Origin: Phyllobacterium sp. T1293
GTDB lineage: Bacteria; Pseudomonadota; Alphaproteobacteria; Rhizobiales; Rhizobiaceae
Length of the DNA: 64,000 nucleotides
Reading direction: 5' to 3'
Assembly (NCBI RefSeq): GCF_020731415.2
Contig: NZ_CP088273.1
Coordinates: 935,001 to 999,000, forward strand
This document shows, piece by piece, positions 1 to 64,000 of the stretch. The notes beneath the pieces are model-generated. The model did no database searches. It was not told where the DNA came from and was given only the letters and a program-made list of their open reading frames with translations. Made by a program: the position numbers and the translations under genes. Within the stretch, counting starts at the first letter, position 1, and the number at the start of each line of letters is the position of its first letter.

Positions 1-1
1 C

Positions 2-202
2 GTGGGCCGAGCATTGTTACGACATGTCCTGATCACGGCAAAAGGCAGGATGAGCACCTCGGTGCTGGATGGCAACGACCCCGCTTTGCAGCTTTATCTC
101 TCCGAGGGTTTTGAGATTATCGAAACCCGCGAAGGAACGTTGCAGGGATTGGACGGGGTGAGGGCGCGTGGGCATATACTGGCGCGCCGGTTTCCGTTCT
201 AA
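2..202 (+). CDS. GNAT-family acetyltransferase, C-terminal fragment (cut by window edge)
   Basis: The reading frame is open from the first bases and ends at TAA at 200-202, so only the last 66 or so codons are in the window. The segment NDPALQLYLSEGF fits the end of GNAT acetyltransferases, where an Asn, a following Leu-Tyr and a Gly-Phe line the acetyl-CoA pocket and its edge strand. The substrate cannot be judged from this part. It converges with the VOC gene on the other strand with no gap. The apparent GTG at position 2 is more likely an internal codon than the start. Confidence 0.75.
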   Translation: MGRALLRHVLITAKGRMSTSVLDGNDPALQLYLSEGFEIIETREGTLQGLDGVRARGHILARRFPF

Positions 203-568
203 TCAGCTGCTGCTGATCACCAAGCGGTTGCCTTCGCTGTCCCTAAATTCGGCGACGGTGCGTCCCGGATCGTAGGGCGCAGCCTGCGGTTCGGTGATGA
301 TCTCGACACCCTTTGACTTGAGGGTTCCAGCGGTGCCGGCAACGTTGTCGTCCACAAGAACCATCACAGGTTGGTCGGCCGGTTCATCGTCCGATCGTTT
401 GACAAAATGCAGGTTTGTTTCCGAACCCGCAAATTTAAGCTCTATCCATCGCCATCCATCTGCCCCCATGGGAACATCAGCGACGATCGCGCAGCCGAAA
501 TGATCAATGTAGAATTTCTTCGCACGGTCCTGATTGAACACGGGAAGCTCGGCAAACTGTATATGCAT
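203..568 (-). CDS. VOC (glyoxalase/bleomycin-resistance fold) protein
   Basis: A 121-residue single-module vicinal-oxygen-chelate protein. It opens with a strand followed by FNQDRAKKFYIDHFG, the usual first helix, and ends with EFRDSEGNRLVIS, the usual last strand (D-x-E-G-N-x-x). Proteins of this size act as dimers in small-molecule lyases, dioxygenases or drug-binding proteins; the substrate is unknown. The ATG at 568 is chosen because GGAG lies about 9 bases upstream; a longer frame to 745 has no such site and would run into the next gene. The hydrolase gene lies upstream on the same strand 76 bases away, so the two may be co-transcribed. Confidence 0.85.
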   Translation of the reverse strand: MHIQFAELPVFNQDRAKKFYIDHFGCAIVADVPMGADGWRWIELKFAGSETNLHFVKRSDDEPADQPVMVLVDDNVAGTAGTLKSKGVEIITEPQAAPYDPGRTVAEFRDSEGNRLVISSS

Positions 569-644
569 CTGTTCGTTCTCCAGATTGTCTTTGACGGCTG
601 TCAAGAGCGTCGTGCCACATATACGGCGCGACGCTCTGGGCTGC

Positions 645-1484
645 TCATGCTCGCGCGAATGCCGCGTGAAGTGTTTTTGCGAAAGCTTCAGCGTGAGGGC
701 CGTAGCCGCCATGATCGCCGGGAAATTGCATGGGTTGCGTGCCAAGCTTTTCCGCCAGTGCTACGCCCGTACGATTGGCAATTTCTCCGACAGTTTGCTC
801 GCCAACGCCGACGATTACATCGGGCTTGCCCGTGCGCAACGTCTCAATCTCCGGTTGGTACAGCGAAAGCGGCATCAGTCCATGGGCGAGAAAATAGTCC
901 ATGTTTCCGTTGATCCGCTCGAATGTCTCCAGAGCTTCGGGCGGGGGAGGCGCCTGCTGTTCTTCGTCCTCACTGTGCTCGTCCAACCCAGCCATGGCCA
1001 TGAACTTTTGCATCGCCGCTTCCACACCCTCGCGCTGATAGGTGTCATGAATTTCCTTATTGCCAGCCAAAGCTTCGCTGGGATCAGGAAGTAGCATCAG
1101 GCATGGCGGTTCATGCGCTACCAGTGCGCGCACCTTTTCCGGATGCCGTGCTGCCAGATTAAGTCCGATTTGCGCGCCGCCGCTATTACCCATTACAAAG
1201 GCAGGCCCATCGCCCAATGCTTCAATCAACCGGGCGGCATCATCGCCGTGAACATCAAGCTGCAATGCTTCAGGCTTGCCATCAAAGGGACTGCGCGAAT
1301 TCCCGCGAGGATCGTAAGCCACCACCGTGTAGCGGTCCGCGAGAAAATGCGAAAGTTCGGCAAAAACTCCTGCATCCGTTGGCCCTCCGGCAATGAGCAG
1401 CAGGAGAGGCCCTGAGCCTTGGGCTTCATAGTAAATTTTCGCGCCCGGCACTTTCAATGTACCTGTCTTGGTAGGAAACGTCAT
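645..1484 (-). CDS. alpha/beta hydrolase
   Basis: A 279-residue alpha/beta-hydrolase. The oxyanion-loop region reads LLLIAGGPTD, the nucleophile elbow is GNSGGAQ with the catalytic Ser, an acidic residue is expected after strand 6, and the catalytic His lies in PGDHGG near the C terminus. Such enzymes cleave esters, lactones or epoxides; the substrate is not evident. ATG at 1484 has AGGAG 8 bases upstream. It is divergent from a TetR gene at 1670, with an operator-like palindrome between them, so the TetR protein probably represses it, and perhaps the VOC gene downstream. Confidence 0.88.
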   Translation of the reverse strand: MTFPTKTGTLKVPGAKIYYEAQGSGPLLLLIAGGPTDAGVFAELSHFLADRYTVVAYDPRGNSRSPFDGKPEALQLDVHGDDAARLIEALGDGPAFVMGNSGGAQIGLNLAARHPEKVRALVAHEPPCLMLLPDPSEALAGNKEIHDTYQREGVEAAMQKFMAMAGLDEHSEDEEQQAPPPPEALETFERINGNMDYFLAHGLMPLSLYQPEIETLRTGKPDVIVGVGEQTVGEIANRTGVALAEKLGTQPMQFPGDHGGYGPHAEAFAKTLHAAFARA

Positions 1485-1580
1485 TGTGCAACTCCTGTTT
1501 GATAAGCCGTTAGCGCGGATCCGGCCAACAGTCTTCGAGAACTGAGCAAATCTGTATGTGTATTGATCGTCTTGAATCAA

Positions 1581-1595
1581 ACTAGACTGTCTAGT
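1581..1595. promoter_or_regulatory. TetR-type operator palindrome
   Basis: ACTAGACTGTCTAGT is a perfect 7-bp inverted repeat around one central base, lying between the divergent hydrolase and TetR genes. The size and symmetry are typical of TetR-family operators. A looser GTGTG...CACAC repeat follows at about 1599-1617. Binding by the neighbouring TetR protein is inferred. Confidence 0.7.
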
Positions 1596-1669
1596 ACTGT
1601 GTGTCAACGGTACACACTCGATCCCATCGGGAATCATGCTAGGGTGCTGCAATTGCGGGTAGCGGTTTT

Positions 1670-2326
1670 ATGACGGAAGTGACTTCAATTCATCCATCGG
1701 GCACAGCGGAACCAAGCCGTTCCGAGCGCAAGCACAAGGCCATCCTTAATGCGGCGACGGAGGTGTTTCTGCAGAACGGCTATCTCGGCACCAATATGGA
1801 CGATATCGCTGCGCGGTCGGCTGTTTCAAAGCAAACGGTCTATAAGCATTTCGAGAGCAAGGAAGCGCTGTTTGTTGAGATCGTGACCAGTATGGTCAGC
1901 GTTGCCGGCGACAGGGTCCACAGTCAAATTCCGGAGTTTCAAGACAGCGAAGATCTTGCGGAGTATCTTTCAAACTATGCATATCAACAACTGACGGTTG
2001 TTCTGACGCCGAGGCTCATGCAGCTGCGCCGCCTCGTGATCGGGGAGGTCAGCCGTTTTCCCGAATTGGCCAAGGTGCTTTACGAGCGTGGACCGAAACG
2101 CGCCATGACCGCTCTGGCGGCAAGTTTTGCTGTGTTCGCCGAACGTGGTTTGCTTGAGATTGAAGACCCGGCAATTGCCGCTTCCCATTTCAACTGGCTT
2201 GTCATGGCCGAACCCGTCAATCAGGTTATGCTGCTGGGTGACGTGGCCATTCCGAAAGTTGAAGCGCTGCGCCGACATGCCGAGCAAGGCGTGCGGGTGT
2301 TTATGGCAGCCTATGGCAAGAAATAA
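1670..2326 (+). CDS. TetR-family transcriptional regulator
   Basis: A 218-residue regulator with the N-terminal TetR DNA-binding domain at about residues 20-66: AILNAATEVFLQNGY leads into DDIAARSAVSKQTVYKHF, the recognition helix-turn-helix. The C-terminal 150 residues form the ligand and dimer domain, which is not specific enough to name an inducer. The divergent hydrolase and the palindrome between the genes point to local repression relieved by a small molecule. The stop codon abuts the stop of the convergent LysR gene at 2327. Confidence 0.93.
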   Translation: MTEVTSIHPSGTAEPSRSERKHKAILNAATEVFLQNGYLGTNMDDIAARSAVSKQTVYKHFESKEALFVEIVTSMVSVAGDRVHSQIPEFQDSEDLAEYLSNYAYQQLTVVLTPRLMQLRRLVIGEVSRFPELAKVLYERGPKRAMTALAASFAVFAERGLLEIEDPAIAASHFNWLVMAEPVNQVMLLGDVAIPKVEALRRHAEQGVRVFMAAYGKK

Positions 2327-3208
2327 TCAAAGGACGCCTGCCTGTTCGAGTATCCAGTCCCGGAAGAGCCGCGTTTTCGGCTGCAGCTGCCTGCCTTCGG
2401 GATAAACGAGGTAGAAGTCCGAGCCGGTTGAGGCGCAGACATCAAACAGTTGAACGAGCCTGCCGGAATCAATTTCGTCCTTGAATATGCCTTCTGAAAC
2501 GAGCGCAACGCCGCCGCCTGACAGTGCGAGGTTGGCGATGATCTGCTGAGTGTCGATACCAACACCCGGCTTGGCCATGACAAGTGGCCCTTCGACGCCT
2601 GCCTGACGAAACCAGACCGGCCACCAATCATCATTAGGGGTGATCAAATGATAGTTGAGCAGGTCTACAGGTGTTTGTGGCCGGCCATATTTTTCGAGAT
2701 AAGCGGGGCTGGCAAGGGGCGTAAAGCCTCCGGAGAGCAACCGGTGTGCTTTTAGACCCGGCCAGCTTCCCTTACCCATCCTGACGCCGCAATCGATGCC
2801 TTCGGCCACAAAGTCGACCATCCGCGACGCAATATCAAAGCGTACCGATATATCCGGGAACCGGGTTTGAAAATCCACAATGCGCGGCGTCAGCCAATTG
2901 CTGGCGAAAGTGTGTATGACCGAAACCAGCAGAACCGAATTCTGCTCCTCGCGGATGGTGCGAAAGGTTTCGCTGAGTTCGGCCAGCGCGCGGCGGATCA
3001 CCGGCGCTACGAGGTCGCCCTTGTCAGTCAGGGAGACGCCGCGGGCAAGCCGGTGAAACAACGGTGCCCCAGCAAATTCTTCCAGCAGTTTCACCTGATA
3101 GCTTACCGCTGATTGGGTCATGTTCAGTTCTTCAGCCGCTTTGGTGAAGTTCTGCAGGCGAGCGACGGATTCGAACACGCGGATGGCTGGAAGCGGCAGG
3201 GAGGACAT
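2327..3208 (-). CDS. LysR-family regulator (GcvA-like)
   Basis: A 293-residue LysR-type regulator. The winged helix covers residues 1-62 with NFTKAAEELNMTQSAVSYQVKLLE as the helix-turn-helix stretch. The effector domain begins near residue 90 and has the GcvA-like features of a short hinge and a G-x-G-x-D segment around the ligand cleft. GcvA-like regulators in this order often control a divergent neighbour; the only one here is the 66-residue gene at 3324. The intergenic DNA holds an ATGG...CCAT inverted motif at about 3224-3244 that could be a LysR box. Confidence 0.92.
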   Translation of the reverse strand: MSSLPLPAIRVFESVARLQNFTKAAEELNMTQSAVSYQVKLLEEFAGAPLFHRLARGVSLTDKGDLVAPVIRRALAELSETFRTIREEQNSVLLVSVIHTFASNWLTPRIVDFQTRFPDISVRFDIASRMVDFVAEGIDCGVRMGKGSWPGLKAHRLLSGGFTPLASPAYLEKYGRPQTPVDLLNYHLITPNDDWWPVWFRQAGVEGPLVMAKPGVGIDTQQIIANLALSGGGVALVSEGIFKDEIDSGRLVQLFDVCASTGSDFYLVYPEGRQLQPKTRLFRDWILEQAGVL

Positions 3209-3323
3209 GATGTACCCATAAAATGGTTTGATGGCTCATCCATCATTTTACGTTGGTGATCCCAGAAATAAAGAACTATTTCTCCAGACATAGAAATGAG
3301 CTTGATGACTTTGGGAGTATGAA

Positions 3324-3524
3324 ATGACTGAAGTTCGATATTTTGGCCTGAATCTGTCGTGGATGATTCCTGCGGCGGCAAAGCATGGCAATGGACCTGT
3401 GGGCAGTCTGTCTGACCTCAATGGCCACCTGCTTTGCGATATCAATCTGAGCCCCAGCATGCGCTCCTGCCTGAAATTTCCGGATAGCGATCGGCGCTGG
3501 CTGGATTTCCGTCAGCCATTCTAG
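3324..3524 (+). CDS. small protein, 66 residues, function unknown
   Basis: I do not recognise this protein. It is soluble-looking, lacks a signal peptide or membrane helix, and has a proline- and aromatic-rich C terminus (RRWLDFRQPF). GGAG lies 6 bases before ATG 3324, the gene is divergent from the LysR gene, and a strong terminator follows 27 bases after the stop. That arrangement supports a real transcription unit that the LysR protein may control. Confidence 0.55.
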   Translation: MTEVRYFGLNLSWMIPAAAKHGNGPVGSLSDLNGHLLCDINLSPSMRSCLKFPDSDRRWLDFRQPF

Positions 3525-3551
3525 AAGCCATCCATTGTGAGAATGGCTGAA

Positions 3552-3591
3552 TGCCCCGGTATCTCGATAGACGCCGGGGCAAATAATTTTT
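3552..3591 (+). terminator. Rho-independent terminator
   Basis: GCCCCGG and CCGGGGC form a GC-rich stem with a 13-base loop, followed by AAATAATTTTT. It ends the small gene at 3324-3524. Confidence 0.85.
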
Positions 3592-3603
3592 ACGATTCTC
3601 CAG

Positions 3604-4104
3604 TTATTTCCGTGTTCTGGGAGTATAGGCCGAATAAAGAATATAAGCGGCTATTGAATTGATCAGAGCTATCGCAACAACCAGTCTCATGCCGACACCA
3701 GGCTTTTGAAGAGCGTCGGACACACCTGTTTCATCATATATTTCTGAAATTGCTGCTGCGTAAGCCTCCAGGCTGGGCGTTCCTGTCTGAAAAATTACGA
3801 CGGCACAGATTACTATCAGTGAGGGGATGAGTGAGGTCGCTGTCCATAGCAGCAAAGATACCCATATCAAGAGCGAACGCTCCCGGTTTGTAGGAACGCG
3901 TTGTTCTCGCGTTACGAATGCACGTGATGTGACGCGTGCTGAGTGATGAAGGATGTAGAAATTGATGATCGTCGATGCTGTTTGAGGAAATCGTCCATTT
4001 TTTGCTTCTATCAGGCATTCGACAACCATTGTTAAAACGGTAGTGGCAAGCAGTATGACAATGAAACGCCAGTAATAGCGGCCAAGCGCAGCATTCTTAT
4101 GCAC
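3604..4104 (-). CDS. membrane protein of unknown function
   Basis: About 166 residues with two to three hydrophobic segments: FIVILLATTVLTMVVECLI near the N terminus, LLIWVSLLLWTATSLIPSLI in the middle, and MRLVVAIALINSIAAYILY near the C terminus. No family is recognised. The frame stays open to 4239, but GTG at 4104 has GGAG seven bases upstream (GGAGCGAGTTTGTG) while the ATG at 4239 lacks a site, so the shorter form is preferred. The surrounding DNA is more AT-rich than the neighbouring regulators, so recent arrival is possible. Confidence 0.6.
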   Translation of the reverse strand: MHKNAALGRYYWRFIVILLATTVLTMVVECLIEAKNGRFPQTASTIINFYILHHSARVTSRAFVTREQRVPTNRERSLLIWVSLLLWTATSLIPSLIVICAVVIFQTGTPSLEAYAAAISEIYDETGVSDALQKPGVGMRLVVAIALINSIAAYILYSAYTPRTRK

Positions 4105-4542
4105 AAACTCGCTCCTGCAGGAACATCGCTTTCGGTGCTCCGCAGAAAAACGTTGTTGAGCGTTGAGCGATGAAGATGTCAAAAAAATAATGAAATAGTT
4201 CCGCCATCTCTCGGCGACAGGATACATCAAAAAAATCAACGACGAGTATCACTGAGATATTGCTTTAACACAAGCGGGAAACGGTACACATATTAGATAT
4301 TTTTCTTTATATGCAATGACTTAGACGAAAGTAGTAATTCAATAATTCTGGTATCTTACGGCCAGATTCTTCGATCCAATATAATTTGGGTGCTGTGCCT
4401 GGCAAGGGTATTTCGGGTGTTTCGAAAGCTTCATGTGGCTGCGCGCTCACAGGCATGTGATGGACGAAGCGTAAACCATCGCAATTTTGCCATAGGCGCT
4501 TTTCAGATTGGAACCAGTTTTAACGATCCGCGTTTCTAAGCC
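4105..4542. other. 438-base intergenic stretch, no gene seen
   Basis: AT-rich DNA between the membrane-protein gene and the DUF982 gene. I see no open frame with a ribosome site, no tRNA and no clear terminator. It presumably holds the promoters of both flanking genes. Confidence 0.5.
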
Positions 4543-4803
4543 ATGAAAAACGCTCAGTTCAAACCGGTGACCGTCGAGTCACTTCATTCGTTCAAGCTGC
4601 GGAACATCGGTTCCGTGGCTGAAGCTGCCGAGTTTTTATCGAGTGACTGGCCGGGTGAGCGGGGGAGGATTTATCTTCTCGCCCAAATGGCCTGCACCGA
4701 GGCGATGGAGGGCCATGCTTCGCCCGCCATGGTACGATCGATTTTTGTTCAGGCGACTATGGAAGCCGATATTTATGTCGAGAACACGACATGGGTGCGA
4801 TGA
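4543..4803 (+). CDS. DUF982 family protein
   Basis: An 86-residue protein with the full DUF982 pattern: F-x-P-V-T-V at the start, then SVAEAAEFL, DWPGERG and an AxxACTEAMEG helix, ending with a helix rich in Ala and an aromatic tail. These proteins are abundant, often in many copies, in Rhizobiales; no biochemical role is established that I know of. A second member sits in the prophage cargo region at 39811. No strong ribosome site is visible before ATG 4543. Confidence 0.85.
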   Translation: MKNAQFKPVTVESLHSFKLRNIGSVAEAAEFLSSDWPGERGRIYLLAQMACTEAMEGHASPAMVRSIFVQATMEADIYVENTTWVR

Positions 4804-4875
4804 TATCGCCGCGCATATTGTCAGAATTGCCGCTGCTTCGTTGAACGGGAAGCATGCGCCATCAGACCCGGTCCA

Positions 4876-4953
4876 TCAGTCAAGATGCGGAAAAAGAAAA
4901 CAGGCCACCCACGTGGCAACAATGCAAAGAATCGTGATTGCTAAAACGGACAT
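4876..4953 (-). CDS. 25-residue membrane peptide
   Basis: A very short frame from ATG 4953 to TGA 4876, with GGAGATG placed 5-8 bases upstream of the start. The peptide is one hydrophobic helix, MSVLAITILCIVATWVACF, followed by a short tail LFPHLD. Rhizobiales genomes carry many such single-helix microproteins and most are unannotated. It lies 114 bases downstream of the LysE gene start-distal end on the same strand, so it may be read from that transcript or from its own promoter. No function is proposed. Confidence 0.5.
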   Translation of the reverse strand: MSVLAITILCIVATWVACFLFPHLD

Positions 4954-5067
4954 CAAATCATCTCCAAGCACTAGGGCTAACACGGAGATTGGGTACTTTC
5001 AATTATACATAAGTACAAAAGTTCGTGTTGAAAAAGTGAGCTATAATTGTTGTTGGCTCGGCTCTGG

Positions 5068-5685
5068 CTACCGATCAGACAATGCCAGTTTCAAGCCAAA
5101 ACCAATAAAGATTGCGCCGGCGAGAGCATCAATGGCGCGGCGTGCCCGCTGATAGGCGTCAGCAACCGTACGGTGGCTGAGGGCGGCGACAAGACCAGCG
5201 TACCAGATGGTTGATATGGTCACCATCACGACCACCGCTGCGGCACCGTGCGTCCAGGGTGTACCCGGCGCCATGGTTGCTGCGAACAGACTGGCGACGA
5301 ACAGCGCGGATTTTGGATTGGCGAGGTTGGTGGCAAGCCCGAGACGCCATGCACCCATGGGCGTCAGCTTGACCTTGTTTGCAGGAATAATCATGTCGCC
5401 CTTTGGCTGGCGTACCTGCCACAGCAGACGCAGACCGAGCCAGAGAAGATAGATACCGCCAGCAATTTTCAAACCCATATAGGCAATCGGCGCGGCCATG
5501 AACAATGAACCGACCCCGAGCCACCCGGCAAGCCCCCAGCACAGCGTTCCCGTTATGGTGCCTGCTACGGCAGAGATCGCGATCTTGCGCGAGCCGGTGA
5601 GGGTGCAACGTACAACCATGAAGAAATTTGGCCCCGGTGTCAGCGCCGCAATGGTCCAGATTGTTGCAACAGTGAGCAGGAACAT
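5068..5685 (-). CDS. LysE/RhtB-family amino-acid exporter
   Basis: A 205-residue inner-membrane protein of about six helices with the family signature PGPNFFMVV near residue 17 and NPKSALFVASLF around residue 125. LysE/RhtB proteins export amino acids or their analogues with the proton gradient; the substrate cannot be read from sequence. The start at 5685 matches the family N terminus (hydrophobic strand then TPGPN). It is the last host gene before the prophage junction. Confidence 0.9.
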   Translation of the reverse strand: MFLLTVATIWTIAALTPGPNFFMVVRCTLTGSRKIAISAVAGTITGTLCWGLAGWLGVGSLFMAAPIAYMGLKIAGGIYLLWLGLRLLWQVRQPKGDMIIPANKVKLTPMGAWRLGLATNLANPKSALFVASLFAATMAPGTPWTHGAAAVVVMVTISTIWYAGLVAALSHRTVADAYQRARRAIDALAGAIFIGFGLKLALSDR

Positions 5686-5811
5686 ATCGTCTCCGGGGGA
5701 TCGGTATTGTTGTCGCGATCTATAGCATCGATTACCCGCCAGCCGTAAGGGCTCGTGGCAGATTGGCGAGCGGTTATAGCGCGGTAAATGTTAGAAAATA
5801 TCTCTAAAAGC

Positions 5812-5843
5812 AAAAGGCTCAGCAGCGTGAGCTGCTAAGCCTT
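5812..5843 (-). terminator. terminator, probably the orphaned terminator of tRNA-Asn
   Basis: AAAAGGCT-C-AGCAGC and GCTGCT-A-AGCCTTT pair around GTGA. Read on the minus strand the hairpin is followed by TTTTGCTTTTA. It lies 10 bases beyond the left att core, exactly where the downstream end of the tRNA-Asn transcript would have been before prophage insertion. Confidence 0.75.
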
Positions 5844-5852
5844 TGAGGTGAC

Positions 5853-5870
5853 TGGCTCCCCGGGCCGGAT
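5853..5870. other. attL core (copy of tRNA-Asn 3' end)
   Basis: TGGCTCCCCGGGCCGGAT is identical to 47445-47462. To the left lies the old tRNA-Asn terminator, to the right the integrase region. The sequence diverges immediately after the repeat (ACAAG here, TCGAA in the intact tRNA). Confidence 0.92.
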
Positions 5871-5913
5871 ACAAGTAACTGATATTGCTGCTATATATGC
5901 AATCTGACACTTG

Positions 5914-5924
5914 TTTTTCCTAAT
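5914..5924 (-). promoter_or_regulatory. candidate integrase arm site 1
   Basis: TTTTTCCTAAT, the reverse complement of ATTAGGAAAAA. The same word occurs at 5996-6006 and, as ATTAGGAAA, twice next to attR (47369-47377 and 47381-47390). Placement near both att cores fits arm-type binding sites of a tyrosine integrase. Confidence 0.55.
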
Positions 5925-5995
5925 GGTTGCTCCGATACTAATGTTCATAACGCCATAGACGCCATACACAGCAAGCAACCAAAATTGGGAAAAGC

Positions 5996-6006
5996 ATTAG
6001 GAAAAA
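5996..6006 (+). promoter_or_regulatory. candidate integrase arm site 2, overlapping the int ribosome site
   Basis: ATTAGGAAAAA ends two bases before the integrase ATG, and its AGGA is the only Shine-Dalgarno-like sequence for that gene. If integrase binds here it could limit its own expression. Confidence 0.5.
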
Positions 6007-6007
6007 A

Positions 6008-7180
6008 ATGGCACGCAATCTTCTCACGGCCCTTTCAATAAAGAATAGTTCGGCCGCGAAGCTCCGGGATGGGGACGGCTTGTGGCTGCATCGAAGTAAA
6101 GCTGGCGGGCAATATTGGGTCTTCATTTACATTCGTGATGGCAAACGCCGCGAGATGGGCCTGGGGTCATTCGGTTCCGGCACGGGAAGCGTGACGTTAA
6201 TTGCCGCAAGAGCCAAGGCCGAAGAGATTCGAATGATTCTTGGGAAGGGTGGCGATCCGTTTCTAGAGATGGAAGAACGTAAAGCCCGAATCAAGGTAGC
6301 GGATTTTGGAGAAATTGCCGACGCGTATATCGAAACGATGAAATCCCGATGGAAGGGCGCCAAGACCGAAGCTGGCTGGAAATTGTCGCTTGGTACGTAC
6401 GCAAAAGATATTCGGAAGCTGCCCGTGGACAGGGTTAGTACCGCCGATGTCCTAAAGTGTATCGAGCCAATCTGGCACACAAAAGCGGAGACGGCAGGCA
6501 AGGTTCGCGAGCGGATAAAAATGGTTCTCGACCATGCGAAGGTCAAAGGTCTGCGTACCGGTGACAATCCGGCGCAGTGGTCTGGGCATCTTGATCACAT
6601 GTTGCCATCTCCTGAGAAACTGCAGCGCGGTCACCATAAATCAATGCCATACACTGAATTGCCCGCCTTTATGGAAAGGCTGCGAGCCTCAGAGGGAACC
6701 GGCGCTCGAGCTTTAGAGTTCACGATTTTGACAGCGGTCCGCAGCGGCGAGGCGCGAGGCGCGATTTGGCCCGAAATCGATCTGAAGAAGAAGATTTGGA
6801 CTATTCCCTCAAATCGTATGAAGAGTGACAAACAACATCGCGTTCCTCTTTCAGATCGAGCGGTACAAATAGTCGAAGACATGATGGCAGTGTCTATTTC
6901 GAATTATGTCTTCCCAGGTGCCAAGCTTAATTCGCAACTCTCAGACATGACGCTTGCGAAGGCTGTAAAGACAGCAAAAGCAGATGTGACGGTTCATGGT
7001 TTTCGCAGCTCATTCCGGGATTGGGTTGCGGAATCTACTAATTTTCAATCAGAAGTCGCTGAAGCTGCCCTTGCGCACGTGACTGGTGACGCGGTCGAGC
7101 GGGCCTATCGCCGCGGCGATGTGTTGGCAAAGAGGCGAGAAATGATGAGCGCGTGGTCAAAATATCTGACTAAGAAGTAA
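6008..7180 (+). CDS. int: tyrosine integrase, P4/DUF4102 type
   Basis: A 390-residue site-specific recombinase that inserts and excises the prophage at tRNA-Asn. The N-terminal DUF4102 arm-binding domain is seen at about residues 1-85 (AAKLRDGDGLWLHRSKAG...W). The SAM-like core-binding domain follows, and the catalytic domain has the Arg in TAVRSGEARG (about 243), HGFRSSFRDW (His and Arg, about 329-332), LAHVTG (His, about 356) and the nucleophile Tyr in ERAYRR (about 367). It ends with KRREMMSAWSKYL as typical for P4-type enzymes. ATG 6008 follows AGGA directly. It sits beside attL, reads inward, and no excisionase is directly adjacent; the AlpA-like proteins at 7427 or 45379 may serve. Confidence 0.95.
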   Translation: MARNLLTALSIKNSSAAKLRDGDGLWLHRSKAGGQYWVFIYIRDGKRREMGLGSFGSGTGSVTLIAARAKAEEIRMILGKGGDPFLEMEERKARIKVADFGEIADAYIETMKSRWKGAKTEAGWKLSLGTYAKDIRKLPVDRVSTADVLKCIEPIWHTKAETAGKVRERIKMVLDHAKVKGLRTGDNPAQWSGHLDHMLPSPEKLQRGHHKSMPYTELPAFMERLRASEGTGARALEFTILTAVRSGEARGAIWPEIDLKKKIWTIPSNRMKSDKQHRVPLSDRAVQIVEDMMAVSISNYVFPGAKLNSQLSDMTLAKAVKTAKADVTVHGFRSSFRDWVAESTNFQSEVAEAALAHVTGDAVERAYRRGDVLAKRREMMSAWSKYLTKK

Positions 7181-7206
7181 GTGCCGCCCATAATTCTTCA
7201 CCCGCC

Positions 7207-7280
7207 CTTGACACTCTGTTACGAGTCCCTTGTTAGTATACACGTCATTGATGACATCTACGGCCATAGAGCCTTTGAAT
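7207..7280 (+). promoter_or_regulatory. early promoter-like module, copy A
   Basis: Holds TTGACACTC-x-x-TTACGAGT-x-CCTTGTTAGTATA (7208-7240) and CGGCCATAGAGCCTTT-GAAT (7261-7280). Both blocks recur at 12837-12904 before the second early operon. TTGACA and TAGTAT look like -35 and -10 elements but are 20 bases apart, longer than the usual 17, which would suit an activated or MerR-type promoter. Confidence 0.65.
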
Positions 7281-7426
7281 GAGTCTGGTAGCACTCTGAG
7301 CTAACCCATAGCCGCCCACACTTGGGGCAACGCAATCCTTGGCTCATTGGCAGCCAACTTTCTCACTTATAAGTCGCCCGGGCTTTACGATGCCCGGATT
7401 CCGTTCACTCGAGTATGGAGGAAACC

Positions 7427-7633
7427 ATGCACGACAACGACAACTTCCCTGCGCTGATTTCCATCAAAGAGACAGCGCGCCTTACTTCCATGTCGCGACA
7501 GGCGATCGATGTTTACCGAAAGCGAGGCGAGTTCGTCCAACCAGTATCACTCCCTGGCCGACGATTTGCCTTCGTACGAGCTGAAGTAATTGCTTGGATC
7601 AACGAGCGCGTGGCCTCGAGGGTGGCAGCATGA
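7427..7633 (+). CDS. AlpA/MerR-type helix-turn-helix protein
   Basis: A 68-residue DNA-binding protein of the AlpA/excisionase type. ISIKETARLTSMSRQAIDVYRKRGEF is the MerR-like helix-turn-helix, followed by QPVSLPGRRFAFVRAEVIAWI, the usual wing and C-terminal helix of AlpA proteins. Family members control early phage transcription or assist integrase in excision. ATG 7427 is preferred over 7415 because GGAGGAAACC precedes it. First gene of the early operon; its stop overlaps the next start by four bases (ATGA). Confidence 0.85.
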   Translation: MHDNDNFPALISIKETARLTSMSRQAIDVYRKRGEFVQPVSLPGRRFAFVRAEVIAWINERVASRVAA

Positions 7634-7872
7634 ACATGACCAAGGTACTGGCATTCGCGAAGTTCATGGTCGAGGAGAGCGATGGGCTGAAGGGTAGAGA
7701 ACTGACGCAAGTCATGGCCGCACGATTTGGCGACATGTCGCAGGCGGAAGTTGAGCGTGGCATAGCAATCGGAGAAGAGATTCTTCTAGCCAATGCGGCC
7801 GAGTATCAGGCAGAGGCCGACGCTATGATGGCTGAACTCGCTCGTCGCGCAGAACGGAGGGCCGCAGCATGA
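7630..7872 (+). CDS. small early phage protein, 80 residues
   Basis: Not recognised. It is helical and Ala/Glu-rich, with a long C-terminal helix ending in ARRAERRAAA that could form a coiled coil. It begins in an ATGA overlap with the AlpA-like gene and ends in another with the next gene, so its translation is coupled to both. Position points to a role in early development or replication; nothing more can be said. Confidence 0.7.
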   Translation: MNMTKVLAFAKFMVEESDGLKGRELTQVMAARFGDMSQAEVERGIAIGEEILLANAAEYQAEADAMMAELARRAERRAAA

Positions 7873-8165
7873 GCCTGGCCGTCCGTATTACCTCGATGCG
7901 TACATTTAATGATCAACGTGACGGCGCCAGCCTAATCGCGAAGTTTGACTTGACGATTGAAGAGCAAATTCAAATTTTCGGCTGCGCACTATTTGAGCGC
8001 CTCGATGGCGTACGCTATGTGGTCACGGAAAGGCGAACTTCCACTAACAGCGCGAATACCCGCAACGCAGGACGGGTTGCGTACTTTGGCTATGATCTTT
8101 CGGCGCGGATACTGGCAGCGGCTGAAGCCGCTTACGCCGGATTCACACAAGCAGCTGCAGCATAG
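7869..8165 (+). CDS. small early phage protein, 98 residues
   Basis: No named family is recognised. It begins SLAVRITSMRTF and continues with alternating hydrophobic strands, and ends in an Ala-rich helix. The layout resembles the product of 8508-8783 (strand-rich front, short basic turn, Ala-rich helical end), so the two may be distant paralogues. The front half has a faint likeness to SpoVG-type nucleic-acid-binding proteins, which is only a guess. Start overlaps the previous stop (ATGA). Confidence 0.65.
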   Translation: MSLAVRITSMRTFNDQRDGASLIAKFDLTIEEQIQIFGCALFERLDGVRYVVTERRTSTNSANTRNAGRVAYFGYDLSARILAAAEAAYAGFTQAAAA

Positions 8166-8175
8166 GGAGAACAAT

Positions 8176-8508
8176 ATGAGCAATCAGAACAAGCCAATCG
8201 ATATCTCAATGCCAACCGACTTTACCGTATTGGACACTGACATCGAAAAGGTCGGACGCACAGAGGTGCACATGGACGTAAAATGTCGAGCTTCTCGTGG
8301 GGATTTCGTTATCTCATTCCGGCTCCAGAGTTCGTTCAAGAGCATGGCAATGAAAGGTACACGCGAGTTTACGGAGTTCACCCATGCTTGTGGCGTGCCC
8401 GACGTTGACGACGGTGAGTTGCTCCACGGATGTAGAGCGAGTGTCTGGCGAGACAGCTTCGGTATCTTGAACTTTCATCCTTCGAACTTCAGAGCGGTGG
8501 CCGCTTAA
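8176..8508 (+). CDS. early phage protein, 110 residues
   Basis: Not recognised with confidence. The protein has no membrane segment. Its C-terminal half, LLHGCRASVWRDSFG followed by a short aromatic tail (LNFHPSNFR), suggests a compact beta domain like those in phage single-strand-binding or DUF669-type replication proteins, but the match is weak. ATG 8176 has AGGGAGA seven bases upstream. Its stop overlaps the next gene start by one base. Confidence 0.65.
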   Translation: MSNQNKPIDISMPTDFTVLDTDIEKVGRTEVHMDVKCRASRGDFVISFRLQSSFKSMAMKGTREFTEFTHACGVPDVDDGELLHGCRASVWRDSFGILNFHPSNFRAVAA

Positions 8509-8783
8509 TGTATCCAAAAATCTTGAGTGTTCGCCCTGCGCCGTTTGGCGCGGGGGAGAGAACTATTGCCCTCGTTGACGTGGAAATTAGTGAGAATCTT
8601 CGTCTCTACAATCTCGCACTAAGGTCAACTTCAGACGGGAAAATGCGCACATTTTCACCAAATGCCATGGGAAAGCACACAGCGACATTCACACCTGCAC
8701 TCGCGGAATTAATCACTCAGGCTGCAGCAGCAGTCCTAAACAATGGGAGCAATGCAGCCAATGTCGCCAGCCGAGCAGCCTGA
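8508..8783 (+). CDS. early phage protein, 91 residues
   Basis: A strand-rich protein beginning ILSVRPAPFGAGERTIALVDV and ending in an Ala-rich helix. It shares its overall layout with the 98-residue product at 7869. A SpoVG-like nucleic-acid-binding fold is possible but unproven. The last 41 bases overlap the start of the primase-helicase gene in another frame, so the two are translationally coupled. Confidence 0.65.
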   Translation: MYPKILSVRPAPFGAGERTIALVDVEISENLRLYNLALRSTSDGKMRTFSPNAMGKHTATFTPALAELITQAAAAVLNNGSNAANVASRAA

Positions 8784-10953
8784 CTCAGTCTTATCCGCCA
8801 CGCGTCGGGATCTTATCTATCACGGCTATTTGCCCATCCCAGTCCTTGGGAAGTTCCCCCGTATCGACGGCTGGCAAAACCTTGAGCCGGCCCTTGCTGA
8901 CGTCGACCGCCTAATAAATCAGTATCCGGACCACATCAGCACTGGGTTGAAGACCGGCAATCTCGTTGCGATTGATGTGGATATTACCGACGAGAAGGTG
9001 TCCCGCCTCGTTCAAGAACGCGTGGCTGCAATCCCAAACGCATCTTACGCCCTAGTCAGGATAGGCAAGGCGCCCAAAGCCATGTTCTTTTTCCGGTCAT
9101 CGGAAGCGGGAAAGAAAAAACTGACTCCCTTTTACCTGATCAATGGTGGAAAGCATCGTGTGGAGGTGATGCGCGCGGGTCAGCAAGTTGTGGCGTTCGG
9201 CATACATCCTGACACGAAACAGCCGTACGAGTGGGTCGGCGATAGCCCTCTGGATGTCGAGTTCGACGCTCTGCCGGAGATAGACGAAGGTGAAATCGAT
9301 AGCTTTCTTGTCGATACAGAAGCGATCATGGCGCAACACGGGAAGAAGGTTGAGAAGGAGAAACAGACCGTTAAAGGCTATAACCCCAAGCCAAACGCTG
9401 CCGCGACGGCTGGTGATGGCATCTGGGCCAAGTTGAAAGCCAACGCTATGGCCAATCTTGACTTGTGGGTTCCGCATCTTGGATTATCCGGCACAAAGCG
9501 GTACCAGCAGGGATTTCTTGCGCGGGCTGATTTCCGCCCAAGCACGTCATCCAAAGGAAAGTCTGGGGCCGCACGTGGACTCTCGGTTGAGTTCTCACCT
9601 GCAGGTATTTGCGATCACGCTGACGGAAATCAAGGCTACAATCCAATCGACATTGTCGCCGTGGCTCTAGGTATCAAGCCTCCCGAAGCCGCTGACTGGT
9701 TGCGTGGATATGTTGGTGACGAGCGAGAGCATATACCGGCCAATGACCTGGCGGATTTTGTAGCCAACAACTTGAGGAAGAACACACACGCTGCGCATTC
9801 AATTTCTCACACAACGGAACAGGTCACTCCGATACAAGCAGCCAACGATAACACTCCGTCTCAAGCCAAAAAACCGTCTTATCCAGGCATTACATCGAGT
9901 GGCGATCTTGTTAGAGGGTTCGTACCACCTGACTATTTTCTGGACGGAGTAGCACAGACGGGATTTCTATATTCCACGACAGCTATGACCGGCACAGGCA
10001 AGACTGCGGTACTGTTGCTTCTCATTGCTCATGCGGCTCTAGGCAAGCCTCTTGCTGGTCTTGAAGTAAAGCAGGGACGGGGCTTGTATTTCGCCGGCGA
10101 GAACCCTGATGACGTGACGATGCGATGGATCGCCATGGCTCACCACATGGATTTCAATCCGGACAACATTGATGTGCACTTCATCAAGGGTGCATTCTCC
10201 ATTCCCCAGATGTTTGAACGCATCCGCAAAGATGTCGAGAAACTAGGCGGTGTTGATATGATCGTCATCGATACCAGTGCGGCATATTTCCAAGGGCAGG
10301 ATGAAAACTCGAACACCGAGCTTGGCAAGCACGCGCGAGAACTCAGAGAACTCACGACCCTCAAAGGCGCACCAGTTGTTTTTGTGGCAGCTCATCCAGT
10401 CAAGAATGCCGAGGCATCCAATCTACTGCCACGAGGTGGTGGCGCTTTCCTTAATGAAGTGGATGGAAACCTTGTTCTGATGAAGGGGGATACCTGTGTC
10501 AAACTACATTGGCACGGTAAGCACCGTGGCGTTGATTTTGACCCCATAATGTTTGCGCTGAAGACAGTCACAGCGCCTGCGCTGAGGGACAGCAAGGGGC
10601 GGGACGTTCCCACGGTCATGGCTGCTGCCCTGTCCAAGGGTGAAGTCAGGGACAGAGCATCGACAGCCAGGCGGGATGAAGATGCGATACTTCTGCTCAT
10701 CGACAAAGATGGCACTATGTCAATGAAAGGCATGGCCGATGAATTACAATGGCGTGACGAGAACGGAGACGTGCACAGGCGCCGCGCGACGGCTGCGGCC
10801 GAGAAGCTGAAGAGGGCAAAATTAGTAGAGTACTCTGACCGCAATAAGTGGACGATCACTACCAAGGGATACGCCGAGCTCGTTGATGTAAAAGCTCAAA
10901 GGTTCAGCGAAGAATCCGCCGCGAAAATGATGGCGAAATGGGGCGGAAAATAG
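8743..10953 (+). CDS. bifunctional primase/helicase (PrimPol plus RepA-like ATPase)
   Basis: A 736-residue replication protein. The N-terminal prim-pol domain (residues about 15-200) has YHGYLPIPVLGK...GW, the metal-binding LVAIDVDI and a later RVEVMRAGQQVV. The middle and C-terminal part is an AAA_25/RepA-like helicase with Walker A MTGTGKTAVL near residue 415 and Walker B MIVIDTSAAYF near residue 505, followed by a winged-helix-like tail. It probably primes and unwinds phage DNA at its own origin. Three ATG codons lie at 8743, 8752 and 8761; 8752 has the best spacing from GGGAG. The repeat cluster after its stop codon is a good candidate for the site it acts on. Confidence 0.88.
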   Translation: MGAMQPMSPAEQPDSVLSATRRDLIYHGYLPIPVLGKFPRIDGWQNLEPALADVDRLINQYPDHISTGLKTGNLVAIDVDITDEKVSRLVQERVAAIPNASYALVRIGKAPKAMFFFRSSEAGKKKLTPFYLINGGKHRVEVMRAGQQVVAFGIHPDTKQPYEWVGDSPLDVEFDALPEIDEGEIDSFLVDTEAIMAQHGKKVEKEKQTVKGYNPKPNAAATAGDGIWAKLKANAMANLDLWVPHLGLSGTKRYQQGFLARADFRPSTSSKGKSGAARGLSVEFSPAGICDHADGNQGYNPIDIVAVALGIKPPEAADWLRGYVGDEREHIPANDLADFVANNLRKNTHAAHSISHTTEQVTPIQAANDNTPSQAKKPSYPGITSSGDLVRGFVPPDYFLDGVAQTGFLYSTTAMTGTGKTAVLLLLIAHAALGKPLAGLEVKQGRGLYFAGENPDDVTMRWIAMAHHMDFNPDNIDVHFIKGAFSIPQMFERIRKDVEKLGGVDMIVIDTSAAYFQGQDENSNTELGKHARELRELTTLKGAPVVFVAAHPVKNAEASNLLPRGGGAFLNEVDGNLVLMKGDTCVKLHWHGKHRGVDFDPIMFALKTVTAPALRDSKGRDVPTVMAAALSKGEVRDRASTARRDEDAILLLIDKDGTMSMKGMADELQWRDENGDVHRRRATAAAEKLKRAKLVEYSDRNKWTITTKGYAELVDVKAQRFSEESAAKMMAKWGGK

Positions 10954-11182
10954 CTGTCCGAAGCTCGGACAGAAAGAGCGGACAATTTGAGAGATTATTT
11001 CAATTTTGTCCCTGTCCTGTCCGAGGTTGTCCGAACTGTCCGAAATCCATTATTATACAATAAAACCAGCTACTTAAGTTCGGACAAAAAGATGTATGAA
11101 CATTCTAATTTATGGGGGGTCTTGACCCTCCATAAATGTTGTCCCGTCCGAAGCACTTTCTAGGGTCGGGACAACGGGACAG
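10954..11182. repeat. TGTCCGA-type repeat cluster (candidate replication origin)
   Basis: TGTCCG or its complement recurs on both strands: CTGTCCGA-AGC-TCGGACAG (10954-10972, perfect inverted repeat), CGGACAA (10979), TTGTCC (11006), CTGTCCGA (11017), TTGTCCGA (11027), CTGTCCGA (11036), TTCGGACAA (11079), then TTGTCCCG (11139) with CGGGACAA (11167) and CGGGACAG (11175). Three copies at 11017-11043 are 9-10 bases apart, close to one helical turn. An AT-rich block (11044-11078) and a 13-bp inverted repeat (11109-11136) lie inside. Iterons beside a primase-helicase gene suggest an origin; an operator array is the alternative. Confidence 0.7.
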
Positions 11183-11211
11183 AGATCACACAAACAACGA
11201 AGGAGGCACTT

Positions 11212-11541
11212 ATGACGAATTCGGCAGAAGCATTCGAAAAGAAGCACAATATTGCGGCGACACGCGATGATGTTACCAAGATCAAAAATCGGCTGCGAAA
11301 GTTTTATAAAGCTGTTGAGACAATCGATCGTCCGCATGACGGGTACATTCAACTCTATCACGGTGATGCCGTCCGCAAAGCGGCGGAAAGTGCTTTCGGT
11401 GCTTCGATAGGTCAGACTTGGACATTGGCAATGGACGCGGCTATCGCAATACGTGAGATGCCAGAGGAATGGTCGACTAAATATCGTGCCAGCGTTGCTT
11501 ACCACCTCGCGCCCATCTTGAGTGATGTGGTGAACTCATGA
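11212..11541 (+). CDS. phage protein of unknown function, 109 residues
   Basis: Not recognised. A soluble, mostly helical protein with a charged N-terminal half (KKHNIAATRDDVTKIKNRLRKF). A very good ribosome site, AAGGAGG, lies 6 bases before ATG 11212, directly after the TGTCCGA repeats, so it heads its own unit or a re-initiated part of the early operon. Its stop overlaps the next start (ATGA at 11538). Confidence 0.7.
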   Translation: MTNSAEAFEKKHNIAATRDDVTKIKNRLRKFYKAVETIDRPHDGYIQLYHGDAVRKAAESAFGASIGQTWTLAMDAAIAIREMPEEWSTKYRASVAYHLAPILSDVVNS

Positions 11542-11978
11542 ATCCAAACGATCCATCTCACTTCACACACCACCACAATCAGAGGCCATCTGAATCAGAT
11601 GCGGAGTATTGTACTCGCGTTCTGGCAACAGCCCTCCGCGACAACAAGATACTGCCCTCGTTGCTCCACGCCGTGGTTCATTGGGCGTATGACCGAGGAT
11701 TCAATAACGGTTCTCAGGCAGCGGGTAGATATGTGGATTCCCAAATTCAGGTCGAAACTCAGCCGCTCGTTGAGATAATCAACAATATGAAAGCGGAGAT
11801 GACGCTTAAGATGATCACTCACGATCAAGCAGATGCGGCAATCATCGCTGCGCACCGCGATGGCTTGAATAAGGCAGCGGCGTTGTTCGAGGAAGATGGT
11901 GTGCCGAGTACCCCGTCCGTGATGATTGACGGTATTCCCGACTTATCCAAGAATTTGGCAAGTCTGTTCTACGAATAA
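11538..11978 (+). CDS. phage protein of unknown function, 146 residues
   Basis: Not recognised. The N terminus is His-rich (FTHHHNQRP); the rest is helical with a probable coiled coil around residues 75-115. Coupled to the previous gene by an ATGA overlap and convergent with the reverse-strand membrane gene at 12043. Confidence 0.65.
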   Translation: MNPNDPSHFTHHHNQRPSESDAEYCTRVLATALRDNKILPSLLHAVVHWAYDRGFNNGSQAAGRYVDSQIQVETQPLVEIINNMKAEMTLKMITHDQADAAIIAAHRDGLNKAAALFEEDGVPSTPSVMIDGIPDLSKNLASLFYE

Positions 11979-12042
11979 TGGCGCGAATATCGAAGTAGTT
12001 TCGACCAGAAACTAGCAGGCACACGTTGGCCGCAGCCGCCGC

Positions 12043-12789
12043 TCAACCAGCTTTGTTCCAATCAAAGAAGACGTCGAGAGGTCGAATTTGTTCTTTTTCA
12101 ATGGCTAAGTGACCGAGATTTGAAACGAGTTCGGCTGGAGGTATGGACACCTCGTTTCGAAAATCATAAGTGCCATCAATTTTCAGGTTTTCGACTATGT
12201 GGTGAAGTATCCTGGCCATAGCATAACATTGACCTGCTGCTCCGTGTCGCAAAGTAACTTGAGAATCTTGAAGGTTACCAAAGTCGAAACTCGACGCCTC
12301 GCGAACCGCTGCGAGCACGACGGATGCCAGCATAGGATCAATTTGGCTCAGTTGAGCAGCTTGGGCCCTTATGTCAGAAAAGTCCTGGGTGCGACCCTTG
12401 TAAGGGGTAGAAGATATCGCAACTGCCGTATCGATAAATTTTGCACCAACCAAAGTCCCTGCTGTCACAGAATTCTGACGCTTGATAGCAGATGCTGTTG
12501 CCCTCGCATCGTTTGTTGCATGTCTTGCCGCCAATAAGACAAACGCACCAGCCCCCAACGCTGCCAATCCGCCTAAAAGCGTTTGGTACTTTTCAACCCA
12601 TTCAAATTTCAGCAGGTCGCGAAAATCAGATCCAATTATTGTCAGGCAGCGTCCAAGAGGGCACCAGTCGATATAAATCGACAGCGCACGTAATAACAGA
12701 AAGACAGTGATCACGCCTAAGGCAATTCCAAGCCATTTGAACGGGGATGCCCTGCTCTCCAAAAAAATATCTCCGTTCGTTTCACCCAC
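12043..12789 (-). CDS. membrane protein, reverse-strand cargo gene
   Basis: A 248-residue protein on the strand opposite to the early genes. Two hydrophobic segments lie at about residues 18-42 (WLGIALGVITVFLLLRAL) and 68-88 (TLLGGLAALGAGAFVLLAAR), followed by a helical cytoplasmic domain of some 150 residues. No family is recognised. The start is taken as GTG 12789 and no strong ribosome site is seen. A lone reverse-strand membrane protein between two early units is typical of a lysogeny-expressed cargo gene, for example one that blocks superinfection; that role is conjecture. Confidence 0.65.
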   Translation of the reverse strand: MGETNGDIFLESRASPFKWLGIALGVITVFLLLRALSIYIDWCPLGRCLTIIGSDFRDLLKFEWVEKYQTLLGGLAALGAGAFVLLAARHATNDARATASAIKRQNSVTAGTLVGAKFIDTAVAISSTPYKGRTQDFSDIRAQAAQLSQIDPMLASVVLAAVREASSFDFGNLQDSQVTLRHGAAGQCYAMARILHHIVENLKIDGTYDFRNEVSIPPAELVSNLGHLAIEKEQIRPLDVFFDWNKAG

Positions 12790-12836
12790 CCTTGATACAA
12801 TATTTATTGTTTCGGGTTACTATAAGCACTACAAGA

Positions 12837-12904
12837 CTTGACACTCCATTACGAGTTCCTTGTTAGTATAGATACAAGACGACCGGCCATAGAGCCTTTT
12901 TGAA
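12837..12904 (+). promoter_or_regulatory. early promoter-like module, copy B
   Basis: Repeats the two blocks of 7207-7280: TTGACACTC-x-x-TTACGAGT-x-CCTTGTTAGTATA at 12839-12870 and CGGCCATAGAGCCTTT-tt-GAAT at 12884-12905. The spacing between the blocks is 13 bases here against 20 in copy A. It precedes the gene at 13024. Confidence 0.65.
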
Positions 12905-13023
12905 TACACTCCCTGTTTTTAAGAGCGATCAGACTGCGCCCACACCCGCTGGAAGCACATTCGCGGTCCATCAGCTCAACACGCACCGGCTCCGGCCACC
13001 CTTCACTCCATCAGGAGTATATA

Positions 13024-14085
13024 ATGCCGCCTGTTTCCGACAACGATAATCATGATGTCATCAGTCACGACGTCAGATATGCCGCATTTCTCAAAGACTT
13101 GGCGAAACGCGAACTCGTCAAGGCCGAAACAGTTTCTATTGATAAGCCTTGGTTCCAAAACAAGCGTCCACGCCTTGCATCACATGAGCCATCCAAGTCC
13201 ACGCCCGGAGAACGTGCAGCCGGACGAGCTCGCTATGAATCTCTGCATGGTGAAAAGGGGAGCGAGACCAAAGCTATTGCGAAGCTAAAGCGCCAAATCG
13301 CCAAGCGTCAGGGTATTGGCGAGGATTACACGCCAGTTCGCGGCGGCGATGAGATACCTATCCTTTCTGTCCTTCGCAAGGACAGTAATCTTGACCTTGT
13401 TCAGGTGGTAAAGAAGTACCGCAAGCTGGTTGCTCTGTGCAATGCAGATCCCATGCGTGGATCTGATTATGAAGCTCATGGATTGTTCAAAGTTCGTCGA
13501 TCAAATCTCAATGGGTACAATAAAAAAACCGGCTTGCATGATGATATCGAAGCAGCCTCTGAGTCTGAATGGAAGACTCCTGTTAATGGTGGCGAAATTA
13601 CCTACAGGGAAATTAAGCAAAGTACGCGTGGTACAATTAATCTGCCATCCAAGCGCGTAAAGTTAGCCGATACATCGGGTGACGAGGGTCAAAGCTCACG
13701 CTTCACGGAAAGCACTGCGGTAAAATTCAGCACTAATCTTCTTCACGCGATGATCGATGCTAAAGTCATACTTAGTAGGCTCCGGTCCGTACTTGGCTGT
13801 TACGTTGGTCCGGTTGAGGACGCTATACTTGATGCCGCCACGATGACTCACATCGGTAAGCAGGAAGGTTTTGAGGTTAAGCCTGAGATTGCAGGCAAGG
13901 CCCTAGTGATGCGCGGACTGGTAGCACTCAGGCACGCTTGGCATGATATGAAAGTAGAACAGCAGCTGTCAGACGAACTTGCTGATCAGCGGACCGGAAC
14001 GAACTGTTCAGGCAATACTGAAGGAAGAGTCATTTTCCTCAAGGCCGCCAATGACAATCACAACAAAAAGCAAGAGGTCGCATAG
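13024..14085 (+). CDS. early phage protein of unknown function, 353 residues
   Basis: A soluble 353-residue protein without a recognised domain. The first 90 residues are basic (KRPRLASHEPSK, KAIAKLKRQIAKRQG), which suggests nucleic-acid contact; residues 130-180 hold a further basic stretch and the C-terminal 130 residues are helical. AGGAG lies 6 bases before ATG 13024. It is preceded by the same promoter-like module as the replication operon, so the two units are probably switched on together. A link to transcription control or packaging initiation is possible from its place before the tRNA and terminase block, but unproven. Confidence 0.7.
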   Translation: MPPVSDNDNHDVISHDVRYAAFLKDLAKRELVKAETVSIDKPWFQNKRPRLASHEPSKSTPGERAAGRARYESLHGEKGSETKAIAKLKRQIAKRQGIGEDYTPVRGGDEIPILSVLRKDSNLDLVQVVKKYRKLVALCNADPMRGSDYEAHGLFKVRRSNLNGYNKKTGLHDDIEAASESEWKTPVNGGEITYREIKQSTRGTINLPSKRVKLADTSGDEGQSSRFTESTAVKFSTNLLHAMIDAKVILSRLRSVLGCYVGPVEDAILDAATMTHIGKQEGFEVKPEIAGKALVMRGLVALRHAWHDMKVEQQLSDELADQRTGTNCSGNTEGRVIFLKAANDNHNKKQEVA

Positions 14086-14283
14086 GTAAGGGTACTGTGT
14101 GGAGGCGCGAAACCGGTAATAGGTGAGAGGGTTGATTAAACGCAGCGCTCAAACACTTCGCACGCGCAACTAGTCGCGGCGACCCTGACTTAAGTTGGGG
14201 TAACAATCATGGCAGCGCGCTCCTCGGCGACGCTATGATCGCAGGTCGCTCCCTTCATTGGTTGAGCGGCCTGCCTCTGAACT

Positions 14284-14661
14284 CTATTTTCCTGCTCGCC
14301 GATTGAAGCTATCCACTGCTGAGCTGTAATCGCTATTTGCTGACGACACTTTCCTCTGCGCATCACTTTGAGCCTCTTCAGCTTTTGATTGCATCTCACG
14401 CTGAGCGTCATCAACCTTTGACTGCATCTCACTCTGAGCTTCTTCGATTGCAGATGAGAGTTCCCGTTTTTCACAGGTGACAAACGATTCAAGTTCGCTT
14501 TGATAGCTTTCCATCTCGCGCTTACATCGGTCGAACTCATCTCGGTCATTGAACGAGCTAAAGCTGGTTGCACAATACGGAGCTGTGGGTGCAGAGCAAT
14601 AAGCCTGAGCCGTCACTGAGAAAGCCAATGAGAACAAAGCCGCTAGTATAGTTTTGATCAT
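14284..14661 (-). CDS. secreted coiled-coil protein, reverse-strand cargo gene
   Basis: 125 residues with an N-terminal signal peptide (IKTILAALFSLAFSVTAQA, cleavage after AQA), four cysteines in the first 60 mature residues (YCSAPTAPYC, RCKREM, VTCEKR), then a long charged coiled coil with repeated EAQSEMQSK / DAQREMQSK units. ATG 14661 follows AGGGG; a TTG one codon earlier is less likely. It is read against the flow of the phage late genes, so it is probably expressed in the lysogen and exported to the periplasm. Function unknown. Confidence 0.7.
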   Translation of the reverse strand: MIKTILAALFSLAFSVTAQAYCSAPTAPYCATSFSSFNDRDEFDRCKREMESYQSELESFVTCEKRELSSAIEEAQSEMQSKVDDAQREMQSKAEEAQSDAQRKVSSANSDYSSAVDSFNRRAGK

Positions 14662-14677
14662 CAAGATAGCCCCTAAT

Positions 14678-14741
14678 GCTGCGGTCGTTCAAAGGCAGGA
14701 TACCGGCAACGGCGATGCGGGTTCGAGTCCTGCCCGCAGCT
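14678..14741 (+). ncRNA. tRNA-like element without an anticodon arm
   Basis: A 64-base cloverleaf-like fold. GCTGCGG (14678-14684) pairs perfectly with CCGCAGC (14734-14740) as acceptor stem; GTTC/GGAT forms a D stem with loop AAAGGCA; GCGGG-TTCGAGT-CCTGC (14717-14733) is a standard T arm. In place of the anticodon arm there is only CCG-GCAA-CGG (14703-14712), a 3-bp stem capped by a GNRA tetraloop, so no anticodon exists. No CCA is encoded. It could be a decayed tRNA or a tRNA mimic. Confidence 0.6.
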
Positions 14742-14765
14742 ACTCCTGCCCTCCTTCTTGTATAC

Positions 14766-14824
14766 CAGGATGTAACACACTTGGACTGCGGGAGTCACAG
14801 GTTCGAGCCCTGTTGCCCTGACCA
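14766..14824 (+). ncRNA. tRNA-like element lacking a D arm
   Basis: A 59-base element ending in CCA. The T arm is standard (ACAGG-TTCGAGC-CCTGT, 14797-14813) and is followed by TGCCCTG-A-CCA. The only 5' partner is CAGGATG (14766-14772), pairing with one mismatch. Between them are 8 unpaired bases and one small hairpin, GACT-GCGGG-AGTC (14784-14796); there is no room for a D arm. Degenerate or minimal tRNA. Confidence 0.5.
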
Positions 14825-14877
14825 ATTCACATGCAGTTCAACTGTATGTCCAAGGCGCCAATGCCTTGCGTCTTTCA

Positions 14878-14954
14878 TGCGGAGTAGAGAAGCAGCTATC
14901 TCGCCTGGCTCATAATCAGGAGAACATCGGTGCAAGTCCGATCTGCCGCAACCA
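14878..14954 (+). tRNA. tRNA-Met(CAT): tRNA with CAT anticodon (Met, or Ile if modified)
   Basis: A 77-base cloverleaf with encoded CCA. Anticodon arm CCTGG-CTCATAA-TCAGG gives anticodon CAT; T arm ATCGG-TGCAAGT-CCGAT; acceptor TGCGGAG with TGCCGCA has one mismatch and one wobble. Elongator Met, initiator or lysidine-modified Ile cannot be told apart here. It is the only ordinary member of the three-element cluster and lies 13 bases before the HNH gene. Confidence 0.85.
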
Positions 14955-14967
14955 ATAAGGCCAGCAC

Positions 14968-15276
14968 ATGGCACAGAAGTATGACCATCGCAGCGCGGAA
15001 GCAGCACAGTATCGCAAGTTGTACCAATCTGCCCGCTGGAAGCGCATCCGACATCATCAGTTGTCTCAGCAGCCGCTATGTGAGTGGTGTCTTGAACGCG
15101 AGATTGTCGAAGCGGCGACTGAGTGCCACCATGCGACGCCACACCGTGGCAGTGAAGAGCTCTTCTGGTCCGGACCTTACATCTCGACATGTAAGTCATG
15201 TCACGCTTCACGTGGTCAACGTGAGGATAGAGGGCAGACTGTCGTGACCTTCAGGGCCGATGGATGGCCTACATGA
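14968..15276 (+). CDS. HNH endonuclease, terminase-associated
   Basis: A 102-residue HNH nuclease. Zinc-binding Cys pairs CEWC and CKSC flank the ATECHHATPHR segment that carries the HNH His residues. Such proteins next to the terminase genes of cos-type HK97 phages work with the large terminase to cut cohesive ends. ATG 14968 has AAGG seven bases upstream. It opens the packaging operon. Confidence 0.92.
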   Translation: MAQKYDHRSAEAAQYRKLYQSARWKRIRHHQLSQQPLCEWCLEREIVEAATECHHATPHRGSEELFWSGPYISTCKSCHASRGQREDRGQTVVTFRADGWPT

Positions 15277-15384
15277 CGGGGAGGGGTGGATTTGATCGCC
15301 CAAGCGGTCGACATACCGCACCGCCGTCCCCCCATTTTACACACAGCCACAGTTCAAATGTTGACCCCTAAATAGGAATTCCCC

Positions 15385-15774
15385 ATGGCTGCCCCTCGCA
15401 AGCCGCGCGCTTTGGCGGCAATCACAGCCACCGACAAGCGAAATCCCAAGCGTTTTAAAGCACGCACCGAGCTGAAGCCGAATGGTCCTCTTGGCGCCCC
15501 ACCAAAGTGGTTGGCAGACACAGAGACCAGCAAAGCCAAGTCGGCCTGGTTGCTTTTCCAAAAAGAAATTCCGTGGCTCACAGAGTCGCATCGCATGCTG
15601 GTAGGTATGGCCGCCAACATCCAAGGACGCATGATGGCCAATCAGGACGTAGGCGTGCAGGCAATGAACTTACTGAGGCAATGCCTTGGTCAGATGGGCG
15701 CTACTCCTGCCGACGCCTCAAAGATCACGGTGCCAGATGAAGACGAAGAAAAAGACGATATCTTCGACGACTGA
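15385..15774 (+). CDS. terS: terminase small subunit
   Basis: 129 residues, N-terminally basic and unstructured (AAPRKPRALAAITATDKRNPKRFKA), then a helical core (WLLFQKEIPWLTESHRMLVGM) and an acidic tail (EDEEKDDIFDD). This is the usual shape of small terminases of the phage-terminase P27 type, which recognise the packaging site and stimulate the large subunit. AGGAATTCCCC precedes the ATG. The large-subunit gene starts within its last 38 bases. Confidence 0.82.
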   Translation: MAAPRKPRALAAITATDKRNPKRFKARTELKPNGPLGAPPKWLADTETSKAKSAWLLFQKEIPWLTESHRMLVGMAANIQGRMMANQDVGVQAMNLLRQCLGQMGATPADASKITVPDEDEEKDDIFDD

Positions 15775-17635
15775 GAGGCCGGCACTTGATCGGGTGAGCG
15801 CCTACGCGCAGTCGGTAATAGACGGCGTTGAGACAGCAGGCCCACACGTTCGCAACGCTTGCCGACGCCACTTCGATGATTTGCGAACTGGCGCCGAACG
15901 CGGTCTCGAATGGAACGATGCTGCCGCGACTAGAGCAATGCGCTTCTTTGAGGAGAAGCTGAAACTCAGTGAAGGCCAGTTCGAGGGCAGGCCGTTTCTG
16001 CTTCACCCGTCGCAAGCATTCAAAATTGGCTCGATTTTCGGGTGGATGGGATCGAGCGGATATCGCCGCTTTCGTCGCGTCTACATCGAGGAGGGCAAAG
16101 GTAACGGGAAGAGCCCATTCGCGGGAGGCATCGGTCTTTACGGACTTACAGCCGACAAGGAATCAGGAGCTCAGTGTTTTGCGGCCGCAGCCACCAAAGA
16201 TCAGGCCAACATCCTGTTTCGCGATGCGGTCAAAATGCGAGGCCAATCCCCGGACCTGTTAAGTCGCACTACCACAAGCGGCGGGCCTGGCAAAGAATAC
16301 AACATTGCGCATTTGCGCAGTCAATCATTCTTCCGACCCCTGTCAAAGGAGGCAGGTAAGACGGGTTCAGGCTTGCGGCCACACTTTGCGCTCTGCGACG
16401 AGGTGCACGAGCACCCTGACCGCGGCACAATGGAAATGCTCGAGCGCGGTTTCAAGTTTCGGCAGCAACCGCTGCTCCTGATGATTACCAACTCTGGATC
16501 CGATCGTAATTCTGTCTGTTGGGAAGAACATCAGCATGCCGTGAATGTCGCCGCTGGCACACCAACACCAGACGATGATTTCACCTACGTTGGTGAGGCC
16601 ATCGATGACAGCACGTTCGCTTATGTCTGCGCCCTAGATGAAGGCGATGATCCATTAGAGGATATGGGTTGCTGGAAAAAAGCTAATCCTCTGCTCGGCA
16701 CCATCCTCACGGATGCGTATTTGGCTGGGGTAGTTTCGCAAGCTAAGCAGATGCCAGGTAAGCTTAATGGCATTCTGCGCCTGCACTTTTGCTGCTGGAC
16801 GGATGCCGACAAAGCTTGGATGGCCCGATCGACGATTGAAGCCGTCATGCATGACTTTGATCCGGAGATTGAGCACGCTGGCAAGGAAGCTTTTCTGGGC
16901 TGCGATCTATCTGGCCACAAGGACATGACTGCCTTGGCAGGCGCAATCCAGACCGGCTTCAAAGAGATGGAACGCGAGGATGGCACGCTGGTTAGCCTGC
17001 CAACCTACGACGCCTGGGTCGAGGCGTGGACTCCTGGCGACACCATCAAAATCAGAGAAGCCGCGGATAAAGCGCCGTACAGCCAGTGGGTCGAAGGCGG
17101 TTGGCTGAACGCTCCACCCGGTCCACGCATTCGTTTGGACTTTGTAGCAGCACGTGTTCAGCAGCTTGACCAAGTCTTCGACATCCAGGGCATTGCCTAC
17201 GATCGATATGCCTACGACAAGTTCCGCCAGGAGCTTGATGCCATCGGAGTCGAGGTCGAACACGTTCCGCATCCTCAAGGCGGCAAGATTAGAGCCAAAC
17301 CCAACGAAGCCAAGGTAGAAGCGGCTAAGGCTGCGGGCTTACCGGCGCCGCAAGGGTTGTGGATGCCTGGCTCGGTCAATGAGCTGGAAAACATGATCAT
17401 AGATGGGCGTATCCGTCTTCGAATGAGCCCTGTGCTTATGACCGCGCTCATGGGCGCGACTTTCGACAGCGACCCTCAGGGCAACCGCTGGTTCGTAAAG
17501 CAAAAGGCTTCCGTGCGTATCGACGTAGCTTTGGCACTTTGCATGGCAATTGGAGCCGCTGTCGACGGTTCTGCAACACTGCCACCCGCAACTTCCCCGT
17601 GGGAAGACCCTGAATTCAAGATCGGCGTGATTTAA
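15737..17635 (+). CDS. terL: terminase large subunit
   Basis: About 632 residues. The ATPase domain has Walker A EGKGNGKSPFA near residue 120, Walker B FALCDEVHE near residue 220 and a coupling segment LMITNSGSD. The nuclease domain has the first acidic site FLGCDLSGHKDM near residue 390, a second at AYDRYAYD, and a final Asp in RIDVALAL. The protein cuts concatemeric DNA and pumps it into the prohead. ATG 15737 is preferred to 15686 because the upstream extension overlaps terS without homology-like features. Its stop shares a base with the portal start (TAATG). Confidence 0.95.
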   Translation: MKTKKKTISSTTERPALDRVSAYAQSVIDGVETAGPHVRNACRRHFDDLRTGAERGLEWNDAAATRAMRFFEEKLKLSEGQFEGRPFLLHPSQAFKIGSIFGWMGSSGYRRFRRVYIEEGKGNGKSPFAGGIGLYGLTADKESGAQCFAAAATKDQANILFRDAVKMRGQSPDLLSRTTTSGGPGKEYNIAHLRSQSFFRPLSKEAGKTGSGLRPHFALCDEVHEHPDRGTMEMLERGFKFRQQPLLLMITNSGSDRNSVCWEEHQHAVNVAAGTPTPDDDFTYVGEAIDDSTFAYVCALDEGDDPLEDMGCWKKANPLLGTILTDAYLAGVVSQAKQMPGKLNGILRLHFCCWTDADKAWMARSTIEAVMHDFDPEIEHAGKEAFLGCDLSGHKDMTALAGAIQTGFKEMEREDGTLVSLPTYDAWVEAWTPGDTIKIREAADKAPYSQWVEGGWLNAPPGPRIRLDFVAARVQQLDQVFDIQGIAYDRYAYDKFRQELDAIGVEVEHVPHPQGGKIRAKPNEAKVEAAKAAGLPAPQGLWMPGSVNELENMIIDGRIRLRMSPVLMTALMGATFDSDPQGNRWFVKQKASVRIDVALALCMAIGAAVDGSATLPPATSPWEDPEFKIGVI

Positions 17636-18915
17636 TGTGGCCATTTAACAAAACTGAGACGGCTACAGCGGAAACGCGGTCATCTCTTGAAAATCCATCT
17701 GTATCACTGTCCGACATCAAGGCATGGCGATCTTTATTCGGCGAGTGGAACTCCGTGGCAGGCGTGACGGTCACATCCGAGGCTGCCCTTGAAGTCCCTG
17801 CGGTCTGGTGTGCAGTCAATTTTATTGCCGGCACGTTAGCTTCCTTGCCCCTTCAGGTATTTACCAAAAGCGAAGGCGGCAGGGATACTGCGGACAAAGA
17901 CCCTCTTTACGCCATTCTGCACGATGCACCCAACTCAGAGTGGACTTCGTTCGCCTGGCGCAAATACTGCATGGTGAATACGCTAATCAAGGGCAGGTCC
18001 TATACCTTCATCGAGCGAAACAAGGCGGGTAGGGTGATGAACCTCTGGCCTCTTGATCCGTGCAAGACAACTGTCGAACGCAAGGAGGGCCGGAAACGAT
18101 ACGTCTATCAGGACGGCTCACGACAGGTGGTTTACGCCGCCGACGAAATCATCGACATCCCATTTATGATCGGATTCGACGGCGTATCGCATGTTGATCC
18201 CATCTCCAAACTAAAGGGCGCCGTTGGTCTTTCGATAGCGCTTGAACAGTACGCCCAGAAGTTCTTTGCAAACGGTGGCGTTCCTCCATTGGCACTTTAT
18301 GGCCCGATGCCATCGCCGGGAGCAGCATCGAGGGCAGCTTCAGACGTTCAGGATGCGGTCAAAGCTGCAAATGCTGAGCGTCGAAACGTCATGATTATGC
18401 CGTCAGGCCATGAACTGAGACCGGTAGGCGTTGATCCGCAGAAGTCCCAGATGGAGGAAGCTCGCCGATTTCAGATTGAGGAGATTGCCCGCGTATTCGA
18501 TCTCCCACCAGTTTTTTTGCAGGATTTGACGCACGGGACATTCTCAAACACGGAGCAGCAGGACTTGCACTTCGTGAAGCATACGCTTTCACAGTGGCTG
18601 AAGGCATGGGAGCAGGAGTTGAACCTAAAATTGTTCAGCGCGAGAAACCGCACCAAATTCTGCGAATTCAATCTCGACGCACTCATGCGCGGAGACTTCA
18701 AGACCCGCATGGAAGGCTACGCAAAGGCAGTGCAGAACGCCATAAACACGCCCGATGAAATTCGCGGCATGGAGAATTGGCCGGCCCATGGTGGTGAGGC
18801 AGAGAAGCTTCATATTCAGGGCGCAACTGTCCCACTTGGCATGCAAAGCATGTCGGCAGCTCCTATGCCTGCCAATGACAATACAAACACAAAACCCGAG
18901 GCTGACGCCGCATGA
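17635..18915 (+). CDS. portal protein, HK97 family
   Basis: A 426-residue portal of the HK97 family. It has the typical start of the portal core, VWCAVNFIAGTLASLPLQVF near residue 60, the mid-protein HVDPISKLKGAVGLSIALEQY, and FDLPPVFLQDLTHGTFSNTEQ around residue 290. Twelve copies form the vertex channel through which DNA enters. It overlaps the large terminase stop by one base and the protease start by four bases, so all three are coupled. Confidence 0.96.
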   Translation: MWPFNKTETATAETRSSLENPSVSLSDIKAWRSLFGEWNSVAGVTVTSEAALEVPAVWCAVNFIAGTLASLPLQVFTKSEGGRDTADKDPLYAILHDAPNSEWTSFAWRKYCMVNTLIKGRSYTFIERNKAGRVMNLWPLDPCKTTVERKEGRKRYVYQDGSRQVVYAADEIIDIPFMIGFDGVSHVDPISKLKGAVGLSIALEQYAQKFFANGGVPPLALYGPMPSPGAASRAASDVQDAVKAANAERRNVMIMPSGHELRPVGVDPQKSQMEEARRFQIEEIARVFDLPPVFLQDLTHGTFSNTEQQDLHFVKHTLSQWLKAWEQELNLKLFSARNRTKFCEFNLDALMRGDFKTRMEGYAKAVQNAINTPDEIRGMENWPAHGGEAEKLHIQGATVPLGMQSMSAAPMPANDNTNTKPEADAA

Positions 18916-19529
18916 CTAAGCTTGAAAAGCGCACAGCCTCGACGGGAGTTGAGGTACGTGCAGCAGAAGGTGTTCGAACCCTTGTCGGGTACGCCGCAGT
19001 ATTTAATTCATCCGCCGACATTGGCGGGTGGTTCACTGAGATCATCGCTCCGGGTTCGTTTTCGAACCAGCTAGGTGCAGATGTTCGTGCACTGGTTGAC
19101 CATGACGCGGGCCGAGTGATTGGCCGGACCAAGTCAGGCACACTTCGCCTAGCGGAAGACGCAAAAGGTCTAAAGGTAGAGATTGACGTCCCAAATACCA
19201 GCGACGGCAATGATCTTTGGGAGCTTGTGAGCCGCGGTGACATCTCTGGGATGTCGTTTGGCTTCCGCGTGACCAAGGAACTGTGGGACGAAACAGTAGA
19301 GCCGCCAGTTCGTACCATTCAGGCTGTTGAGCTAGCTGAAGTCAGCGCAGTGGCATTCCCTGCCTATGACGACACAGAAATTGGCAAACGCTCATTACAG
19401 GAATGGCGCGAGGCGCACCCTGACGAGTCTGCCGCATCAGATTCGGCGGCAGCGCCGAAGACAAGGGCTGTGCATACCAAAGCACGGCTTTCCATCGGGC
19501 TCGATCTAAAGCTCCGAACAAAAAGTTAG
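18912..19529 (+). CDS. prohead protease, HK97 family
   Basis: 205 residues, family-typical length. LVGYAAVFNSSADIGGWFTEIIAPGSF marks the N-terminal sheet, RALVDHDAGRVIGRT carries the catalytic His, and RGDISGMSFGFRV carries the catalytic Ser. It trims the scaffolding part of the capsid protein during head maturation. ATG 18912 overlaps the portal stop (ATGA). The 60 residues after AFPAYDDTEIG are low in order and basic. Confidence 0.95.
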   Translation: MTKLEKRTASTGVEVRAAEGVRTLVGYAAVFNSSADIGGWFTEIIAPGSFSNQLGADVRALVDHDAGRVIGRTKSGTLRLAEDAKGLKVEIDVPNTSDGNDLWELVSRGDISGMSFGFRVTKELWDETVEPPVRTIQAVELAEVSAVAFPAYDDTEIGKRSLQEWREAHPDESAASDSAAAPKTRAVHTKARLSIGLDLKLRTKS

Positions 19530-19565
19530 GCGCTGCCTAACCGCCAATAACCAATCCAACTTACA

Positions 19566-19590
19566 GGCTCGCTCACGCGGGCCTTTTTTT
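19566..19590 (+). terminator. terminator-like hairpin before the capsid gene
   Basis: GGCTCGC-TCAC-GCGGGCC followed by seven T. It lies inside the head operon, between protease and capsid, so it may act as a partial terminator, an RNA-processing site or an mRNA 5' stabiliser for the capsid message. Confidence 0.65.
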
Positions 19591-19604
19591 ATGAAGGGGA
19601 CGCA

Positions 19605-20846
19605 ATGTCCACTATTACAGAACTGCGCGAAAAACAGGCTACGATTGTTGCGGAAGCCCGCGCTGCATTGGCAGATATCAAGTCAGACACACCGGAAGCC
19701 AGAGTGGCTGAACTTGAAGGCCAGCACGATAAGGCGATGGCCGAATATGATCGCATTGAAGCTCGTATTGCCCGCGAAGAAAAGCTCGCCGAACGCGAAG
19801 CAGAACTAAACGCTGCCGATGAACGCCGTCCGCTTGGTGAAAACCGTGCGGTGAAGCCGGGTGGTGAAAAGGAAAAGGAAGATCGTCACGCTGATGCTTT
19901 CCGTTCATACCTCCGTAACGGCCTGGACGGCATGGATATTGAGGAACGCAAGGCTCTTCGTGAACTTCGCGCGCAGGCAGCCGGTACCGATACTGCAGGC
20001 GGTTATACTGTCCCGCAGGGTTTTTCCAACGAACTCGTAGTGTCGCTGAAGGCTTGGGGGCCAATGCTTGATCCGGGCGTTGTTCGTCAGGTTGTCACGG
20101 CGACAGGTAACCAGATTGATTGGCCAACACTGAACGATACGGCCAACAAGGGCTATCGTCTTTCCGAGAATACGGCTGCCACAAACGAGGGTGATCTCGT
20201 TTTTGGCAATAAAAACCTGGATGCCTATAAGTACGCGTCCGGCCCGATTTTGGTGTCGTCTGAACTGATTCAGGACTCCGCATTCGATGTTGAACAGCTG
20301 GTTCGTGATGCTATGGCAGAACGGATTGGCCGGAAGGTCAATGAGGATCTGACTATTGGCGATGGTACTGGTGACCCGAATGGTATTGTCACCGCGTCTG
20401 TGAAGGGTGCTGATGCAGCAGTCAGCGCGATTAACTTCGATAACCTGATTGATCTCGTTCATTCGATTGATCCTGCCTACAGGAAGGATCCCAGCGTCAA
20501 GTTTATGTTCAGCGATGGCACGCTGAAAGCGCTGCGAAAGATCAAGGATCTCGAAGGAAATTATATTTGGCAGCCTGCCGACGCGCGCACTGCGCAGCCT
20601 TCTTCGATCCTAAGCTACGGCTACGAAATCAATCAGGATATGGCAACCGCTGGTGTTTCCACCAAGTCTGTCCTGTTCGGCGCATTCAATCGCTACATCG
20701 TTCGCCGCGTTCGTGAAATTGCGATCCGTCGCCTTGTCGAGCGTTACGCCGAGTTTGATCAAGTAGGTTTCATTGGTTTTGCCCGTTTCGACGGGGAACT
20801 GATGGACACAGCGGCTGTCAAGCATCTGCTCCACGCTGCATCTTAA
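19605..20846 (+). CDS. major capsid protein, HK97 fold
   Basis: 413 residues. The first 100 or so form a charged coiled-coil delta domain (ARVAELEGQHDKAMAEYDRIEARIAREEK) that the protease would remove; the mature part starts near AGTDTAGGYTVPQGF, the usual family junction. The rest matches HK97 capsid proteins, including the SSELIQDSAFDVEQLVRDAM helix and FMFSDGTLKALRKIKD. AAGGGG lies 6 bases before ATG 19605. It forms the icosahedral head. Confidence 0.96.
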   Translation: MSTITELREKQATIVAEARAALADIKSDTPEARVAELEGQHDKAMAEYDRIEARIAREEKLAEREAELNAADERRPLGENRAVKPGGEKEKEDRHADAFRSYLRNGLDGMDIEERKALRELRAQAAGTDTAGGYTVPQGFSNELVVSLKAWGPMLDPGVVRQVVTATGNQIDWPTLNDTANKGYRLSENTAATNEGDLVFGNKNLDAYKYASGPILVSSELIQDSAFDVEQLVRDAMAERIGRKVNEDLTIGDGTGDPNGIVTASVKGADAAVSAINFDNLIDLVHSIDPAYRKDPSVKFMFSDGTLKALRKIKDLEGNYIWQPADARTAQPSSILSYGYEINQDMATAGVSTKSVLFGAFNRYIVRRVREIAIRRLVERYAEFDQVGFIGFARFDGELMDTAAVKHLLHAAS

Positions 20847-20886
20847 TTAGGGAGTGGGGCGGTTTAATTGCCGCCCCAACACCATC

Positions 20887-21078
20887 ATGAAAATTAAGCT
20901 CAAAGGTCGTATCGGCAGCCCGTATCGGCGCTCCGGTGACGTAGTCGAGTATCCAGTTGACCAGGCACGCCGCCTGATCGATCGCGGATATGCCGAGGCA
21001 GTCGAGGTTGTTGAGGTTCCTGAAAAGAAACCTCCGTTTCAACGCGCCGTAAAAAACACTGCCAAGGAAATTCGATAA
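20887..21078 (+). CDS. small head-region protein, 63 residues
   Basis: A basic 63-residue protein (IKLKGRIGSPYRRSGDVVEYPVDQARRLIDRGYAEAV). It resembles the short proteins found after the capsid gene in many siphophages (capsid cement or Rho-N-like linker proteins), but no certain family is visible. It ends in a TAATG overlap with the connector gene. Confidence 0.7.
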   Translation: MKIKLKGRIGSPYRRSGDVVEYPVDQARRLIDRGYAEAVEVVEVPEKKPPFQRAVKNTAKEIR

Positions 21079-21650
21079 TGAATGAGTGGTCGCGTTTAGC
21101 ACTAGTTACCGCGGCCACAACCGAAGTTGTGACGCTTGAGGAAGCAAAGCAGCAGTGCAGAATCTTTCACACTGATGAGGACGGCCAGATACCACTGTAT
21201 ATCAATGCGGCGGTCGCTTTCATTGAGGGCCCAAATGGGATTGGCGCGGCGCTTCGTCCCCAAACATGGCGCCTATCCCTGGACCACTTCCCCTGTGAGA
21301 TAACGATACCTCTTGGTCCGGTGACTGAAGTATCGAGCATTGGATATACAGATTCTGCGGGATTACCGGCAACGGTAGCTTCTTGGCGGGCAGACTTTGA
21401 CACGCAACCGCTCCGCATTTGGCCCGCCCGCGATACAGCGTGGCCGTCCATTGTCTGTGAATCTGGTGCCGTCAAGGTCGTCTTTAAATGCGGCTACCAG
21501 GCGGTGCCTGCCGATTTAAAAGCGGCTGTTCTTCTGCTCACGGCACACTTCTATGAACATCGCGAAGCCGTTGGTGAGGTTGAGTTTTATGAACTTCCGT
21601 TAGCCGTTCAATCGATACTCGATCGGCACCGAGTTGGTCGGTTTGCCTAA
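21078..21650 (+). CDS. head-tail connector, phiE125 gp8 type
   Basis: 190 residues. VTLEEAKQQCRIF at the front, then IPLYINAAVAFIEGPNG and a helical end with LLTAHFYEHREAVG, the layout of gp6/phiE125 gp8-type connectors that form a ring under the portal. ATG 21078 shares a base with the previous stop. Confidence 0.9.
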   Translation: MNEWSRLALVTAATTEVVTLEEAKQQCRIFHTDEDGQIPLYINAAVAFIEGPNGIGAALRPQTWRLSLDHFPCEITIPLGPVTEVSSIGYTDSAGLPATVASWRADFDTQPLRIWPARDTAWPSIVCESGAVKVVFKCGYQAVPADLKAAVLLLTAHFYEHREAVGEVEFYELPLAVQSILDRHRVGRFA

Positions 21651-21708
21651 CCCATCCCCACTCTCTCAATCGGCACCCTTGTGGGCTTGCCGTCCATAAG
21701 GAACCATC

Positions 21709-22119
21709 ATGGTTGATCTAGTAATTACGCCCGCAAACGTGGTGCGTGGCAGCAACGCTGTATCTGACAGCGGCATCGCTGGCGCATCAATTACCGCGGG
21801 ACAGGCTGTCTATCTGGATAGTGCCGTTTCGAAGTACCTTCTTGCTGACTCGAATTCAGCGACAGTTGAACAGAGGAAGGCAGTTGGTATTGCGCTGAAT
21901 GGCGCATCGCTCAATCAGCCCATTGTGGTTCATCGCTTTGGCGACATTACGATCGGCGCCACACTTGTTGCTGGTACGGCTTACTACCTGAGCGACACCC
22001 CTGGCGGCATTTGTCCTTTGGCTGATGTTGGTGCGGGCGAATACGTCTGCTTGTTGGGTTTGGCGAAATCTACGACAGTTATTGGCATTGATATCCAGTT
22101 CCCCGGCGTAGCTCTTTGA
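21709..22119 (+). CDS. DUF2190-type capsid decoration protein
   Basis: 136 residues, rich in Gly, Ala, Thr and Val, with the DUF2190 pattern: GASITAGQAVYLDS, KAVGIALNGASLNQP, GDITIGATLVAGTAYYLSD and YVCLLGLAKSTT. Members are small beta proteins thought to coat or cement the capsid. It sits among head-completion genes, in keeping with that. Confidence 0.85.
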   Translation: MVDLVITPANVVRGSNAVSDSGIAGASITAGQAVYLDSAVSKYLLADSNSATVEQRKAVGIALNGASLNQPIVVHRFGDITIGATLVAGTAYYLSDTPGGICPLADVGAGEYVCLLGLAKSTTVIGIDIQFPGVAL

Positions 22120-22120
22120 G

Positions 22121-22312
22121 ATGGCTTGGTTTCGCTTCATGGATGATCATGACTTTAGAGTGGGTATGACTATTACGGCATACAAAGCCGGATGGTCAGG
22201 AATCGTCACTCAGGCATGCGCCGACGAGGCGTTTGCAAAAGGTCGAGGCGTACATCTGAAAACGCCTCGCAAAGGTGAAATGCCAGCACTGGAGACAGGA
22301 GATGGCAACTAA
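22121..22312 (+). CDS. small phage protein, 63 residues
   Basis: Unrecognised. It begins MAWFRFMDDHDFR and holds a short SH3-like stretch (GMTITAYKAGWSGIVTQACADEAFAKG) common in small phage structural proteins. It follows the decoration gene by one base and overlaps the next gene by 11 bases. Confidence 0.65.
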   Translation: MAWFRFMDDHDFRVGMTITAYKAGWSGIVTQACADEAFAKGRGVHLKTPRKGEMPALETGDGN

Positions 22313-22517
22313 ACCCAACACGGTCATTCGTCGAAAAAGTCATAGTCGATACGTCGTTGAAGTGGGCGGAAAGCCCCTTGCGGGTGTTGTTGGTATTGAA
22401 TTGATCCAAGGCACCAAAGAAAAAATCGATGAAAATGGCTGGACTGTCGTTGAGAGGGATGGAGAACCCGTCGTTCGCATCGAAGTCTTGGCGAAAATGG
22501 TGACGTTCAATGCCTAA
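22302..22517 (+). CDS. small phage protein, 71 residues
   Basis: Unrecognised; basic front (KPNTVIRRKSHSRYVVEVGG) and strand-rich body with an acidic C-terminal half. ATG 22302 overlaps the previous gene and its end overlaps the adaptor gene by 8 bases, so it belongs to the head-completion operon. Confidence 0.65.
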   Translation: MATKPNTVIRRKSHSRYVVEVGGKPLAGVVGIELIQGTKEKIDENGWTVVERDGEPVVRIEVLAKMVTFNA

Positions 22518-22875
22518 GAAACCTGGAGCAGGAGACCTTAAATATCTGTTCAGCTTTCAGAAGCGTGGAGACGTAGATGATGGTTTCGGTGGGGTTATTG
22601 TGGGGACAGGGCCATTTGCAACAGTGTTTGAAGCGGCTGCTAGACTAATACCAATGCGCGGGTCTGAGACTGTCATTGCTGGTCGATTGAATGGCAAGCA
22701 GCCTTATTCCTGCACATTCCGCGGCTCTCATGCTATGGCACGAACGGTAAATAACGCGTGGCAGTTGGTGGATGCGCGAACTGGTAAGATTTATCAGGTG
22801 TTTTCTCCCACCGTCGACAATGACCAGAACAATGCTTTCCTCGATATGATCATTCAGGAAGGTGCGGTGACATAA
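22510..22875 (+). CDS. head-tail adaptor (head closure), SPP1 gp16 type
   Basis: 121 residues of the phage head-tail adaptor family: DLKYLFSFQKRGDVDDGFGG, then a strand-rich barrel with SCTFRGSHAMARTVNNAWQLVDARTGKIYQV cut by a basic loop, ending in DMIIQEG. These proteins close the portal channel after packaging. Its stop shares a base with the next start. Confidence 0.88.
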   Translation: MPKKPGAGDLKYLFSFQKRGDVDDGFGGVIVGTGPFATVFEAAARLIPMRGSETVIAGRLNGKQPYSCTFRGSHAMARTVNNAWQLVDARTGKIYQVFSPTVDNDQNNAFLDMIIQEGAVT

Positions 22876-23336
22876 TGGCGGTACTCGGCTTGAAGAAGCT
22901 GAACGCCAAACTAAAGCGCCTTCCTGCAGCGGCTGAGGCCGCAATCAGGACGGCCATGGAGCAAAGCGCTAATGAAATAGTTGCGCTTATGAAATCACTC
23001 GTTCCGGTCGACAAGGGTGATCTTAGAGAGAGCATTGGATGGACTTGGGGGAGCAAGCCCAAATATTCACAGGCCATTGCATCCGTGACATCGGCAAGTG
23101 GAAATCTGACCCTGACAATCCATGTCGGTAACTCCAAGGTTCGATATGCTCATCTGGTTGAGTTTGGCACTGCTCCTCACTTGAATGGTGGACAGTTCGC
23201 AGGAACGCAGCACCCCGGAACTAAAGCCGAGCCGTTCTTTTTCGTCTCATGGCGAGCATTACGCAAGCGCGCGAAGTCCCGCATCACAAGAGCAATTACT
23301 AAGTCTGCCAAGCAGGTTGCGGCAAGCGGAGGATAA
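22875..23336 (+). CDS. HK97 gp10-like neck protein
   Basis: 153 residues. GLKKLNAKLKRLPAAAEAAI at the N terminus, VPVDKGDLRESIGW in the middle and a segment YAHLVEFGTAPH followed by HPGTKAEPFFF are all typical of HK97 gp10-family tail-completion proteins. It joins the head adaptor to the tail terminator. Confidence 0.93.
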   Translation: MAVLGLKKLNAKLKRLPAAAEAAIRTAMEQSANEIVALMKSLVPVDKGDLRESIGWTWGSKPKYSQAIASVTSASGNLTLTIHVGNSKVRYAHLVEFGTAPHLNGGQFAGTQHPGTKAEPFFFVSWRALRKRAKSRITRAITKSAKQVAASGG

Positions 23337-23339
23337 CGC

Positions 23340-23762
23340 GTGGATCCCACCGTTGAACTAATCACAGCGATCTTCGCGAAGTTGCGATCAATTCCAGCGA
23401 TCACCGCTCTAGTTGGTGCGAAGATATTCGACAATCCTCCCACCGTGACCAACGCACCAAGCAGTCCTTACATTTCGCTTGGTCCATCAGACGATCTCAC
23501 TGAGGACATCGAGTGCGTCGATGGAGTTGAGGCTACGTTGCAAATCGACTGTTGGTCATGGGGTGCTGGAGAACACAATTCTTCCGCCATGGTTCGCAAA
23601 GTTGCGCATGAGGTAAAGAAGGCACTGCACAACCAGGAACTTCCACTTACGCAAAACTCTCTGGTTCTCCTAAAGCACAATGTGACGCGATTCATGCGAG
23701 ACGAAAACAACGCAGTTAATCACGCTGCCATCTCGATTACGGCGATCCTGGAAGAGCCGTAG
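23340..23762 (+). CDS. DUF3168 tail-completion protein
   Basis: 140 residues with IFAKLRSIPAITALVG at the front, PYISLGPSD and ATLQIDCWSWG in the middle, which match the DUF3168 tail terminator family. The start 23340 is GTG three bases after the previous stop. Confidence 0.9.
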   Translation: MDPTVELITAIFAKLRSIPAITALVGAKIFDNPPTVTNAPSSPYISLGPSDDLTEDIECVDGVEATLQIDCWSWGAGEHNSSAMVRKVAHEVKKALHNQELPLTQNSLVLLKHNVTRFMRDENNAVNHAAISITAILEEP

Positions 23763-23807
23763 CCATTGGCCGTTTGGCCAGCACTTCACAAATTTCACCA
23801 TCTTATC

Positions 23808-23831
23808 GGCCGCCATTTGAGCGGCCTTTTT
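23808..23831 (+). terminator. terminator-like hairpin before the tail-tube gene
   Basis: GGCCGC-CATTTGA-GCGGCC followed by TTTTT. Like the one before the capsid gene it precedes a gene whose product is needed in high copy. Confidence 0.7.
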
Positions 23832-23853
23832 CATATTGAAAGGCCACCAATCA

Positions 23854-24291
23854 ATGGCACAGCCTACGACCATCAAGGGCGGCAAAGTTCGCGTCTTCAT
23901 CGGCAACAACGCAACGCCAATCGTGTATACCGCTCCTTGCGGCTTCACATCTAAATCCATCACGCTTTCAAAAGGCCTTGAAGAGGTTCGTCTGCCTGAT
24001 TGCGCCAATCCTGACAAGGTTGATTGGCTCGGGCGTGACGCTACGAGTCTTTCGATGGCTATTTCAGGTGAAGGTGTATTGACCGCAGAGTCGGTGGATA
24101 CCTGGCTTTCAGCGTTTGAAAGTGTCGATTCAGTCAATGCAAAGGTCGAGTGGGAGTTTCCTGCAAAACTGATTACATGGACCGGCAAAATGCACGTTGA
24201 AACCATTGAGGTCGGCGCTCCTAACGGTCAGCGTGCGACACAGACTGTGAGCCTGCAGTCTGACGGCGAAATGGTTCGCGTAACCACATAA
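23854..24291 (+). CDS. major tail tube protein
   Basis: 145 residues. IKGGKVRVFIGNNATPIVYTAPCGF, a central LEEVRLPDCANPD and LSMAISGEGVLTAES, then a C-terminal VSLQSDGEMVRV, match the lambda-gpV/gp10-type tail tube proteins of siphoviruses. The ATG at 23854 is chosen over 23836 since the upstream residues lie in the terminator region. Its TAA shares a base with the next ATG. Confidence 0.88.
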   Translation: MAQPTTIKGGKVRVFIGNNATPIVYTAPCGFTSKSITLSKGLEEVRLPDCANPDKVDWLGRDATSLSMAISGEGVLTAESVDTWLSAFESVDSVNAKVEWEFPAKLITWTGKMHVETIEVGAPNGQRATQTVSLQSDGEMVRVTT

Positions 24292-24674
24292 TGAGTCGGG
24301 ACGCTTCGATAGAACTGGATTTTGGTGACAACGCATATCACTTTCGATTGGGGTGGGGTGAGTTGGCCAAAATTCAGGAGGCATGCGATGCAGGGCCTTA
24401 TGTGGTTTTGCATCGCCTATCTACGCAGAGTTGGCTTCTTAACGATATCAAGGAAGTAATTCGCTGGGGTTTGATCGGTGGTGGAATGACACCGTTGTCG
24501 GCATTGAATCTCGTTAGAGACTATGTCGAAGGCAGGCCGCCCGTTGAAAGCGTAATGCATGCACAGGCCATATTGTCTGCTGGATTGATGGGGGCTCCCG
24601 AGGAGGAGTTGGGAAAAGATCAGGCGGCAAGTCGCGAGGCGAACCACTCGACGACCTCCCCAACGGAAAGTTGA
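24291..24674 (+). CDS. tail assembly chaperone, upstream frame (gpG-like)
   Basis: 127 residues. The N-terminal ELDFGDNAYHFRLGWGELAKIQEACDAG fits the Phage_TAC_11/GTA-gp10 family. Codons 107-109 are TTG GGA AAA, which give a slippery heptamer at 24611-24617. Normal decoding ends at 24674; a -1 slip there continues into the next frame to 24859, giving a predicted 189-residue G-T product as in lambda. Short and long forms wrap the tape measure during tail assembly. Confidence 0.87.
   Translation: MSRDASIELDFGDNAYHFRLGWGELAKIQEACDAGPYVVLHRLSTQSWLLNDIKEVIRWGLIGGGMTPLSALNLVRDYVEGRPPVESVMHAQAILSAGLMGAPEEELGKDQAASREANHSTTSPTES
24611..24617 (+). other. -1 frameshift slippery heptamer in the tail chaperone
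   Basis: GGGAAAA lies in phase G-GGA-AAA with the upstream frame. It is the same class as the lambda gpG/T site (GGGAAAG). After a -1 slip the frame is open through GEPLDDLPNGKLRLAAVYG into the downstream gene. Confidence 0.85.
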
Positions 24675-24859
24675 GACTTGCCGCGGTTTACGGAAATGGC
24701 GCAGTGATGGGTTTCACGCCTCAAGAAGTGAATGCCATGTCCATTTGGCAGTTTATGGCAGCACTGGATGGCTATGAAAAGGCCAATTCTAGCGGTGAAG
24801 ACAAAAAACTGACCGAACAAGAAAAAGACGAGCTTTTTGAGTGGATTCTTGAGGGTTAA
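24671..24859 (+). CDS. tail assembly chaperone, downstream frame (gpT-like part)
   Basis: Contains GFTPQEVNAMSIWQFMAALDGYEKAN, the pattern of the short tail-chaperone family PF09550. Its only own starts are a TTG at 24671 within the upstream stop and an ATG at 24707, neither with a good ribosome site. The frame is open upstream to the slippery site at 24611, so it is probably made mainly as the second half of a frameshifted fusion. Confidence 0.8.
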   Translation: MRLAAVYGNGAVMGFTPQEVNAMSIWQFMAALDGYEKANSSGEDKKLTEQEKDELFEWILEG

Positions 24860-25173
24860 CGCAATTTGCAGAACGCAATGGTGTTATCGCCACTATATGG
24901 ACTCTTAATGTTGAGAGTCCATTTCCCCTCAAAGATCGCACCTTTGGCTTTGATCATTTCGGCCATTTGAACGCATAGTTTTCGCGCCTCGCCGGATGAC
25001 ATGTCAATCACAGCCGTAATGCTGGAATTCCATCCCGACACTTCGCATTTTTGCGAGGACATCCCTGTTGCGTCGATGGATTCGCATACTTTGTAGGCAT
25101 CGCTTACGGCGTCTGCAAACGAGACTGACGGCGCCGCGATCAACATGGCCGAGACAATCAGTATTTTCTTCAT
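24856..25173 (-). CDS. small secreted protein, reverse-strand cargo gene in the tail operon
   Basis: 105 residues with a clear signal peptide (KKILIVSAMLIAAPSVSFA) and four cysteines in the mature part (VCESID, KCEVSG, LCVQMA, FCKLR), which could make two disulfides. It is encoded against the tail genes, wedged between the chaperone stop (4-base overlap) and the tape measure start (24 bases). Such cargo genes are usually expressed in the lysogen. Function unknown; periplasmic or secreted location expected. Confidence 0.7.
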   Translation of the reverse strand: MKKILIVSAMLIAAPSVSFADAVSDAYKVCESIDATGMSSQKCEVSGWNSSITAVIDMSSGEARKLCVQMAEMIKAKGAIFEGKWTLNIKSPYSGDNTIAFCKLR

Positions 25174-25197
25174 ACCTTCTACCTTTAGGAACAGCCG

Positions 25198-27270
25198 ATG
25201 GCCCGCGATCTGGAAACACTAGTCGTGCAGTTGTCTGCTGACATCAAGAAATACGAGAATGCACTAAACAAAGCAAACGGTCTGACCAATCGTCAGATGA
25301 ATAGCATTGAGGGCAGGGTACGCAAGAGCAGCAAGAATATTGCTTCTTCATTGAGTGGGCTCGGAGGTGTCGTCGCAGGAGCATTCGCAGGTGGTGTCGC
25401 ACTAAAAGGCGCGCAAGACCTTTTGGACGCGTCGACACGCATCACTAACGCCCTAAAGGTTGCAGGGCTTTCTGGTAACGACCTCAAGACCGTATATGAC
25501 GCTCTGTTTGTGAGTGCTCAGAAAAATGCGGCACCACTTGAAAGTCTCGTGACGCTTTACGGACGTGTTTCTCTTGTCCAAAAAGAACTGAACATCAATC
25601 AGCAGCAACTTATCGGATTCACTGACAAGGTCGCGCTTGCGTTGCGCGTGGCCGGTACGGACGCTTCCACAGCATCAGGCGCATTGCTGCAGCTTAGCCA
25701 AGCACTTGGCTCTGGCACTGTACGCGCCGAAGAGTTTAACTCTGTGCAGGAAGGCGCATTGCCAATCCTCCAGGCCGTAGCGGCGGGGATGAAAGAGGCC
25801 GGTGGGTCAGTTTCAAAACTGCGCGCACTGGTTATCGATGGGAAGGTTTCATCTGAGGCGTTTTTCAAGGCGTTTGAAGCTGGGTCGCCTATCCTGGAAG
25901 AGAAGGTGGCAGGATCAACACTGACTGTCAGCCAAGGCTTTACCCGTCTCGGCAACATTATGATTAATGTTGCTCGCGAGTTCGACAACAGCACCGACGC
26001 AGCAATGCTGATTACCAAGTTCCTCAAAGAGCTTGGTGATGTTTTCCAACAGTTGGGCGGGTGGATCACAGCGGCAACAGGCCCGCTTGCTGAATTTGCA
26101 GGATATCTAGATACGGTTTCCGCGTCGGCTCAGCAGACCGGCGCTGCTATCGGCAAGTTCCTTGGTACAGATAAGGTTGGCCAGTTCTTTGGTGCCACTG
26201 GACCAAAGCCTACTGACAAACAAATACAAGACCGCATCAATACGGCATTCGGCACCAGTGCAAAACCTGGGACAACTGCCGACATTACAGGCGGCGGCAC
26301 TCTTCGCCCTAACGCCATCAAGCCGATCTCGATTGAAGACTACAAGCCAGTCGGGAAACCAAAGAAGGCCAAAGCAGTACCAAAAACCGCCGACGACCGC
26401 ATTACAGCAGACATCCAGCAGGTCAAGGATCGCACCGAGGCACTTCGCCTTGAAGCGGAGATGGTTGGCAAGTCGTACCAGGCGCAGGAGGCCCGCAAAA
26501 TGGCTCTCGACCTCGAACAATCGGCCTTGGCTGATTTGCGAGAGGAGGCCCGTAAGAAGGGTGTCACTGATCTGGATAGCATCAAGCTTTCATCGGAGCA
26601 GGTAGCAAAGATCAATGCTGTTTCTGAAGCCTACGGGCGTCAGGCTGAAGAGCTTCGCAAGGTTCAGGAGACGCAGGAGCGCGCAGAATCCGCAGCTTCC
26701 GAATTCTACGACACGTTCAAGAGTGGCGTCATTGGTGCGATTACCGGCGCTGAAAGCCTGAAAGACGCATTGTCTGGCATTCTGAAGAAGCTCGCTGAGA
26801 TGCTACTGAATTCCGCCTTTGACCAATTGTTCAAACCCGCATCCGGAAATTCTGCTGGCGGAATGTTCGGTGGAATATTTGGCAGTATCGGCAAACTACT
26901 CGGCTTCGACAAGGGTGGATATACGGGGGCTGGCGGCAAGAATGATCCCGCAGGTATCGTCCACAAAGGCGAGTATGTCATCCCAAAGAGCATTGTCGAT
27001 AAGGTTGGTGTCGGTGGCATCCATTCCATGTTGGGTGGGTACGCAGGGGGCGGTTTAGTCGGTCGCGCTCCAAATATGCCGAGATTGCATTCTCAATCCA
27101 GCCGCAGCCAACCAGTAAGCGTCGTGTATTCTCCATCAATTGACGCTCGCGGTGCTGATGCAGCAGCCGTCACACGACTTGAGCAGGCAATGGCACGTGA
27201 TCGCCAAGAACTCCCTGCACACATCGTTACCACAGTTCGCAAGGCTCAGAAGAGTAGGGTGTTGAGTTGA
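25198..27270 (+). CDS. tail tape measure protein
   Basis: 690 residues. The front is coiled coil (LVVQLSADIKKYENALNKA), followed by a tape-measure domain at about residues 75-265 (LKVAGLSGNDLKTVYDAL, SGTVRAEEFNSVQEGALPIL, SSEAFFKAFEAGS), a long helical region at 390-500, and a Gly-rich C terminus with GGYTGAGGKNDPAGIVHKGE, the region that follows tape-measure C termini in many siphophages. The length suggests a tail near 100 nm by the usual 1.5 A per residue rule. AGGAACAGCCG precedes the ATG. Confidence 0.94.
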   Translation: MARDLETLVVQLSADIKKYENALNKANGLTNRQMNSIEGRVRKSSKNIASSLSGLGGVVAGAFAGGVALKGAQDLLDASTRITNALKVAGLSGNDLKTVYDALFVSAQKNAAPLESLVTLYGRVSLVQKELNINQQQLIGFTDKVALALRVAGTDASTASGALLQLSQALGSGTVRAEEFNSVQEGALPILQAVAAGMKEAGGSVSKLRALVIDGKVSSEAFFKAFEAGSPILEEKVAGSTLTVSQGFTRLGNIMINVAREFDNSTDAAMLITKFLKELGDVFQQLGGWITAATGPLAEFAGYLDTVSASAQQTGAAIGKFLGTDKVGQFFGATGPKPTDKQIQDRINTAFGTSAKPGTTADITGGGTLRPNAIKPISIEDYKPVGKPKKAKAVPKTADDRITADIQQVKDRTEALRLEAEMVGKSYQAQEARKMALDLEQSALADLREEARKKGVTDLDSIKLSSEQVAKINAVSEAYGRQAEELRKVQETQERAESAASEFYDTFKSGVIGAITGAESLKDALSGILKKLAEMLLNSAFDQLFKPASGNSAGGMFGGIFGSIGKLLGFDKGGYTGAGGKNDPAGIVHKGEYVIPKSIVDKVGVGGIHSMLGGYAGGGLVGRAPNMPRLHSQSSRSQPVSVVYSPSIDARGADAAAVTRLEQAMARDRQELPAHIVTTVRKAQKSRVLS

Positions 27271-27272
27271 GG

Positions 27273-27458
27273 TTAGTCTAGAGCGTAGCGCTCCTTGGCT
27301 GCCTCAACGGCCTCCTCGAACGTATTGAATAGGCTAGGAAGTTTACCGACAATCGTGGGTGGGCTCGCATTCAGATCAGCCAAAGAAAGATTCCATCCAT
27401 CTCTTTGGCGAGTGATCCTGATCTCATTCTTTACTTCCACTTTAATTTTAACGGCCAT
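27273..27458 (-). CDS. small reverse-strand protein, 61 residues
   Basis: A small alpha/beta protein: VKIKVEVKNEIRITRQRDGW, then NTFEEAVEAAKERYALD. The pattern of one strand pair and a helix resembles DUF2188-like small domains, without certainty. GGGAG six bases before ATG 27458 supports translation. It is the second reverse-strand gene set into the tail operon, here directly after the tape measure. Confidence 0.55.
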   Translation of the reverse strand: MAVKIKVEVKNEIRITRQRDGWNLSLADLNASPPTIVGKLPSLFNTFEEAVEAAKERYALD

Positions 27459-27515
27459 TTCCCACTCCCTTTGGTTGTGGGTTGAAACAATCACAACCTA
27501 CCAGAGGAGTCCATG

Positions 27516-27725
27516 ATGGAACATGCAAACATATTCGTAGGCCATAGAGATAGGAATCTTGATCCAGTTGTGGAGGCCGATGGAAAATTGCTCGGCACTG
27601 TTCAGCAGGTGAAGGATTTCATCGCCCAATGGGAAAATCAGTTCGTTCCAGCGTGCACGTGCGGCGACTTCGAACGACGCGTCATAGATATTATTCGTAA
27701 GGCGAAACAGCATCGCCAGCTTTAG
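27516..27725 (+). CDS. small phage protein, 69 residues
   Basis: Unrecognised. It begins EHANIFVGHRDRNLDPVVEADGK and holds one Cys pair (ACTCGDF). GAGGAG lies 6 bases before the second of two adjacent ATG codons, so 27516 is preferred to 27513. It may be a minor tail component or an unrelated accessory gene. Confidence 0.6.
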   Translation: MEHANIFVGHRDRNLDPVVEADGKLLGTVQQVKDFIAQWENQFVPACTCGDFERRVIDIIRKAKQHRQL

Positions 27726-27737
27726 GCTTTTCTAAAA

Positions 27738-28862
27738 ATGGCAATCACCTACCCATACGACCTTCTGACTGAATTTCCTGGCTGGTCGACTGAATTTGAT
27801 TTGGCCTACCGACAGGAGCAAAGCCGCACTGCAGGAGGGAAAACCTATGTCAAGGACATGGGCGACCCTCTCTGGCAGGCAACTTACCAGTCGCGCTCTA
27901 TGTCTGCGAACGAATTGGATGGATGGCGTGCACGATTCAAGGCTCTCGAAAATGGACTTAATCAGTTTCGCGCTTGGTCTAGGTCGCGGTGTTATCCTAT
28001 CGCTTATCCCGGTGGTCAATTCTTCGGGCAGGATAGCTTTGCTAACTTGCTGGCGAATCCGGGCTTTGAAACGGGTCTAGCCACACCTTGGCAAGGAGTT
28101 GACGGTGTAAATATCACCATTGCATCTGGAGGTGGCGGCACTCATTCAGGAGCGTACGCACTTTTAATGAACAAAGGTGCCTCTGGCATAGGAGCTGGAA
28201 CAAACAGAGCCGCCTTTCAGGTTGTATCGGGCATTCAGGCAAACAAGCAATATCAGCTATCCGGATGGATTAACGGCGTAACTGCGGGCGCATCTGCTGG
28301 TGCCTTCCTTAAGGTTGAATGGCGTGACGCAGCGAACGCAAGCCTCGGATTTATCAACGTCGTAAATAATGTCGGTTATACCATGCTATGGACGGCAGTG
28401 TCTGGCGCCCTAGTTGCGCCTGCCGCGGCCATAACTGCAATTGTTTACCTAAATCTTTCAGTTAACGGTGCGGCTCAGTATCTGGCATTTGATGACATTT
28501 CATTCTCACGCTACGAAACTTTCACAGGCCTCAACGCACAGGTAAATTCTATCAACGCCAACCGCAAAGCCATCACGCTTAAAGGCTTGAACGGCGGATA
28601 CACTGGCAAGATCGGCGACTATATCCAGATTGGAACGCGCAATCTCCATCAGGTGATGGAGGACTTCACTGCCAACACATCCGGCGTGACAGGCGAGTTT
28701 GAAATCAGATCGCACCTTTGGCCAGAGTCCGCGGTGAATGACACCGTGGCAGTGGTCAGGCCATCCTGTAACATGACGATGGTTCCGGGTAGTTTGAGTA
28801 CTACTGCCGAGTTAGCTACTGGCCGTGGCACGATAAGTTTTCAGGCCATGGAAGATCGATAA
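27738..28862 (+). CDS. minor tail protein with inserted carbohydrate-binding-like module
   Basis: 374 residues. Residues 1-95 match the distal-tail/minor tail layout (PYDLLTEFPGWSTEFDLAYRQ ... GWRARFKALENG). Residues about 103-258 look like an inserted jelly-roll binding module: it starts NLLANPGFETGLATPW, holds YQLSGWINGV and ends YLAFDDISFSRYETF, as in CBM/galactose-binding-like domains. After it the tail domain resumes (GLNGGYTGKIGDYIQIGTRNL ... PSCNMTMVPGSL). The inserted module may contact cell-surface glycans. Confidence 0.8.
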   Translation: MAITYPYDLLTEFPGWSTEFDLAYRQEQSRTAGGKTYVKDMGDPLWQATYQSRSMSANELDGWRARFKALENGLNQFRAWSRSRCYPIAYPGGQFFGQDSFANLLANPGFETGLATPWQGVDGVNITIASGGGGTHSGAYALLMNKGASGIGAGTNRAAFQVVSGIQANKQYQLSGWINGVTAGASAGAFLKVEWRDAANASLGFINVVNNVGYTMLWTAVSGALVAPAAAITAIVYLNLSVNGAAQYLAFDDISFSRYETFTGLNAQVNSINANRKAITLKGLNGGYTGKIGDYIQIGTRNLHQVMEDFTANTSGVTGEFEIRSHLWPESAVNDTVAVVRPSCNMTMVPGSLSTTAELATGRGTISFQAMEDR

Positions 28863-29005
28863 GAGCCGGGTGATAAAGGCCCACTGTAACCGCTGACAGG
28901 CTTAAATGCTGAGGCTGTGAAAAAGCGACAAGCGGGTTAGAGGCCCGCACCAATTTCCGAACGACGATAATCCACAACGATAGACGCTCGTCTATAGGAG
29001 CAATC

Positions 29006-29680
29006 ATGCGCAACATTTCTTCTGGCAACCTTGCGTTGCTTCAGGGGCGTCAACTTGTGGCGCGTGATTTCCTCTGGATTGTGGCTCGGTCTTTTGATGG
29101 ATCGCCTTATCCATACGGTTTCTGGTCTGGCGTTGGCGATATCAGTGCTCCAGTGACAAATCCCGATACAGGCTTGCCCAACACTCGCAACTTCGAAGGT
29201 TCTGGCACCCTTATCCAGATCGGCGATGTTCCGCAGGTCGCCAATATCACTGTCCAGAACGTCACGATTTCCATGTCACAGATTGATGCTGGCGTTGCCA
29301 ATATCGTTCGAGGGCATGATCTGAAGCAGGCACGTATCGAAATATACCGCGGGCTGTTCAATCCAGATACGCGTCAGTTGGTCGATCCCGCATTTTTACG
29401 GTGGATTGGCTTTGTCGACAAAGTAACGATCAAGACTCCCAAAGAGAATGACGCGGGCAGTGTTGAGATTGAGTGTGCCAGCCACACTCAGGAAATGACT
29501 CGAGGCAACCCGGATCGTCGCGCCAATGACAGCCAGAGACTTCGCTCGGCCACTGACAACTTCTTTGAGGACGTGACTACCGTTGGCGAGACTGAATTCT
29601 TCTGGGGGCAAAAGGCTGGAAAAGTAGAGACGGTTGCCAGCCCGTCTCTCAAAACCAAAGTTATATTAAGCGGTAAATGA
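29006..29680 (+). CDS. minor tail protein (DUF2163/GTA-gp13-like)
   Basis: 224 residues, strand-rich, starting LALLQGRQLVARDFLWIVAR and with ITVQNVTISMSQIDAGVAN and DVTTVGETEFFWGQ later on. The place between the distal tail protein and the tip protein matches that of the DUF2163 hub proteins of gene-transfer agents and rhizobial siphophages; the assignment rests mainly on order. AGGAG lies 6 bases before ATG. Confidence 0.75.
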   Translation: MRNISSGNLALLQGRQLVARDFLWIVARSFDGSPYPYGFWSGVGDISAPVTNPDTGLPNTRNFEGSGTLIQIGDVPQVANITVQNVTISMSQIDAGVANIVRGHDLKQARIEIYRGLFNPDTRQLVDPAFLRWIGFVDKVTIKTPKENDAGSVEIECASHTQEMTRGNPDRRANDSQRLRSATDNFFEDVTTVGETEFFWGQKAGKVETVASPSLKTKVILSGK

Positions 29681-30102
29681 TCAGACGCGCACGAAAAGAG
29701 GACATGTCGCGCGTGCTGGTCATGGCACGTGATTTCCACAAATCAAGCGGCGTGCATTTTCCATTCAGCGCTGCACATGCCTCCCTGTTGTTTAGTGCCT
29801 CGATAAGTGAACCGGATAGATGCTGCTTTGTCATAGAGGATGACGGACTGCATGGCGTCATTGCTGCACAGGCATACGATTACCCACTAGCAAATATTCG
29901 CGCCGCCATGGAATCGTTCTGGTGGGTACGTCCAAAATACTGGCGGAAAATGCCAGCCCTTATCCAAGAATATGAGGATTGGGCAGCTTTCCGCGATTGC
30001 TCCATTGTTGGCATGGGGATGATCGGCGGCGCTAGAGCCAGCCGCGCTTTTAAACGCCTTGGCTACGAGCCAGTCGAACAGATGTTTTCCAAGCGCATTT
30101 AG
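29677..30102 (+). CDS. GNAT-like protein in the tail-tip operon
   Basis: 141 residues beginning MIRRARKEDMSRVLVMAR, the usual first strand and helix of GNAT acetyltransferases, and ending with GARASRAFKRLGYEPVE, the usual last helix and strand. The central acetyl-CoA loop is not clearly conserved (WVRPKYWRKMP), so it may be inactive or structural. It sits where many tail operons carry an NlpC/P60 hydrolase. ATG overlaps the previous stop. Confidence 0.7.
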   Translation: MIRRARKEDMSRVLVMARDFHKSSGVHFPFSAAHASLLFSASISEPDRCCFVIEDDGLHGVIAAQAYDYPLANIRAAMESFWWVRPKYWRKMPALIQEYEDWAAFRDCSIVGMGMIGGARASRAFKRLGYEPVEQMFSKRI

Positions 30103-30131
30103 TCGCTCCAAGCCATGCTTAAGGATATCCC

Positions 30132-32747
30132 ATGCCAGTTTTTGCAGGCCTAACAACCGCTATCGGCGGATTGCTGGGCGGTACGTTTTTGTCTGGTATC
30201 GGTGGCATACTGCTCAAAGCCGTTGTTGGTGTCGGGCTAAGCTTTGCCGCGCAGGCCCTTGCAGGCAAGCCAAAAGAACAGAAATTCAGCGTCAACGGCA
30301 AGCTTCAGTCTGGCGGTGACGTTTCCCGTTCGTTCATACTCGGGCATACGGTCACTGCTGGCTCGCTGGTCTACGCCAATACATGGACGCAGGGCAGCAA
30401 AACCCCAAACAAATATTTCACGCAGGTCATTGCACTTTCGGATTTGCCAATTGCTGGCCTGACACAGTTCTTCGTCAACGGCGAAGCAGTCACGATTGAT
30501 CCAATCCTTGATCCTGACGACAAGGGCTTTCAGATTGCCGAGTATCGGCGCGGCTCTGACAATCATCTATGGATTCGCTTCCACGATGGCACGCAGACAG
30601 CCGCTGACAGCCTTCTCGTCAATAAGGTGTCTTCGTCGGTCAGGCCGTGGCAATCAACGCGTATTGGCACTGGCGTGGCCTACGCTGTCGTTACGGCGCA
30701 GGTTGATGCAGAACTATTCACTGGCTTTCCTCAGTTCAAATTCGAAGTGCAGGGAACCAAGCTTTACGATCCATCACGAGATAGCTCTGTTGGTGGTTCT
30801 GGCACACAGCGCTTTGACACTCCATCCACATGGGGTGGTGACGGCGACGATCTGCCGGCAGTCCAGATTTACAACCTGCTTCGCGGCATTACATACGGCG
30901 CAAGCTGGCTTTATGGTTTGCAGGGTCTTGCTGCAACGCGCCTTCCTACTTCCGAGTGGATTGCGCAGATCAACAAGTGTCGCGCGCTCATTGCGGGACC
31001 AGACGGCAACGAGGCGACTTATCTCACGGGCGGCGAAGTCCAGCTTGACGCGCAGTTGGCTGATGCCATTGAAGCAATCCTTACGGGCTGCCAAGGCAAG
31101 CTAACTGAATACGGCGGGCTGTATTCCATCTACGTTGGCGCACCAGATGCTCCGACGTTTGCATTCGATGACAGCCAGGTTCTGTCAACCGAAGAGCAGG
31201 AATTTACGCCGTTCTTTGGTTTGGCTGACACCATCAACGGTATCAGCGCGACATACCCGGAACCAAAGGAAAGCTGGAATACCAAGACCGCACCAGCACT
31301 GACCGTAGCAGACCTTGAGGCCGAAGACGGCAACCGTCGCATGATGGCGGATGTGCAGTACGACATGGTGTATCGCGCAAGTCAGGTTCAACGCCTGATG
31401 CGGTCGGCACTGTTGGAGGCACGAAGGGCTCGACGACACACACTCGTGTTGCCGCCAGAGTTCTGGCCTTATGCTGTTCCGGGTGCCGTGTGCCAGTTTA
31501 CGTCTGTTCGCAATGGTTATGTCGGCAAGCTATTCCGCATTGATGGCGTAGCAGACAAGGGCAATCTCGACGTAACAGTCGACATGACGGAAGTCGATCC
31601 TTCCGACTACGATTGGAATCAAGGCACAGACTATACGCCTCCAATCTTTGTGCCGATTACGCCGTCAAGGCCGGACCCACAGCCAATCATCGATTGGTTT
31701 GTTGCTCCAGAAAACGTTCCAGATAATAACGGAGTTCCCAGACGTCCCGGCATTAGACTGTCATGGGATGGGGCGCAGGAAGACGTTATAGGCGTTGAGT
31801 TCGAAGTCCGCTTGGCTTCGTCACTGGTGACTATCTACCAAGGGCGCATGGATCAGCCGACGATTGGTTCGCTGCTGATCAGTCAGGGGTTGTTGCCAAA
31901 TACGCTTTATGGCGTTCGCGGCAGATATATTCCAGGCACGGCACGCTCAACGCTTTGGTCTGGTTGGCTGAATGTCACTACCGCCAACGTACTGTTGGGC
32001 AGTGAAGACATTTACACTCAAGATATCGTCGATGAAGTCAACCAAGAGATTGGCGGGCATCTGGAGTGGGCAGGCAATACGACGCGATGGCTGACTGAAA
32101 AAGTTCAGCAGATTGACGATCTTATTGCTGAAACAGGCGCTCAATCCACCACCGACAAGTTCGAGCTTCTGGCGTCGATCGGAAGCGTTACCGCGTCTTA
32201 CACGCGGGACATTCAGGTTGTGGCAACAGCAACTCAGGCTGCTGTGTCTCGTATTGAGACGCTTGAAGTCAACCTTGCAGGGGTGCCGGGGCAGATTGCA
32301 GCCGTAGCTACAGCAGTAGATGCCCTGACGGTGACGGTTACCACCTTGAATGGCGTTGTTACCGCTCAAGCCACGGCCATCACCAACCTCAATGTCAGTG
32401 TTGGCAGTGTTTCGGCCAACGGCTTGTTTCGTGTCGAAACAACAGCGACGGAATCAGGTGCGCTCTCGACGATCGGTCTTAGTGCTAGTGCCACTTCTGG
32501 TGGCGTAACCACTCAGGCGGCTCTGTTCATCAGTGCTCAATCTGGCGGCATCTCAACGGTTACAATCCGGGCTGACAGGTTCGTCATTTCCAACGGCACG
32601 AACATAGAGGCGCCATTCATCTTCGTTGGTGGTGTCGCCCAGATGCAGGCCGCCCGTATCAACGTTGTAACCGCAGGAATGCTGCGCTCAAGCGATAGCA
32701 AGATGCAGATAGACCTGACCAACAAGCGCATTCTGATTTCCGATTAA
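30132..32747 (+). CDS. tail tip / host-specificity protein (gpJ-like)
   Basis: 871 residues. The N terminus is a hydrophobic Gly-rich segment (AGLTTAIGGLLGGTFLSGIG) as in other tip proteins. Residues 50-520 hold the baseplate hub domains (SFILGHTVTAGSLVYANTW, LLRGITYGASWLYG, MMADVQYDMVYRASQVQRLM). A fibronectin-like part follows near residue 540, then a coiled region and a DUF1983-type beta end (IRADRFVISNGTN...FIFVGG). It closes the tail and carries fibres that choose the host. AAGGA precedes the ATG. Confidence 0.92.
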   Translation: MPVFAGLTTAIGGLLGGTFLSGIGGILLKAVVGVGLSFAAQALAGKPKEQKFSVNGKLQSGGDVSRSFILGHTVTAGSLVYANTWTQGSKTPNKYFTQVIALSDLPIAGLTQFFVNGEAVTIDPILDPDDKGFQIAEYRRGSDNHLWIRFHDGTQTAADSLLVNKVSSSVRPWQSTRIGTGVAYAVVTAQVDAELFTGFPQFKFEVQGTKLYDPSRDSSVGGSGTQRFDTPSTWGGDGDDLPAVQIYNLLRGITYGASWLYGLQGLAATRLPTSEWIAQINKCRALIAGPDGNEATYLTGGEVQLDAQLADAIEAILTGCQGKLTEYGGLYSIYVGAPDAPTFAFDDSQVLSTEEQEFTPFFGLADTINGISATYPEPKESWNTKTAPALTVADLEAEDGNRRMMADVQYDMVYRASQVQRLMRSALLEARRARRHTLVLPPEFWPYAVPGAVCQFTSVRNGYVGKLFRIDGVADKGNLDVTVDMTEVDPSDYDWNQGTDYTPPIFVPITPSRPDPQPIIDWFVAPENVPDNNGVPRRPGIRLSWDGAQEDVIGVEFEVRLASSLVTIYQGRMDQPTIGSLLISQGLLPNTLYGVRGRYIPGTARSTLWSGWLNVTTANVLLGSEDIYTQDIVDEVNQEIGGHLEWAGNTTRWLTEKVQQIDDLIAETGAQSTTDKFELLASIGSVTASYTRDIQVVATATQAAVSRIETLEVNLAGVPGQIAAVATAVDALTVTVTTLNGVVTAQATAITNLNVSVGSVSANGLFRVETTATESGALSTIGLSASATSGGVTTQAALFISAQSGGISTVTIRADRFVISNGTNIEAPFIFVGGVAQMQAARINVVTAGMLRSSDSKMQIDLTNKRILISD

Positions 32748-32757
32748 GGGGAATAAA

Positions 32758-33162
32758 TTGACCGGCAGAACCTTAATTGGCGATTTTGGTGGTGGTGACT
32801 ATCGCATTCGGATGTCAAAATCCGGAAAAGATGTCACCACCACACTCAATCCAGAAGACCTAGCATTTGATAGTGCTTGGCTAGATAGCGCGGTCATTAT
32901 CGATCGGGGTGTCATTGCGATTAGTTCTGGTGGTATCGTCACGATATCCTTCAGTACAACGCTCGATGCGGTGCCCTTCGTTATTTATTGGAGGCAGATC
33001 GATTCTAATACATTTTTCATGAGCCAGACAGCGACCAATTCGGCTGCGTATCAAGCGTATTACGCCACCACCTCATTAACAGAACTTAAATTCTGGAACT
33101 CGTCGGTCCTGCCACCAATAACGATAGGTTATATAGTATTGAAGGGGCCAATAATTGGTTAA
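32758..33162 (+). CDS. small tail-tip protein, paralogue 1 of 3
   Basis: 134 residues starting with TTG 32758 after AAGGGG. It opens RTLIGDFGGGDYRIRMSKSGKDV and is beta-rich. The same opening (R-x-L-[LI]-G/D ... G-x-D-V-L) appears in the next two genes, so the three arose by duplication. They are probably fibre-tip or receptor-binding accessory proteins, as such short genes lie between tip and fibre genes in rhizobial phages. Base composition is visibly lower in GC than that of the tip gene. Confidence 0.65.
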   Translation: MTGRTLIGDFGGGDYRIRMSKSGKDVTTTLNPEDLAFDSAWLDSAVIIDRGVIAISSGGIVTISFSTTLDAVPFVIYWRQIDSNTFFMSQTATNSAAYQAYYATTSLTELKFWNSSVLPPITIGYIVLKGPIIG

Positions 33163-33535
33163 CCGGATTTTATTGGGCAACCACCCAACGTTTGGTATGG
33201 GAGGGTACGTCTCTATACCCGGAGTAGATGTTCTATTGGCCACAAAATATCAATTTATGTGGTCAACGATTTATGAACAACTGCAGATACTTCAATCGGG
33301 GTCTTTTACCTTGAATTCCGATTCTACAACTACGATGACTCTAAGCTGGACAGATTTAGGGTTCAGACCACTCATATTGTTGGCCAATGATAAGTATTCA
33401 ATGAATCTTACGTACTTAGCAGGAACTTCTTCCGCAACAGTTAGACGTACCAATGCCGCGGAGGATATCACCAGCCCATCCGAGTCGGGCAACGCTACCG
33501 CTTATTACATCGTCACTAGGACGCCAATACCATGA
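33155..33535 (+). CDS. small tail-tip protein, paralogue 2 of 3
   Basis: 126 residues from TTG 33155, which overlaps the previous stop by 8 bases. Opening NRILLGNHPTFGMGGYVSIPG and a later SFTLNSDSTTTMTLSWTDLG, beta-rich. AT-rich codon use compared with the structural genes. No family name; position and paralogy suggest a receptor-contact role. Confidence 0.65.
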   Translation: MVNRILLGNHPTFGMGGYVSIPGVDVLLATKYQFMWSTIYEQLQILQSGSFTLNSDSTTTMTLSWTDLGFRPLILLANDKYSMNLTYLAGTSSATVRRTNAAEDITSPSESGNATAYYIVTRTPIP

Positions 33536-33978
33536 GTAATCGGCTCTTAATTGATCCTGGTAGATTTAATCTATCAAGACCAGGGCAAGATGTATTGGTG
33601 GCCTCACAACAAAATTTGCTATTTAGTGGGGATGTCGCTAGTCCAGCCAAAGTTGTGCGGGGCCAAGTATCAGACATCTGCTCAGGGACCACCAAAACAA
33701 CAAATGTCGCGTTTTCGTCGGCTTTCTCAATCAAGCCGTTTGTAATGGTGAATCTGATATCTGGCTCAGCAACGTCTAGACCCGGAGAAATCCGCACTCT
33801 CAGAACTTTCGGCGATATAAAAATGCCGATGAATGATTTCTGTTTCAATTTTACCCGAGTTGAGGTGGCAGTCAGCACAAGTGGCATCTCGTTTCTTATG
33901 GTCAATTATGGCGGGTCAAATCCAACATTTGGCTATACGTACGACTATCTCGTGTTCAACTACAGAATTGGGTACTGA
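33532..33978 (+). CDS. small tail-tip protein, paralogue 3 of 3
   Basis: 148 residues from ATG 33532 in an ATGA overlap with the previous gene. Opening NRLLIDPGRFNLSRPGQDVL and a beta-rich body ending YTYDYLVFNYRIGY. Shares the opening and size with the two genes before it. Confidence 0.65.
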   Translation: MSNRLLIDPGRFNLSRPGQDVLVASQQNLLFSGDVASPAKVVRGQVSDICSGTTKTTNVAFSSAFSIKPFVMVNLISGSATSRPGEIRTLRTFGDIKMPMNDFCFNFTRVEVAVSTSGISFLMVNYGGSNPTFGYTYDYLVFNYRIGY

Positions 33979-33981
33979 CGC

Positions 33982-34488
33982 ATGCTTATTCGTTTCGAGC
34001 CAAACGGCAAGATTACCCACATCCGCAGTGACCCCGATACACAAGAACTCATTGACGCGGTTCTTGCTGAGAGTGATTGGTTGCATGAGGCGGGCGTACA
34101 ATTGCCACCTATGCCATTCTTCACACCAAAGGGTGAACCAATACTTGGCGAGGACGGCGAGCAAATCGTAGATAGTCCCGGCATTCAGATGCCAGTTGTA
34201 CAGCTACACACGCATTACGTCATTAATGTTGATGGTGAGTGGAAGGTGGCGGAACGTCCTATTGTGTCTACGGACAATACAGAGATCAAAGCCGATGGCG
34301 TTGATGCGTTTATCGTCGACAGACTACCCAAACCATGCGCGTTCCTTCTGGATGGTGAACCGATAGAGGTCACTGATGGCACACTTGAGTTCTCGACTGA
34401 AGATGCAGGCACATACGTGTTTGAGACAGTCTTTCCGTTTGTCGATGCACGTTGGACAGTAACGGCCATTGAGGCAGTGAAGCCATGA
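33982..34488 (+). CDS. tail-region protein of unknown function, 168 residues
   Basis: An acidic, strand-rich protein: MLIRFEPNGKITHIRSDPDT at the front, a Pro-rich middle (QLPPMPFFTPKGEPI), and a C-terminal Ig-like stretch TLEFSTEDAGTYVFETVFPFV. It may be a fibre-associated protein. Coupled to the next gene by an ATGA overlap. Confidence 0.6.
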   Translation: MLIRFEPNGKITHIRSDPDTQELIDAVLAESDWLHEAGVQLPPMPFFTPKGEPILGEDGEQIVDSPGIQMPVVQLHTHYVINVDGEWKVAERPIVSTDNTEIKADGVDAFIVDRLPKPCAFLLDGEPIEVTDGTLEFSTEDAGTYVFETVFPFVDARWTVTAIEAVKP

Positions 34489-34793
34489 AAATCTCTGGCA
34501 AAAAAGACATTGTAGCTGAAAGGCTACGGGGCAGGGCGGCTATTGACTTGATCTATGTGCCTCGCATCAACGAGGCCATGGGGCCTAAGTTTGCGCTGTA
34601 TCAGGCTAAGGCAACACTTGCGTATAACCAAGTTGTTATGTCTGACAACGATAGCCCCAACGAAATTATCGAGAGGCATGAGGCGCATATCAACCTCATT
34701 TCCACCATCGAATCTCAGCGCCAGGCCGCGCAAGCCCAAGTCGATGCAGCCACATCTGCCGCCGAAATCGACGCCATCATAGCCGCCCTTTAG
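34485..34793 (+). CDS. tail-region helical protein, 102 residues
   Basis: All-helical: basic front (KISGKKDIVAERLRGRAAIDL) and an Ala/Gln-rich C-terminal coiled coil (QRQAAQAQVDAATSAAEIDAI). Proteins like this occur before fibre genes and may be fibre chaperones; that is inference from place and shape. Confidence 0.6.
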   Translation: MKISGKKDIVAERLRGRAAIDLIYVPRINEAMGPKFALYQAKATLAYNQVVMSDNDSPNEIIERHEAHINLISTIESQRQAAQAQVDAATSAAEIDAIIAAL

Positions 34794-34847
34794 CACCCCC
34801 GCCACATCCCCAATTTACCACCTGCCTCACGGCGGGGAGGAGAACCT

Positions 34848-35045
34848 ATGTCCGCACCTAACAAAGACGGCAAGATCGACATCGCCCCGCAGGCTGCTCT
34901 CAACGAGTACGCGGCCCTCAAGTCCTTCTACGAAAATCGCACATTGGTTCTTGCCCAGCAGATCCACGAACTCACTGGCACCGTTGAAGCTCTTCGCCTC
35001 GACCTCGAAGCCGCAACCAAGCCTGCGCCGAAGGTAATCAAATAA
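34848..35045 (+). CDS. small helical protein, 65 residues
   Basis: Predicted two-helix protein (NEYAALKSFYENRTLVLAQQ, TGTVEALRLDLEAATK). GGAGGAG lies 6 bases before ATG 34848. Its stop shares a base with the fibre start (TAATG), so it is probably a fibre partner. Confidence 0.6.
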   Translation: MSAPNKDGKIDIAPQAALNEYAALKSFYENRTLVLAQQIHELTGTVEALRLDLEAATKPAPKVIK

Positions 35046-36088
35046 TGGCTATCAAACCAGATTATGACGTCGGTATGATTGCCGTAACGGCGGGTGCCAC
35101 GACTGTAACGGGCGTCGGCACGTTCTTTGTGAATGCCGACATTCAGCCAGGCGATATGTTTGGCGCTCAGGGCTATCCGCAGGCTCGCGTTGTTACCGTC
35201 AACAGCAATACATCTCTGACAATCGAGCCATGGCGCGGTGTTACACTTGCTGCCGGATCATCCTACTATGTGCGATATCAGGCCGATGGTTCGCGATATA
35301 CGGCGGCTGCCCGTGCGTTGATCAACTCATTTTCGACCGGAAGCGTTGCGGCTATGCAGGCTTTAACGGGTGCCGTAGATAAAATACCATACTTCACTGG
35401 CACCGGTGTCATGGCACTGTCTGATTTCAAAGATTGGGCGCGTTCACTCTTCAGTCTCACTCCGGCTGCCGACCAGATCGCTTATTTTACAGGAGCTGGC
35501 ACTGCAACATTGACTTCGTTCAAGGCTTGGGGTCGCTCTCTTTTGGGATTGACGGTTGCCGCTGACAAAGGCGTGTATTTTACCGACGCCAATACAGCAG
35601 CCACTTTTGATATTACGGCCGCGGGGCGTGCCGCTACTAACGTAGCCGGGACTCCGGCTGCCAATAAACTTCCGTACATGACTAGCGCCACTGCATCGGC
35701 ACTTGCTGACTTGACGGCATTCGCACGAACGGTTCTTGACGATACAACTGGTGCGGCCATGTTTACCACAATGGGTGGTTCAAGCGGCGGCACAATTGGC
35801 GCATCCTGGCAAAAATTGCCGAGCGGTCTGATCTTTCAATATGGAAGCAACGCCGTGACGTTCGATGCAAATGGCATCGGAAGTGTAACGTTTCCGACCG
35901 CATTCAACAGTGCAGCTACCTATAACCTCGTCGCTTGGAATGGACACAATCTTTACAACGTCTCGTTCCAGCAGGTTCGGCAATTCGGATTTCCATCTGC
36001 AACAGCATTTGCCGTCAATGCCAAGACTGTAGCTGGGGCTAATTATGCTGGAGACGCACGGGTTGACTGGATTGCGATAGGGGTATGA
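35045..36088 (+). CDS. tail fibre protein with internal repeats
   Basis: 347 residues. After an N-terminal beta domain (GVGTFFVNADIQPGDMF) there are four imperfect repeats of about 33 residues in residues 115-235, each built as [AK]-x-[KQ]-[IGL]-x-Y-[FM]-T ... A-x-L-x-[DS]-F-[KT]-x-[WF]-[AG]-R: DKIPYFTGTG, DQIAYFTGAG, DKGVYFTDAN, NKLPYMTSAT. The last 90 residues (WQKLPSGLIFQYG ... VDWIAIG) match the gp53-like fibre C-terminal domain, the likely receptor-binding knob. Ends in ATGA with the next gene. Confidence 0.85.
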   Translation: MAIKPDYDVGMIAVTAGATTVTGVGTFFVNADIQPGDMFGAQGYPQARVVTVNSNTSLTIEPWRGVTLAAGSSYYVRYQADGSRYTAAARALINSFSTGSVAAMQALTGAVDKIPYFTGTGVMALSDFKDWARSLFSLTPAADQIAYFTGAGTATLTSFKAWGRSLLGLTVAADKGVYFTDANTAATFDITAAGRAATNVAGTPAANKLPYMTSATASALADLTAFARTVLDDTTGAAMFTTMGGSSGGTIGASWQKLPSGLIFQYGSNAVTFDANGIGSVTFPTAFNSAATYNLVAWNGHNLYNVSFQQVRQFGFPSATAFAVNAKTVAGANYAGDARVDWIAIGV

Positions 36089-36548
36089 CCGTGGAAAACA
36101 TAATATTCACGAAGATCAATGCAGATGGATTTCCGGTCGGGTTCTGGCAAAGTGGTGCCTATGCTCCCCCTGACGGGGGGATGATCGCAACGCAATTGTT
36201 CCTTCGGATGCATTCAAAATTGAGCAGGCGCAATACGAAGATCTGATCTGCAATCAGGGGCGTCGGAAATTTGTTGATGGGCATGTAGTGCCATATGAAC
36301 CACCAACGCCTGAGCCTGTTATTCCGGACCGTCTATCGCGTCGGCAGTTCCGGCTGCAATTGATCGATAGCGGATTGCTCGACCAGGTTGAAACTTGGAT
36401 CGCATCTCAGGATATCCGCACACGGGCAGCCTATGCCGACAGTGTATCCTTCCTGCGTACTGATGAGATGTTACAGGCTGGGTTCGATGCGCTCGGCTTT
36501 TCAACAGAGCAGATCGACGTCTTCTTTACGGCAGCCTCCGCCCTTTAA
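36085..36548 (+). CDS. fibre-assembly-like protein split by a G-run frameshift
   Basis: Translation from ATG 36085 (ATGA overlap with the fibre) gives INADGFPVGFWQSGAYAPPDGG and then stops at 36246. The -1 frame is open across the run of six G at 36175-36180 and continues DDRNAIVPSDAFKIEQAQ to the end at 36548 (RRQFRLQLIDSGLLDQ ... helical C terminus). Together they make one protein of about 154 residues of the kind found after rhizobial phage fibres. Either a -1 slip on GGGGGG makes the full product or the G run is a phase-variable or mutated tract. Confidence 0.7.
36175..36180 (+). other. G6 slippery run
   Basis: GAC GGG GGG ATG in the upstream frame; slipping one base back reads GAC GGG GGG GAT GAT CGC and enters the long downstream frame. 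A seventh G would give the same fusion without slippage. Confidence 0.65.
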
Positions 36549-36577
36549 ATACCCCGTCCCACAATCAGGAAAACACC

Positions 36578-36700
36578 ATGCTCCGCAACCTCCTTCGGCG
36601 GGCATCTCGCTATGCGGCGCGCGTGTCGCTTGAGCTAACCATACGCTTAATGCTTCTGCGCTACGTGCTTTGCGCCCCAGAGCGGCAGGCAAGATACTAA
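36578..36700 (+). CDS. possible 40-residue basic peptide
   Basis: ATG 36578 has AGGA seven bases upstream. The peptide is Arg- and Leu-rich (MLRNLLRRASRYAARVSLEL then IRLMLLRYVLC) and could form an amphipathic membrane-active helix. It lies between the fibre-assembly gene and the endolysin, 28 bases before the endolysin ATG. No homology claim is made. Confidence 0.35.
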   Translation: MLRNLLRRASRYAARVSLELTIRLMLLRYVLCAPERQARY

Positions 36701-36728
36701 AAACGTTCCAATCCCCCAAGGAAATCAA

Positions 36729-37211
36729 ATGAACCTGACGCTCGGCTACACGCCGTTGCTGGTGGAGTCGTGCCGTAAGCATGGCCTGCTTCGCAACCAA
36801 GCTGCGTATGTTCTTGCCACGGCTTATCATGAGACGGCGCATACGATGCTGCCAGTGCGTGAGAAGGGCGGCGAGTCATACCTGCGCAAGAAGAAATACT
36901 GGCCGTATGTGGGTATGGGCTTTGTCCAGGTCACATGGCTAACCAACTATAAGCGTGCATCGAAAGAATTGGGTGTCGACTTTGTTGCTGATCCAAAGCT
37001 CCTGCTCAATCCAGAATACTCGGCCGAGATTGCCGTTGTTGGCATGAAGGAAGGCTGGTTCACCGGCAAGCGCCTTGCGGATTACATCACGCTTCAGAAG
37101 TCAGACTTTAGGCAAGCTCGCCGTATTATCAACATCTTGGATTGCGCCGATCTGATCGCCGGTTACGCACTAGTCTATGACGGGCTGCTAAAGGCTGCTG
37201 GTTATGACTGA
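36729..37211 (+). CDS. endolysin, GH19 (chitinase-like) muramidase
   Basis: 160 residues without signal peptide. AAYVLATAYHETAHTMLPV carries the catalytic Glu, REKGGESYLRKKKY a second acidic site, and YVGMGFVQVTWLTNYKRAS the substrate-groove segment of GH19-type phage lysozymes. It cuts peptidoglycan once the holin opens the inner membrane. AAGGA precedes ATG 36729. Its stop overlaps the holin-like start. Confidence 0.88.
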   Translation: MNLTLGYTPLLVESCRKHGLLRNQAAYVLATAYHETAHTMLPVREKGGESYLRKKKYWPYVGMGFVQVTWLTNYKRASKELGVDFVADPKLLLNPEYSAEIAVVGMKEGWFTGKRLADYITLQKSDFRQARRIINILDCADLIAGYALVYDGLLKAAGYD

Positions 37212-37581
37212 CGCCCCGCAGGACGGCCAGTCGTCCACAGTCAACGTCACCGTACAGACGCCGGCACAAACCACTACACAGCCCACGCTACAGCCAATTA
37301 CGGTATTACCTCCCAAAGCCACGCGCACCTTCTCCAAGTGGATGGTGATTGCCAACTGCGGGCTGGCGTGGGGCGCGATATTCGCATCGATCTTCTGGGC
37401 GCAGGCAGCTTACGTCGCTCTTGGCGGCTTCGCCATGGTTGCCATCCTTGGCGGGCAGTACATGGGCGTTGGACACAAAGACCTTCAGTTGCTTATGCGT
37501 AGCCTGTCGCCAATCAGCGGAGGTTCTACGACCGAGATGCAAGAACCACCACCGCTACCTGGAGACAACGATGCTGGATAA
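37204..37581 (+). CDS. holin-like membrane protein
   Basis: 125 residues. A Thr/Gln/Pro-rich front of about 40 residues is followed by two transmembrane helices (WMVIANCGLAWGAIFASIFWA and VALGGFAMVAILGGQYMGVG) and a short polar tail. It overlaps the endolysin and the spanin gene, the normal place for a holin. It controls the timing of lysis by forming holes in the inner membrane. Confidence 0.78.
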   Translation: MTDAPQDGQSSTVNVTVQTPAQTTTQPTLQPITVLPPKATRTFSKWMVIANCGLAWGAIFASIFWAQAAYVALGGFAMVAILGGQYMGVGHKDLQLLMRSLSPISGGSTTEMQEPPPLPGDNDAG

Positions 37582-37930
37582 TCTCATAGGCGGTGCGTGG
37601 GGCTATGTCGCCATAGCTGCCATTGCCCTAGGCATACTCGCCTACACGTTCCATCTTGGCTCCTCGAGCGCGACGGCGAAGTGGGAGGCCAAGATTGCAA
37701 CTATTGAGCGCAATTATGCCTCTGCAGCCCTTGCTGAAGGCACGCGGCAAGGCGCGGCAAACAAAGAAGCCAAAGATCGTGAGTCCGTAAATCTCGCAAT
37801 CATCGCTGCGCAGTCTGCTGCACTATCCCAGAAACAAAAGGAATTGTCCGATGCAGCTGATCAAGACGCTGACCGTGATCGCGTTTGTCTGTCTGACGAC
37901 AGCCGGATGCGTATCGACTCCATCAATTAG
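37571..37930 (+). CDS. i-spanin (Rz-like)
   Basis: 119 residues: one N-terminal membrane anchor (GYVAIAAIALGILAYTFHLG) and a periplasmic coiled coil (ATAKWEAKIATIERNYASAAL ... AQSAALSQKQKELSDA). ATG 37571 lies in the holin-like gene with GGAG a few bases upstream. The o-spanin gene starts inside it, the overlapping form seen in many phages. Confidence 0.85.
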   Translation: MLDNLIGGAWGYVAIAAIALGILAYTFHLGSSSATAKWEAKIATIERNYASAALAEGTRQGAANKEAKDRESVNLAIIAAQSAALSQKQKELSDAADQDADRDRVCLSDDSRMRIDSIN

Positions 37931-38147
37931 CCCTGCGCCAAAGCCACAACTAACACAGGCAGATAGCGCGCTTCTCAAGGCGTGCAACCTTCCCGTTCGG
38001 CTGGGTGCTGGCGATGTAACACAGCGACAAGTCGAGAAGCTGTGGATCACTGACCGAGCCTCGCTGATCGAGTGTTCACGCCGCCACAGGGCTTTGGGTG
38101 ATTATTACACCGACCGCGATGCACGACTGATGGGAAATAAGAAATGA
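37851..38147 (+). CDS. o-spanin lipoprotein (Rz1-like)
   Basis: 98 residues with a lipoprotein signal (MQLIKTLTVIAFVCLTTAGC), the lipobox Cys at 20, a Pro-rich start of the mature part (PSISPAPKPQ) and a helical end. It overlaps Rz by 80 bases in another frame. Joins with the Rz coiled coil to span the periplasm and fuse the membranes. AAGGA lies eight bases before its ATG. Confidence 0.88.
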   Translation: MQLIKTLTVIAFVCLTTAGCVSTPSISPAPKPQLTQADSALLKACNLPVRLGAGDVTQRQVEKLWITDRASLIECSRRHRALGDYYTDRDARLMGNKK

Positions 38148-38281
38148 ACCCGCTCGGGATTAATATTGAACTTGGCGCGTCTGAAGTGCCTAAAAACTCC
38201 CGTTCGGGACTCCGCCACCTATACAACTGCGCATACATCCACTTCACCAACCTCTCTTACCTCCTTGCGAGGTTCGCATGA
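38144..38281 (+). CDS. 45-residue coupled ORF in the lysis cassette
   Basis: ATG 38144 overlaps the o-spanin stop as ATGA, and its own stop overlaps the ATG of the following gene as ATGA (38278-38281). This double coupling argues for real translation. The peptide (MNPLGINIELGASEVPKNSR then SGLRHLYNCAYIHFTNLSY) has no clear domain. It may be a small lysis regulator or exist only to couple translation. Confidence 0.5.
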   Translation: MNPLGINIELGASEVPKNSRSGLRHLYNCAYIHFTNLSYLLARFA

Positions 38282-38565
38282 GCTTCACGGGCCTAGAAAT
38301 ATTCTACCTTCTGGCCTTTGTGGCAACTGGCGTTGCCGGCCTGTATTGGAAGTGGGGGGGAGAGATTGGCAAGGTTCGCGACGATCTGGCCGCACACAAG
38401 CTCCATACCGCCGAGACGTTCGTAACGAAGGCTGGCATGCAAGAACAAACCAATCAAATCATGCGGTCGATTGAAGGCATTGGTGACAAAATTGACAAGG
38501 TAAACGACCGCATCGATAGGTGGGTAGAACACCAAGGCAAACCGGTGACCCGGGCGCGATCATGA
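38278..38565 (+). CDS. single-helix membrane protein with coiled coil
   Basis: 95 residues: one N-terminal membrane helix (GLEIFYLLAFVATGVAGLYW) and a long helix to the end (RSIEGIGDKIDKVNDRIDRW). The topology resembles DUF7-type phage lysis accessory or DUF2730-like proteins. Since it ends the lysis cassette it could be a second holin or antiholin. Confidence 0.65.
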   Translation: MSFTGLEIFYLLAFVATGVAGLYWKWGGEIGKVRDDLAAHKLHTAETFVTKAGMQEQTNQIMRSIEGIGDKIDKVNDRIDRWVEHQGKPVTRARS

Positions 38566-38654
38566 GAATGACGTGTTTATTTAATATATTAAGAGTAGTA
38601 TGAGTCTCAAAAAATCAGCGAATACGACTCGCACTAAATAATTGGAGAGTAAAA

Positions 38655-39116
38655 ATGCCAGTAAGAGATGTAGCAGAATATATTCTGAGGCGGAATGGCG
38701 AAATGACGGCCATGAAGCTGCAAAAGCTCGTCTACTACGCGCAGGCATGGTCGCTAGTTTGGGACGAGCGTCCGCTATTTGATGAAAAAATTGAAGCGTG
38801 GGCGAATGGACCAGTATGCCGCTCGTTGTATTCGGCTCACCACCGTCAATTCAGTGTTGGGCCAAATCAAATTAAGACGGGTGAATTGGATTTAGACGAG
38901 CGGGCTACGAATACGGTCCATGCTGTCCTGAGTTTCTACGGAGACAAATCCGCGCAATGGCTGAGTGATCTTACCCATCTCGAGACTCCGTGGGTGCGGG
39001 CGCGTATGCGCGCTGACGTTCAAGACGGCACTCCTTCAGATGAGGAAATTCTACTTTCGGATATGCATGAATATTACTCGGGTCTTGTTAATGTGGAAAA
39101 CAATGAGCAAGCATGA
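38655..39116 (+). CDS. Panacea-domain antitoxin (DUF4065/SocA-like)
   Basis: 153 residues with the full Panacea signature: EMTAMKLQKLVYYAQAWSL at residues 16-34, then PLFDEKIEAWANGPVCRSLY at about 41-60 and an ATNTVHAVLSFYGDKSAQWL helix later. Panacea proteins are antitoxins paired with very diverse toxins; the Caulobacter SocA is one that delivers its toxin to ClpXP. GGAG precedes ATG 38655 and the next gene overlaps its stop as ATGA. The pair starts a separate unit 90 bases after the lysis cassette. Confidence 0.92.
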   Translation: MPVRDVAEYILRRNGEMTAMKLQKLVYYAQAWSLVWDERPLFDEKIEAWANGPVCRSLYSAHHRQFSVGPNQIKTGELDLDERATNTVHAVLSFYGDKSAQWLSDLTHLETPWVRARMRADVQDGTPSDEEILLSDMHEYYSGLVNVENNEQA

Positions 39117-39676
39117 ACCGGAAAAACGCTCGTATTGAACGGCAACTGGCTAAGCAGCTGGCGCATATTCAGAAAAAAGCTCGGACAGTTGCCCAGTTTT
39201 CCGAAGAGAAAACGCCACGAGTCATTGACGCTCCCCAAATTAACAAAAACCCTCGCACGCTTGCAGATCCAGTCAGTATCATGGGCATGCAAATGCAGTA
39301 TCAAGTTATTACGCATGCAGATCAAGAAGGTGCTTGGAGCTGGGGCCAAGAAAGGAATTGGTGTTCACCTGCGCACAATGCAGAAAATGCCTGTGAAATT
39401 CGCTCAACAATGATTTTTATGTCGGGACTGTATTGGCACGAAATATTGGCGCAGAGGACTGGCAGCGGACATAAGAGACACAAAAAGAATCACTCCCAAG
39501 CGTGGGACTCACTGTGCGCCGAAGCCCAAGAGAGATGGCTTGAGATTGGGCGCGGCGAAGATGAGCTTTTTAGGTTTCGCACGGGCGGAAAGGGCAGAAT
39601 TTGGGGCTTTCGAGATGGCCACATATTCAATGTCGTTTGGTGGGATGCGGAACATCAAATATACCCGGTTGATTAA
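39113..39676 (+). CDS. putative toxin partner of the Panacea antitoxin
   Basis: 187 residues, basic, translated in ATGA overlap with the Panacea gene. The first 45 residues are a charged helix; a middle part has two His/Trp-rich stretches (ADQEGAWSWGQERNW, SGLYWHEILAQRTG); the end is FRFRTGGKGRIWGFRDGHIF and a short strand with VVWWDAEHQIYPVD. This ending, R-I-W-G-F-x-x-G ... W-W-D-x-x-H-x-[IV]-Y-P, is like the last strands of RelE/ParE-type small toxins. The toxic activity is unknown; no toxin family is certain. Two terminators follow. Confidence 0.72.
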   Translation: MNRKNARIERQLAKQLAHIQKKARTVAQFSEEKTPRVIDAPQINKNPRTLADPVSIMGMQMQYQVITHADQEGAWSWGQERNWCSPAHNAENACEIRSTMIFMSGLYWHEILAQRTGSGHKRHKKNHSQAWDSLCAEAQERWLEIGRGEDELFRFRTGGKGRIWGFRDGHIFNVVWWDAEHQIYPVD

Positions 39677-39693
39677 TCTCATACTCACCCACC

Positions 39694-39735
39694 AACCCCG
39701 CATATTCCGCAAGGTTTGTGCGGGGTTTATTTTTG
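39694..39735 (+). terminator. terminator 1 after the toxin-antitoxin pair
   Basis: AACCCCGCA and TGCGGGGTT pair around a 16-base loop, followed by TATTTTTG. Confidence 0.75.
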
Positions 39736-39736
39736 T

Positions 39737-39776
39737 ACCCCCGCTGGCTGAAAGGCTGGCGGGGTCTTTTTTCTTT
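39737..39776 (+). terminator. terminator 2 after the toxin-antitoxin pair
   Basis: CCCCGCTGGC and GCTGGCGGGG pair imperfectly around TGAAAG, followed by TCTTTTTTCTTTC. The two hairpins in tandem isolate the structural and toxin genes from the cargo beyond. Confidence 0.8.
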
Positions 39777-39810
39777 CTGGAACCGAATCCACTCATCGCC
39801 GTTTCAGGCC

Positions 39811-40062
39811 ATGCAACGACACTCATTTGAATCTGTGACCATCGAAACCAAGAAGGTCGGCCTTTACCGGAACATCACGTCGGTTGAGGAAGCCGCAGAG
39901 TTTCTTGTTTATGATTGGCCGATTGAGAAGGGACCGTTGCAATTGCAGGCCCGGATTGATTGTCTCGATGCCATGGAGAATGCTCTGGATGCTGAGCAGG
40001 CGAGAGCGTCATTCATCGCTGCGGTGAAAGAGGCGGGCATATTCGTCCGGGAAGGGCGTTAG
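39811..40062 (+). CDS. DUF982 family protein in the prophage
   Basis: 83 residues with the DUF982 layout: FESVTIETKKVGLYRNITSV, EEAAEFLVYDWP, QARIDCLDAMENAL and ARASFIAAVKEAGIFV. It parallels the host gene at 4543 (same order of motifs, different residues). DUF982 genes are host-type genes in Rhizobiales, so this one was probably picked up by the phage. No strong ribosome site is seen; it may be read from a promoter between the terminators and the ATG. Confidence 0.8.
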   Translation: MQRHSFESVTIETKKVGLYRNITSVEEAAEFLVYDWPIEKGPLQLQARIDCLDAMENALDAEQARASFIAAVKEAGIFVREGR

Positions 40063-40065
40063 GTT

Positions 40066-40269
40066 TTAAACCCAGCCCAGCCGTGCACGGTCCCCGCAAT
40101 ACCCCCAGTTCCATAGCGCTTGCTGAATCAGAACGGGAAACCTCATTGCGGCCTTCCTCTGCTCAGGTGCGAAGCTGCCCCGATCAATCAATCCATCCTC
40201 AAGCGCCATCTGGCAGTCATTGAAGCGGTCAGAATAATTCCCCTTGGCCCTTGGAGCCTTTATTTTCAT
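40066..40269 (-). CDS. small protein, 67 residues, Rhizobiales type
   Basis: Contains NYSDRFNDCQMALEDGLID and a helix QRKAAMRFPVLIQQALWNWG. The DRF-x-DCQ-x-AL motif recurs in small rhizobial proteins of unknown role. GGGAG precedes ATG 40269 by eight bases. Converges with the DUF982 gene, three bases apart. Confidence 0.6.
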   Translation of the reverse strand: MKIKAPRAKGNYSDRFNDCQMALEDGLIDRGSFAPEQRKAAMRFPVLIQQALWNWGYCGDRARLGWV

Positions 40270-40290
40270 TGATATGCTCCCGCCTGCGGA

Positions 40291-40716
40291 CTATGCCAGA
40301 AACTTGACAAACACGAGCTCCGGATCGTTATCGTCCAGGTTATGAATATACCCGCTCGGGCTAAAGTTAGCTTGAGAGAGAAGCCTCTGCATTACCTGAT
40401 TTGAGAGGTTTGTTGTTGCCCAAATTTTCGGTGTTGTGCAGATATCTATAAAGTAGCACAGCAGGGCAGCGCCGACGCCCTTCTTTCGGAATGCCGTCCC
40501 AACCATGATCATTTCAATCATGCCTGAGCGAAAGAAATGGTAGTTGAAAACACCGTAGGCGGCGATTTCGTTATTATGACAAGCCACAAAACATTCGTTC
40601 GCGTCGATCCATTGTTTTATTTCTTTGGTACGCTCTGAATAGGTGGGGGTGACGGTATCAAGAGACGTCAGAACATCCAGATCGTTCAACGCGGCCAGCC
40701 GCATTTCAATTTTCAT
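40291..40716 (-). CDS. GNAT acetyltransferase, cargo gene
   Basis: 141 residues. The acetyl-CoA loop is FRKKGVGAALLCYFID (R-x-x-G-x-G-x-A) at about residues 76-91 and the strand before it IEMIMVGT is typical. It has an N-terminal strand (MRLAALNDLDVLTSLD) and a final YIHNLDDNDPELVFV. Substrate unknown; prophage-carried GNATs may act on toxins, tRNA or small molecules. Confidence 0.85.
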   Translation of the reverse strand: MKIEMRLAALNDLDVLTSLDTVTPTYSERTKEIKQWIDANECFVACHNNEIAAYGVFNYHFFRSGMIEMIMVGTAFRKKGVGAALLCYFIDICTTPKIWATTNLSNQVMQRLLSQANFSPSGYIHNLDDNDPELVFVKFLA

Positions 40717-40933
40717 GTTTTCAGTACCAGCTGATCAACGATCAGTTTCTTGCTCTTGGTGCGTTTACTTCAATTCGAGTGTTTCATTAGCTGAAACCTG
40801 TTTCAATTTTGTTCTCAATAACCAAAGAGTCAAGTGGAGTAACAGTCCGTTTCAGGGTTGGGGCAACTCGAGTGTCTGTTGTCAGAGTAGGCGCCACCTT
40901 ATAGATTAGGACGATACTTTGGAGATTGGGTGC

Positions 40934-41371
40934 ATGGCAATCAAACGAATGGACAACGTCGGAATCGTCGTCGAAGACCTGGACGTGGCGATCGATTTCT
41001 TGCTCGAGCTCGGCCTGGAGCTCGAAGGGCGGACCACGATCGAAGGAGAATGGGCTGGCCGTGTGACTGGACTGGGCGATCAGCGTGTCGAGATTGCTAT
41101 GATGCGCACACCGGACGGCCACAGCCGGCTCGAACTCTCCCGCTTCCTCACGCCGCCTGTCGTCGCAGATCACCGCAACGCGCCAGTCAACGCCCTAGGC
41201 TATCTCCGCGTTATGTTTGCTGTCGATGATGTGGACGACACGCTTGAAAGGCTTCGTAAGCGCGGCGCGCAGCTTGTGGGCGAAGTGGTCCAGTATAAAA
41301 ACGTGTATCGACTTTGCTACATCCGTGGGCCTGAAGGACTTCTCATCGGGCTCGCCCAAGAACTCAGCTGA
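40934..41371 (+). CDS. VOC (glyoxalase-like) protein, cargo gene
   Basis: 145 residues with two half-modules: RMDNVGIVVEDLDVAIDFLLELG at the front and LRVMFAVDDVDDTLERLRKRG in the second half, ending YIRGPEGLLIGLAQEL. Metal-ligand positions (an H/E pattern) include E in VEIAMMRTPDG and the terminal E. Related proteins include lactoylglutathione lyase-like enzymes and antibiotic-binding proteins; which applies is unclear. GGAG lies nine bases before ATG 40934. High GC relative to the neighbouring cargo genes hints at a separate origin. Confidence 0.85.
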   Translation: MAIKRMDNVGIVVEDLDVAIDFLLELGLELEGRTTIEGEWAGRVTGLGDQRVEIAMMRTPDGHSRLELSRFLTPPVVADHRNAPVNALGYLRVMFAVDDVDDTLERLRKRGAQLVGEVVQYKNVYRLCYIRGPEGLLIGLAQELS

Positions 41372-41448
41372 GAGTGATACGAAGACAAATAGGAAAGAGT
41401 GATCGAGGTCAGCGAGCGCGTGAGGTTGACTTGTCACTCTGTTATCGC

Positions 41449-42141
41449 TCATTCCAATATTAATTCTTCCAGTTTGGGAGGCTCGGGTGGCAATACGATC
41501 AGTTCGTCGTCGGGCAGGGGCTTTTGAAGCCTAAGCGCCTCTTTCCTCGGAGCATTCAGCCAAATGTCGATGTCTTCCGGGGTGCGCAGGATAACCGGCA
41601 TCGCCTTGGAGTGGATAGGTTCGACGACAGCATTCGGGCGCGTTGTCAGGAAGGCGAATATCTCCGTATCAACCGGGCCTTCCTTTGCCTTGCGCACACC
41701 GCTCCATTTCGTCCAGACGCCAGCGAACCAGAAGAGGGGCTTTTCCTCGTTCAAGGCGAACCAATAGAGCGGAAGCTTGTTTGTGACGGGATCGCGGACG
41801 CTGCCATATTCTGAAAATTGGGTGACAGGCACAACACAACGGTTTTCCTCGCCCATCCAAGTCTGCCAGTGCGGTATCCATGACTTGCGGACGTTGGTCA
41901 CTCCACTGTCGACGGTTACGCCTGTTTTGGCGTTGGGCTTCAGGTGTTCGGCAGGCGTCGGCATTCCCCAGCGGAGCATCGCCAGTTCCATCTCGCCGTC
42001 TGCATCCTTGCGCGCGATCGGTGCCGGATAGTCCGGATAGATATTGTCGTCAAACTCATTTCGGTTGGTTCGGTTGCCGATCCCCTTGAAGAGATCGCGC
42101 ATTGCTTCAACGCCCATGGTGATACGGAAAAGATTGCACAT
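41449..42141 (-). CDS. SRAP-family DNA-protein crosslink sensor (YedK/HMCES-like)
   Basis: 230 residues, starting MCN with Cys2 as the residue that bonds abasic sites in single-stranded DNA. Further SRAP landmarks are VRKSWIPHW near residue 83 (N-V-R), TQFSEYG near residue 110 (active-site Glu) and EPIHSKAMPVIL near residue 175 (His). The family protects abasic sites at replication forks and forms a thiazolidine link. A phage-borne copy may guard replicating phage DNA. ATG 42141 must be the start for Cys2 to be N-terminal after Met removal. Confidence 0.92.
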   Translation of the reverse strand: MCNLFRITMGVEAMRDLFKGIGNRTNRNEFDDNIYPDYPAPIARKDADGEMELAMLRWGMPTPAEHLKPNAKTGVTVDSGVTNVRKSWIPHWQTWMGEENRCVVPVTQFSEYGSVRDPVTNKLPLYWFALNEEKPLFWFAGVWTKWSGVRKAKEGPVDTEIFAFLTTRPNAVVEPIHSKAMPVILRTPEDIDIWLNAPRKEALRLQKPLPDDELIVLPPEPPKLEELILE

Positions 42142-42201
42142 AGTCAGATCGGTTCCCTTTTATCAGAGATGATAATTGATCCGGTTGCGATCACAAGATG
42201 C

Positions 42202-42429
42202 TCAATCCCGTGGCCCATTTGCCTTGCCGACAACCGAGACGGTCTTCCTGTCACAGGCGTTGCACTTGAGTTTCGGTCTGATTGCATTGATTGGAGAGTA
42301 CAATCCATATTTCTTTGCGAGCTCGTATCGGTCGATCTGTTTTGTGTGACCGCATTCGGTGCAGAGCGCGAAAAGTATCTCGTAACTTGCCAGATCGATG
42401 AATGCCTCCATATTGGTGACCATCATCAT
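42202..42429 (-). CDS. zinc-ribbon protein, tandem paralogue 1
   Basis: About 75 residues with two CxxC knuckles, FALCTECGHTKQIDRYEL and LKCNACDRKT, separated by 33 residues. It is a near match in layout to the next gene. AAGGTG precedes the first of three adjacent ATG codons at 42429. Likely a nucleic-acid- or protein-binding zinc ribbon. Function unknown. Confidence 0.7.
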   Translation of the reverse strand: MMMVTNMEAFIDLASYEILFALCTECGHTKQIDRYELAKKYGLYSPINAIRPKLKCNACDRKTVSVVGKANGPRD

Positions 42430-42455
42430 ATAAACGCGCACCTTGCCCACGGTGC

Positions 42456-42701
42456 TTAATCCCGCGCCCGGTTTCGCGTGCCGAACTCGTTCATGAGTTT
42501 TCCCTTGCAGAGATTGCATTTGAGCAGCGGAGCCAAACTATTGATCCTGGTGTGCTTCCCATGCTTTCGCTCAAGCGCGTATCGATCAACCAATCCATCC
42601 CGGCAGCAGTTACTACAATAGCCATAGAGATCATCCCAACTTTCCAGATCACAGAAACGATCCGTGTCTTTCGGCCCGTTCAATGACTTCTTCCTAGCCA
42701 A
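42456..42701 (-). CDS. zinc-ribbon protein, tandem paralogue 2
   Basis: 81 residues from TTG 42701 (AGAGG upstream), with YGYCSNCCRDGLVDRYALERKH and LKCNLCKGKL. Shares with its neighbour the C-x2-C, DRY-x-L, [AI]-x-L and LKCN-x-C positions, so one is a duplicate of the other. It overlaps the preceding gene by eight bases. Confidence 0.7.
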   Translation of the reverse strand: MARKKSLNGPKDTDRFCDLESWDDLYGYCSNCCRDGLVDRYALERKHGKHTRINSLAPLLKCNLCKGKLMNEFGTRNRARD

Positions 42702-43011
42702 AGCGCCCGACCTCTATTCGTTGCCAGCGTGAGCGCCATTTGCGGCTCATAAGTTCCTTGGGATCAACCCATTCAGCATCGAATGCCTTTAAGAAGGTCT
42801 CTGCCTGCGCTTTGAGTGCAAAGCAGTAAACGATGTATCCCTCATTCCACGACCATGCAGATTTGTTCAGGCGGCTGCATTCCAGTTGTTTGGACAGAGC
42901 TTCCACTTCATGGAACCTAAAACGTACCTCTAAGGCGGTCAATGCTACCTGATAGGGGTATATCTGATTGAATAGCGTATCTGGGATGTCGCCTCTGCTA
43001 CGACTGGCCAT
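42694..43011 (-). CDS. cargo-region protein, 105 residues
   Basis: Unrecognised. Strand-helix protein with ALEVRFRFHEVEALSKQLEC and WNEGYIVYCFALKAQAETFLKAF, a ferredoxin-like layout. ATG 43011 has GAGG upstream and comes one base after the stop of the 63-residue gene; the longer frame to 43065 would overlap that gene. Confidence 0.65.
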   Translation of the reverse strand: MASRSRGDIPDTLFNQIYPYQVALTALEVRFRFHEVEALSKQLECSRLNKSAWSWNEGYIVYCFALKAQAETFLKAFDAEWVDPKELMSRKWRSRWQRIEVGRFG

Positions 43012-43012
43012 C

Positions 43013-43204
43013 TCAGTGCCTCGACGTTCTGGGTTTCCATCCACGCGCATAGCCATGCCCGGCAATCAGCGCAGCGTACTCAATCTCTCTGATGAGGTAG
43101 GCACAGTCACGGAGCAGGGCGTCTATCGCCGCTCTGGTGTCGCCATGGTGTTCGGCGATGTATCGATCAATCTCGTCATCATGGTTTAATACCGGCTCGT
43201 TCAT
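43013..43204 (-). CDS. cargo-region protein, 63 residues
   Basis: Small helical protein: DEIDRYIAEHHGDTRAAIDAL, then IREIEYAALIAGHGYARGW. The pattern (E-x-HHGD-x-RAAI ... GYARGW) recurs in small rhizobial phage proteins that I cannot name. GGAG precedes ATG 43204 by ten bases. Heads a leftward string of four short genes that ends with the zinc-ribbon pair. Confidence 0.65.
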   Translation of the reverse strand: MNEPVLNHDDEIDRYIAEHHGDTRAAIDALLRDCAYLIREIEYAALIAGHGYARGWKPRTSRH

Positions 43205-43305
43205 GGCCCGTTTCTCCTTCCAGAGACAAAGCCTGTCCGCTCCCCATCGCGCGAGACAGTTGGGGTTATCAGGTTTCAGGTTGTACTTATGCTAATTCTG
43301 CAGTT

Positions 43306-43761
43306 TCAGTTGAGCTGCCGCTTCTTCGCTGCCAATGCCTTCTGCAGATCAGCGGCAAATTTCTCGACAGTAACCACCGGCCCCTTGTCGTGTCCGTCAA
43401 AACAAACTGCAATCTGGTCCACTTCAAGCGATGGCAGGACTTTCTCAAGCGCTACATCGAGAGGGATTGGTCTTACCTCTAGCCCGGATAAATCGGCCTG
43501 GGGTGGTATCCATAAATAGGCGAACTGTTTCGCTGGCCAGACCGGGAACATGAACGGCACAAGATGTTCGTCGTCCATCATGGCCCATCGTTCGCCGACA
43601 CCACACGCCCAGATGCATTCCGTTCTAATCACCATATCGATGAAATATTTGTAGCGCTTGACCGGGGCATAGGTGAGGACTTTCAAAATCTCGCCCATAT
43701 CCGGTTCATTTGCCTTCTGCCAATCGGCGCGCGTATCTGTGCTGGCAGCAGATCCCACCAT
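43306..43761 (-). CDS. DUF2750 family protein
   Basis: 151 residues. APVKRYKYFIDMVIRTECIW, then a line of VGERWAMMDDEHLVPFMFPVWP and PIPLDVALEKVLPSLEVDQI match DUF2750, a small domain of unknown role in bacteria. A perfect AAGGAGG lies six bases before ATG 43761. No partner is evident. Confidence 0.8.
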   Translation of the reverse strand: MVGSAASTDTRADWQKANEPDMGEILKVLTYAPVKRYKYFIDMVIRTECIWACGVGERWAMMDDEHLVPFMFPVWPAKQFAYLWIPPQADLSGLEVRPIPLDVALEKVLPSLEVDQIAVCFDGHDKGPVVTVEKFAADLQKALAAKKRQLN

Positions 43762-43911
43762 TGGCGTACCTCCTTATGTACTCAATGTTCTATCTTTGTT
43801 CTCATTGGGCAAGAGAGTCAAGGATGAAAGCGCGGGAAAGAATGTTGTGATTCATTTGACCGTGGCGCCAGTCTGGCTCTATCCACACAATACTGCATGG
43901 ACTCACCACTA

Positions 43912-44112
43912 TTATTGCAGGCGGGCCGGATGTTCAAACGGCAGGAAATCTTCCTCAAAGGTGCCGTGGGCGAAATAGTCCAAAGCACGCTGCCCTTCCG
44001 CACTAGCCAAGTCTGGCGACTTTCGATCGGGGCCGGCCAACAAAACACCAATGACAATATAGGCATCCTGAAGCTTAGCTTCGAGTTCTTCAATACGCTT
44101 TTGCAATACCAT
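43912..44112 (-). CDS. small coiled-coil protein, 66 residues
   Basis: Starts with a short coiled coil (VLQKRIEELEAKLQDAYIVI) and ends with an acidic/aromatic tail (DYFAHGTFEEDFLPFEH). GGAGG five bases before ATG 44112 makes translation likely. Function unknown. Confidence 0.6.
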   Translation of the reverse strand: MVLQKRIEELEAKLQDAYIVIGVLLAGPDRKSPDLASAEGQRALDYFAHGTFEEDFLPFEHPARLQ

Positions 44113-44251
44113 AACAACCTCCGTCGAGCAGTGCGCCCTCGCGGCGCCCGCACATCTGTCGACGATGGTTGTGGATGTTGGTCATGAGGCGACTTTACAG
44201 TTGGTGGCCCATTTTGGGAAGGTGAGGTAAATCTCATTTTGAGGCCAACCA

Positions 44252-45382
44252 ATGTCTGAAATCACCGTTTCCCGAGAAGAATTGTATAAAATGTTATGGG
44301 AAATGCCGATGAAGCAGGTCATTGATCACTACGACACCAGCTATCACCACCTCCGAAAATTCTGCGATGAATACAAAGTTCCCACACCACCGTCCGGGTA
44401 TTGGAAGCAGGTTGAGCTAGGCAAGGAATTACCCGTTCAGCCTCCCTTGAAGCCGTACAACTACGAGAAGGGACGGCTGCGGACGGGTTTCAAAAGAGAA
44501 ACTGAACTGGATCGAGCGCGGTTGGAACGAGTCCGCAAGATAAGCAGCGGATTTGAAAAATTCAAAGTCCCAGAGCGGCTCGCACGTCCTCACCCGATTG
44601 TTAGTGTGTTTTTCAAAGGCGTATATAATTCTCGACACTATAATCACGAGAACCAGAAACAGTACGAACCACCGTTTTCTCCCGAAACACACCGCGCCCT
44701 GAGAATTCTGGATACTTTCCTCAAGGCTTTGGAGGCGAAAGGCTACAGCTTCGAAGAAGATCAGAATTGGTGGATTTACGGACAGTCCGGTTCTCACAAG
44801 ATCCACTTCCGATTTCGCGAACAGTATCGACAGGTGAAAATAACCCATCCAAAACGCACATCCTTTGCGACAGAAATTGAAAGAAAACTCTATCACCTGA
44901 TGAGGCGTGAAAGTTCCGTGACTCTCGAGCCCAAGGGCATTGTAGAGTTTACGTCAGATCGTCTCAGCCTTTGGGCAGACAAAGAAACAAAGCCTCTTGA
45001 GGAACAACTGCCCCAGCTCTTACTGAATGTCTTGCTTGACCGCGACCGTGCCGAACATGAAGCCATTTTGGCGAGGGAAAGAGAAAAAGAACGAGATGAG
45101 CGTGCCGCGATAAGAGAGGCCGAGCGTAGACGAAAAGCGCAAGACCAAGCTTCGTTGGACGCCTTCACATCAATGGCCACCGCGTGGGAGACCAAAGGCA
45201 AGCTCCAGTCCTTCTATTTTGCTCTGAGGTCGTTACCGGACGATGGATCCACAGTAATTGGTGAGCGTTCGATCGATGAATGGAAAGCCTGGCTGGAACA
45301 AAAGATAGCCGCAATGGATCCGCTTAGGAATGGTGCCGAGGAGGTATTCAGGCGGTTGGAACGGGTGAGAAACGTCGATTAG
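44252..45382 (+). CDS. 376-residue accessory protein with N-terminal HTH-like domain
   Basis: Begins with SREELYKMLWEMPMKQVIDHY and CDEYKVPTPPSGYWKQVELG, a motif I know from unnamed proteins in variable regions of Proteobacteria (SR-x-ELY-x-x-[VM]W ... C-x-x-x-x-[IV]P-x-PP-x-GYW). It looks like a helix-turn-helix followed by a long body: a mixed domain (residues 140-250), then a charged coiled coil (AREREKERDERAAIREAERRR) and a helical end. It is the only rightward gene among leftward ones here and ends in a 4-base overlap with the AlpA-like gene. Defence or regulation are possible roles. Confidence 0.6.
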   Translation: MSEITVSREELYKMLWEMPMKQVIDHYDTSYHHLRKFCDEYKVPTPPSGYWKQVELGKELPVQPPLKPYNYEKGRLRTGFKRETELDRARLERVRKISSGFEKFKVPERLARPHPIVSVFFKGVYNSRHYNHENQKQYEPPFSPETHRALRILDTFLKALEAKGYSFEEDQNWWIYGQSGSHKIHFRFREQYRQVKITHPKRTSFATEIERKLYHLMRRESSVTLEPKGIVEFTSDRLSLWADKETKPLEEQLPQLLLNVLLDRDRAEHEAILAREREKERDERAAIREAERRRKAQDQASLDAFTSMATAWETKGKLQSFYFALRSLPDDGSTVIGERSIDEWKAWLEQKIAAMDPLRNGAEEVFRRLERVRNVD

Positions 45383-45903
45383 CGTTGGCGATATCTATCT
45401 ATTTGCCTCTGGTCTTCTCGTTCATATCGAGCGTGTTCATCCAACCCAAGAGGAGTGAGTTTAAACTTTCTTGGCGCATCTTTGGGTTGCCGAACCTCAG
45501 CGACCGCGCCTTTTTCAACGAGCTCTTCCAACGTACGATCAGCCACCCCTCGTATAAACCGCGTCTCCTGTGGCTCTGGATGGCGTGGATGAAGATACCT
45601 AAGCGCTTGTTCTTGCCTATCGTTAAGCCTCAATTTAGGCCGGTCAGCTTGGATGACTTCATGTTCTCTCTGCCACTTTTGAAGTTCAGATTCCCCATCA
45701 TCATTGATTGCCGGTGCGCGTGCGGTTTGAATACCCGCAATCTCATCCAACTTGGCATCAATCGCCTTTTTATCCCAACGCCGGGATCCGTTTATTGGCT
45801 TCGGCATCGTGCCCTTGCGGACCCAATCGGAGAAAGCGGACGGTTTTAGACCGCAATAAGCCGCAGCTTCTCCGCGGGTGAGTAGGCGTTTTTCTTCGGT
45901 CAT
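45379..45903 (-). CDS. AlpA-like DNA-binding protein
   Basis: 174 residues. The front, LLTRGEAAAYCGLKPSAFSDWVRKG, is a MerR/AlpA helix-turn-helix, then MPKPINGSRRWDKKAIDAKLD completes the wing. A charged middle part is followed by a winged-helix-like C terminus (DRTLEELVEKGAVAEVRQP). It is the last gene of the XRE-prtN-alpA-like unit. It may regulate late genes or excision. Confidence 0.8.
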   Translation of the reverse strand: MTEEKRLLTRGEAAAYCGLKPSAFSDWVRKGTMPKPINGSRRWDKKAIDAKLDEIAGIQTARAPAINDDGESELQKWQREHEVIQADRPKLRLNDRQEQALRYLHPRHPEPQETRFIRGVADRTLEELVEKGAVAEVRQPKDAPRKFKLTPLGLDEHARYEREDQRQIDRYRQR

Positions 45904-45906
45904 GGT

Positions 45907-46200
45907 TTACTCGAAAATCTGCTTGTATTCTTTGACGGCTTCAGCCCGCCGCGCATCAATATACTCAGCTAGATCAAGAATGTGCACGCCACGATGGCTT
46001 CTCTGACTTTTTTCCAATCTGGTAATTGGGATGGCAATTTCACCCAACGCAGCTTTTCTCATAAATTTCTCAATTGTGAGGTGACTGAAGTAGTCCTGGC
46101 AGACTTGATCTAGCGGCACGACCGCCGTTGGTCCGTACTGAGCCATAAGGAAGAATAGCGTGTTCAGACCAGACGGCTTCGGTTCGTACTTCTTGATCAT
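45907..46200 (-). CDS. prtN: PrtN-type pyocin activator family protein
   Basis: 97 residues of the PrtN family: NTLFFLMAQYGPTAVVPLDQ, VCQDYFSHLTIEKFMRKAAL, GEIAIPITRLEKSQRSHRGV and HILDLAEYIDARRAEAVKEY in series. In Pseudomonas, PrtN switches on pyocin genes after DNA damage removes a repressor. Here it lies in ATGA overlap with an XRE repressor-like gene, the likely counterpart. It may switch on the lytic genes or the cargo. Confidence 0.93.
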   Translation of the reverse strand: MIKKYEPKPSGLNTLFFLMAQYGPTAVVPLDQVCQDYFSHLTIEKFMRKAALGEIAIPITRLEKSQRSHRGVHILDLAEYIDARRAEAVKEYKQIFE

Positions 46201-46424
46201 CGATCCCTCAACCTGACGCCTGGGCCATTGCCGTTCGGATCAATGAAAAGCACGCCGGCTGCTGTGAGGGCACGTTCGATCGCCGCGAGATTGTTTGCGA
46301 TAGGTATACGCCGGGAAGATTCGAAATCTCGAATCGTGGATGCGGAGACGCCAGCTTCCTTCGCTAATTCAGGTTGCGTCCATTCCAACATTGCTCGAGC
46401 GGCTCGACATTGAGCGGGGTTCAT
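46197..46424 (-). CDS. XRE-family transcriptional regulator
   Basis: 75 residues that are almost entirely a Cro/C1-type helix-turn-helix: RAARAMLEWTQPELAKEAGV, SASTIRDFESSRR, NLAAIERALTAAGV. GAGGA precedes ATG 46424. There is no LexA-like protease domain, so inactivation must use another route. The 18-bp inverted repeat just upstream is its likely operator, shared with the divergent gene. Confidence 0.9.
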   Translation of the reverse strand: MNPAQCRAARAMLEWTQPELAKEAGVSASTIRDFESSRRIPIANNLAAIERALTAAGVLFIDPNGNGPGVRLRDR

Positions 46425-46434
46425 CGCAGTATCC

Positions 46435-46500
46435 TCAATAAAAAACACCAACATCAATAATTAATGTTGACTTTGCACCAAGGTTGGTGTTTTTTATTGA
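46435..46500. promoter_or_regulatory. divergent operator with long inverted repeat
   Basis: An 18-bp perfect inverted repeat: the arms are 46435-46452 (ends CACCAAC) and 46483-46500 (starts GTTGGTG), 30 bases apart. A nested shorter repeat CAACAT/ATGTTG lies at the left. The region is between the XRE start (46424) and the HTH gene start (46541), so one repressor could control both. Confidence 0.75.
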
Positions 46501-46540
46501 TATAGAAGTTTAATGCTGAACGCAACGAGGAGCCGCTGCA

Positions 46541-46987
46541 ATGTATCTAGAAGAACTTTCCGACAGACCAAGGTTCTCAACCCGCGCCCCAATCGAGGGC
46601 AGGGACTACGCCAAGGGTACGCCCCTAGATTCATTTATCCTTCCTGACGCGCCATTTAGCTGGCAGGAATTTCTCGAACTGACGCATGATGTCTTAAAGA
46701 CGTCCAAGAATCCACAAGAGCTCAAACTGGCCACAATGCTTTACAACGCCGTAGGCGATCGCATGGGCAATCCGTGGGCAGGAGATACAAGCCGCATCAT
46801 GCAGTACCACAAGGCGCGCGTTGCCTTGCTTGCTCGCACGCAAAGCAAGCACAGGGACGTGATCGTTGCCATGCTGAAGGCTGGATACTCCATTAGCGCC
46901 ATCGCGAACGCTACAGGCCTTCACGCCTCGTCGGTGCGGCGATGGCGACATCGGCTGATGACGAGCGACAGCCAGTCTTTCCACTGA
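46541..46987 (+). CDS. phage protein with C-terminal helix-turn-helix
   Basis: 148 residues. The C-terminal part, DVIVAMLKAGYSISAIANATGLHASSVRRWRHRL cut to its core SISAIANATGLHASSVRRW, is a resolvase/Hin-like helix-turn-helix. The front 110 residues are helical and unrecognised (FSWQEFLELTHDVL, QELKLATMLYNAVG). GAGGAG precedes ATG 46541 by eight bases. Divergent from the XRE unit, so it is the counterpart of a Cro-like or early gene of the switch. Confidence 0.72.
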   Translation: MYLEELSDRPRFSTRAPIEGRDYAKGTPLDSFILPDAPFSWQEFLELTHDVLKTSKNPQELKLATMLYNAVGDRMGNPWAGDTSRIMQYHKARVALLARTQSKHRDVIVAMLKAGYSISAIANATGLHASSVRRWRHRLMTSDSQSFH

Positions 46988-46992
46988 CGTCA

Positions 46993-47021
46993 GACGCAAA
47001 CGCAAAATATTCGTTTGCGTC
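46993..47021 (+). terminator. hairpin after the HTH gene
   Basis: GACGCAAACG and CGTTTGCGTC pair perfectly around CAAAATATT. No T run follows, so this may be a protein-binding site rather than a terminator. Confidence 0.45.
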
Positions 47022-47178
47022 ACACGAGGAGAAGACAACACCACAGCAGGCCTGACCAGCCGTAAGAGAACCACAATGCCGCTAAGTCCTCCCAAGCACT
47101 GCGGCCAACCCGAGGAGAGTGAGAATGAGAAAACTGACCAAAAGAAGATGAAATAAGGGTGGCCACCCAAATGAACGA

Positions 47179-47255
47179 GGGTGCGTAGCTCAGCTGGATA
47201 GAGCACCGGCCTTCTAAGCCGACGGTTGATGGTTCGAATCCATCCGTGCCCGCCA
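47179..47255 (+). tRNA. tRNA-Arg(TCT): tRNA-Arg(TCT) inside the prophage
   Basis: A 77-base cloverleaf with encoded CCA. Anticodon loop CTTCTAA gives TCT. Acceptor GGGTGCG pairs with CGTGCCC with two wobbles; D arm GCTC/GAGC; T arm TGATGG-TTCGAAT-CCATC is standard. It reads AGA codons, rare in GC-rich hosts. It lies 190 bases before attR and belongs to the phage because the arm-site repeats lie beyond it. Confidence 0.95.
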
Positions 47256-47261
47256 AAAAGG

Positions 47262-47300
47262 AAAGCCAGTCAAACAGGGACTGGCTTTTCGGTATAATTT
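47262..47300 (+). terminator. terminator of tRNA-Arg
   Basis: AAAGCCAGTC and GACTGGCTTT pair around AAACAGG, followed by TTCGGTATAATTTTT. Confidence 0.85.
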
Positions 47301-47368
47301 TTATCAACGAGCCGATTCTCTGTAAGAGCAGCGAAACCGGAGCCAACTCTGGAGTCGAACCAATGCTA

Positions 47369-47390
47369 ATTAGGAAAGATATTAGGAAAA
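47369..47390 (+). promoter_or_regulatory. candidate integrase arm sites 3 and 4
   Basis: ATTAGGAAA at 47369-47377 and ATTAGGAAAA at 47381-47390, direct repeats 12 bases apart, matching the two sites near attL. Confidence 0.55.
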
Positions 47391-47410
47391 GGATTGCTGC
47401 CTGGGTGGAA

Positions 47411-47437
47411 GTCCTAACGTGATCAACACGTTAGGAC
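47411..47437. repeat. perfect hairpin next to attR
   Basis: GTCCTAACGTG and CACGTTAGGAC pair around ATCAA. It is 7 bases from the tRNA-Asn CCA end; it may bind integration factors or stand in for the lost terminator of the tRNA. Confidence 0.6.
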
Positions 47438-47444
47438 AAAGTAG

Positions 47445-47462
47445 TGGCTCCCCGGGCCGGAT
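47445..47462. other. attR core (within tRNA-Asn)
   Basis: TGGCTCCCCGGGCCGGAT, identical to 5853-5870. The intact tRNA continues to the right. Confidence 0.92.
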
Positions 47463-47519
47463 TCGAACCAGCGACCAACCGGTTAACAGCCGGTTGCTCT
47501 ACCACTGAGCTACCGGGGA
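47445..47519 (-). tRNA. tRNA-Asn(GTT): tRNA-Asn(GTT), prophage attachment target
   Basis: 75 bases with encoded CCA. Anticodon arm CCGGC-TGTTAAC-CGGTT reads GTT; T arm CTGG-TTCGAAT-CC is standard. Its 3' 18 bases are the attR core, so its end is phage-derived but restores the gene. Confidence 0.96.
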
Positions 47520-47684
47520 ATAGCTACTCAGTCATCAGCGAAGTGGCCTATAGCAAAAGGGTTTCGCTTTTGCAAAGGACCATTTCGCTTTTTTTCATAT
47601 AATGTTCACAGGAAAGGATGAAATGCCCGTCCGGCGTCCCTACATCGGGGGTCTGTTGAACACGAAATACGAAAGAGCTGCTGA

Positions 47685-48014
47685 GTGACCGAACGCCCCG
47701 AAAACACCGGTAATCATACGTCAAACGGTGCTGAAGCGCATTCCACGACGCCAAAACGCCGTCATATGCGCATCTTTGGACGTCGTGTGCCAATACCGCA
47801 ATCGGTGGCAATGCGTCGCACACTGGGCGGTGCGCTTGTTGTAGGCGGAATATTTGGTTTCCTGCCGATTCTCGGTTTCTGGATGATTCCGCTTGGTCTT
47901 GTCGTGCTTTCGCATGATTCCACGATCGTCCGGCGCAAACGCCGCCAGCTCGAAGTGAAGCTTGGACGGCGCTGGAAGGGGAATCGATCCTCTGCCAGCA
48001 ACAGCAAAGCCTGA
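47685..48014 (+). CDS. PGPGW-type small membrane protein
   Basis: 109 residues from GTG 47685. One or two close hydrophobic segments, RRTLGGALVVGGIFGFLPILGF and WMIPLGLVVLSHDS, fit the PGPGW transmembrane family common in alphaproteobacteria. A basic C terminus follows (RRKRRQLEVKLGRRWK). First host protein gene to the right of the prophage. Function unknown. Confidence 0.75.
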   Translation: MTERPENTGNHTSNGAEAHSTTPKRRHMRIFGRRVPIPQSVAMRRTLGGALVVGGIFGFLPILGFWMIPLGLVVLSHDSTIVRRKRRQLEVKLGRRWKGNRSSASNSKA

Positions 48015-48145
48015 TTCCGGGCTGTTTGGCGCTTTCAGGGGCGGCGCGATTTCTGATTCACAGGTTTGATTCGACCTTGGCTTGGCGCATGTTCACGCCG
48101 CTGCTACCCCTGTCGTTACTGGTTATTGGCTGAGGGAGAGGCGGG

Positions 48146-48385
48146 ATGATGAGATTCGTACGGATATTGCTTGTTGCTGTGATTGCGCTGGTCGTTGTTA
48201 TCGGCGGGCGCTGGTACCAGTACATAACAAATACCACGAGCCCCTATGACGAGGTTGGAATCAGCCTCAATAATTATATGCCTGTTCCGATCAGGCAGTG
48301 GGGTTGCGCCCAGCTAAAAAAGAATTTCAGCAATAATCTGCCACCCTATGGCTGTGCGGTCGGCGATGGCAGGCAATGGTTGTAA
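48146..48385 (+). CDS. small exported or anchored protein, 79 residues
   Basis: One N-terminal hydrophobic helix (FVRILLVAVIALVVVIGGRW) and a 50-residue outside part with two Cys (WGCAQ, YGCAV), which may form a disulfide. Two adjacent ATG codons; the site GAGAGGCGGG precedes them. Rhizobial small proteins of this type are unnamed. Confidence 0.6.
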   Translation: MMRFVRILLVAVIALVVVIGGRWYQYITNTTSPYDEVGISLNNYMPVPIRQWGCAQLKKNFSNNLPPYGCAVGDGRQWL

Positions 48386-48405
48386 TTCAGAGCGGGTTTT
48401 GATTC

Positions 48406-49302
48406 TCAGATCTGTCTGCGCGTGCCACTCTCGGTGATAGCCGCGATCAGTGCGCGCAAGCCACGGGTGACTGTTTTGTCCTGCCGGATGATGAGGGCCA
48501 GTTCGCGGTGCAGATTGGGGATGAGCGGGCGCACCGTAAAGGCGCGCCTTTGTTCCGGTTCCCGTACCGCCATGGCTGGCAGGATGGCCCAGCCAAGCCC
48601 GGCGCGGACCAACTCCTTGATTGCCTCCACGTTGCCGAGTGACATGACAGGTTGCAGGGTTACGCCGCTTTGCTCAAACCATCTGTCGATGATCCGGCGC
48701 GTATTGCCTGACGGTTCGAACAGAATCAGCGGATTCTTGACCAGCTCCGCAGCTGTGAGCTGCGGCGGCATCACGACACCAGCCGGGGCGACAGCGACAA
48801 ATTCATCTCGCAGGATCGATTTGATTTCGAGCATCCGGCCCGATGCGGGCATTGTGACGAGCGCTATGTCGAGAACATTGTCTTCCACCGCCTTGACCAT
48901 ATCCGCCGTATTGCCAGTGCTGACAGTAATATCCAGCGAGGGAAAACCCTGGCGCAAGCTGCGCAGGAGTGGCGGCAGCAGGTAGATGCAGGCGGTTGCA
49001 CCGGTGCCCAAGCGCACACGACCGATTGTTTCTGTCGTATATCTGGCCATGGCATCCAAAGCGCCTGAGACTTCCCGGTTGATACGCCCGGCATGGGCGA
49101 GAAGTTCAGTACCGGCAGCCGTTGGTGTGGCTTTACGACCGATTCGCTCGATCAGGAGGACGCCGAGCCGTTTTTCGAGTTGGCGCACCTGCAGGCTCAC
49201 GGCCGGTTGGCTGATATTCAACCTGTCAGCAGCGGCTGAAAAACTGCCGAGTTCGATGACCTCTACGAAGGTTGCAAGCTGATCAAGGCTAAGGGACGAC
49301 AC
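48406..49302 (-). CDS. LysR-family regulator
   Basis: 298 residues with LGSFSAAADRLNISQPAVSLQVRQLEKRLGV cut to its HTH core SAAADRLNISQPAVSLQV at residues 18-35. The effector domain follows from residue 88 (VRLGTGATACIYLLPPLLR). GTG 49302 with AAGGA upstream is preferred to 49335. It is divergent from the DUF1127-GNAT gene, which it may control. Confidence 0.9.
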   Translation of the reverse strand: MSSLSLDQLATFVEVIELGSFSAAADRLNISQPAVSLQVRQLEKRLGVLLIERIGRKATPTAAGTELLAHAGRINREVSGALDAMARYTTETIGRVRLGTGATACIYLLPPLLRSLRQGFPSLDITVSTGNTADMVKAVEDNVLDIALVTMPASGRMLEIKSILRDEFVAVAPAGVVMPPQLTAAELVKNPLILFEPSGNTRRIIDRWFEQSGVTLQPVMSLGNVEAIKELVRAGLGWAILPAMAVREPEQRRAFTVRPLIPNLHRELALIIRQDKTVTRGLRALIAAITESGTRRQI

Positions 49303-49421
49303 AAAGGTTTCCTTATAATTCGTATAGTCTACCAAAGCTTCTTTTATATTGCGAATGGCGTCACAGTGTCATCAGCTTTTTGACCGATGGGCGGCAAAAA
49401 GGATGCGCAGGATACGGGAAA

Positions 49422-50171
49422 ATGAAGGTGCAGATGGGCAGAATCCGCACCCTGTTGCAGCAGATGGATTGGTATCTGACCGCCGCACCCCAATCTCGAA
49501 TTCATCAACTCGCTGCGTTGCGCGGGCTCGATCCAGATTTGCTTGATGATATTGGCCTGACGCCAGCCGATGTGCTGCGCGGAACCCCGAAGGATATTCC
49601 GTTGAATAATCAATTGTTTGAATCAAAGACCTCGCAGTTTGATTCCGCTGCCTTGCATATACGCGATGCCGATGATCACGACATGACAGCAGTCCAATCC
49701 ATTTATGCCTATCATGTGCTCAATGGTATCGCTTCTTTTGAAGTCGAGGTTCCATCGCTGGATGACATGATGGCGCGCAAGGTAGGTGTTCTTGCCGCTG
49801 GCTTACCCTATCTGGTGGCCGAGGCGGGCGGACATATCGTGGGATATAGCTACGCTACACTCTATAGGCCACGCCCTGCCTATCGTTATACGGTGGAAGA
49901 TTCAGTTTACATCGCCAATGGAATGTCCGGCTGCGGTATAGGGTCGTTGTTGCTGGGTGAATTGATCAGGCGATGCGAGGCGGGCGATTGGCGGCAGATG
50001 GTGGCCATAATAGGCAATAGCAGCAATACGGGCTCTTTGAGACTGCATGAGCGGCTTGGCTTTGAGCCGGTGGGAACATTGCGTTCTGTTGGTTTCAAGT
50101 TTGGACAGTGGGTCGATACGGTACTGATGCAAAGAGCGCTGGGGCAGGGTGATAGGATTTCACCCGTTTAG
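49422..50171 (+). CDS. DUF1127-GNAT fusion protein
   Basis: 249 residues. Residues 15-55 hold a DUF1127/YjiS-like stretch (IHQLAALRGLDPDLLDDIGL, TPADVLRGTP). Residues 75-240 are a phosphinothricin-type GNAT: LHIRDADDHDMTAVQSIY, a core SGCGIGSLLLGELIRRCE that binds acetyl-CoA, IIGNSSNTGSLRLHERLGF and a final FKFGQWVDTVLMQ. DUF1127 is normally a lone 45-residue domain of RNA-binding type, so the fusion is unusual. It might tie acetylation to RNA or partner binding. ATG 49422 is chosen for context; an upstream ATG at 49380 is possible. Confidence 0.8.
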   Translation: MKVQMGRIRTLLQQMDWYLTAAPQSRIHQLAALRGLDPDLLDDIGLTPADVLRGTPKDIPLNNQLFESKTSQFDSAALHIRDADDHDMTAVQSIYAYHVLNGIASFEVEVPSLDDMMARKVGVLAAGLPYLVAEAGGHIVGYSYATLYRPRPAYRYTVEDSVYIANGMSGCGIGSLLLGELIRRCEAGDWRQMVAIIGNSSNTGSLRLHERLGFEPVGTLRSVGFKFGQWVDTVLMQRALGQGDRISPV

Positions 50172-50635
50172 AGAAACCTGCGGGCGGAGCGAACAGCGAT
50201 AAACCAGAAGATGAGCGCGGCAACGGCGCCTATACTCCCGATCATCACTATTGCTGTGATGTTTTGGGTAGCGGCAGCGAGAATAACACCGAGGAGCGCG
50301 CCGCAGACCATGAAGAACAGCGCGGAACGTCGTTGTCTGGCTTGATCAATGGTCACTGCCAGCAGGGCAGGCAGGAACGCGATGATTGCTATGAGCGGTG
50401 CGATGTTGAACCATTGGCTGACATCTAAGAGCTTGGCGATGGATTCTGGGTTGCTGAAAGAATCCCAACCGGCAAGACACAGATAGAACAGGGCGCTGGC
50501 GACACAGGATGCGATGAGAAGTCCCGCAAAGAAAAGACTGACACGCGCAATGCGCTTGAGCGGAAATTGCACGGCAGACATCGAGGGCCCGTTGTCATTC
50601 TGTGGAGAGGGGGTCACTTCCATAGTTTGATTCAT
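50168..50635 (-). CDS. four-helix membrane protein
   Basis: 155 residues with four hydrophobic segments (VSLFFAGLLIASCVASALFY, FNIAPLIAIIAFLPALLAVT, ALFFMVCGALLGVILAA, IVMIGSIGAVAALIFWFIAV). Fits small unnamed rhizobial inner-membrane proteins. It converges with the fusion gene, overlapping by four bases. Function unknown. Confidence 0.7.
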   Translation of the reverse strand: MNQTMEVTPSPQNDNGPSMSAVQFPLKRIARVSLFFAGLLIASCVASALFYLCLAGWDSFSNPESIAKLLDVSQWFNIAPLIAIIAFLPALLAVTIDQARQRRSALFFMVCGALLGVILAAATQNITAIVMIGSIGAVAALIFWFIAVRSARRFL

Positions 50636-50917
50636 AATTGATCCGCATTGACGAGCAAGCTGTCATTCAACAGTCAATCAATCCTGGCGGCAGACTGAGG
50701 CAAACAATAATAGATTGTGGGGGCGGATCAGAAGACTTTACAGTCTTCATCGCATATATGACGGCGAAGTCAGCTCAACTCTGTACCACGCGAGAAAATA
50801 GAGCGAGTTGGCTGGAACACACCGCCAAATCGGCCACCTCAATGCTATCGCCCTGGGGCCGCGGCTGATTTATTTTCTCAACGAAACCATCAGGGCCAAC
50901 AAGTTGGAAATCACGTA

Positions 50918-51466
50918 ATGAGCGGATCAAAACGGCATATTGGCCACATCGAGAATGCGGATAATATCTTCGTCAAAATGCTCGAACCCAGTGATTTTGA
51001 ACGGATAAAAGTCACCAATGGGGGAGCGGCTTGGAACACCGACCAAAAGCTTTGGGATCAATATCTTGCCGAGCAACATAAGGAGGAAAGGATCATTCTT
51101 CTGGCAATTCAAGAATTGCAGGTCGTGGGTTATGTTACCTTGGCTTGGTTGTCGGCATATGATCCATTTCGTGAAGACGATATACCCGAAATCAACAATC
51201 TTGTCGTTGCGCAACAGGCTAGAGGAGGTGGCATTGCCACCCTTCTAATCGCAAAACTCGAACAGTTGGCGAGAGATACTGGCAAGACAAAGGTGGGAAT
51301 TGGGGTTGGGCTTTATGCGGATTACGGCCCGGCCCAGAAGCTCTATTTTAAACTCGGCTACACACCTGATGGCAATGGCATTACCTATGACGGAAAGCCA
51401 GTTATTGCCGGAGAGCATTACTGCGTCGACGACGAATTGATCCTTTGGATGACTAAAGCGATTTGA
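50918..51466 (+). CDS. GNAT acetyltransferase
   Basis: 182 residues. Motif A is RGGGIATLLIAKLEQLAR, in which R-G-G-G-I-A makes the acetyl-CoA loop, with INNLVVAQQA before it. Motif B is YGPAQKLYFKLGYTPDG. Substrate unknown. No close neighbour on the same strand; the 280 bases upstream hold no convincing gene. Confidence 0.9.
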   Translation: MSGSKRHIGHIENADNIFVKMLEPSDFERIKVTNGGAAWNTDQKLWDQYLAEQHKEERIILLAIQELQVVGYVTLAWLSAYDPFREDDIPEINNLVVAQQARGGGIATLLIAKLEQLARDTGKTKVGIGVGLYADYGPAQKLYFKLGYTPDGNGITYDGKPVIAGEHYCVDDELILWMTKAI

Positions 51467-51656
51467 TGATGGCTCGGCACAAATCGCGATGATCGGCGCG
51501 CGGTTGCGATAATTCTCATATCTCCACAGCTTCAACATTTTTGCTGTTGCAGCACAAAACAAAAACGGCTATTCGGAGTGCCGCAAGTGACTGAATTCAG
51601 AATGAAAAATCGTCACTTCCATAAGTAGTTAATTTCATTAGCTATTTTGCAGTTGA

Positions 51657-51730
51657 GGCCTCGTGGCGGAGTGGTTACGCAGAGGACTGCAAATCCTTGC
51701 ACCCCGGTTCGATTCCGGGCGAGGCCTCCA
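51657..51730 (+). tRNA. tRNA-Cys(GCA): tRNA-Cys(GCA)
   Basis: 74 bases with encoded CCA. Acceptor GGCCTCG pairs with CGAGGCC; anticodon loop CTGCAAA gives GCA; T arm CCCGG-TTCGATT-CCGGG. All arms are intact. Confidence 0.97.
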
Positions 51731-51802
51731 ACGCTTTCATTTCACTCTGCATATATTTGGTATTGCTTGCACTCTTTCAGGTGTGCCAGATCGTTCTGCC
51801 TG

Positions 51803-52030
51803 ATGGAAAGCAAGAGCAAAATGATAGCTCTTATTGCTCTGGTTTCCATCTGCGGTGCGGACCTATGGACAGAAAACACTACCAGTCGAACCCAGCCCAA
51901 GCAGACGGTTGCGGGCATATCAGAGCGGATTAGTAAGCTTGCAGCCTATGATTGGCCGCGAGAAATTGTTTTCCAGATGCGGTCACTACGATTTGCGTTG
52001 TGCTGGATTGTGACGGCGAGCGGTCTATGA
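51803..52030 (+). CDS. possible small exported protein, 75 residues
   Basis: From ATG 51803 a hydrophobic start (MIALIALVSICGADLWT after a short basic lead) could be a signal peptide, followed by a polar part (TTSRTQPKQTVAGISERIS). No good ribosome site is visible, and the last 100 bases overlap the better supported gene on the other strand, so this is doubtful. Confidence 0.25.
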   Translation: MESKSKMIALIALVSICGADLWTENTTSRTQPKQTVAGISERISKLAAYDWPREIVFQMRSLRFALCWIVTASGL

Positions 52031-52172
52031 AACCGCGATCAATCGCATCTTCCCAAATTGTCAGCCGGGGGCAGGAGGTTTTCCATGCGTCCATCGCATC
52101 TGCATAATGTCGCGGTTCCCGGGCCACCCATTCAACCAGATCAAGTATCAGGCTGTCATTGTTGTTTTCCAT
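51930..52172 (-). CDS. small protein, 80 residues, unknown
   Basis: Begins MENNNDSLILDLVEWVAREP and ends with a winged-helix-like stretch (WEDAIDRGFIDRSP, TQIVVTASGKQFLAA). The ATG at 52172 follows GGGAGG. The late V-V-T-x-x-G-x-x-x-L pattern is common at the end of small DNA-binding proteins. No family name. Confidence 0.65.
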   Translation of the reverse strand: MENNNDSLILDLVEWVAREPRHYADAMDAWKTSCPRLTIWEDAIDRGFIDRSPSQSSTTQIVVTASGKQFLAANHRLQAY

Positions 52173-52368
52173 CACGATTCCTCCCGTAAGAAGCATTGCA
52201 TTTCGGCAACGCACGGCAGAGTTCATCATTTTAGCACTTCATCCGAGAAACAAAAGCGGCGTCCGTCGCATCGGGAAAGCTTCTTCGTGGGGTGAGCGCT
52301 TCACAAAATTAAACCGCAATTGGGCATAGGGTAGAGCGCGCAGGATCAGATCAATTGGGAATTCGATT

Positions 52369-53106
52369 ATGTTTGGTGGAGCAAAATATGCACTTCTCAT
52401 GTTTCTTCTCGTGCTGAATAGCTCTGCAAATGCATCGCAGGGGGGCTTGGCTCTTGTGTATCGCGGGCCTGCCGGATGTGATGATTGTTCTTCTGCAATC
52501 GCCGACGCCTTAAAGAACAGTACCTTTCATTTTGACGTTCAGTTTATCGGCCCGAATGAAAAACTGAAGTTGGAACCATCCAGTTTCATCGGGGCTTCAT
52601 TATATGTCCAACCCGGCGGCGGACAGGATATTGACGGGGCGAGAAAAAGCCTTGGAAAAGCTGGCATCCAGTCTGTCAGGGATTTTATATCCAAAGGCGG
52701 GCGGTATCTGGGAATTTGTATGGGTGCGTATCTCGCCACGGATCTGGGTTTTAATATTGTGGACGGTGAAACTGATTCCGAGGTTGGAAGACCGGGGTTT
52801 CCAGTTTCCGATATTGGTGATTACGTGGTGCCCATTAAATGGAAGGGCTCTCAGTTATGGACATACTATCAGGATGGTCCATATCTTCCAAAAAATGATG
52901 CGAATTCAGGTTTTCTGGCGCTTGCGCACTACCAGACGGGGGATGTGGCAGCTGCGCGCTATTCCTATGGCAAAGGCAGTGCAACGCTGATCGGACCTCA
53001 TCCCGAAGCACCTCAGGATTGGTACGATAATTACGGCTTGCACAACCCGGATGGAGTAAACTCGAAACTAATTCAGGGATTGCTCGATGCCGCAATGGCT
53101 GAATAA
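52369..53106 (+). CDS. BPL-N (biotin-protein ligase N-terminal domain) exported protein
   Basis: 245 residues with a signal peptide (ALLMFLLVLNSSANA). The class-I glutamine-amidotransferase-like fold shows YVQPGGGQDIDGA near residue 85 and the nucleophile elbow YLGICMGAYLATDLG near residue 118 with Cys. The BPL-N family has this fold without a known activity. Exported to the periplasm. Confidence 0.85.
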   Translation: MFGGAKYALLMFLLVLNSSANASQGGLALVYRGPAGCDDCSSAIADALKNSTFHFDVQFIGPNEKLKLEPSSFIGASLYVQPGGGQDIDGARKSLGKAGIQSVRDFISKGGRYLGICMGAYLATDLGFNIVDGETDSEVGRPGFPVSDIGDYVVPIKWKGSQLWTYYQDGPYLPKNDANSGFLALAHYQTGDVAAARYSYGKGSATLIGPHPEAPQDWYDNYGLHNPDGVNSKLIQGLLDAAMAE

Positions 53107-53115
53107 TGTAGGGTA

Positions 53116-54153
53116 TTATTCTGCTGGCTGTGCCACAGGGAATTTCCATGTGCCATCAAGTATCTCAGCGCGCGGGCGAAACATTCGCACCGTGTAGCTC
53201 CAGCCCTCCGTGACTGGCAGGCAATTTTGAGTTTTGCCATCGCATCCGCCAAACTGGATATTCACCAAGCCGTCGGCACCCTTTTTCGCCGTGACACTAT
53301 TGACCGAATAGATGTTGTCTTGGTTCGCTTCAAGGTAGCCTTTGCTGTTGTAGACGGTCAGTGACCAAAAGCCGTCGACCGGGACTTCACCCACCGCCAG
53401 TTTGTGGATGGTCTTGCCGTCATTTCGCGCTGGTGTGATTGGCAGATAAAGAGCGTCTTTCTCAGGGTTGCCACCCCACAGCATGGCCGATCCAATGAGA
53501 TGTTTTACCGGATCGACGTCTTGTTCGCCCGCGCCAAACATGTGCCGCGTATCGGAAACTGTGGTGCCAAGCTGCATAAGCGCCGCCTGTATTTTCTTGA
53601 GGCCTGTTTCGTCCCAATTGGGGATTTCGAAATTGCCGGAATGATCCTGACTTAGTTTGATTGCATCCTGCAAGGCATGAACTTGCTGGATTTCTTGCCT
53701 GTCTGAAAAATCGACAAGGAAACGGACTACGGCAATGGCATAGCGCGTGCCAATCATCTGCCGCGTCACGGTGTAGGTACCTGCGCCATAGAAAGTTGCC
53801 GGAGTATATTGATCCTGATTGACGATCTGCATCGCCATAAAACGCTTTGCACCTTCGGGCAGCGCGATTGTCACCGGTCCGGCATCAAGGTCGAAAATGG
53901 CGAATGAATACAAGGTGTCGCGATTGGGGCGGACAATCCCCTGCTGAACCGGAGGGGCAAGCTCGCGCCCATGGCGGAACTTTGCAAAACCGCCACTCTT
54001 GACCACACCGGCGAAATTAACATCCGTCTGCGCCCGATTGTAGTTCTCAACGGTAACAGGGGTTGAAGAAGAGGCGGGCGTTTGAGCGGTCGCGCCGGAA
54101 GTGACTATCATCGCGGATAGGGCAGCGGAAGTTATCATATTGATCTTCTTCAT
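53116..54153 (-). CDS. DUF1254/DUF1214 exported protein
   Basis: 345 residues with a signal peptide (MITSAALSAMIVTSGATA). The DUF1254 part holds GIVRPNRDTLYSFAIFDLDAGPV with its core PNRDTLYS; the DUF1214 C-terminal part holds GFWSLTVYNSKGYLEANQ and the end GWSYTVRMFRPRAEILDGTW. The family is widespread in Proteobacteria; no reaction is known. It converges with the BPL-N gene and lies next to a divergent LysR gene that may control it. Confidence 0.9.
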   Translation of the reverse strand: MKKINMITSAALSAMIVTSGATAQTPASSSTPVTVENYNRAQTDVNFAGVVKSGGFAKFRHGRELAPPVQQGIVRPNRDTLYSFAIFDLDAGPVTIALPEGAKRFMAMQIVNQDQYTPATFYGAGTYTVTRQMIGTRYAIAVVRFLVDFSDRQEIQQVHALQDAIKLSQDHSGNFEIPNWDETGLKKIQAALMQLGTTVSDTRHMFGAGEQDVDPVKHLIGSAMLWGGNPEKDALYLPITPARNDGKTIHKLAVGEVPVDGFWSLTVYNSKGYLEANQDNIYSVNSVTAKKGADGLVNIQFGGCDGKTQNCLPVTEGWSYTVRMFRPRAEILDGTWKFPVAQPAE

Positions 54154-54255
54154 AATGGCTCCGGGGATAAGTTTGAGCGGAACTTAATGCAATCAAATAT
54201 GAAAAAGAATGCCCATAATTGACAGGAGACCTACCAAATATGATAGGCTTGCCAT

Positions 54256-55155
54256 ATGGATCTCAATGCCACTCACATGTTCGTATCGGTCGCTCAATCG
54301 GGCAGTCTTTCAGCGGCAGCGATCCGTCTTGGAATTCCGCTTCCGACGCTGAGCCGGCGGATAAGGGAGTTGGAGCAGCAGCTCAATGTGCAGTTGCTGG
54401 TACGCTCGGCGCGCGGCGTAAAACTCACCGACGCGGGAGCACGGCTGTATGAATATGCCAGCCGCGGTATTGAGACATTGCTCGATGCCGAGCAGGCTGT
54501 GACGAACGATCAGGCACGATTAAAAGGACGCCTGCGGCTATCAATACCCCAGACCTTTTACCCTTGGTGGGATTTGCTTCAGGCGTTTCAGCGCCGCTAT
54601 CCTGATATCCAGATACATGTCTATTCGACGGAGCGCCGCGTTGATCTGGTGGAGGACGGTATAGATGTCGCTCTTCGGGTAGGGGCAATTGTTCACGATA
54701 ACATGATCGCGCGGCATGTTCTGTCTTTTCGCAACGTTCTGGTTGCCAGCCCGCAACTGATTGCACGTCTTGGCATGCCGAGCGTGCCCGATGATCTTCG
54801 CAGCTTTCCGTGCGCTGTATGGGCTTCACGCATCGATAATCCGGCTCGTTGGGATTTGGGCGGACAGATCGTCGAGCCGCCCACGGTGTTCTCAGCAAAT
54901 GATTACCAGCACTTATGTTGCCGAGCGCTGGGCGGCGATGTGGTCACTGAATTGCCGCCGTTTCTGGCGGCTGCACCCATTCGCGATAAGCGACTTATAC
55001 CGTTGCTGCCGCGTTATCCATTGCCTGAATGGTCTATCAACCTGATCTACCCGCCGCATCGCCATCAATCGACAATTGTCAGAACATATCTGGATTTTTG
55101 CCAGAGTTATCGCCCGAACATTGTTCAGGCTTGCCAGATCGATGTTGTGTCATGA
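54256..55155 (+). CDS. LysR-family regulator
   Basis: 299 residues. HTH at residues 15-35 (GSLSAAAIRLGIPLPTLSRRI). The effector domain has GRLRLSIPQTFYPWWDLLQAF near residue 92 and DLVEDGIDVALRVG near residue 140, typical of the LTTR subgroup with an 'RxRx' cleft. It is divergent from the DUF1254 gene at a distance of about 100 bases, which suggests control. Confidence 0.92.
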   Translation: MDLNATHMFVSVAQSGSLSAAAIRLGIPLPTLSRRIRELEQQLNVQLLVRSARGVKLTDAGARLYEYASRGIETLLDAEQAVTNDQARLKGRLRLSIPQTFYPWWDLLQAFQRRYPDIQIHVYSTERRVDLVEDGIDVALRVGAIVHDNMIARHVLSFRNVLVASPQLIARLGMPSVPDDLRSFPCAVWASRIDNPARWDLGGQIVEPPTVFSANDYQHLCCRALGGDVVTELPPFLAAAPIRDKRLIPLLPRYPLPEWSINLIYPPHRHQSTIVRTYLDFCQSYRPNIVQACQIDVVS

Positions 55156-55198
55156 GGAGAGGGCGGCAGGAATATTTCGATATTCAAAGCTGACAAGA

Positions 55199-55531
55199 CT
55201 ATCGCCAGTGCCCGCCTTGAGGGCTCCCTCTGCCAGAGCTGCTACTGTTGCCCTTGCCGGGGCCGCTACTGTTGCCCTTGGCAGAGCTGCTACTGTTGCC
55301 CTTGGCAGAGCCACCACCGTTCCCCTTGCCAAGGCCTGTTCCATTTCCTTTACCGGGGCTAACGCTGCTGCCCTTTCCGGGGTTCATGCTACTGCCCTTG
55401 CTACTCGGTTTACTCCCTTGGCCACGAGGTCCACCGAAACTGAACCCGAATCGCGCGGCTTCAGCGCTGCTGACGAGCACGATGCTCGAAGCGGCAATGA
55501 CAGACAATGCGATGATGAGGATTCTCCTCAT
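55199..55531 (-). CDS. exported low-complexity Gly/Ser/Lys protein
   Basis: 110 residues: a signal peptide (IIALSVIAASSIVLVSSAEA, cut near SAEA) and then about 80 residues of near-repeats built on KG-[NS]-[SG]-x-x-x, such as GKGSSVSPGKGNGTG and AKGNSSSSAKGNSSG. Rhizobiales carry similar small exported Gly-rich proteins of unknown role. DNA shows the matching tandem repeat between 55227 and 55424. Confidence 0.7.
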   Translation of the reverse strand: MRRILIIALSVIAASSIVLVSSAEAARFGFSFGGPRGQGSKPSSKGSSMNPGKGSSVSPGKGNGTGLGKGNGGGSAKGNSSSSAKGNSSGPGKGNSSSSGRGSPQGGHWR

Positions 55532-55626
55532 ATATTGTATACCGTTTCTAATCCCGATTTTGGTCGCTCAAACGAAATTAGAAGCTGCTGCTTGTCAATT
55601 CAATTGGTAATAATACGGATAAAATA

Positions 55627-55663
55627 AAACCCGCGCGGCCAATAATGTTGATCGCGCGGGTTT
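55627..55663 (-). terminator. Rho-independent terminator
   Basis: AAACCCGCGCG and CGCGCGGGTTT pair perfectly. On the minus strand the stem is followed by TATTTTATC. It ends the gene at 55678-55845. Confidence 0.85.
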
Positions 55664-55677
55664 GGATGTCTGCCGGA

Positions 55678-55845
55678 TTACTGCGGGAATGCGCCCGGAA
55701 TTGCCTCTGTGGGCAAGCTCGGTTCAACATTGATAACCGGCTGGGCGTCGCTCGCGGACTTGTTTTTAGCCAAGGCTTCACGAAGCAACTGCCATTCGCG
55801 TTCATGGCGCTGGTAGACTTCCTGTGGAACGGTCTTGATCGTCAT
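55678..55845 (-). CDS. small protein, 55 residues
   Basis: Begins MTIKTVPQEVYQRHEREWQL with a charged helix and ends with a Pro-rich tail (PSLPTEAIPGAFPQ). GGAG precedes ATG 55845 by seven bases and a strong terminator follows. No family recognised. Confidence 0.65.
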   Translation of the reverse strand: MTIKTVPQEVYQRHEREWQLLREALAKNKSASDAQPVINVEPSLPTEAIPGAFPQ

Positions 55846-56059
55846 TCTGTGACTCCGAATTGAACTGCCGGACGTGGTAGCGATCAAAATAGGCAAGAGT
55901 TCTGCAGTTCAAATCAACAATTGCGACGGTCTATTACAAAAATCATTATGGCGGCGAAGATTTTAATTTCAATTTTAAACAAGTGTTCCGGTGTCAATAA
56001 TACTGGACTGCGAAACACACAGTAAAATCGATTAAAATATTGGTATTGTTCGTTTTATT

Positions 56060-56497
56060 TCAATTTTGTTCGTCGTCTGAGAGGGCCGCGCGTATTTTAA
56101 CCTCGTCGGAATCATTGAACGCTGCGAATATATCGTTACCGATCAGACTGTGAATTTCGCGCAGGTAGGTCGTTGCAGCCGTGGTTTGACCAAGGGCAAG
56201 GTAGGAGCGCGCAATGGACAGCGATGCCAGTGGCTGCTTATGGCCAAGACACCAGTCACGCGCCATCTGCGAGATGGCGATGCTTTCGTCAAAACGATCT
56301 GCATCAAAGAGAGCCGCACCAAATCCGCTCTTGATCCAGAAATTGATATCTGTCTGCGGTAAAAGTTCATCCGCAATGCGCGAAGCCTTTTCCCAATGCT
56401 TGACCGCGAGCAAATGGTTGCCAATGGCGCCCAGGCGAATTCCCTCATTTGCCTGATCGAAAGCCTGTCGTTCTGTGGGATTCATCGAGTCAGCCAT
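56060..56497 (-). CDS. TPR-like protein
   Basis: 145 residues, all helical, in pairs that resemble tetratricopeptide repeats: LGAIGNHLLAVKHWEKASRI, FGAALFDADRFDESIAISQM, ARSYLALGQTTAATTYLREI. Probably a protein-protein adaptor. It lies 65 bases downstream of the GGDEF gene on the same strand, so the two may be co-transcribed. Confidence 0.75.
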   Translation of the reverse strand: MADSMNPTERQAFDQANEGIRLGAIGNHLLAVKHWEKASRIADELLPQTDINFWIKSGFGAALFDADRFDESIAISQMARDWCLGHKQPLASLSIARSYLALGQTTAATTYLREIHSLIGNDIFAAFNDSDEVKIRAALSDDEQN

Positions 56498-56561
56498 TTT
56501 TACCGTATCGGAGCGTTAACGGCGACGGGACGGACGTTAGAGTACCGAACCAGATCCGGGA

Positions 56562-57113
56562 CTAGCTGGACCGGCGTTCCGAATAGCGGCGGTATACACC
56601 TCTGCCGGCGTTTTTTGCGATGTAGAGCGCGGCGTCACCACACCAAAGCAGGCTTTCCGGCGTCTGACCATCACGGGGGGCGAGTGCGGCGCCGATGGTT
56701 GCCGTTATTCTGATGGGGGCATCTCCGCCCAGATCATAGGGCTGAGAGATCGATCCGATGATCCTGTCGGCAACGCGGGCGGTCTCCTCGGCCGTCACCT
56801 GAACGAGCACAATGGCGAACTCATCGCCGCCCAGACGGTAGACCACATCGTTCTTGCGCAAACAGGACTGCAGCCTGTCCGCTACCAGTCGCAGAAGATT
56901 GTCACCGTCGCTGCGGCCATACTGTTCATTGATGGTCTTGAAGCTGTCAATATCGATACAAAGAATGGCAAATTCTATGCGGTCAACGAAGTCACTTTCG
57001 CCGTAAGATGCGCAAAGACTATCCAGATGTTCTTCAAGCGCATCCCTGTCGGCCAGTCCGGTGAGTTCGTCGTGACTGACGGGAAAATCGCCCAGTCCTT
57101 TGAAATCAATCAT
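56562..57113 (-). CDS. diguanylate cyclase, GGDEF domain only
   Basis: 183 residues that are a bare GGDEF domain: HDELTGLADRDALEEHL at the start, CIDIDSFKTINEQYG for the metal site, and the signature RLGGDEFAIVL with intact GGDEF near residue 93. It should make c-di-GMP from GTP. There is no sensor domain or membrane anchor, and the RxxD inhibitory site is not seen, so partners such as the TPR-like protein may localise it. Confidence 0.92.
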   Translation of the reverse strand: MIDFKGLGDFPVSHDELTGLADRDALEEHLDSLCASYGESDFVDRIEFAILCIDIDSFKTINEQYGRSDGDNLLRLVADRLQSCLRKNDVVYRLGGDEFAIVLVQVTAEETARVADRIIGSISQPYDLGGDAPIRITATIGAALAPRDGQTPESLLWCGDAALYIAKNAGRGVYRRYSERRSS

Positions 57114-57701
57114 TTACGCCCAATTCCTATTACCGCTTACCGATTCCTTTTGCCTGCGTATGACAATGGCAGGTGCTTGCTGTCAGTTCAATCACAGAAT
57201 TGAGTACATGCGTGAGCGGAAAACAATAGCAAGGTAAATAAAAGCAGCTTCAGTGCGTTTTACTTTACCACGGATTTTCAACCAGTTCGACGCCTGTTTT
57301 TGTTATACTTTAGGATGTGACACATTCCGTTAGTCGCGCAATTACGCTGCTCATATCAATTCACAATGACGTTAGACACGGTACGAATGTTTCGAATCTC
57401 AAAGTCTATGGCCGTTACGGCTCACCAAAGAATCGATTGCAAGACGATGGCCCGGCGTTCCGTCCCCTGAAAAACGCGACAAGAGTTGCACAAAGATTAC
57501 GGCTTGCGAGAAATGGTTGATATTCGTGAAAAAATGACAGCTATGTCATCTCGCCACGGCAGACATTGATTGACGATGGCTTAATTTTTTGCCACATCCT
57601 GTCCTAAATTATTGCTTCTGCCGTAATCATCCGGCGGAGGCCTGTTACGCGCTTGCAAGCGCTCTGTGTTGCAAGTGCCTTGCCAGGAAAGCTTGTGGAC
57701 C
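57114..57701. other. 588-base intergenic stretch
   Basis: No convincing gene. It holds the promoter regions of the divergent GGDEF and methyltransferase genes and, at 57649-57662, a perfect 14-bp palindrome GCGCTTGCAAGCGC 40 bases before the methyltransferase start. Confidence 0.6.
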
Positions 57702-58376
57702 ATGACGCTGAACTTTGAAGATCTTCGCATCAAGATGGTCGACAATCAGTTGCGTACGACTGATGTGACCGACAAACCACTGCTTCAGGCATTCCTTGAT
57801 GTCCCCCGCGAAAAATTCGTACCGGCGGCGCGCGTGCCTCTCGCCTATATTGACGAGGATGTGCTTGTGGCTGCGGCCACTGCGGAATCAGGCCCACGTT
57901 ATCTGATGCAGCCTTCGCCATTCGCCAAGCTTGTACAATTGGCAAATGTGCAGCCTGAGGATGTTTTGCTCGATATTGGCTGCGCAACTGGTTATTCCGC
58001 TGGTGTGCTTTCGCGAATCGCCGGGTCAGTCATTGCGCTTGAAAGCGATCAGAGCCTTGCGCAGCAGGCTACCACGACGCTGGCGGAGCTTGGTTATGAC
58101 AATGTGGTCGTGGTCAGCGCGCCGTTGCAAAATGGCTACGCTTCAGAAGCACCTTACGACGTGATTTTGTTTGAGGGTGGTATTGATCATGTTCCTGGTC
58201 CATTATTCGACCAGCTGAAGGATGGGGGACGTCTTGTCGCCGTTGAGGGCGCGGGCAATTCTGCCAAGGCCATGATCTACGTCAAGAATGATGGGGTTGT
58301 GTCCGGTCGTCCTGCTTTCAACTCTGCCGTGAAGCTGCTTCCCGGTTTTGAGAAAGTGCCTGAATTCGAGTTTTAA
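57702..58376 (+). CDS. pcm: protein-L-isoaspartate O-methyltransferase family
   Basis: 224 residues. The SAM-binding motif is VLLDIGCATGYSAGVLSR near residue 85, followed by VIALESDQ; the C-terminal segment has DVILFEGGIDHVPG and DGGRLVAVEG. The N terminus (LRIKMVDNQLRTTDVTD) is that of the alphaproteobacterial branch. It repairs isoaspartyl residues by methylation, although some branch members have lost activity. It precedes a TolC gene, an order conserved in Brucella. ATG 57702 is chosen over 57666 as it matches the family N terminus. Confidence 0.88.
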   Translation: MTLNFEDLRIKMVDNQLRTTDVTDKPLLQAFLDVPREKFVPAARVPLAYIDEDVLVAAATAESGPRYLMQPSPFAKLVQLANVQPEDVLLDIGCATGYSAGVLSRIAGSVIALESDQSLAQQATTTLAELGYDNVVVVSAPLQNGYASEAPYDVILFEGGIDHVPGPLFDQLKDGGRLVAVEGAGNSAKAMIYVKNDGVVSGRPAFNSAVKLLPGFEKVPEFEF

Positions 58377-58536
58377 CTGTCGCGCATGAGACAAAAGTGC
58401 AACGGTTGGCCACTTTGTTCGGATATCGAAAAATGTGTTTGTGGTCCATCTTGCAAATTGAAAGCTAATGAACGACATGTGGTCGAACCAGTCGGTTCGG
58501 TCTGGGGTTTACAGATTTTAGAGAATGAAGGGGTTT

Positions 58537-59919
58537 ATGGTGTTCATAGCGGGTAAGCGAGTACTCACCGCGGCGCTGCTGTCGGCGACGGTCTTGACAT
58601 CTACGCCTTCACTGGCAGAAACGATCCTTGGTGCCATGGCCAAGGCATATGGCAACAATTCCACGCTCAATGCTGATCGTGCTGGCGTGCGCGTTACTGA
58701 TGAAGGCGTGGCCGTAGCAAAATCCGGTTATCGCCCGACAATTTCAGCCACAGCGAATTTAACCGCTGCTTCACGTAAGAACGATGGCAGCAGTTCCGGT
58801 AATTCGACCACAGGAACATACGGTATTTCCGTCAATCAGACATTGTTTGACGGGTTCCAAACGCAGAACAAAGTATCTTCTGCCAAGACGCAGGTTTTGG
58901 CTCAGCGTGAAAATCTGCGGAACAACACGCAGAACCTGCTTTTCAGCGCTGCACAAGCCTATATGGACGTGTATCTGGCGCGTCAGGTCGTTGTTCTGCG
59001 GCAAAAGAACCTTGAATTCCTTGATGAGCAGCTGCGTGCCGCCAAGGCTCGGTTTGATGTTGGTGAAGGCACGCGGACGGACGTTGCACAGGCTGACGCG
59101 GAGAAAGCTGCGGCTATCGCCACGCTTAACGTAGCGCGTTCGGATGCGAAGACCGCCGAAGCGACATATATCCAGATTGTTGGCGCTTCACCGACCGGTC
59201 TCAAGTCGGCAAGTATTGCATCGAAGAATTTGCCCAAGTCCATGGACTCGGCTTTTGCCATTGCTGCCAACGATCATCCGGCGATTTTGGCGACCCAGTA
59301 TGCACTTGACGCAGCGGGCTATGACGTAAAATCCAACGAAGGTGCGTTGCTGCCGCAAATTGGTTTGAGCGGCAGTGTCAACCGCAATGAATTTTATTCC
59401 GGTGGTACACCAGGGAATACAACTGACTACACCACGGCATCGGCCGGTATAACACTGACGATTCCGATCTATAGCGGTGGCCGCACGCCAGCACTGGTCC
59501 GTCAGGCCAAGGAAACCGCGGCCCAGCGCCGGATCGAGGTTGATGTACAGCGGGATACCGTACGTCAGGCGATTGCCAAGTCATGGTCGCAGCTTGAAGC
59601 TGCCAAAGCATCCATTGTTGCGCAGAAGACAGTTATTTCTGCCGCACAGCTTGCCTTGAACGGTGTGATCGAGGAACGCAAGGTCGGCCAGCGCACGACA
59701 TTCGACGTGTTGCAGCAGCAGGCTCAGGTTCTTTCCGGACAGATCGCTTTGGCACAGGCGGAACGCGACAGTGTTGTCACAAGCTACGCTGTGCTTCTGG
59801 CCGTTGGACGGCTTTCGCCGGAACGGATCGGATTGCAAGTGGCTCAATACAAGCCGGAAGAGCATTACGAAGCCGTCAAGGACAAGTGGTTCGGACTGCG
59901 GACACCAGACGGTCGCTAG
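58537..59919 (+). CDS. tolC: TolC-family outer-membrane channel (BepC-like)
   Basis: 460 residues with signal peptide (LTAALLSATVLTSTPSLA, cut before ETILG). The two repeats of TolC are seen: an equatorial helix set at residues 20-220 (AQRENLRNNTQNLLFSAAQA, AKARFDVGEGTRTDVAQADA) and again at 235-440 (AIAKSWSQLEAAKASIVAQK, EERKVGQRTTFDVLQQQAQV). It is the exit duct for RND pumps and type I secretion. ATG 58537 with AAGGGG upstream is preferred to 58525. Called BepC in Brucella. Confidence 0.94.
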   Translation: MVFIAGKRVLTAALLSATVLTSTPSLAETILGAMAKAYGNNSTLNADRAGVRVTDEGVAVAKSGYRPTISATANLTAASRKNDGSSSGNSTTGTYGISVNQTLFDGFQTQNKVSSAKTQVLAQRENLRNNTQNLLFSAAQAYMDVYLARQVVVLRQKNLEFLDEQLRAAKARFDVGEGTRTDVAQADAEKAAAIATLNVARSDAKTAEATYIQIVGASPTGLKSASIASKNLPKSMDSAFAIAANDHPAILATQYALDAAGYDVKSNEGALLPQIGLSGSVNRNEFYSGGTPGNTTDYTTASAGITLTIPIYSGGRTPALVRQAKETAAQRRIEVDVQRDTVRQAIAKSWSQLEAAKASIVAQKTVISAAQLALNGVIEERKVGQRTTFDVLQQQAQVLSGQIALAQAERDSVVTSYAVLLAVGRLSPERIGLQVAQYKPEEHYEAVKDKWFGLRTPDGR

Positions 59920-59948
59920 GCTTTTGGGCCACTTATTCGAGACTATTC

Positions 59949-59980
59949 AGATGCCGCCGGTCTAACGCCCGGCGGCATCT
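59949..59980 (+). terminator. hairpin after tolC
   Basis: AGATGCCGCCGG and CCGGCGGCATCT pair perfectly around TCTAACGC. It is followed by GTGTTTGTGG, a weak T run. Confidence 0.6.
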
Positions 59981-60142
59981 GTGTTTGTGGATCGAAATAT
60001 CAGGTTTTTCGCGCTGGCCAGAAAAGTCTGTGGGTTAGACCGGATTGTCCGCCCGAGGGATTCTCAAAGACAATGTAAGCCTCTACACTGAATGCAGATT
60101 CGTTGCTTGGCAGCGAAACAAGATGTAGTAGGCGAGAGTATC

Positions 60143-60964
60143 ATGGCACAATCATCCAGCGTGGCGCGCGAACCTTCTATGGAAGAGATTCTCGCCTCGA
60201 TCCGTCGCATCATCGAAGAGAGTGATACGACGCGCACGGATGATGTTGTGCCCACACCTGTTAATTCAGATGTCCCTGTTCAGACTGCTGCAATGCAGGT
60301 GCAGCCTCAGTCCTATGATCTAGCCGACGAAGAGGTGGAATTGCCGCCACGCGAGGGCATTGCCGTTTCGCATCCGGCTCCGCAGTCCTATGAGGCACCG
60401 CTAAGCCGGCCATTCTCGCCGCTTCAGTCGAAACTCGTTGAACGCGAAGCAGCGGTAACGGAAGCAGCCGTGCAGCCTGAAGTTCTGGAGTCACCCGTCA
60501 TTCACGAAACATCTGTGCATGAGCCAGTGGACTATCATGGGCCCGAGGCAGAAACTTTCGAAGCACCGGAAGCGGTTATCGAAACCCCCGTCGTCGCGCC
60601 CGCGCCACACGAGGAGCCGGCCATTGAACCGGAGCAGATCAAGGCGGAAGAGCAGAAGTTTACACCGGAGCCCGTTGAAACCGTCTCTGATGCATCAGAG
60701 GCAACTATAGGCGACGAAGTGTCTCTGGATCTGGAGCGTGCATTGGAGCCGATCCTGTCTGAAGCGACAGAACGTCAAGTCAGTGCCGCTTTCGGTGATC
60801 TTTCCTTTGCGGTGCAGAACGAACAGCGGCGTTCTTTTGACGAGATCGCACAGGAAATCATGCGGCCCTTGCTGCAGGACTGGCTGGATAACAATCTGCC
60901 AAATCTCGTAGAGCGTCTTGTGCGTGAGGAAATTGAGCGCGTGGCGCGCGGCGCCAAACGCTGA
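60143..60964 (+). CDS. popZ: PopZ-family polar organising protein (DUF2497)
   Basis: 273 residues. Front: EPSMEEILASIRRIIEESD, the conserved client-binding helix. Middle: about 150 residues rich in Pro and Glu, unstructured, with repeats of EAPE/PVxE type. End: QEIMRPLLQDWLDNNLPNLV and ERLVREEIERVARG, the oligomerisation helices. PopZ forms a matrix at the cell pole that anchors the origin and cell-cycle proteins. ATG 60143 is chosen over 60092 by the conserved start. It comes before valS, as in other Brucellaceae. Confidence 0.93.
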   Translation: MAQSSSVAREPSMEEILASIRRIIEESDTTRTDDVVPTPVNSDVPVQTAAMQVQPQSYDLADEEVELPPREGIAVSHPAPQSYEAPLSRPFSPLQSKLVEREAAVTEAAVQPEVLESPVIHETSVHEPVDYHGPEAETFEAPEAVIETPVVAPAPHEEPAIEPEQIKAEEQKFTPEPVETVSDASEATIGDEVSLDLERALEPILSEATERQVSAAFGDLSFAVQNEQRRSFDEIAQEIMRPLLQDWLDNNLPNLVERLVREEIERVARGAKR

Positions 60965-61231
60965 TATCGGTCCGGACTACACTCTCCGCACAATCGCGAG
61001 AACGTATATAATAGTGCTCGGCAAAATCCGTGTCCGCTTGTGATTATAGCTTGCGAGACGGCATTTGCCTTGATGTAAGCGCAATGTGCGATACGATGAT
61101 ACTCATGGAGTTCTCCTATCCGTGAGTCAAAGCCATCCCGGCGACATTCACCAAGTCATCATTGACTTATGTCCAGCCATTCGGTTTACACCGTAGCTAA
61201 TCCTTTTCCGCAAAAATGACGGACTATTCGC

Positions 61232-64000
61232 ATGCTTGAGAAGACCTATGACGCCGGGGCTATAGAGCCGAAGATCGCAGAACGCTGGGATGAAGCTGGA
61301 GCATTCAAGGCTGGAGCTGGTTCAAAGCCCGGCGCCGATCCTTTCTCGATCGTTATTCCTCCACCCAATGTGACCGGCTCGCTGCATATGGGCCACGCGC
61401 TGAACAATACGATTCAGGATATTCTCGTGCGCTTCGAGCGTATGCGCGGCAAGAATGTGCTGTGGCAGCCGGGTTTGGATCACGCCGGTATCGCAACACA
61501 GATGGTGGTTGAGCGCCAGCTGATGGAACGCCAGCAGCCGGGCCGCCGTGCCATGGGCCGTGAAAAATTCATCGAGCGTGTCTGGGAATGGAAGTCGGAA
61601 TCCGGCGGCATTATTGTCGATCAGCTGAAGCGCCTTGGCGCATCCTGTGACTGGTCGCGTGAACGTTTCACCATGGATGAGGGGCTCTCAAAGGCCGTTC
61701 TTGAAGTCTTTGTCACCCTCTACAAGCAGGGGCTGATCTACAAGGACAAGCGTCTGGTCAACTGGGACCCGAAACTGCTGACAACGATCTCCGATATCGA
61801 AGTCGAGCAGCGTGAACTTAAAGGCCATCTGTGGCATTTCCGTTATCCGCTTGAGAATGTTGCATTCGATCCGGAAAACCCGCACACCTATATTGTGGTT
61901 GCGACGACTCGTCCGGAAACCATGCTTGGTGATACGGGCGTTGCGGTTAATCCAAAAGACGAACGCTACCATGCTGTTCTGGACAACAATGTTGTTCTGC
62001 CGCTGGTTGGCCGCCTGATTCCTATCGTTGCTGACAATTACGCTGATCCGGAAGCGGGATCAGGTGCAGTCAAGATTACGCCTGCCCATGATTTCAATGA
62101 TGCGGAGGTTGGCAAGCGCAACGATCTGCGCATTATCAACATCCTGAACATGGATGCATCGATCTTCCTGAAGGATAACAACGACTTCCTCGAAGGATTG
62201 GAGAAATCGAGTCATCTTGATCAACTGATTCACGCACTGGATGGCAAGGACCGTTTTGCCGCGCGCAAGCTGATCGTCGCCATGATGGAAGAGGGCGGCT
62301 ATCTCGAGAAGATTGACGATCATACGCACATGGTCCCGCATGGCGATCGTGGCGGCGTGCCGATTGAGCCTTATCTGACCGATCAGTGGTATGTGAATGC
62401 CGGCGAACTCGCCAAACCCGCTATTGCCAGTGTCCGCGAAGGCCGCACGAACTTCGTGCCGAAGAATTGGGAAAAGACCTATTTCGACTGGATGGAGAAT
62501 ATCCAGCCATGGACAATTTCGCGTCAGCTCTGGTGGGGCCACCAGATCCCGGCCTGGTACGGTCCAGATGGTCAGGTTTTTGTTGAGAAAACCGAAGAAG
62601 AGGCCTTGAGCGCTGCTGTTCAGCACTACCTTGCGCATGAAGGGCCGATGAAGGCTTTCGTGCAGAACCTGCTTGAAGACTTCAAGCCGGGCGAGCTTCT
62701 CACCCGTGACGAGGACGTGCTTGATACGTGGTTCTCGTCGGCTCTGTGGCCGTTCTCCACATTGGGCTGGCCCGACAAGACCCCCGAGCTTGCCATGTAC
62801 TACAAGACCGATGTGGTCGTGACAGGCTTCGACATCATCTTCTTCTGGGTGGCCCGGATGATGATGATGGGCCTGCACTTCATGAATGAAGAGCCGTTCC
62901 ACACGATTTATATGCATGCACTTGTTCGCGACAAGAACGGCGCCAAGATGTCTAAGTCGAAAGGCAACATCATTGATCCGCTGGAACTGATCGACGAATA
63001 TGGTGCGGATGCGCTGCGTTTCACGCTTGCGATCATGGCGGCACAGGGGCGCGATGTGAAGCTCGACCCGAGCCGCATTGCCGGATACCGCAATTTCGGG
63101 ACGAAACTCTGGAATTCCACGCGTTTTGCCGAAATGAACGGCGTCGCACGCAATCCCGCATTCCGCCCTGAGAATGCCAAGCTGACGGTCAATCGCTGGA
63201 TTTTGACAGAACTCACCAATGCGGTGCGCGATGTTACCGATGGCATTACGAGTTATCGCTTCAACGAAGCGGCTGGCGCTGCCTACCGTTTCGTCTGGAA
63301 TCAGTTCTGCGACTGGTACATTGAACTGCTGAAGCCGGTGTTCAATGGTGAAGATGCGGAAGCCAAGGCGGAAGCGCAGGCCTGCGCTGCCTATGTTCTT
63401 GATGAAATCTACAAGCTGCTGCATCCCTTCATGCCCTTCATGACGGAAGAGTTGTGGGCGCATACTGCAGGTGAGGGGCAGGTGCGTGAAACCTTGCTTT
63501 GCCATGCGGGTTGGCCGGAGCCGGATTTTCTGGATGCGGAAGCCGCTGCTGATATCAACTGGCTGATTGATCTTGTGACGGGTATCCGCTCGGTGCGGGC
63601 TGAAATGAATGTTCCGGCATCCGCAACCGCCCCGCTCGTCGTTGTTGGCACCAGCGATGCCACCAAGGAACGATTGGTGCGCCATGAAGCCTCGATCAAA
63701 TGGCGCGCGCGCGTCGAAACGATCAATCTGGCTGATGAAGCGCCAAAGGGTTCGGCTCAGTTTGTTATCGGCGAAGCGACTGCCTGCCTGCCACTGGGCA
63801 GCCTGATTGATGTGAAGGCTGAGGTTGCTCGTCTTGGCAAGGAAGCTGGTAAAATCAACGAGGAAATCGGTAAGATCGAGAAGAAGCTTGGCAATGAAAA
63901 GTTTGTCGCCAATGCCAAACCCGAGATTGTCGAAGCCGAACGCGAGCGCCTCGTCGAACTGCAAGCATCGATTGAGAAGATCGAAGTCGCCATTCGCCGC
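61232..64000 (+). CDS. valS: valyl-tRNA synthetase (runs off the window)
   Basis: At least 923 codons from ATG 61232 with no stop before the end. Class I synthetase motifs are seen: PPPNVTGSLHMGHAL for HIGH near residue 50, KMSKSKGN for KMSKS near residue 570, and the editing domain between (VATTRPETMLGDTGVAVNP). The C-terminal anticodon domain and the coiled-coil arm (LGKEAGKINEEIGKIEKKLG) follow; only a few residues should be missing. It charges tRNA-Val. Confidence 0.97.
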   Translation, partial: MLEKTYDAGAIEPKIAERWDEAGAFKAGAGSKPGADPFSIVIPPPNVTGSLHMGHALNNTIQDILVRFERMRGKNVLWQPGLDHAGIATQMVVERQLMERQQPGRRAMGREKFIERVWEWKSESGGIIVDQLKRLGASCDWSRERFTMDEGLSKAVLEVFVTLYKQGLIYKDKRLVNWDPKLLTTISDIEVEQRELKGHLWHFRYPLENVAFDPENPHTYIVVATTRPETMLGDTGVAVNPKDERYHAVLDNNVVLPLVGRLIPIVADNYADPEAGSGAVKITPAHDFNDAEVGKRNDLRIINILNMDASIFLKDNNDFLEGLEKSSHLDQLIHALDGKDRFAARKLIVAMMEEGGYLEKIDDHTHMVPHGDRGGVPIEPYLTDQWYVNAGELAKPAIASVREGRTNFVPKNWEKTYFDWMENIQPWTISRQLWWGHQIPAWYGPDGQVFVEKTEEEALSAAVQHYLAHEGPMKAFVQNLLEDFKPGELLTRDEDVLDTWFSSALWPFSTLGWPDKTPELAMYYKTDVVVTGFDIIFFWVARMMMMGLHFMNEEPFHTIYMHALVRDKNGAKMSKSKGNIIDPLELIDEYGADALRFTLAIMAAQGRDVKLDPSRIAGYRNFGTKLWNSTRFAEMNGVARNPAFRPENAKLTVNRWILTELTNAVRDVTDGITSYRFNEAAGAAYRFVWNQFCDWYIELLKPVFNGEDAEAKAEAQACAAYVLDEIYKLLHPFMPFMTEELWAHTAGEGQVRETLLCHAGWPEPDFLDAEAAADINWLIDLVTGIRSVRAEMNVPASATAPLVVVGTSDATKERLVRHEASIKWRARVETINLADEAPKGSAQFVIGEATACLPLGSLIDVKAEVARLGKEAGKINEEIGKIEKKLGNEKFVANAKPEIVEAERERLVELQASIEKIEVAIRR

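What the first reader, a model, noticed from the sequence alone, without database searches (positions are those of the whole stretch)
38655..39676. Prophage-borne Panacea antitoxin overlapping an unclassified toxin candidate
The upstream gene has a full Panacea (DUF4065) signature and the next gene begins in its stop codon (ATGA), the classical antitoxin-toxin layout. The partner, 187 residues, ends with an R-I-W-G-F-x-x-G ... W-W-D-x-x-H-x-I-Y-P pattern like the closing strands of RelE/ParE-type toxins but has a long front part with His/Trp-rich stretches that I cannot place. The pair sits right after the lysis cassette and before two strong terminators, so it is its own module, likely for prophage maintenance or defence against other phages.
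Basis: partly seen in the sequence, partly recalled or inferred. Interest (0 to 1): 0.85.

Follow-up and report, generated by a model that had tools for sequence, protein, structure and literature searches.

The report
Prophage Panacea antitoxin with RelE-fold toxin
A virus dormant in a bacterium related to rhizobia carries what looks like a two-gene poison-and-antidote pair; the poison resembles well-known proteins that stop protein synthesis, so this is a new branch of a known kind rather than a new kind of system.

The parts
38655..39116 (+). panA: stand-alone Panacea-domain protein, 153 aa, predicted antitoxin; GGAG at 38644-38647 is a likely ribosome-binding site
   Evidence: ORF; Pfam PF13274 8.8e-16; sequence read
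39113..39676 (+). panT: RelE-fold predicted toxin, 187 aa, start overlapping the panA stop (ATGA)
   Evidence: ORF; fold; Panacea partner conserved
39113..39286 (+). panT residues 1-58: basic N-terminal helix (3-29) and low-confidence linker, outside the RelE-like core
   Evidence: AlphaFold model 2; structural matches span only 59-187
39287..39673 (+). panT residues 59-187: RelE-like core; R162, G165, D178, H181 invariant in 104 aligned sequences
39704..39726 (+). terminator-like hairpin
39739..39764 (+). second, longer terminator-like hairpin
36729..37211 (+). endolysin-like gene upstream (lysis cassette)
   Evidence: phrog_181, 3.3e-28
5853..5870 (.). left copy of an 18-bp repeat, likely attL
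47445..47462 (.). right copy of the 18-bp repeat, in the 3' end of tRNA-Asn (47445-47519, -), likely attR

Best explanation
A prophage-borne type II toxin-antitoxin module. The first gene makes a stand-alone Panacea antitoxin; the second, probably translated by coupling at the ATGA overlap, makes a RelE-fold toxin of a superfamily that also holds MAG6450-type and AAA-linked (AarT-like) proteins. Most likely the toxin binds the ribosome or RNA through its RelE-like core, cuts mRNA (or tRNA) with residues near the last two strands (R162, D178, H181), and so stops translation, while Panacea holds it inactive by direct binding until an unknown cue or loss of the prophage. Shown by computation: gene pair, conserved pairing, superfamily, predicted fold. 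Inferred: toxicity, RNA cleavage, neutralisation by contact, trigger, benefit to the prophage.
Confidence: 0.72

Rival explanations
1. A genuine Panacea toxin-antitoxin pair whose RelE-fold toxin hits something other than RNA, for example DNA gyrase as ParE does.
For: ParE2, ParE1 and PrpT chains are among the structural matches; no active-site mapping was possible; ParE-like domains occur among predicted Panacea partners in print.
Against: R162, D178 and H181 are invariant in 104 aligned sequences (nearly so in 120), as expected of an enzyme; AarT, a likely remote relative, blocks translation in print.
Confidence: 0.15
2. A prophage-encoded anti-phage (abortive infection) module in which Panacea senses an infecting phage and releases the toxin; prophage maintenance is secondary.
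For: Ernits et al. propose Panacea as a sensor and show that a toxin-antitoxin pair of Gordonia phage Kita (RosmerTA, not Panacea) protects against phages (PMC10440598, abstract). The superfamily occurs in phage records and viral contigs, and one AAA-type pair lies beside a retron gene on a plasmid.
Against: No phage assay could be run; AarT-AAA gave no hit in the published E. coli phage screen. PADLOC gives only a weak 37-residue match. This concerns benefit, and is compatible with the best explanation.
Confidence: 0.35
3. The partner is not a toxin but a harmless Panacea cofactor or regulator.
For: Nothing here shows toxicity.
Against: RelE-like predicted fold, antitoxin-first overlapping layout, and occurrence of relatives with either Panacea or an AAA ATPase.
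Confidence: 0.07

Closest known systems
PanAT systems (Panacea-neutralised toxin-antitoxin pairs; Kurata et al. 2022, PMC8832971)
   Same: Panacea protein directly upstream, close genes, conserved across many species, found in prophages
   Different: None of the ten pairs in its Table 1 has a toxin described as RelE-like, though ParE-like domains are named among predicted partners; whether one of its 88 predicted clusters holds this partner could not be checked, as the data sets are not held
MqsR-PanA pair of Burkholderia fungorum (PMC10440598, passages)
   Same: A toxin that the literature calls homologous to RelE (title of its reference 42), paired with a Panacea-containing antitoxin: a RelE-type toxin with Panacea is thus not new
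   Different: There Panacea is fused to the MqsA zinc-binding and HTH domains, and the zinc-binding domain neutralises; the window's PanA is Panacea alone, and its toxin shows no MqsR match in Pfam
AarT-AAA pair (NetFlax D3-D29; Ernits et al. 2023, PMC10440598)
   Same: An mRNA-interferase-fold toxin encoded with an AAA ATPase; the AAA-linked branch found here shares the R-x-x-G...D-x-x-H end (97% hhalign probability, A2 against A6)
MAG6450 family (NCBIfam NF046006; Mycoplasma agalactiae MAG6450)
   Same: Shared C-terminal half (98.4% hhalign probability over 97 columns against A7, an alignment that includes P0052, named MAG6450 family by NCBI); A7-type loci sit beside Panacea; MAG6440 is listed as 'putative prophage protein ps3', a name that a Pseudomonas phage record gives to its Panacea gene
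   Different: Window protein scores 25.9 against a cut-off of 40; of 10 relatives scanned none passes, the best at 39.9; extra basic N-terminal helix
RelE/HigB/YoeB/YafQ toxins
   Same: Predicted fold over 59-187
   Different: No Pfam sequence match; different antitoxin; N-terminal extension

Membership tests
Panacea antitoxin (Pfam PF13274) | profile score over the curated cut-off | tested here: met
   59.3 bits against 25.7
SocA (NCBIfam NF047745) | equivalog cut-off of 190 bits | tested here: not met
   51.7 bits: Panacea-type, not SocA itself
[quoted passage not shown]
   4-base overlap; Panacea upstream in 49 of 53 distinct loci
PanAT type II toxin-antitoxin system | partner toxic alone, rescued by Panacea through direct binding | not testable with these tools
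   no experiment or complex model
RelE/ParE superfamily | RelE fold | tested here: met
RelE/ParE superfamily | sequence match to a Pfam RelE/ParE-type family | tested here: not met
   no such match at E up to 1; none for 10 remote relatives. Filed as RelE-like in fold, not as a member of those families
RelE/ParE superfamily | catalytic residues at the RelE/HigB/YoeB positions | tested here: inconclusive
   R162, D178, H181 invariant in 104, nearly so in 120, but no residue-level superposition was available
MAG6450 family (NF046006) | curated cut-off of 40 bits | tested here: not met
   25.9 bits; homologous by profile comparison
AarT (NetFlax D3) | homology to the AarT sequence | not tested
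   sequence and data set not held; only the AAA-linked branch was compared

The most novel reading that the evidence does not exclude
MAG6450-type, AarT-type and this alphaproteobacterial family are one superfamily of RelE-fold toxins that has changed antitoxin class, between a stand-alone Panacea domain and an AAA ATPase, while keeping the close or overlapping two-gene layout. The window's branch carries a basic N-terminal helix that may serve as a dedicated Panacea-docking or ribosome-docking element.
Probability: 0.5. Interest if true: 0.6.

Novelty: new member of a known kind. Interest (0 to 1): 0.42.

Why it matters
It gives a predicted fold and a likely mode of action to a widespread family that databases call hypothetical or 'MAG6450 family', and offers one toxin superfamily with two unrelated neutralisers, Panacea or an AAA ATPase. 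That makes a clean test of how a promiscuous antitoxin recognises its toxin and of what Panacea senses.

Tried and rejected
Chance ORF or spurious neighbour: rejected by conserved pairing and the reverse control. Adenine glycosylase, FCH and other weak Pfam hits, and the phmmer hits to PDB chains: E at or above 0.049, no support. Profiles against PDB sequences: nothing for A5, two unrelated chains for A7, no RelE toxin. PADLOC NsnC (3.7e-5 over 37 residues): same C-terminal stretch; a text search for the name listed 20 of 80 papers, none relevant by title. L054, a weak hit beside a small gene without Pfam match, was kept in the counts as a miss. A search for more AAA-linked copies in 388 genomes found only the two already known. 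Three short fragments among the 97 proteins (P0037, P0038, P0077) were left out of A4 and A5. Papers: PMC8832971 abstract and sections 5-6; PMC10440598 abstract, section 5 and passages; PMC3179502 passages; all others search listings only. The supplements of these papers were not open to me.

Full report
What is there. Window 38655-39116 (+) and 39113-39676 (+) are two ORFs sharing ATGA. The first is a 153-aa protein whose only confident Pfam domain is Panacea (PF13274, 59.3 bits, cut-off 25.7); it is not SocA itself (51.7 bits against 190). The second, 187 aa, has no Pfam family. Three weak library matches all lie in its C-terminal end: NCBIfam MAG6450 (25.9 bits, cut-off 40), phrog_8366 (1.7e-7) and PADLOC NsnC (3.7e-5).

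Surroundings. Upstream are terminase, portal, protease, capsid, tape-measure and tail-fibre genes and an endolysin-like gene. An integrase lies at 6008-7180. An exact 18-bp repeat at 5853-5870 and 47445-47462, the right copy being the 3' end of tRNA-Asn, marks a 41.6-kb integrated element. The pair is followed by two terminator-like hairpins. I did not identify the host; genome sampling puts it in one family with the genomes of L022 and L023, whose partner sequences match those of a Rhizobiales contig (L001) and a Rhizobium plasmid (L019).

Is the pairing real? I searched with the partner alone. Protein search gave 36 proteins, the window's own included, and a profile of 22 diverse members gave 97. 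Loci came from genomes (14), viral contigs (4), phages and plasmids and sampled genomes: 5 of 297 in the family, 13 of 385 in the class, 19 of 398 in the phylum, the window's own genome included each time. Of 63 loci (L001-L063) I dropped 7 duplicates (L022, L023, L026, L038, L040, L046, L063), the window itself (L021) and two without a toxin ORF over threshold (L014, L056; both have a Panacea ORF). Of the remaining 53, 49 have a Panacea ORF directly upstream on the same strand, overlapping or within 12 nt except L037 (165 nt, Panacea in two pieces). The Panacea profile used there was built from the Panacea neighbours of the first loci; Pfam confirmed it in 7 of 7 loci given to it. Misses: L053, L055 and L059 have an AAA ATPase upstream (AAA_21 by Pfam in L053 and L055; record annotation in L059), L054 a small gene without Pfam match. 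Reverse control: 21 of 101 family genomes have Panacea; 30 of the 32 places listed were fetched, and only the window's own carries a partner matched by the A3 or A5 profile (the AAA-branch profile was not run there). Several of the others have a hydrophobic, membrane-type partner by eye. PanA and PanT distances correlate, r=0.73, 47 pairs with the window, three truncated loci (L011, L034, L037) left out, permutation maximum 0.24; this may reflect shared descent.

Superfamily. hhalign joins this family (A1) to MAG6450-type proteins (A7): 98.4%, 97 columns. A7 is named after one member, P0052, which NCBI calls MAG6450 family; of 10 relatives scanned, the best reached 39.9 bits against the cut-off of 40. 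The AAA-linked branch (A6) joins A7 (97.6%, 107 columns), A2 (97.0%, 117 columns) and A1 (87.1%, 35 columns). In 60 column-shuffles per comparison no probability exceeded 9.8%, reversed alignments gave at most 0.9%, and comparison with Panacea at most 1%. In viral contigs the A6 search gave 18 loci: 14 with the AAA gene upstream (by a profile built from L053, L055 and L059), 3 whose contig starts at the toxin, and 1 (L113) with Panacea. The A7 search gave 13: 12 with Panacea and 1 (L123) the same contig as L096, with AAA. So AAA-linked loci number 17 (L053, L055, L059 and 14 viral, the latter not checked for near-identity). R162 is invariant, and G165, F172, D178 and H181 nearly so, in an alignment of 120.

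How it most likely works. In print, stand-alone Panacea neutralises toxins directly, while antitoxins with extra domains leave neutralisation to those (PMC10440598, passages); one such case is MqsR, a toxin related to RelE, with a Panacea antitoxin, so RelE-type toxins with Panacea are not new. The window's PanA has no added domain that Pfam sees, so direct neutralisation is expected. The same paper describes AarT (node D3), an mRNA-interferase-fold toxin paired with an AAA ATPase (D29), which blocks translation. NetFlax starts at Panacea and hops antitoxin to toxin to antitoxin, so a toxin bridging Panacea and D29 is expected; the bridge found here fits. That our AAA branch is D3 is inference. 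That conserved Arg, Asp and His near the last strands cut RNA is inference from RelE-type enzymes (residue roles recalled, not computed).

Against it. Nothing shows toxicity or rescue. The fold does not tell RNase from gyrase inhibitor. Eight of 25 PanTs tested in print were harmless in E. coli. The AAA branch breaks the rule 'always Panacea' for the superfamily, though not for near relatives.

Verdict. Novelty is modest, since Panacea pairs with diverse toxins are in print; whether this cluster is among the published ones could not be checked because the data sets are not held.

Noticed in passing
window 5853-47462: Whole integrated element bounded by an 18-bp repeat at tRNA-Asn, with a tyrosine-type integrase at 6008-7180.
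   Followed up: partly
window 14878-14954: A tRNA-Met gene lies inside the prophage, before the terminase genes.
   Followed up: no
window 39718-42141: After the pair come DUF982, GNAT acetyltransferase, glyoxalase-like and SRAP genes, host-type cargo inside the element.
   Followed up: no
G000:C1:1835321-1835656: The same genome has a second Panacea gene with a different, unplaced downstream ORF (L065).
   Followed up: no
L069, L072, L078, L090: Panacea-like genes followed by similar-looking 119-125 aa proteins, alike by eye and not identified here.
   Followed up: no
L059:2740-4477: On Shewanella baltica plasmid pSBP2_mcr4 an AAA ATPase-toxin pair sits between integrase genes, with a retron Ec67-type gene next to them.
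   Followed up: no
L054:1480-2077: A weak relative with a 'PDHDAAYGKK' end follows a small gene without Pfam match: perhaps a further antitoxin class.
   Followed up: no
L063:3444-4321: The Panacea-toxin pair of Escherichia phage E212 matches 82 of 5426 E. coli genomes, 34 over at least 80% of its length.
   Followed up: no
L055, L037: Decayed copies: an AAA-type toxin with two stops and a Panacea split into two ORFs.
   Followed up: no
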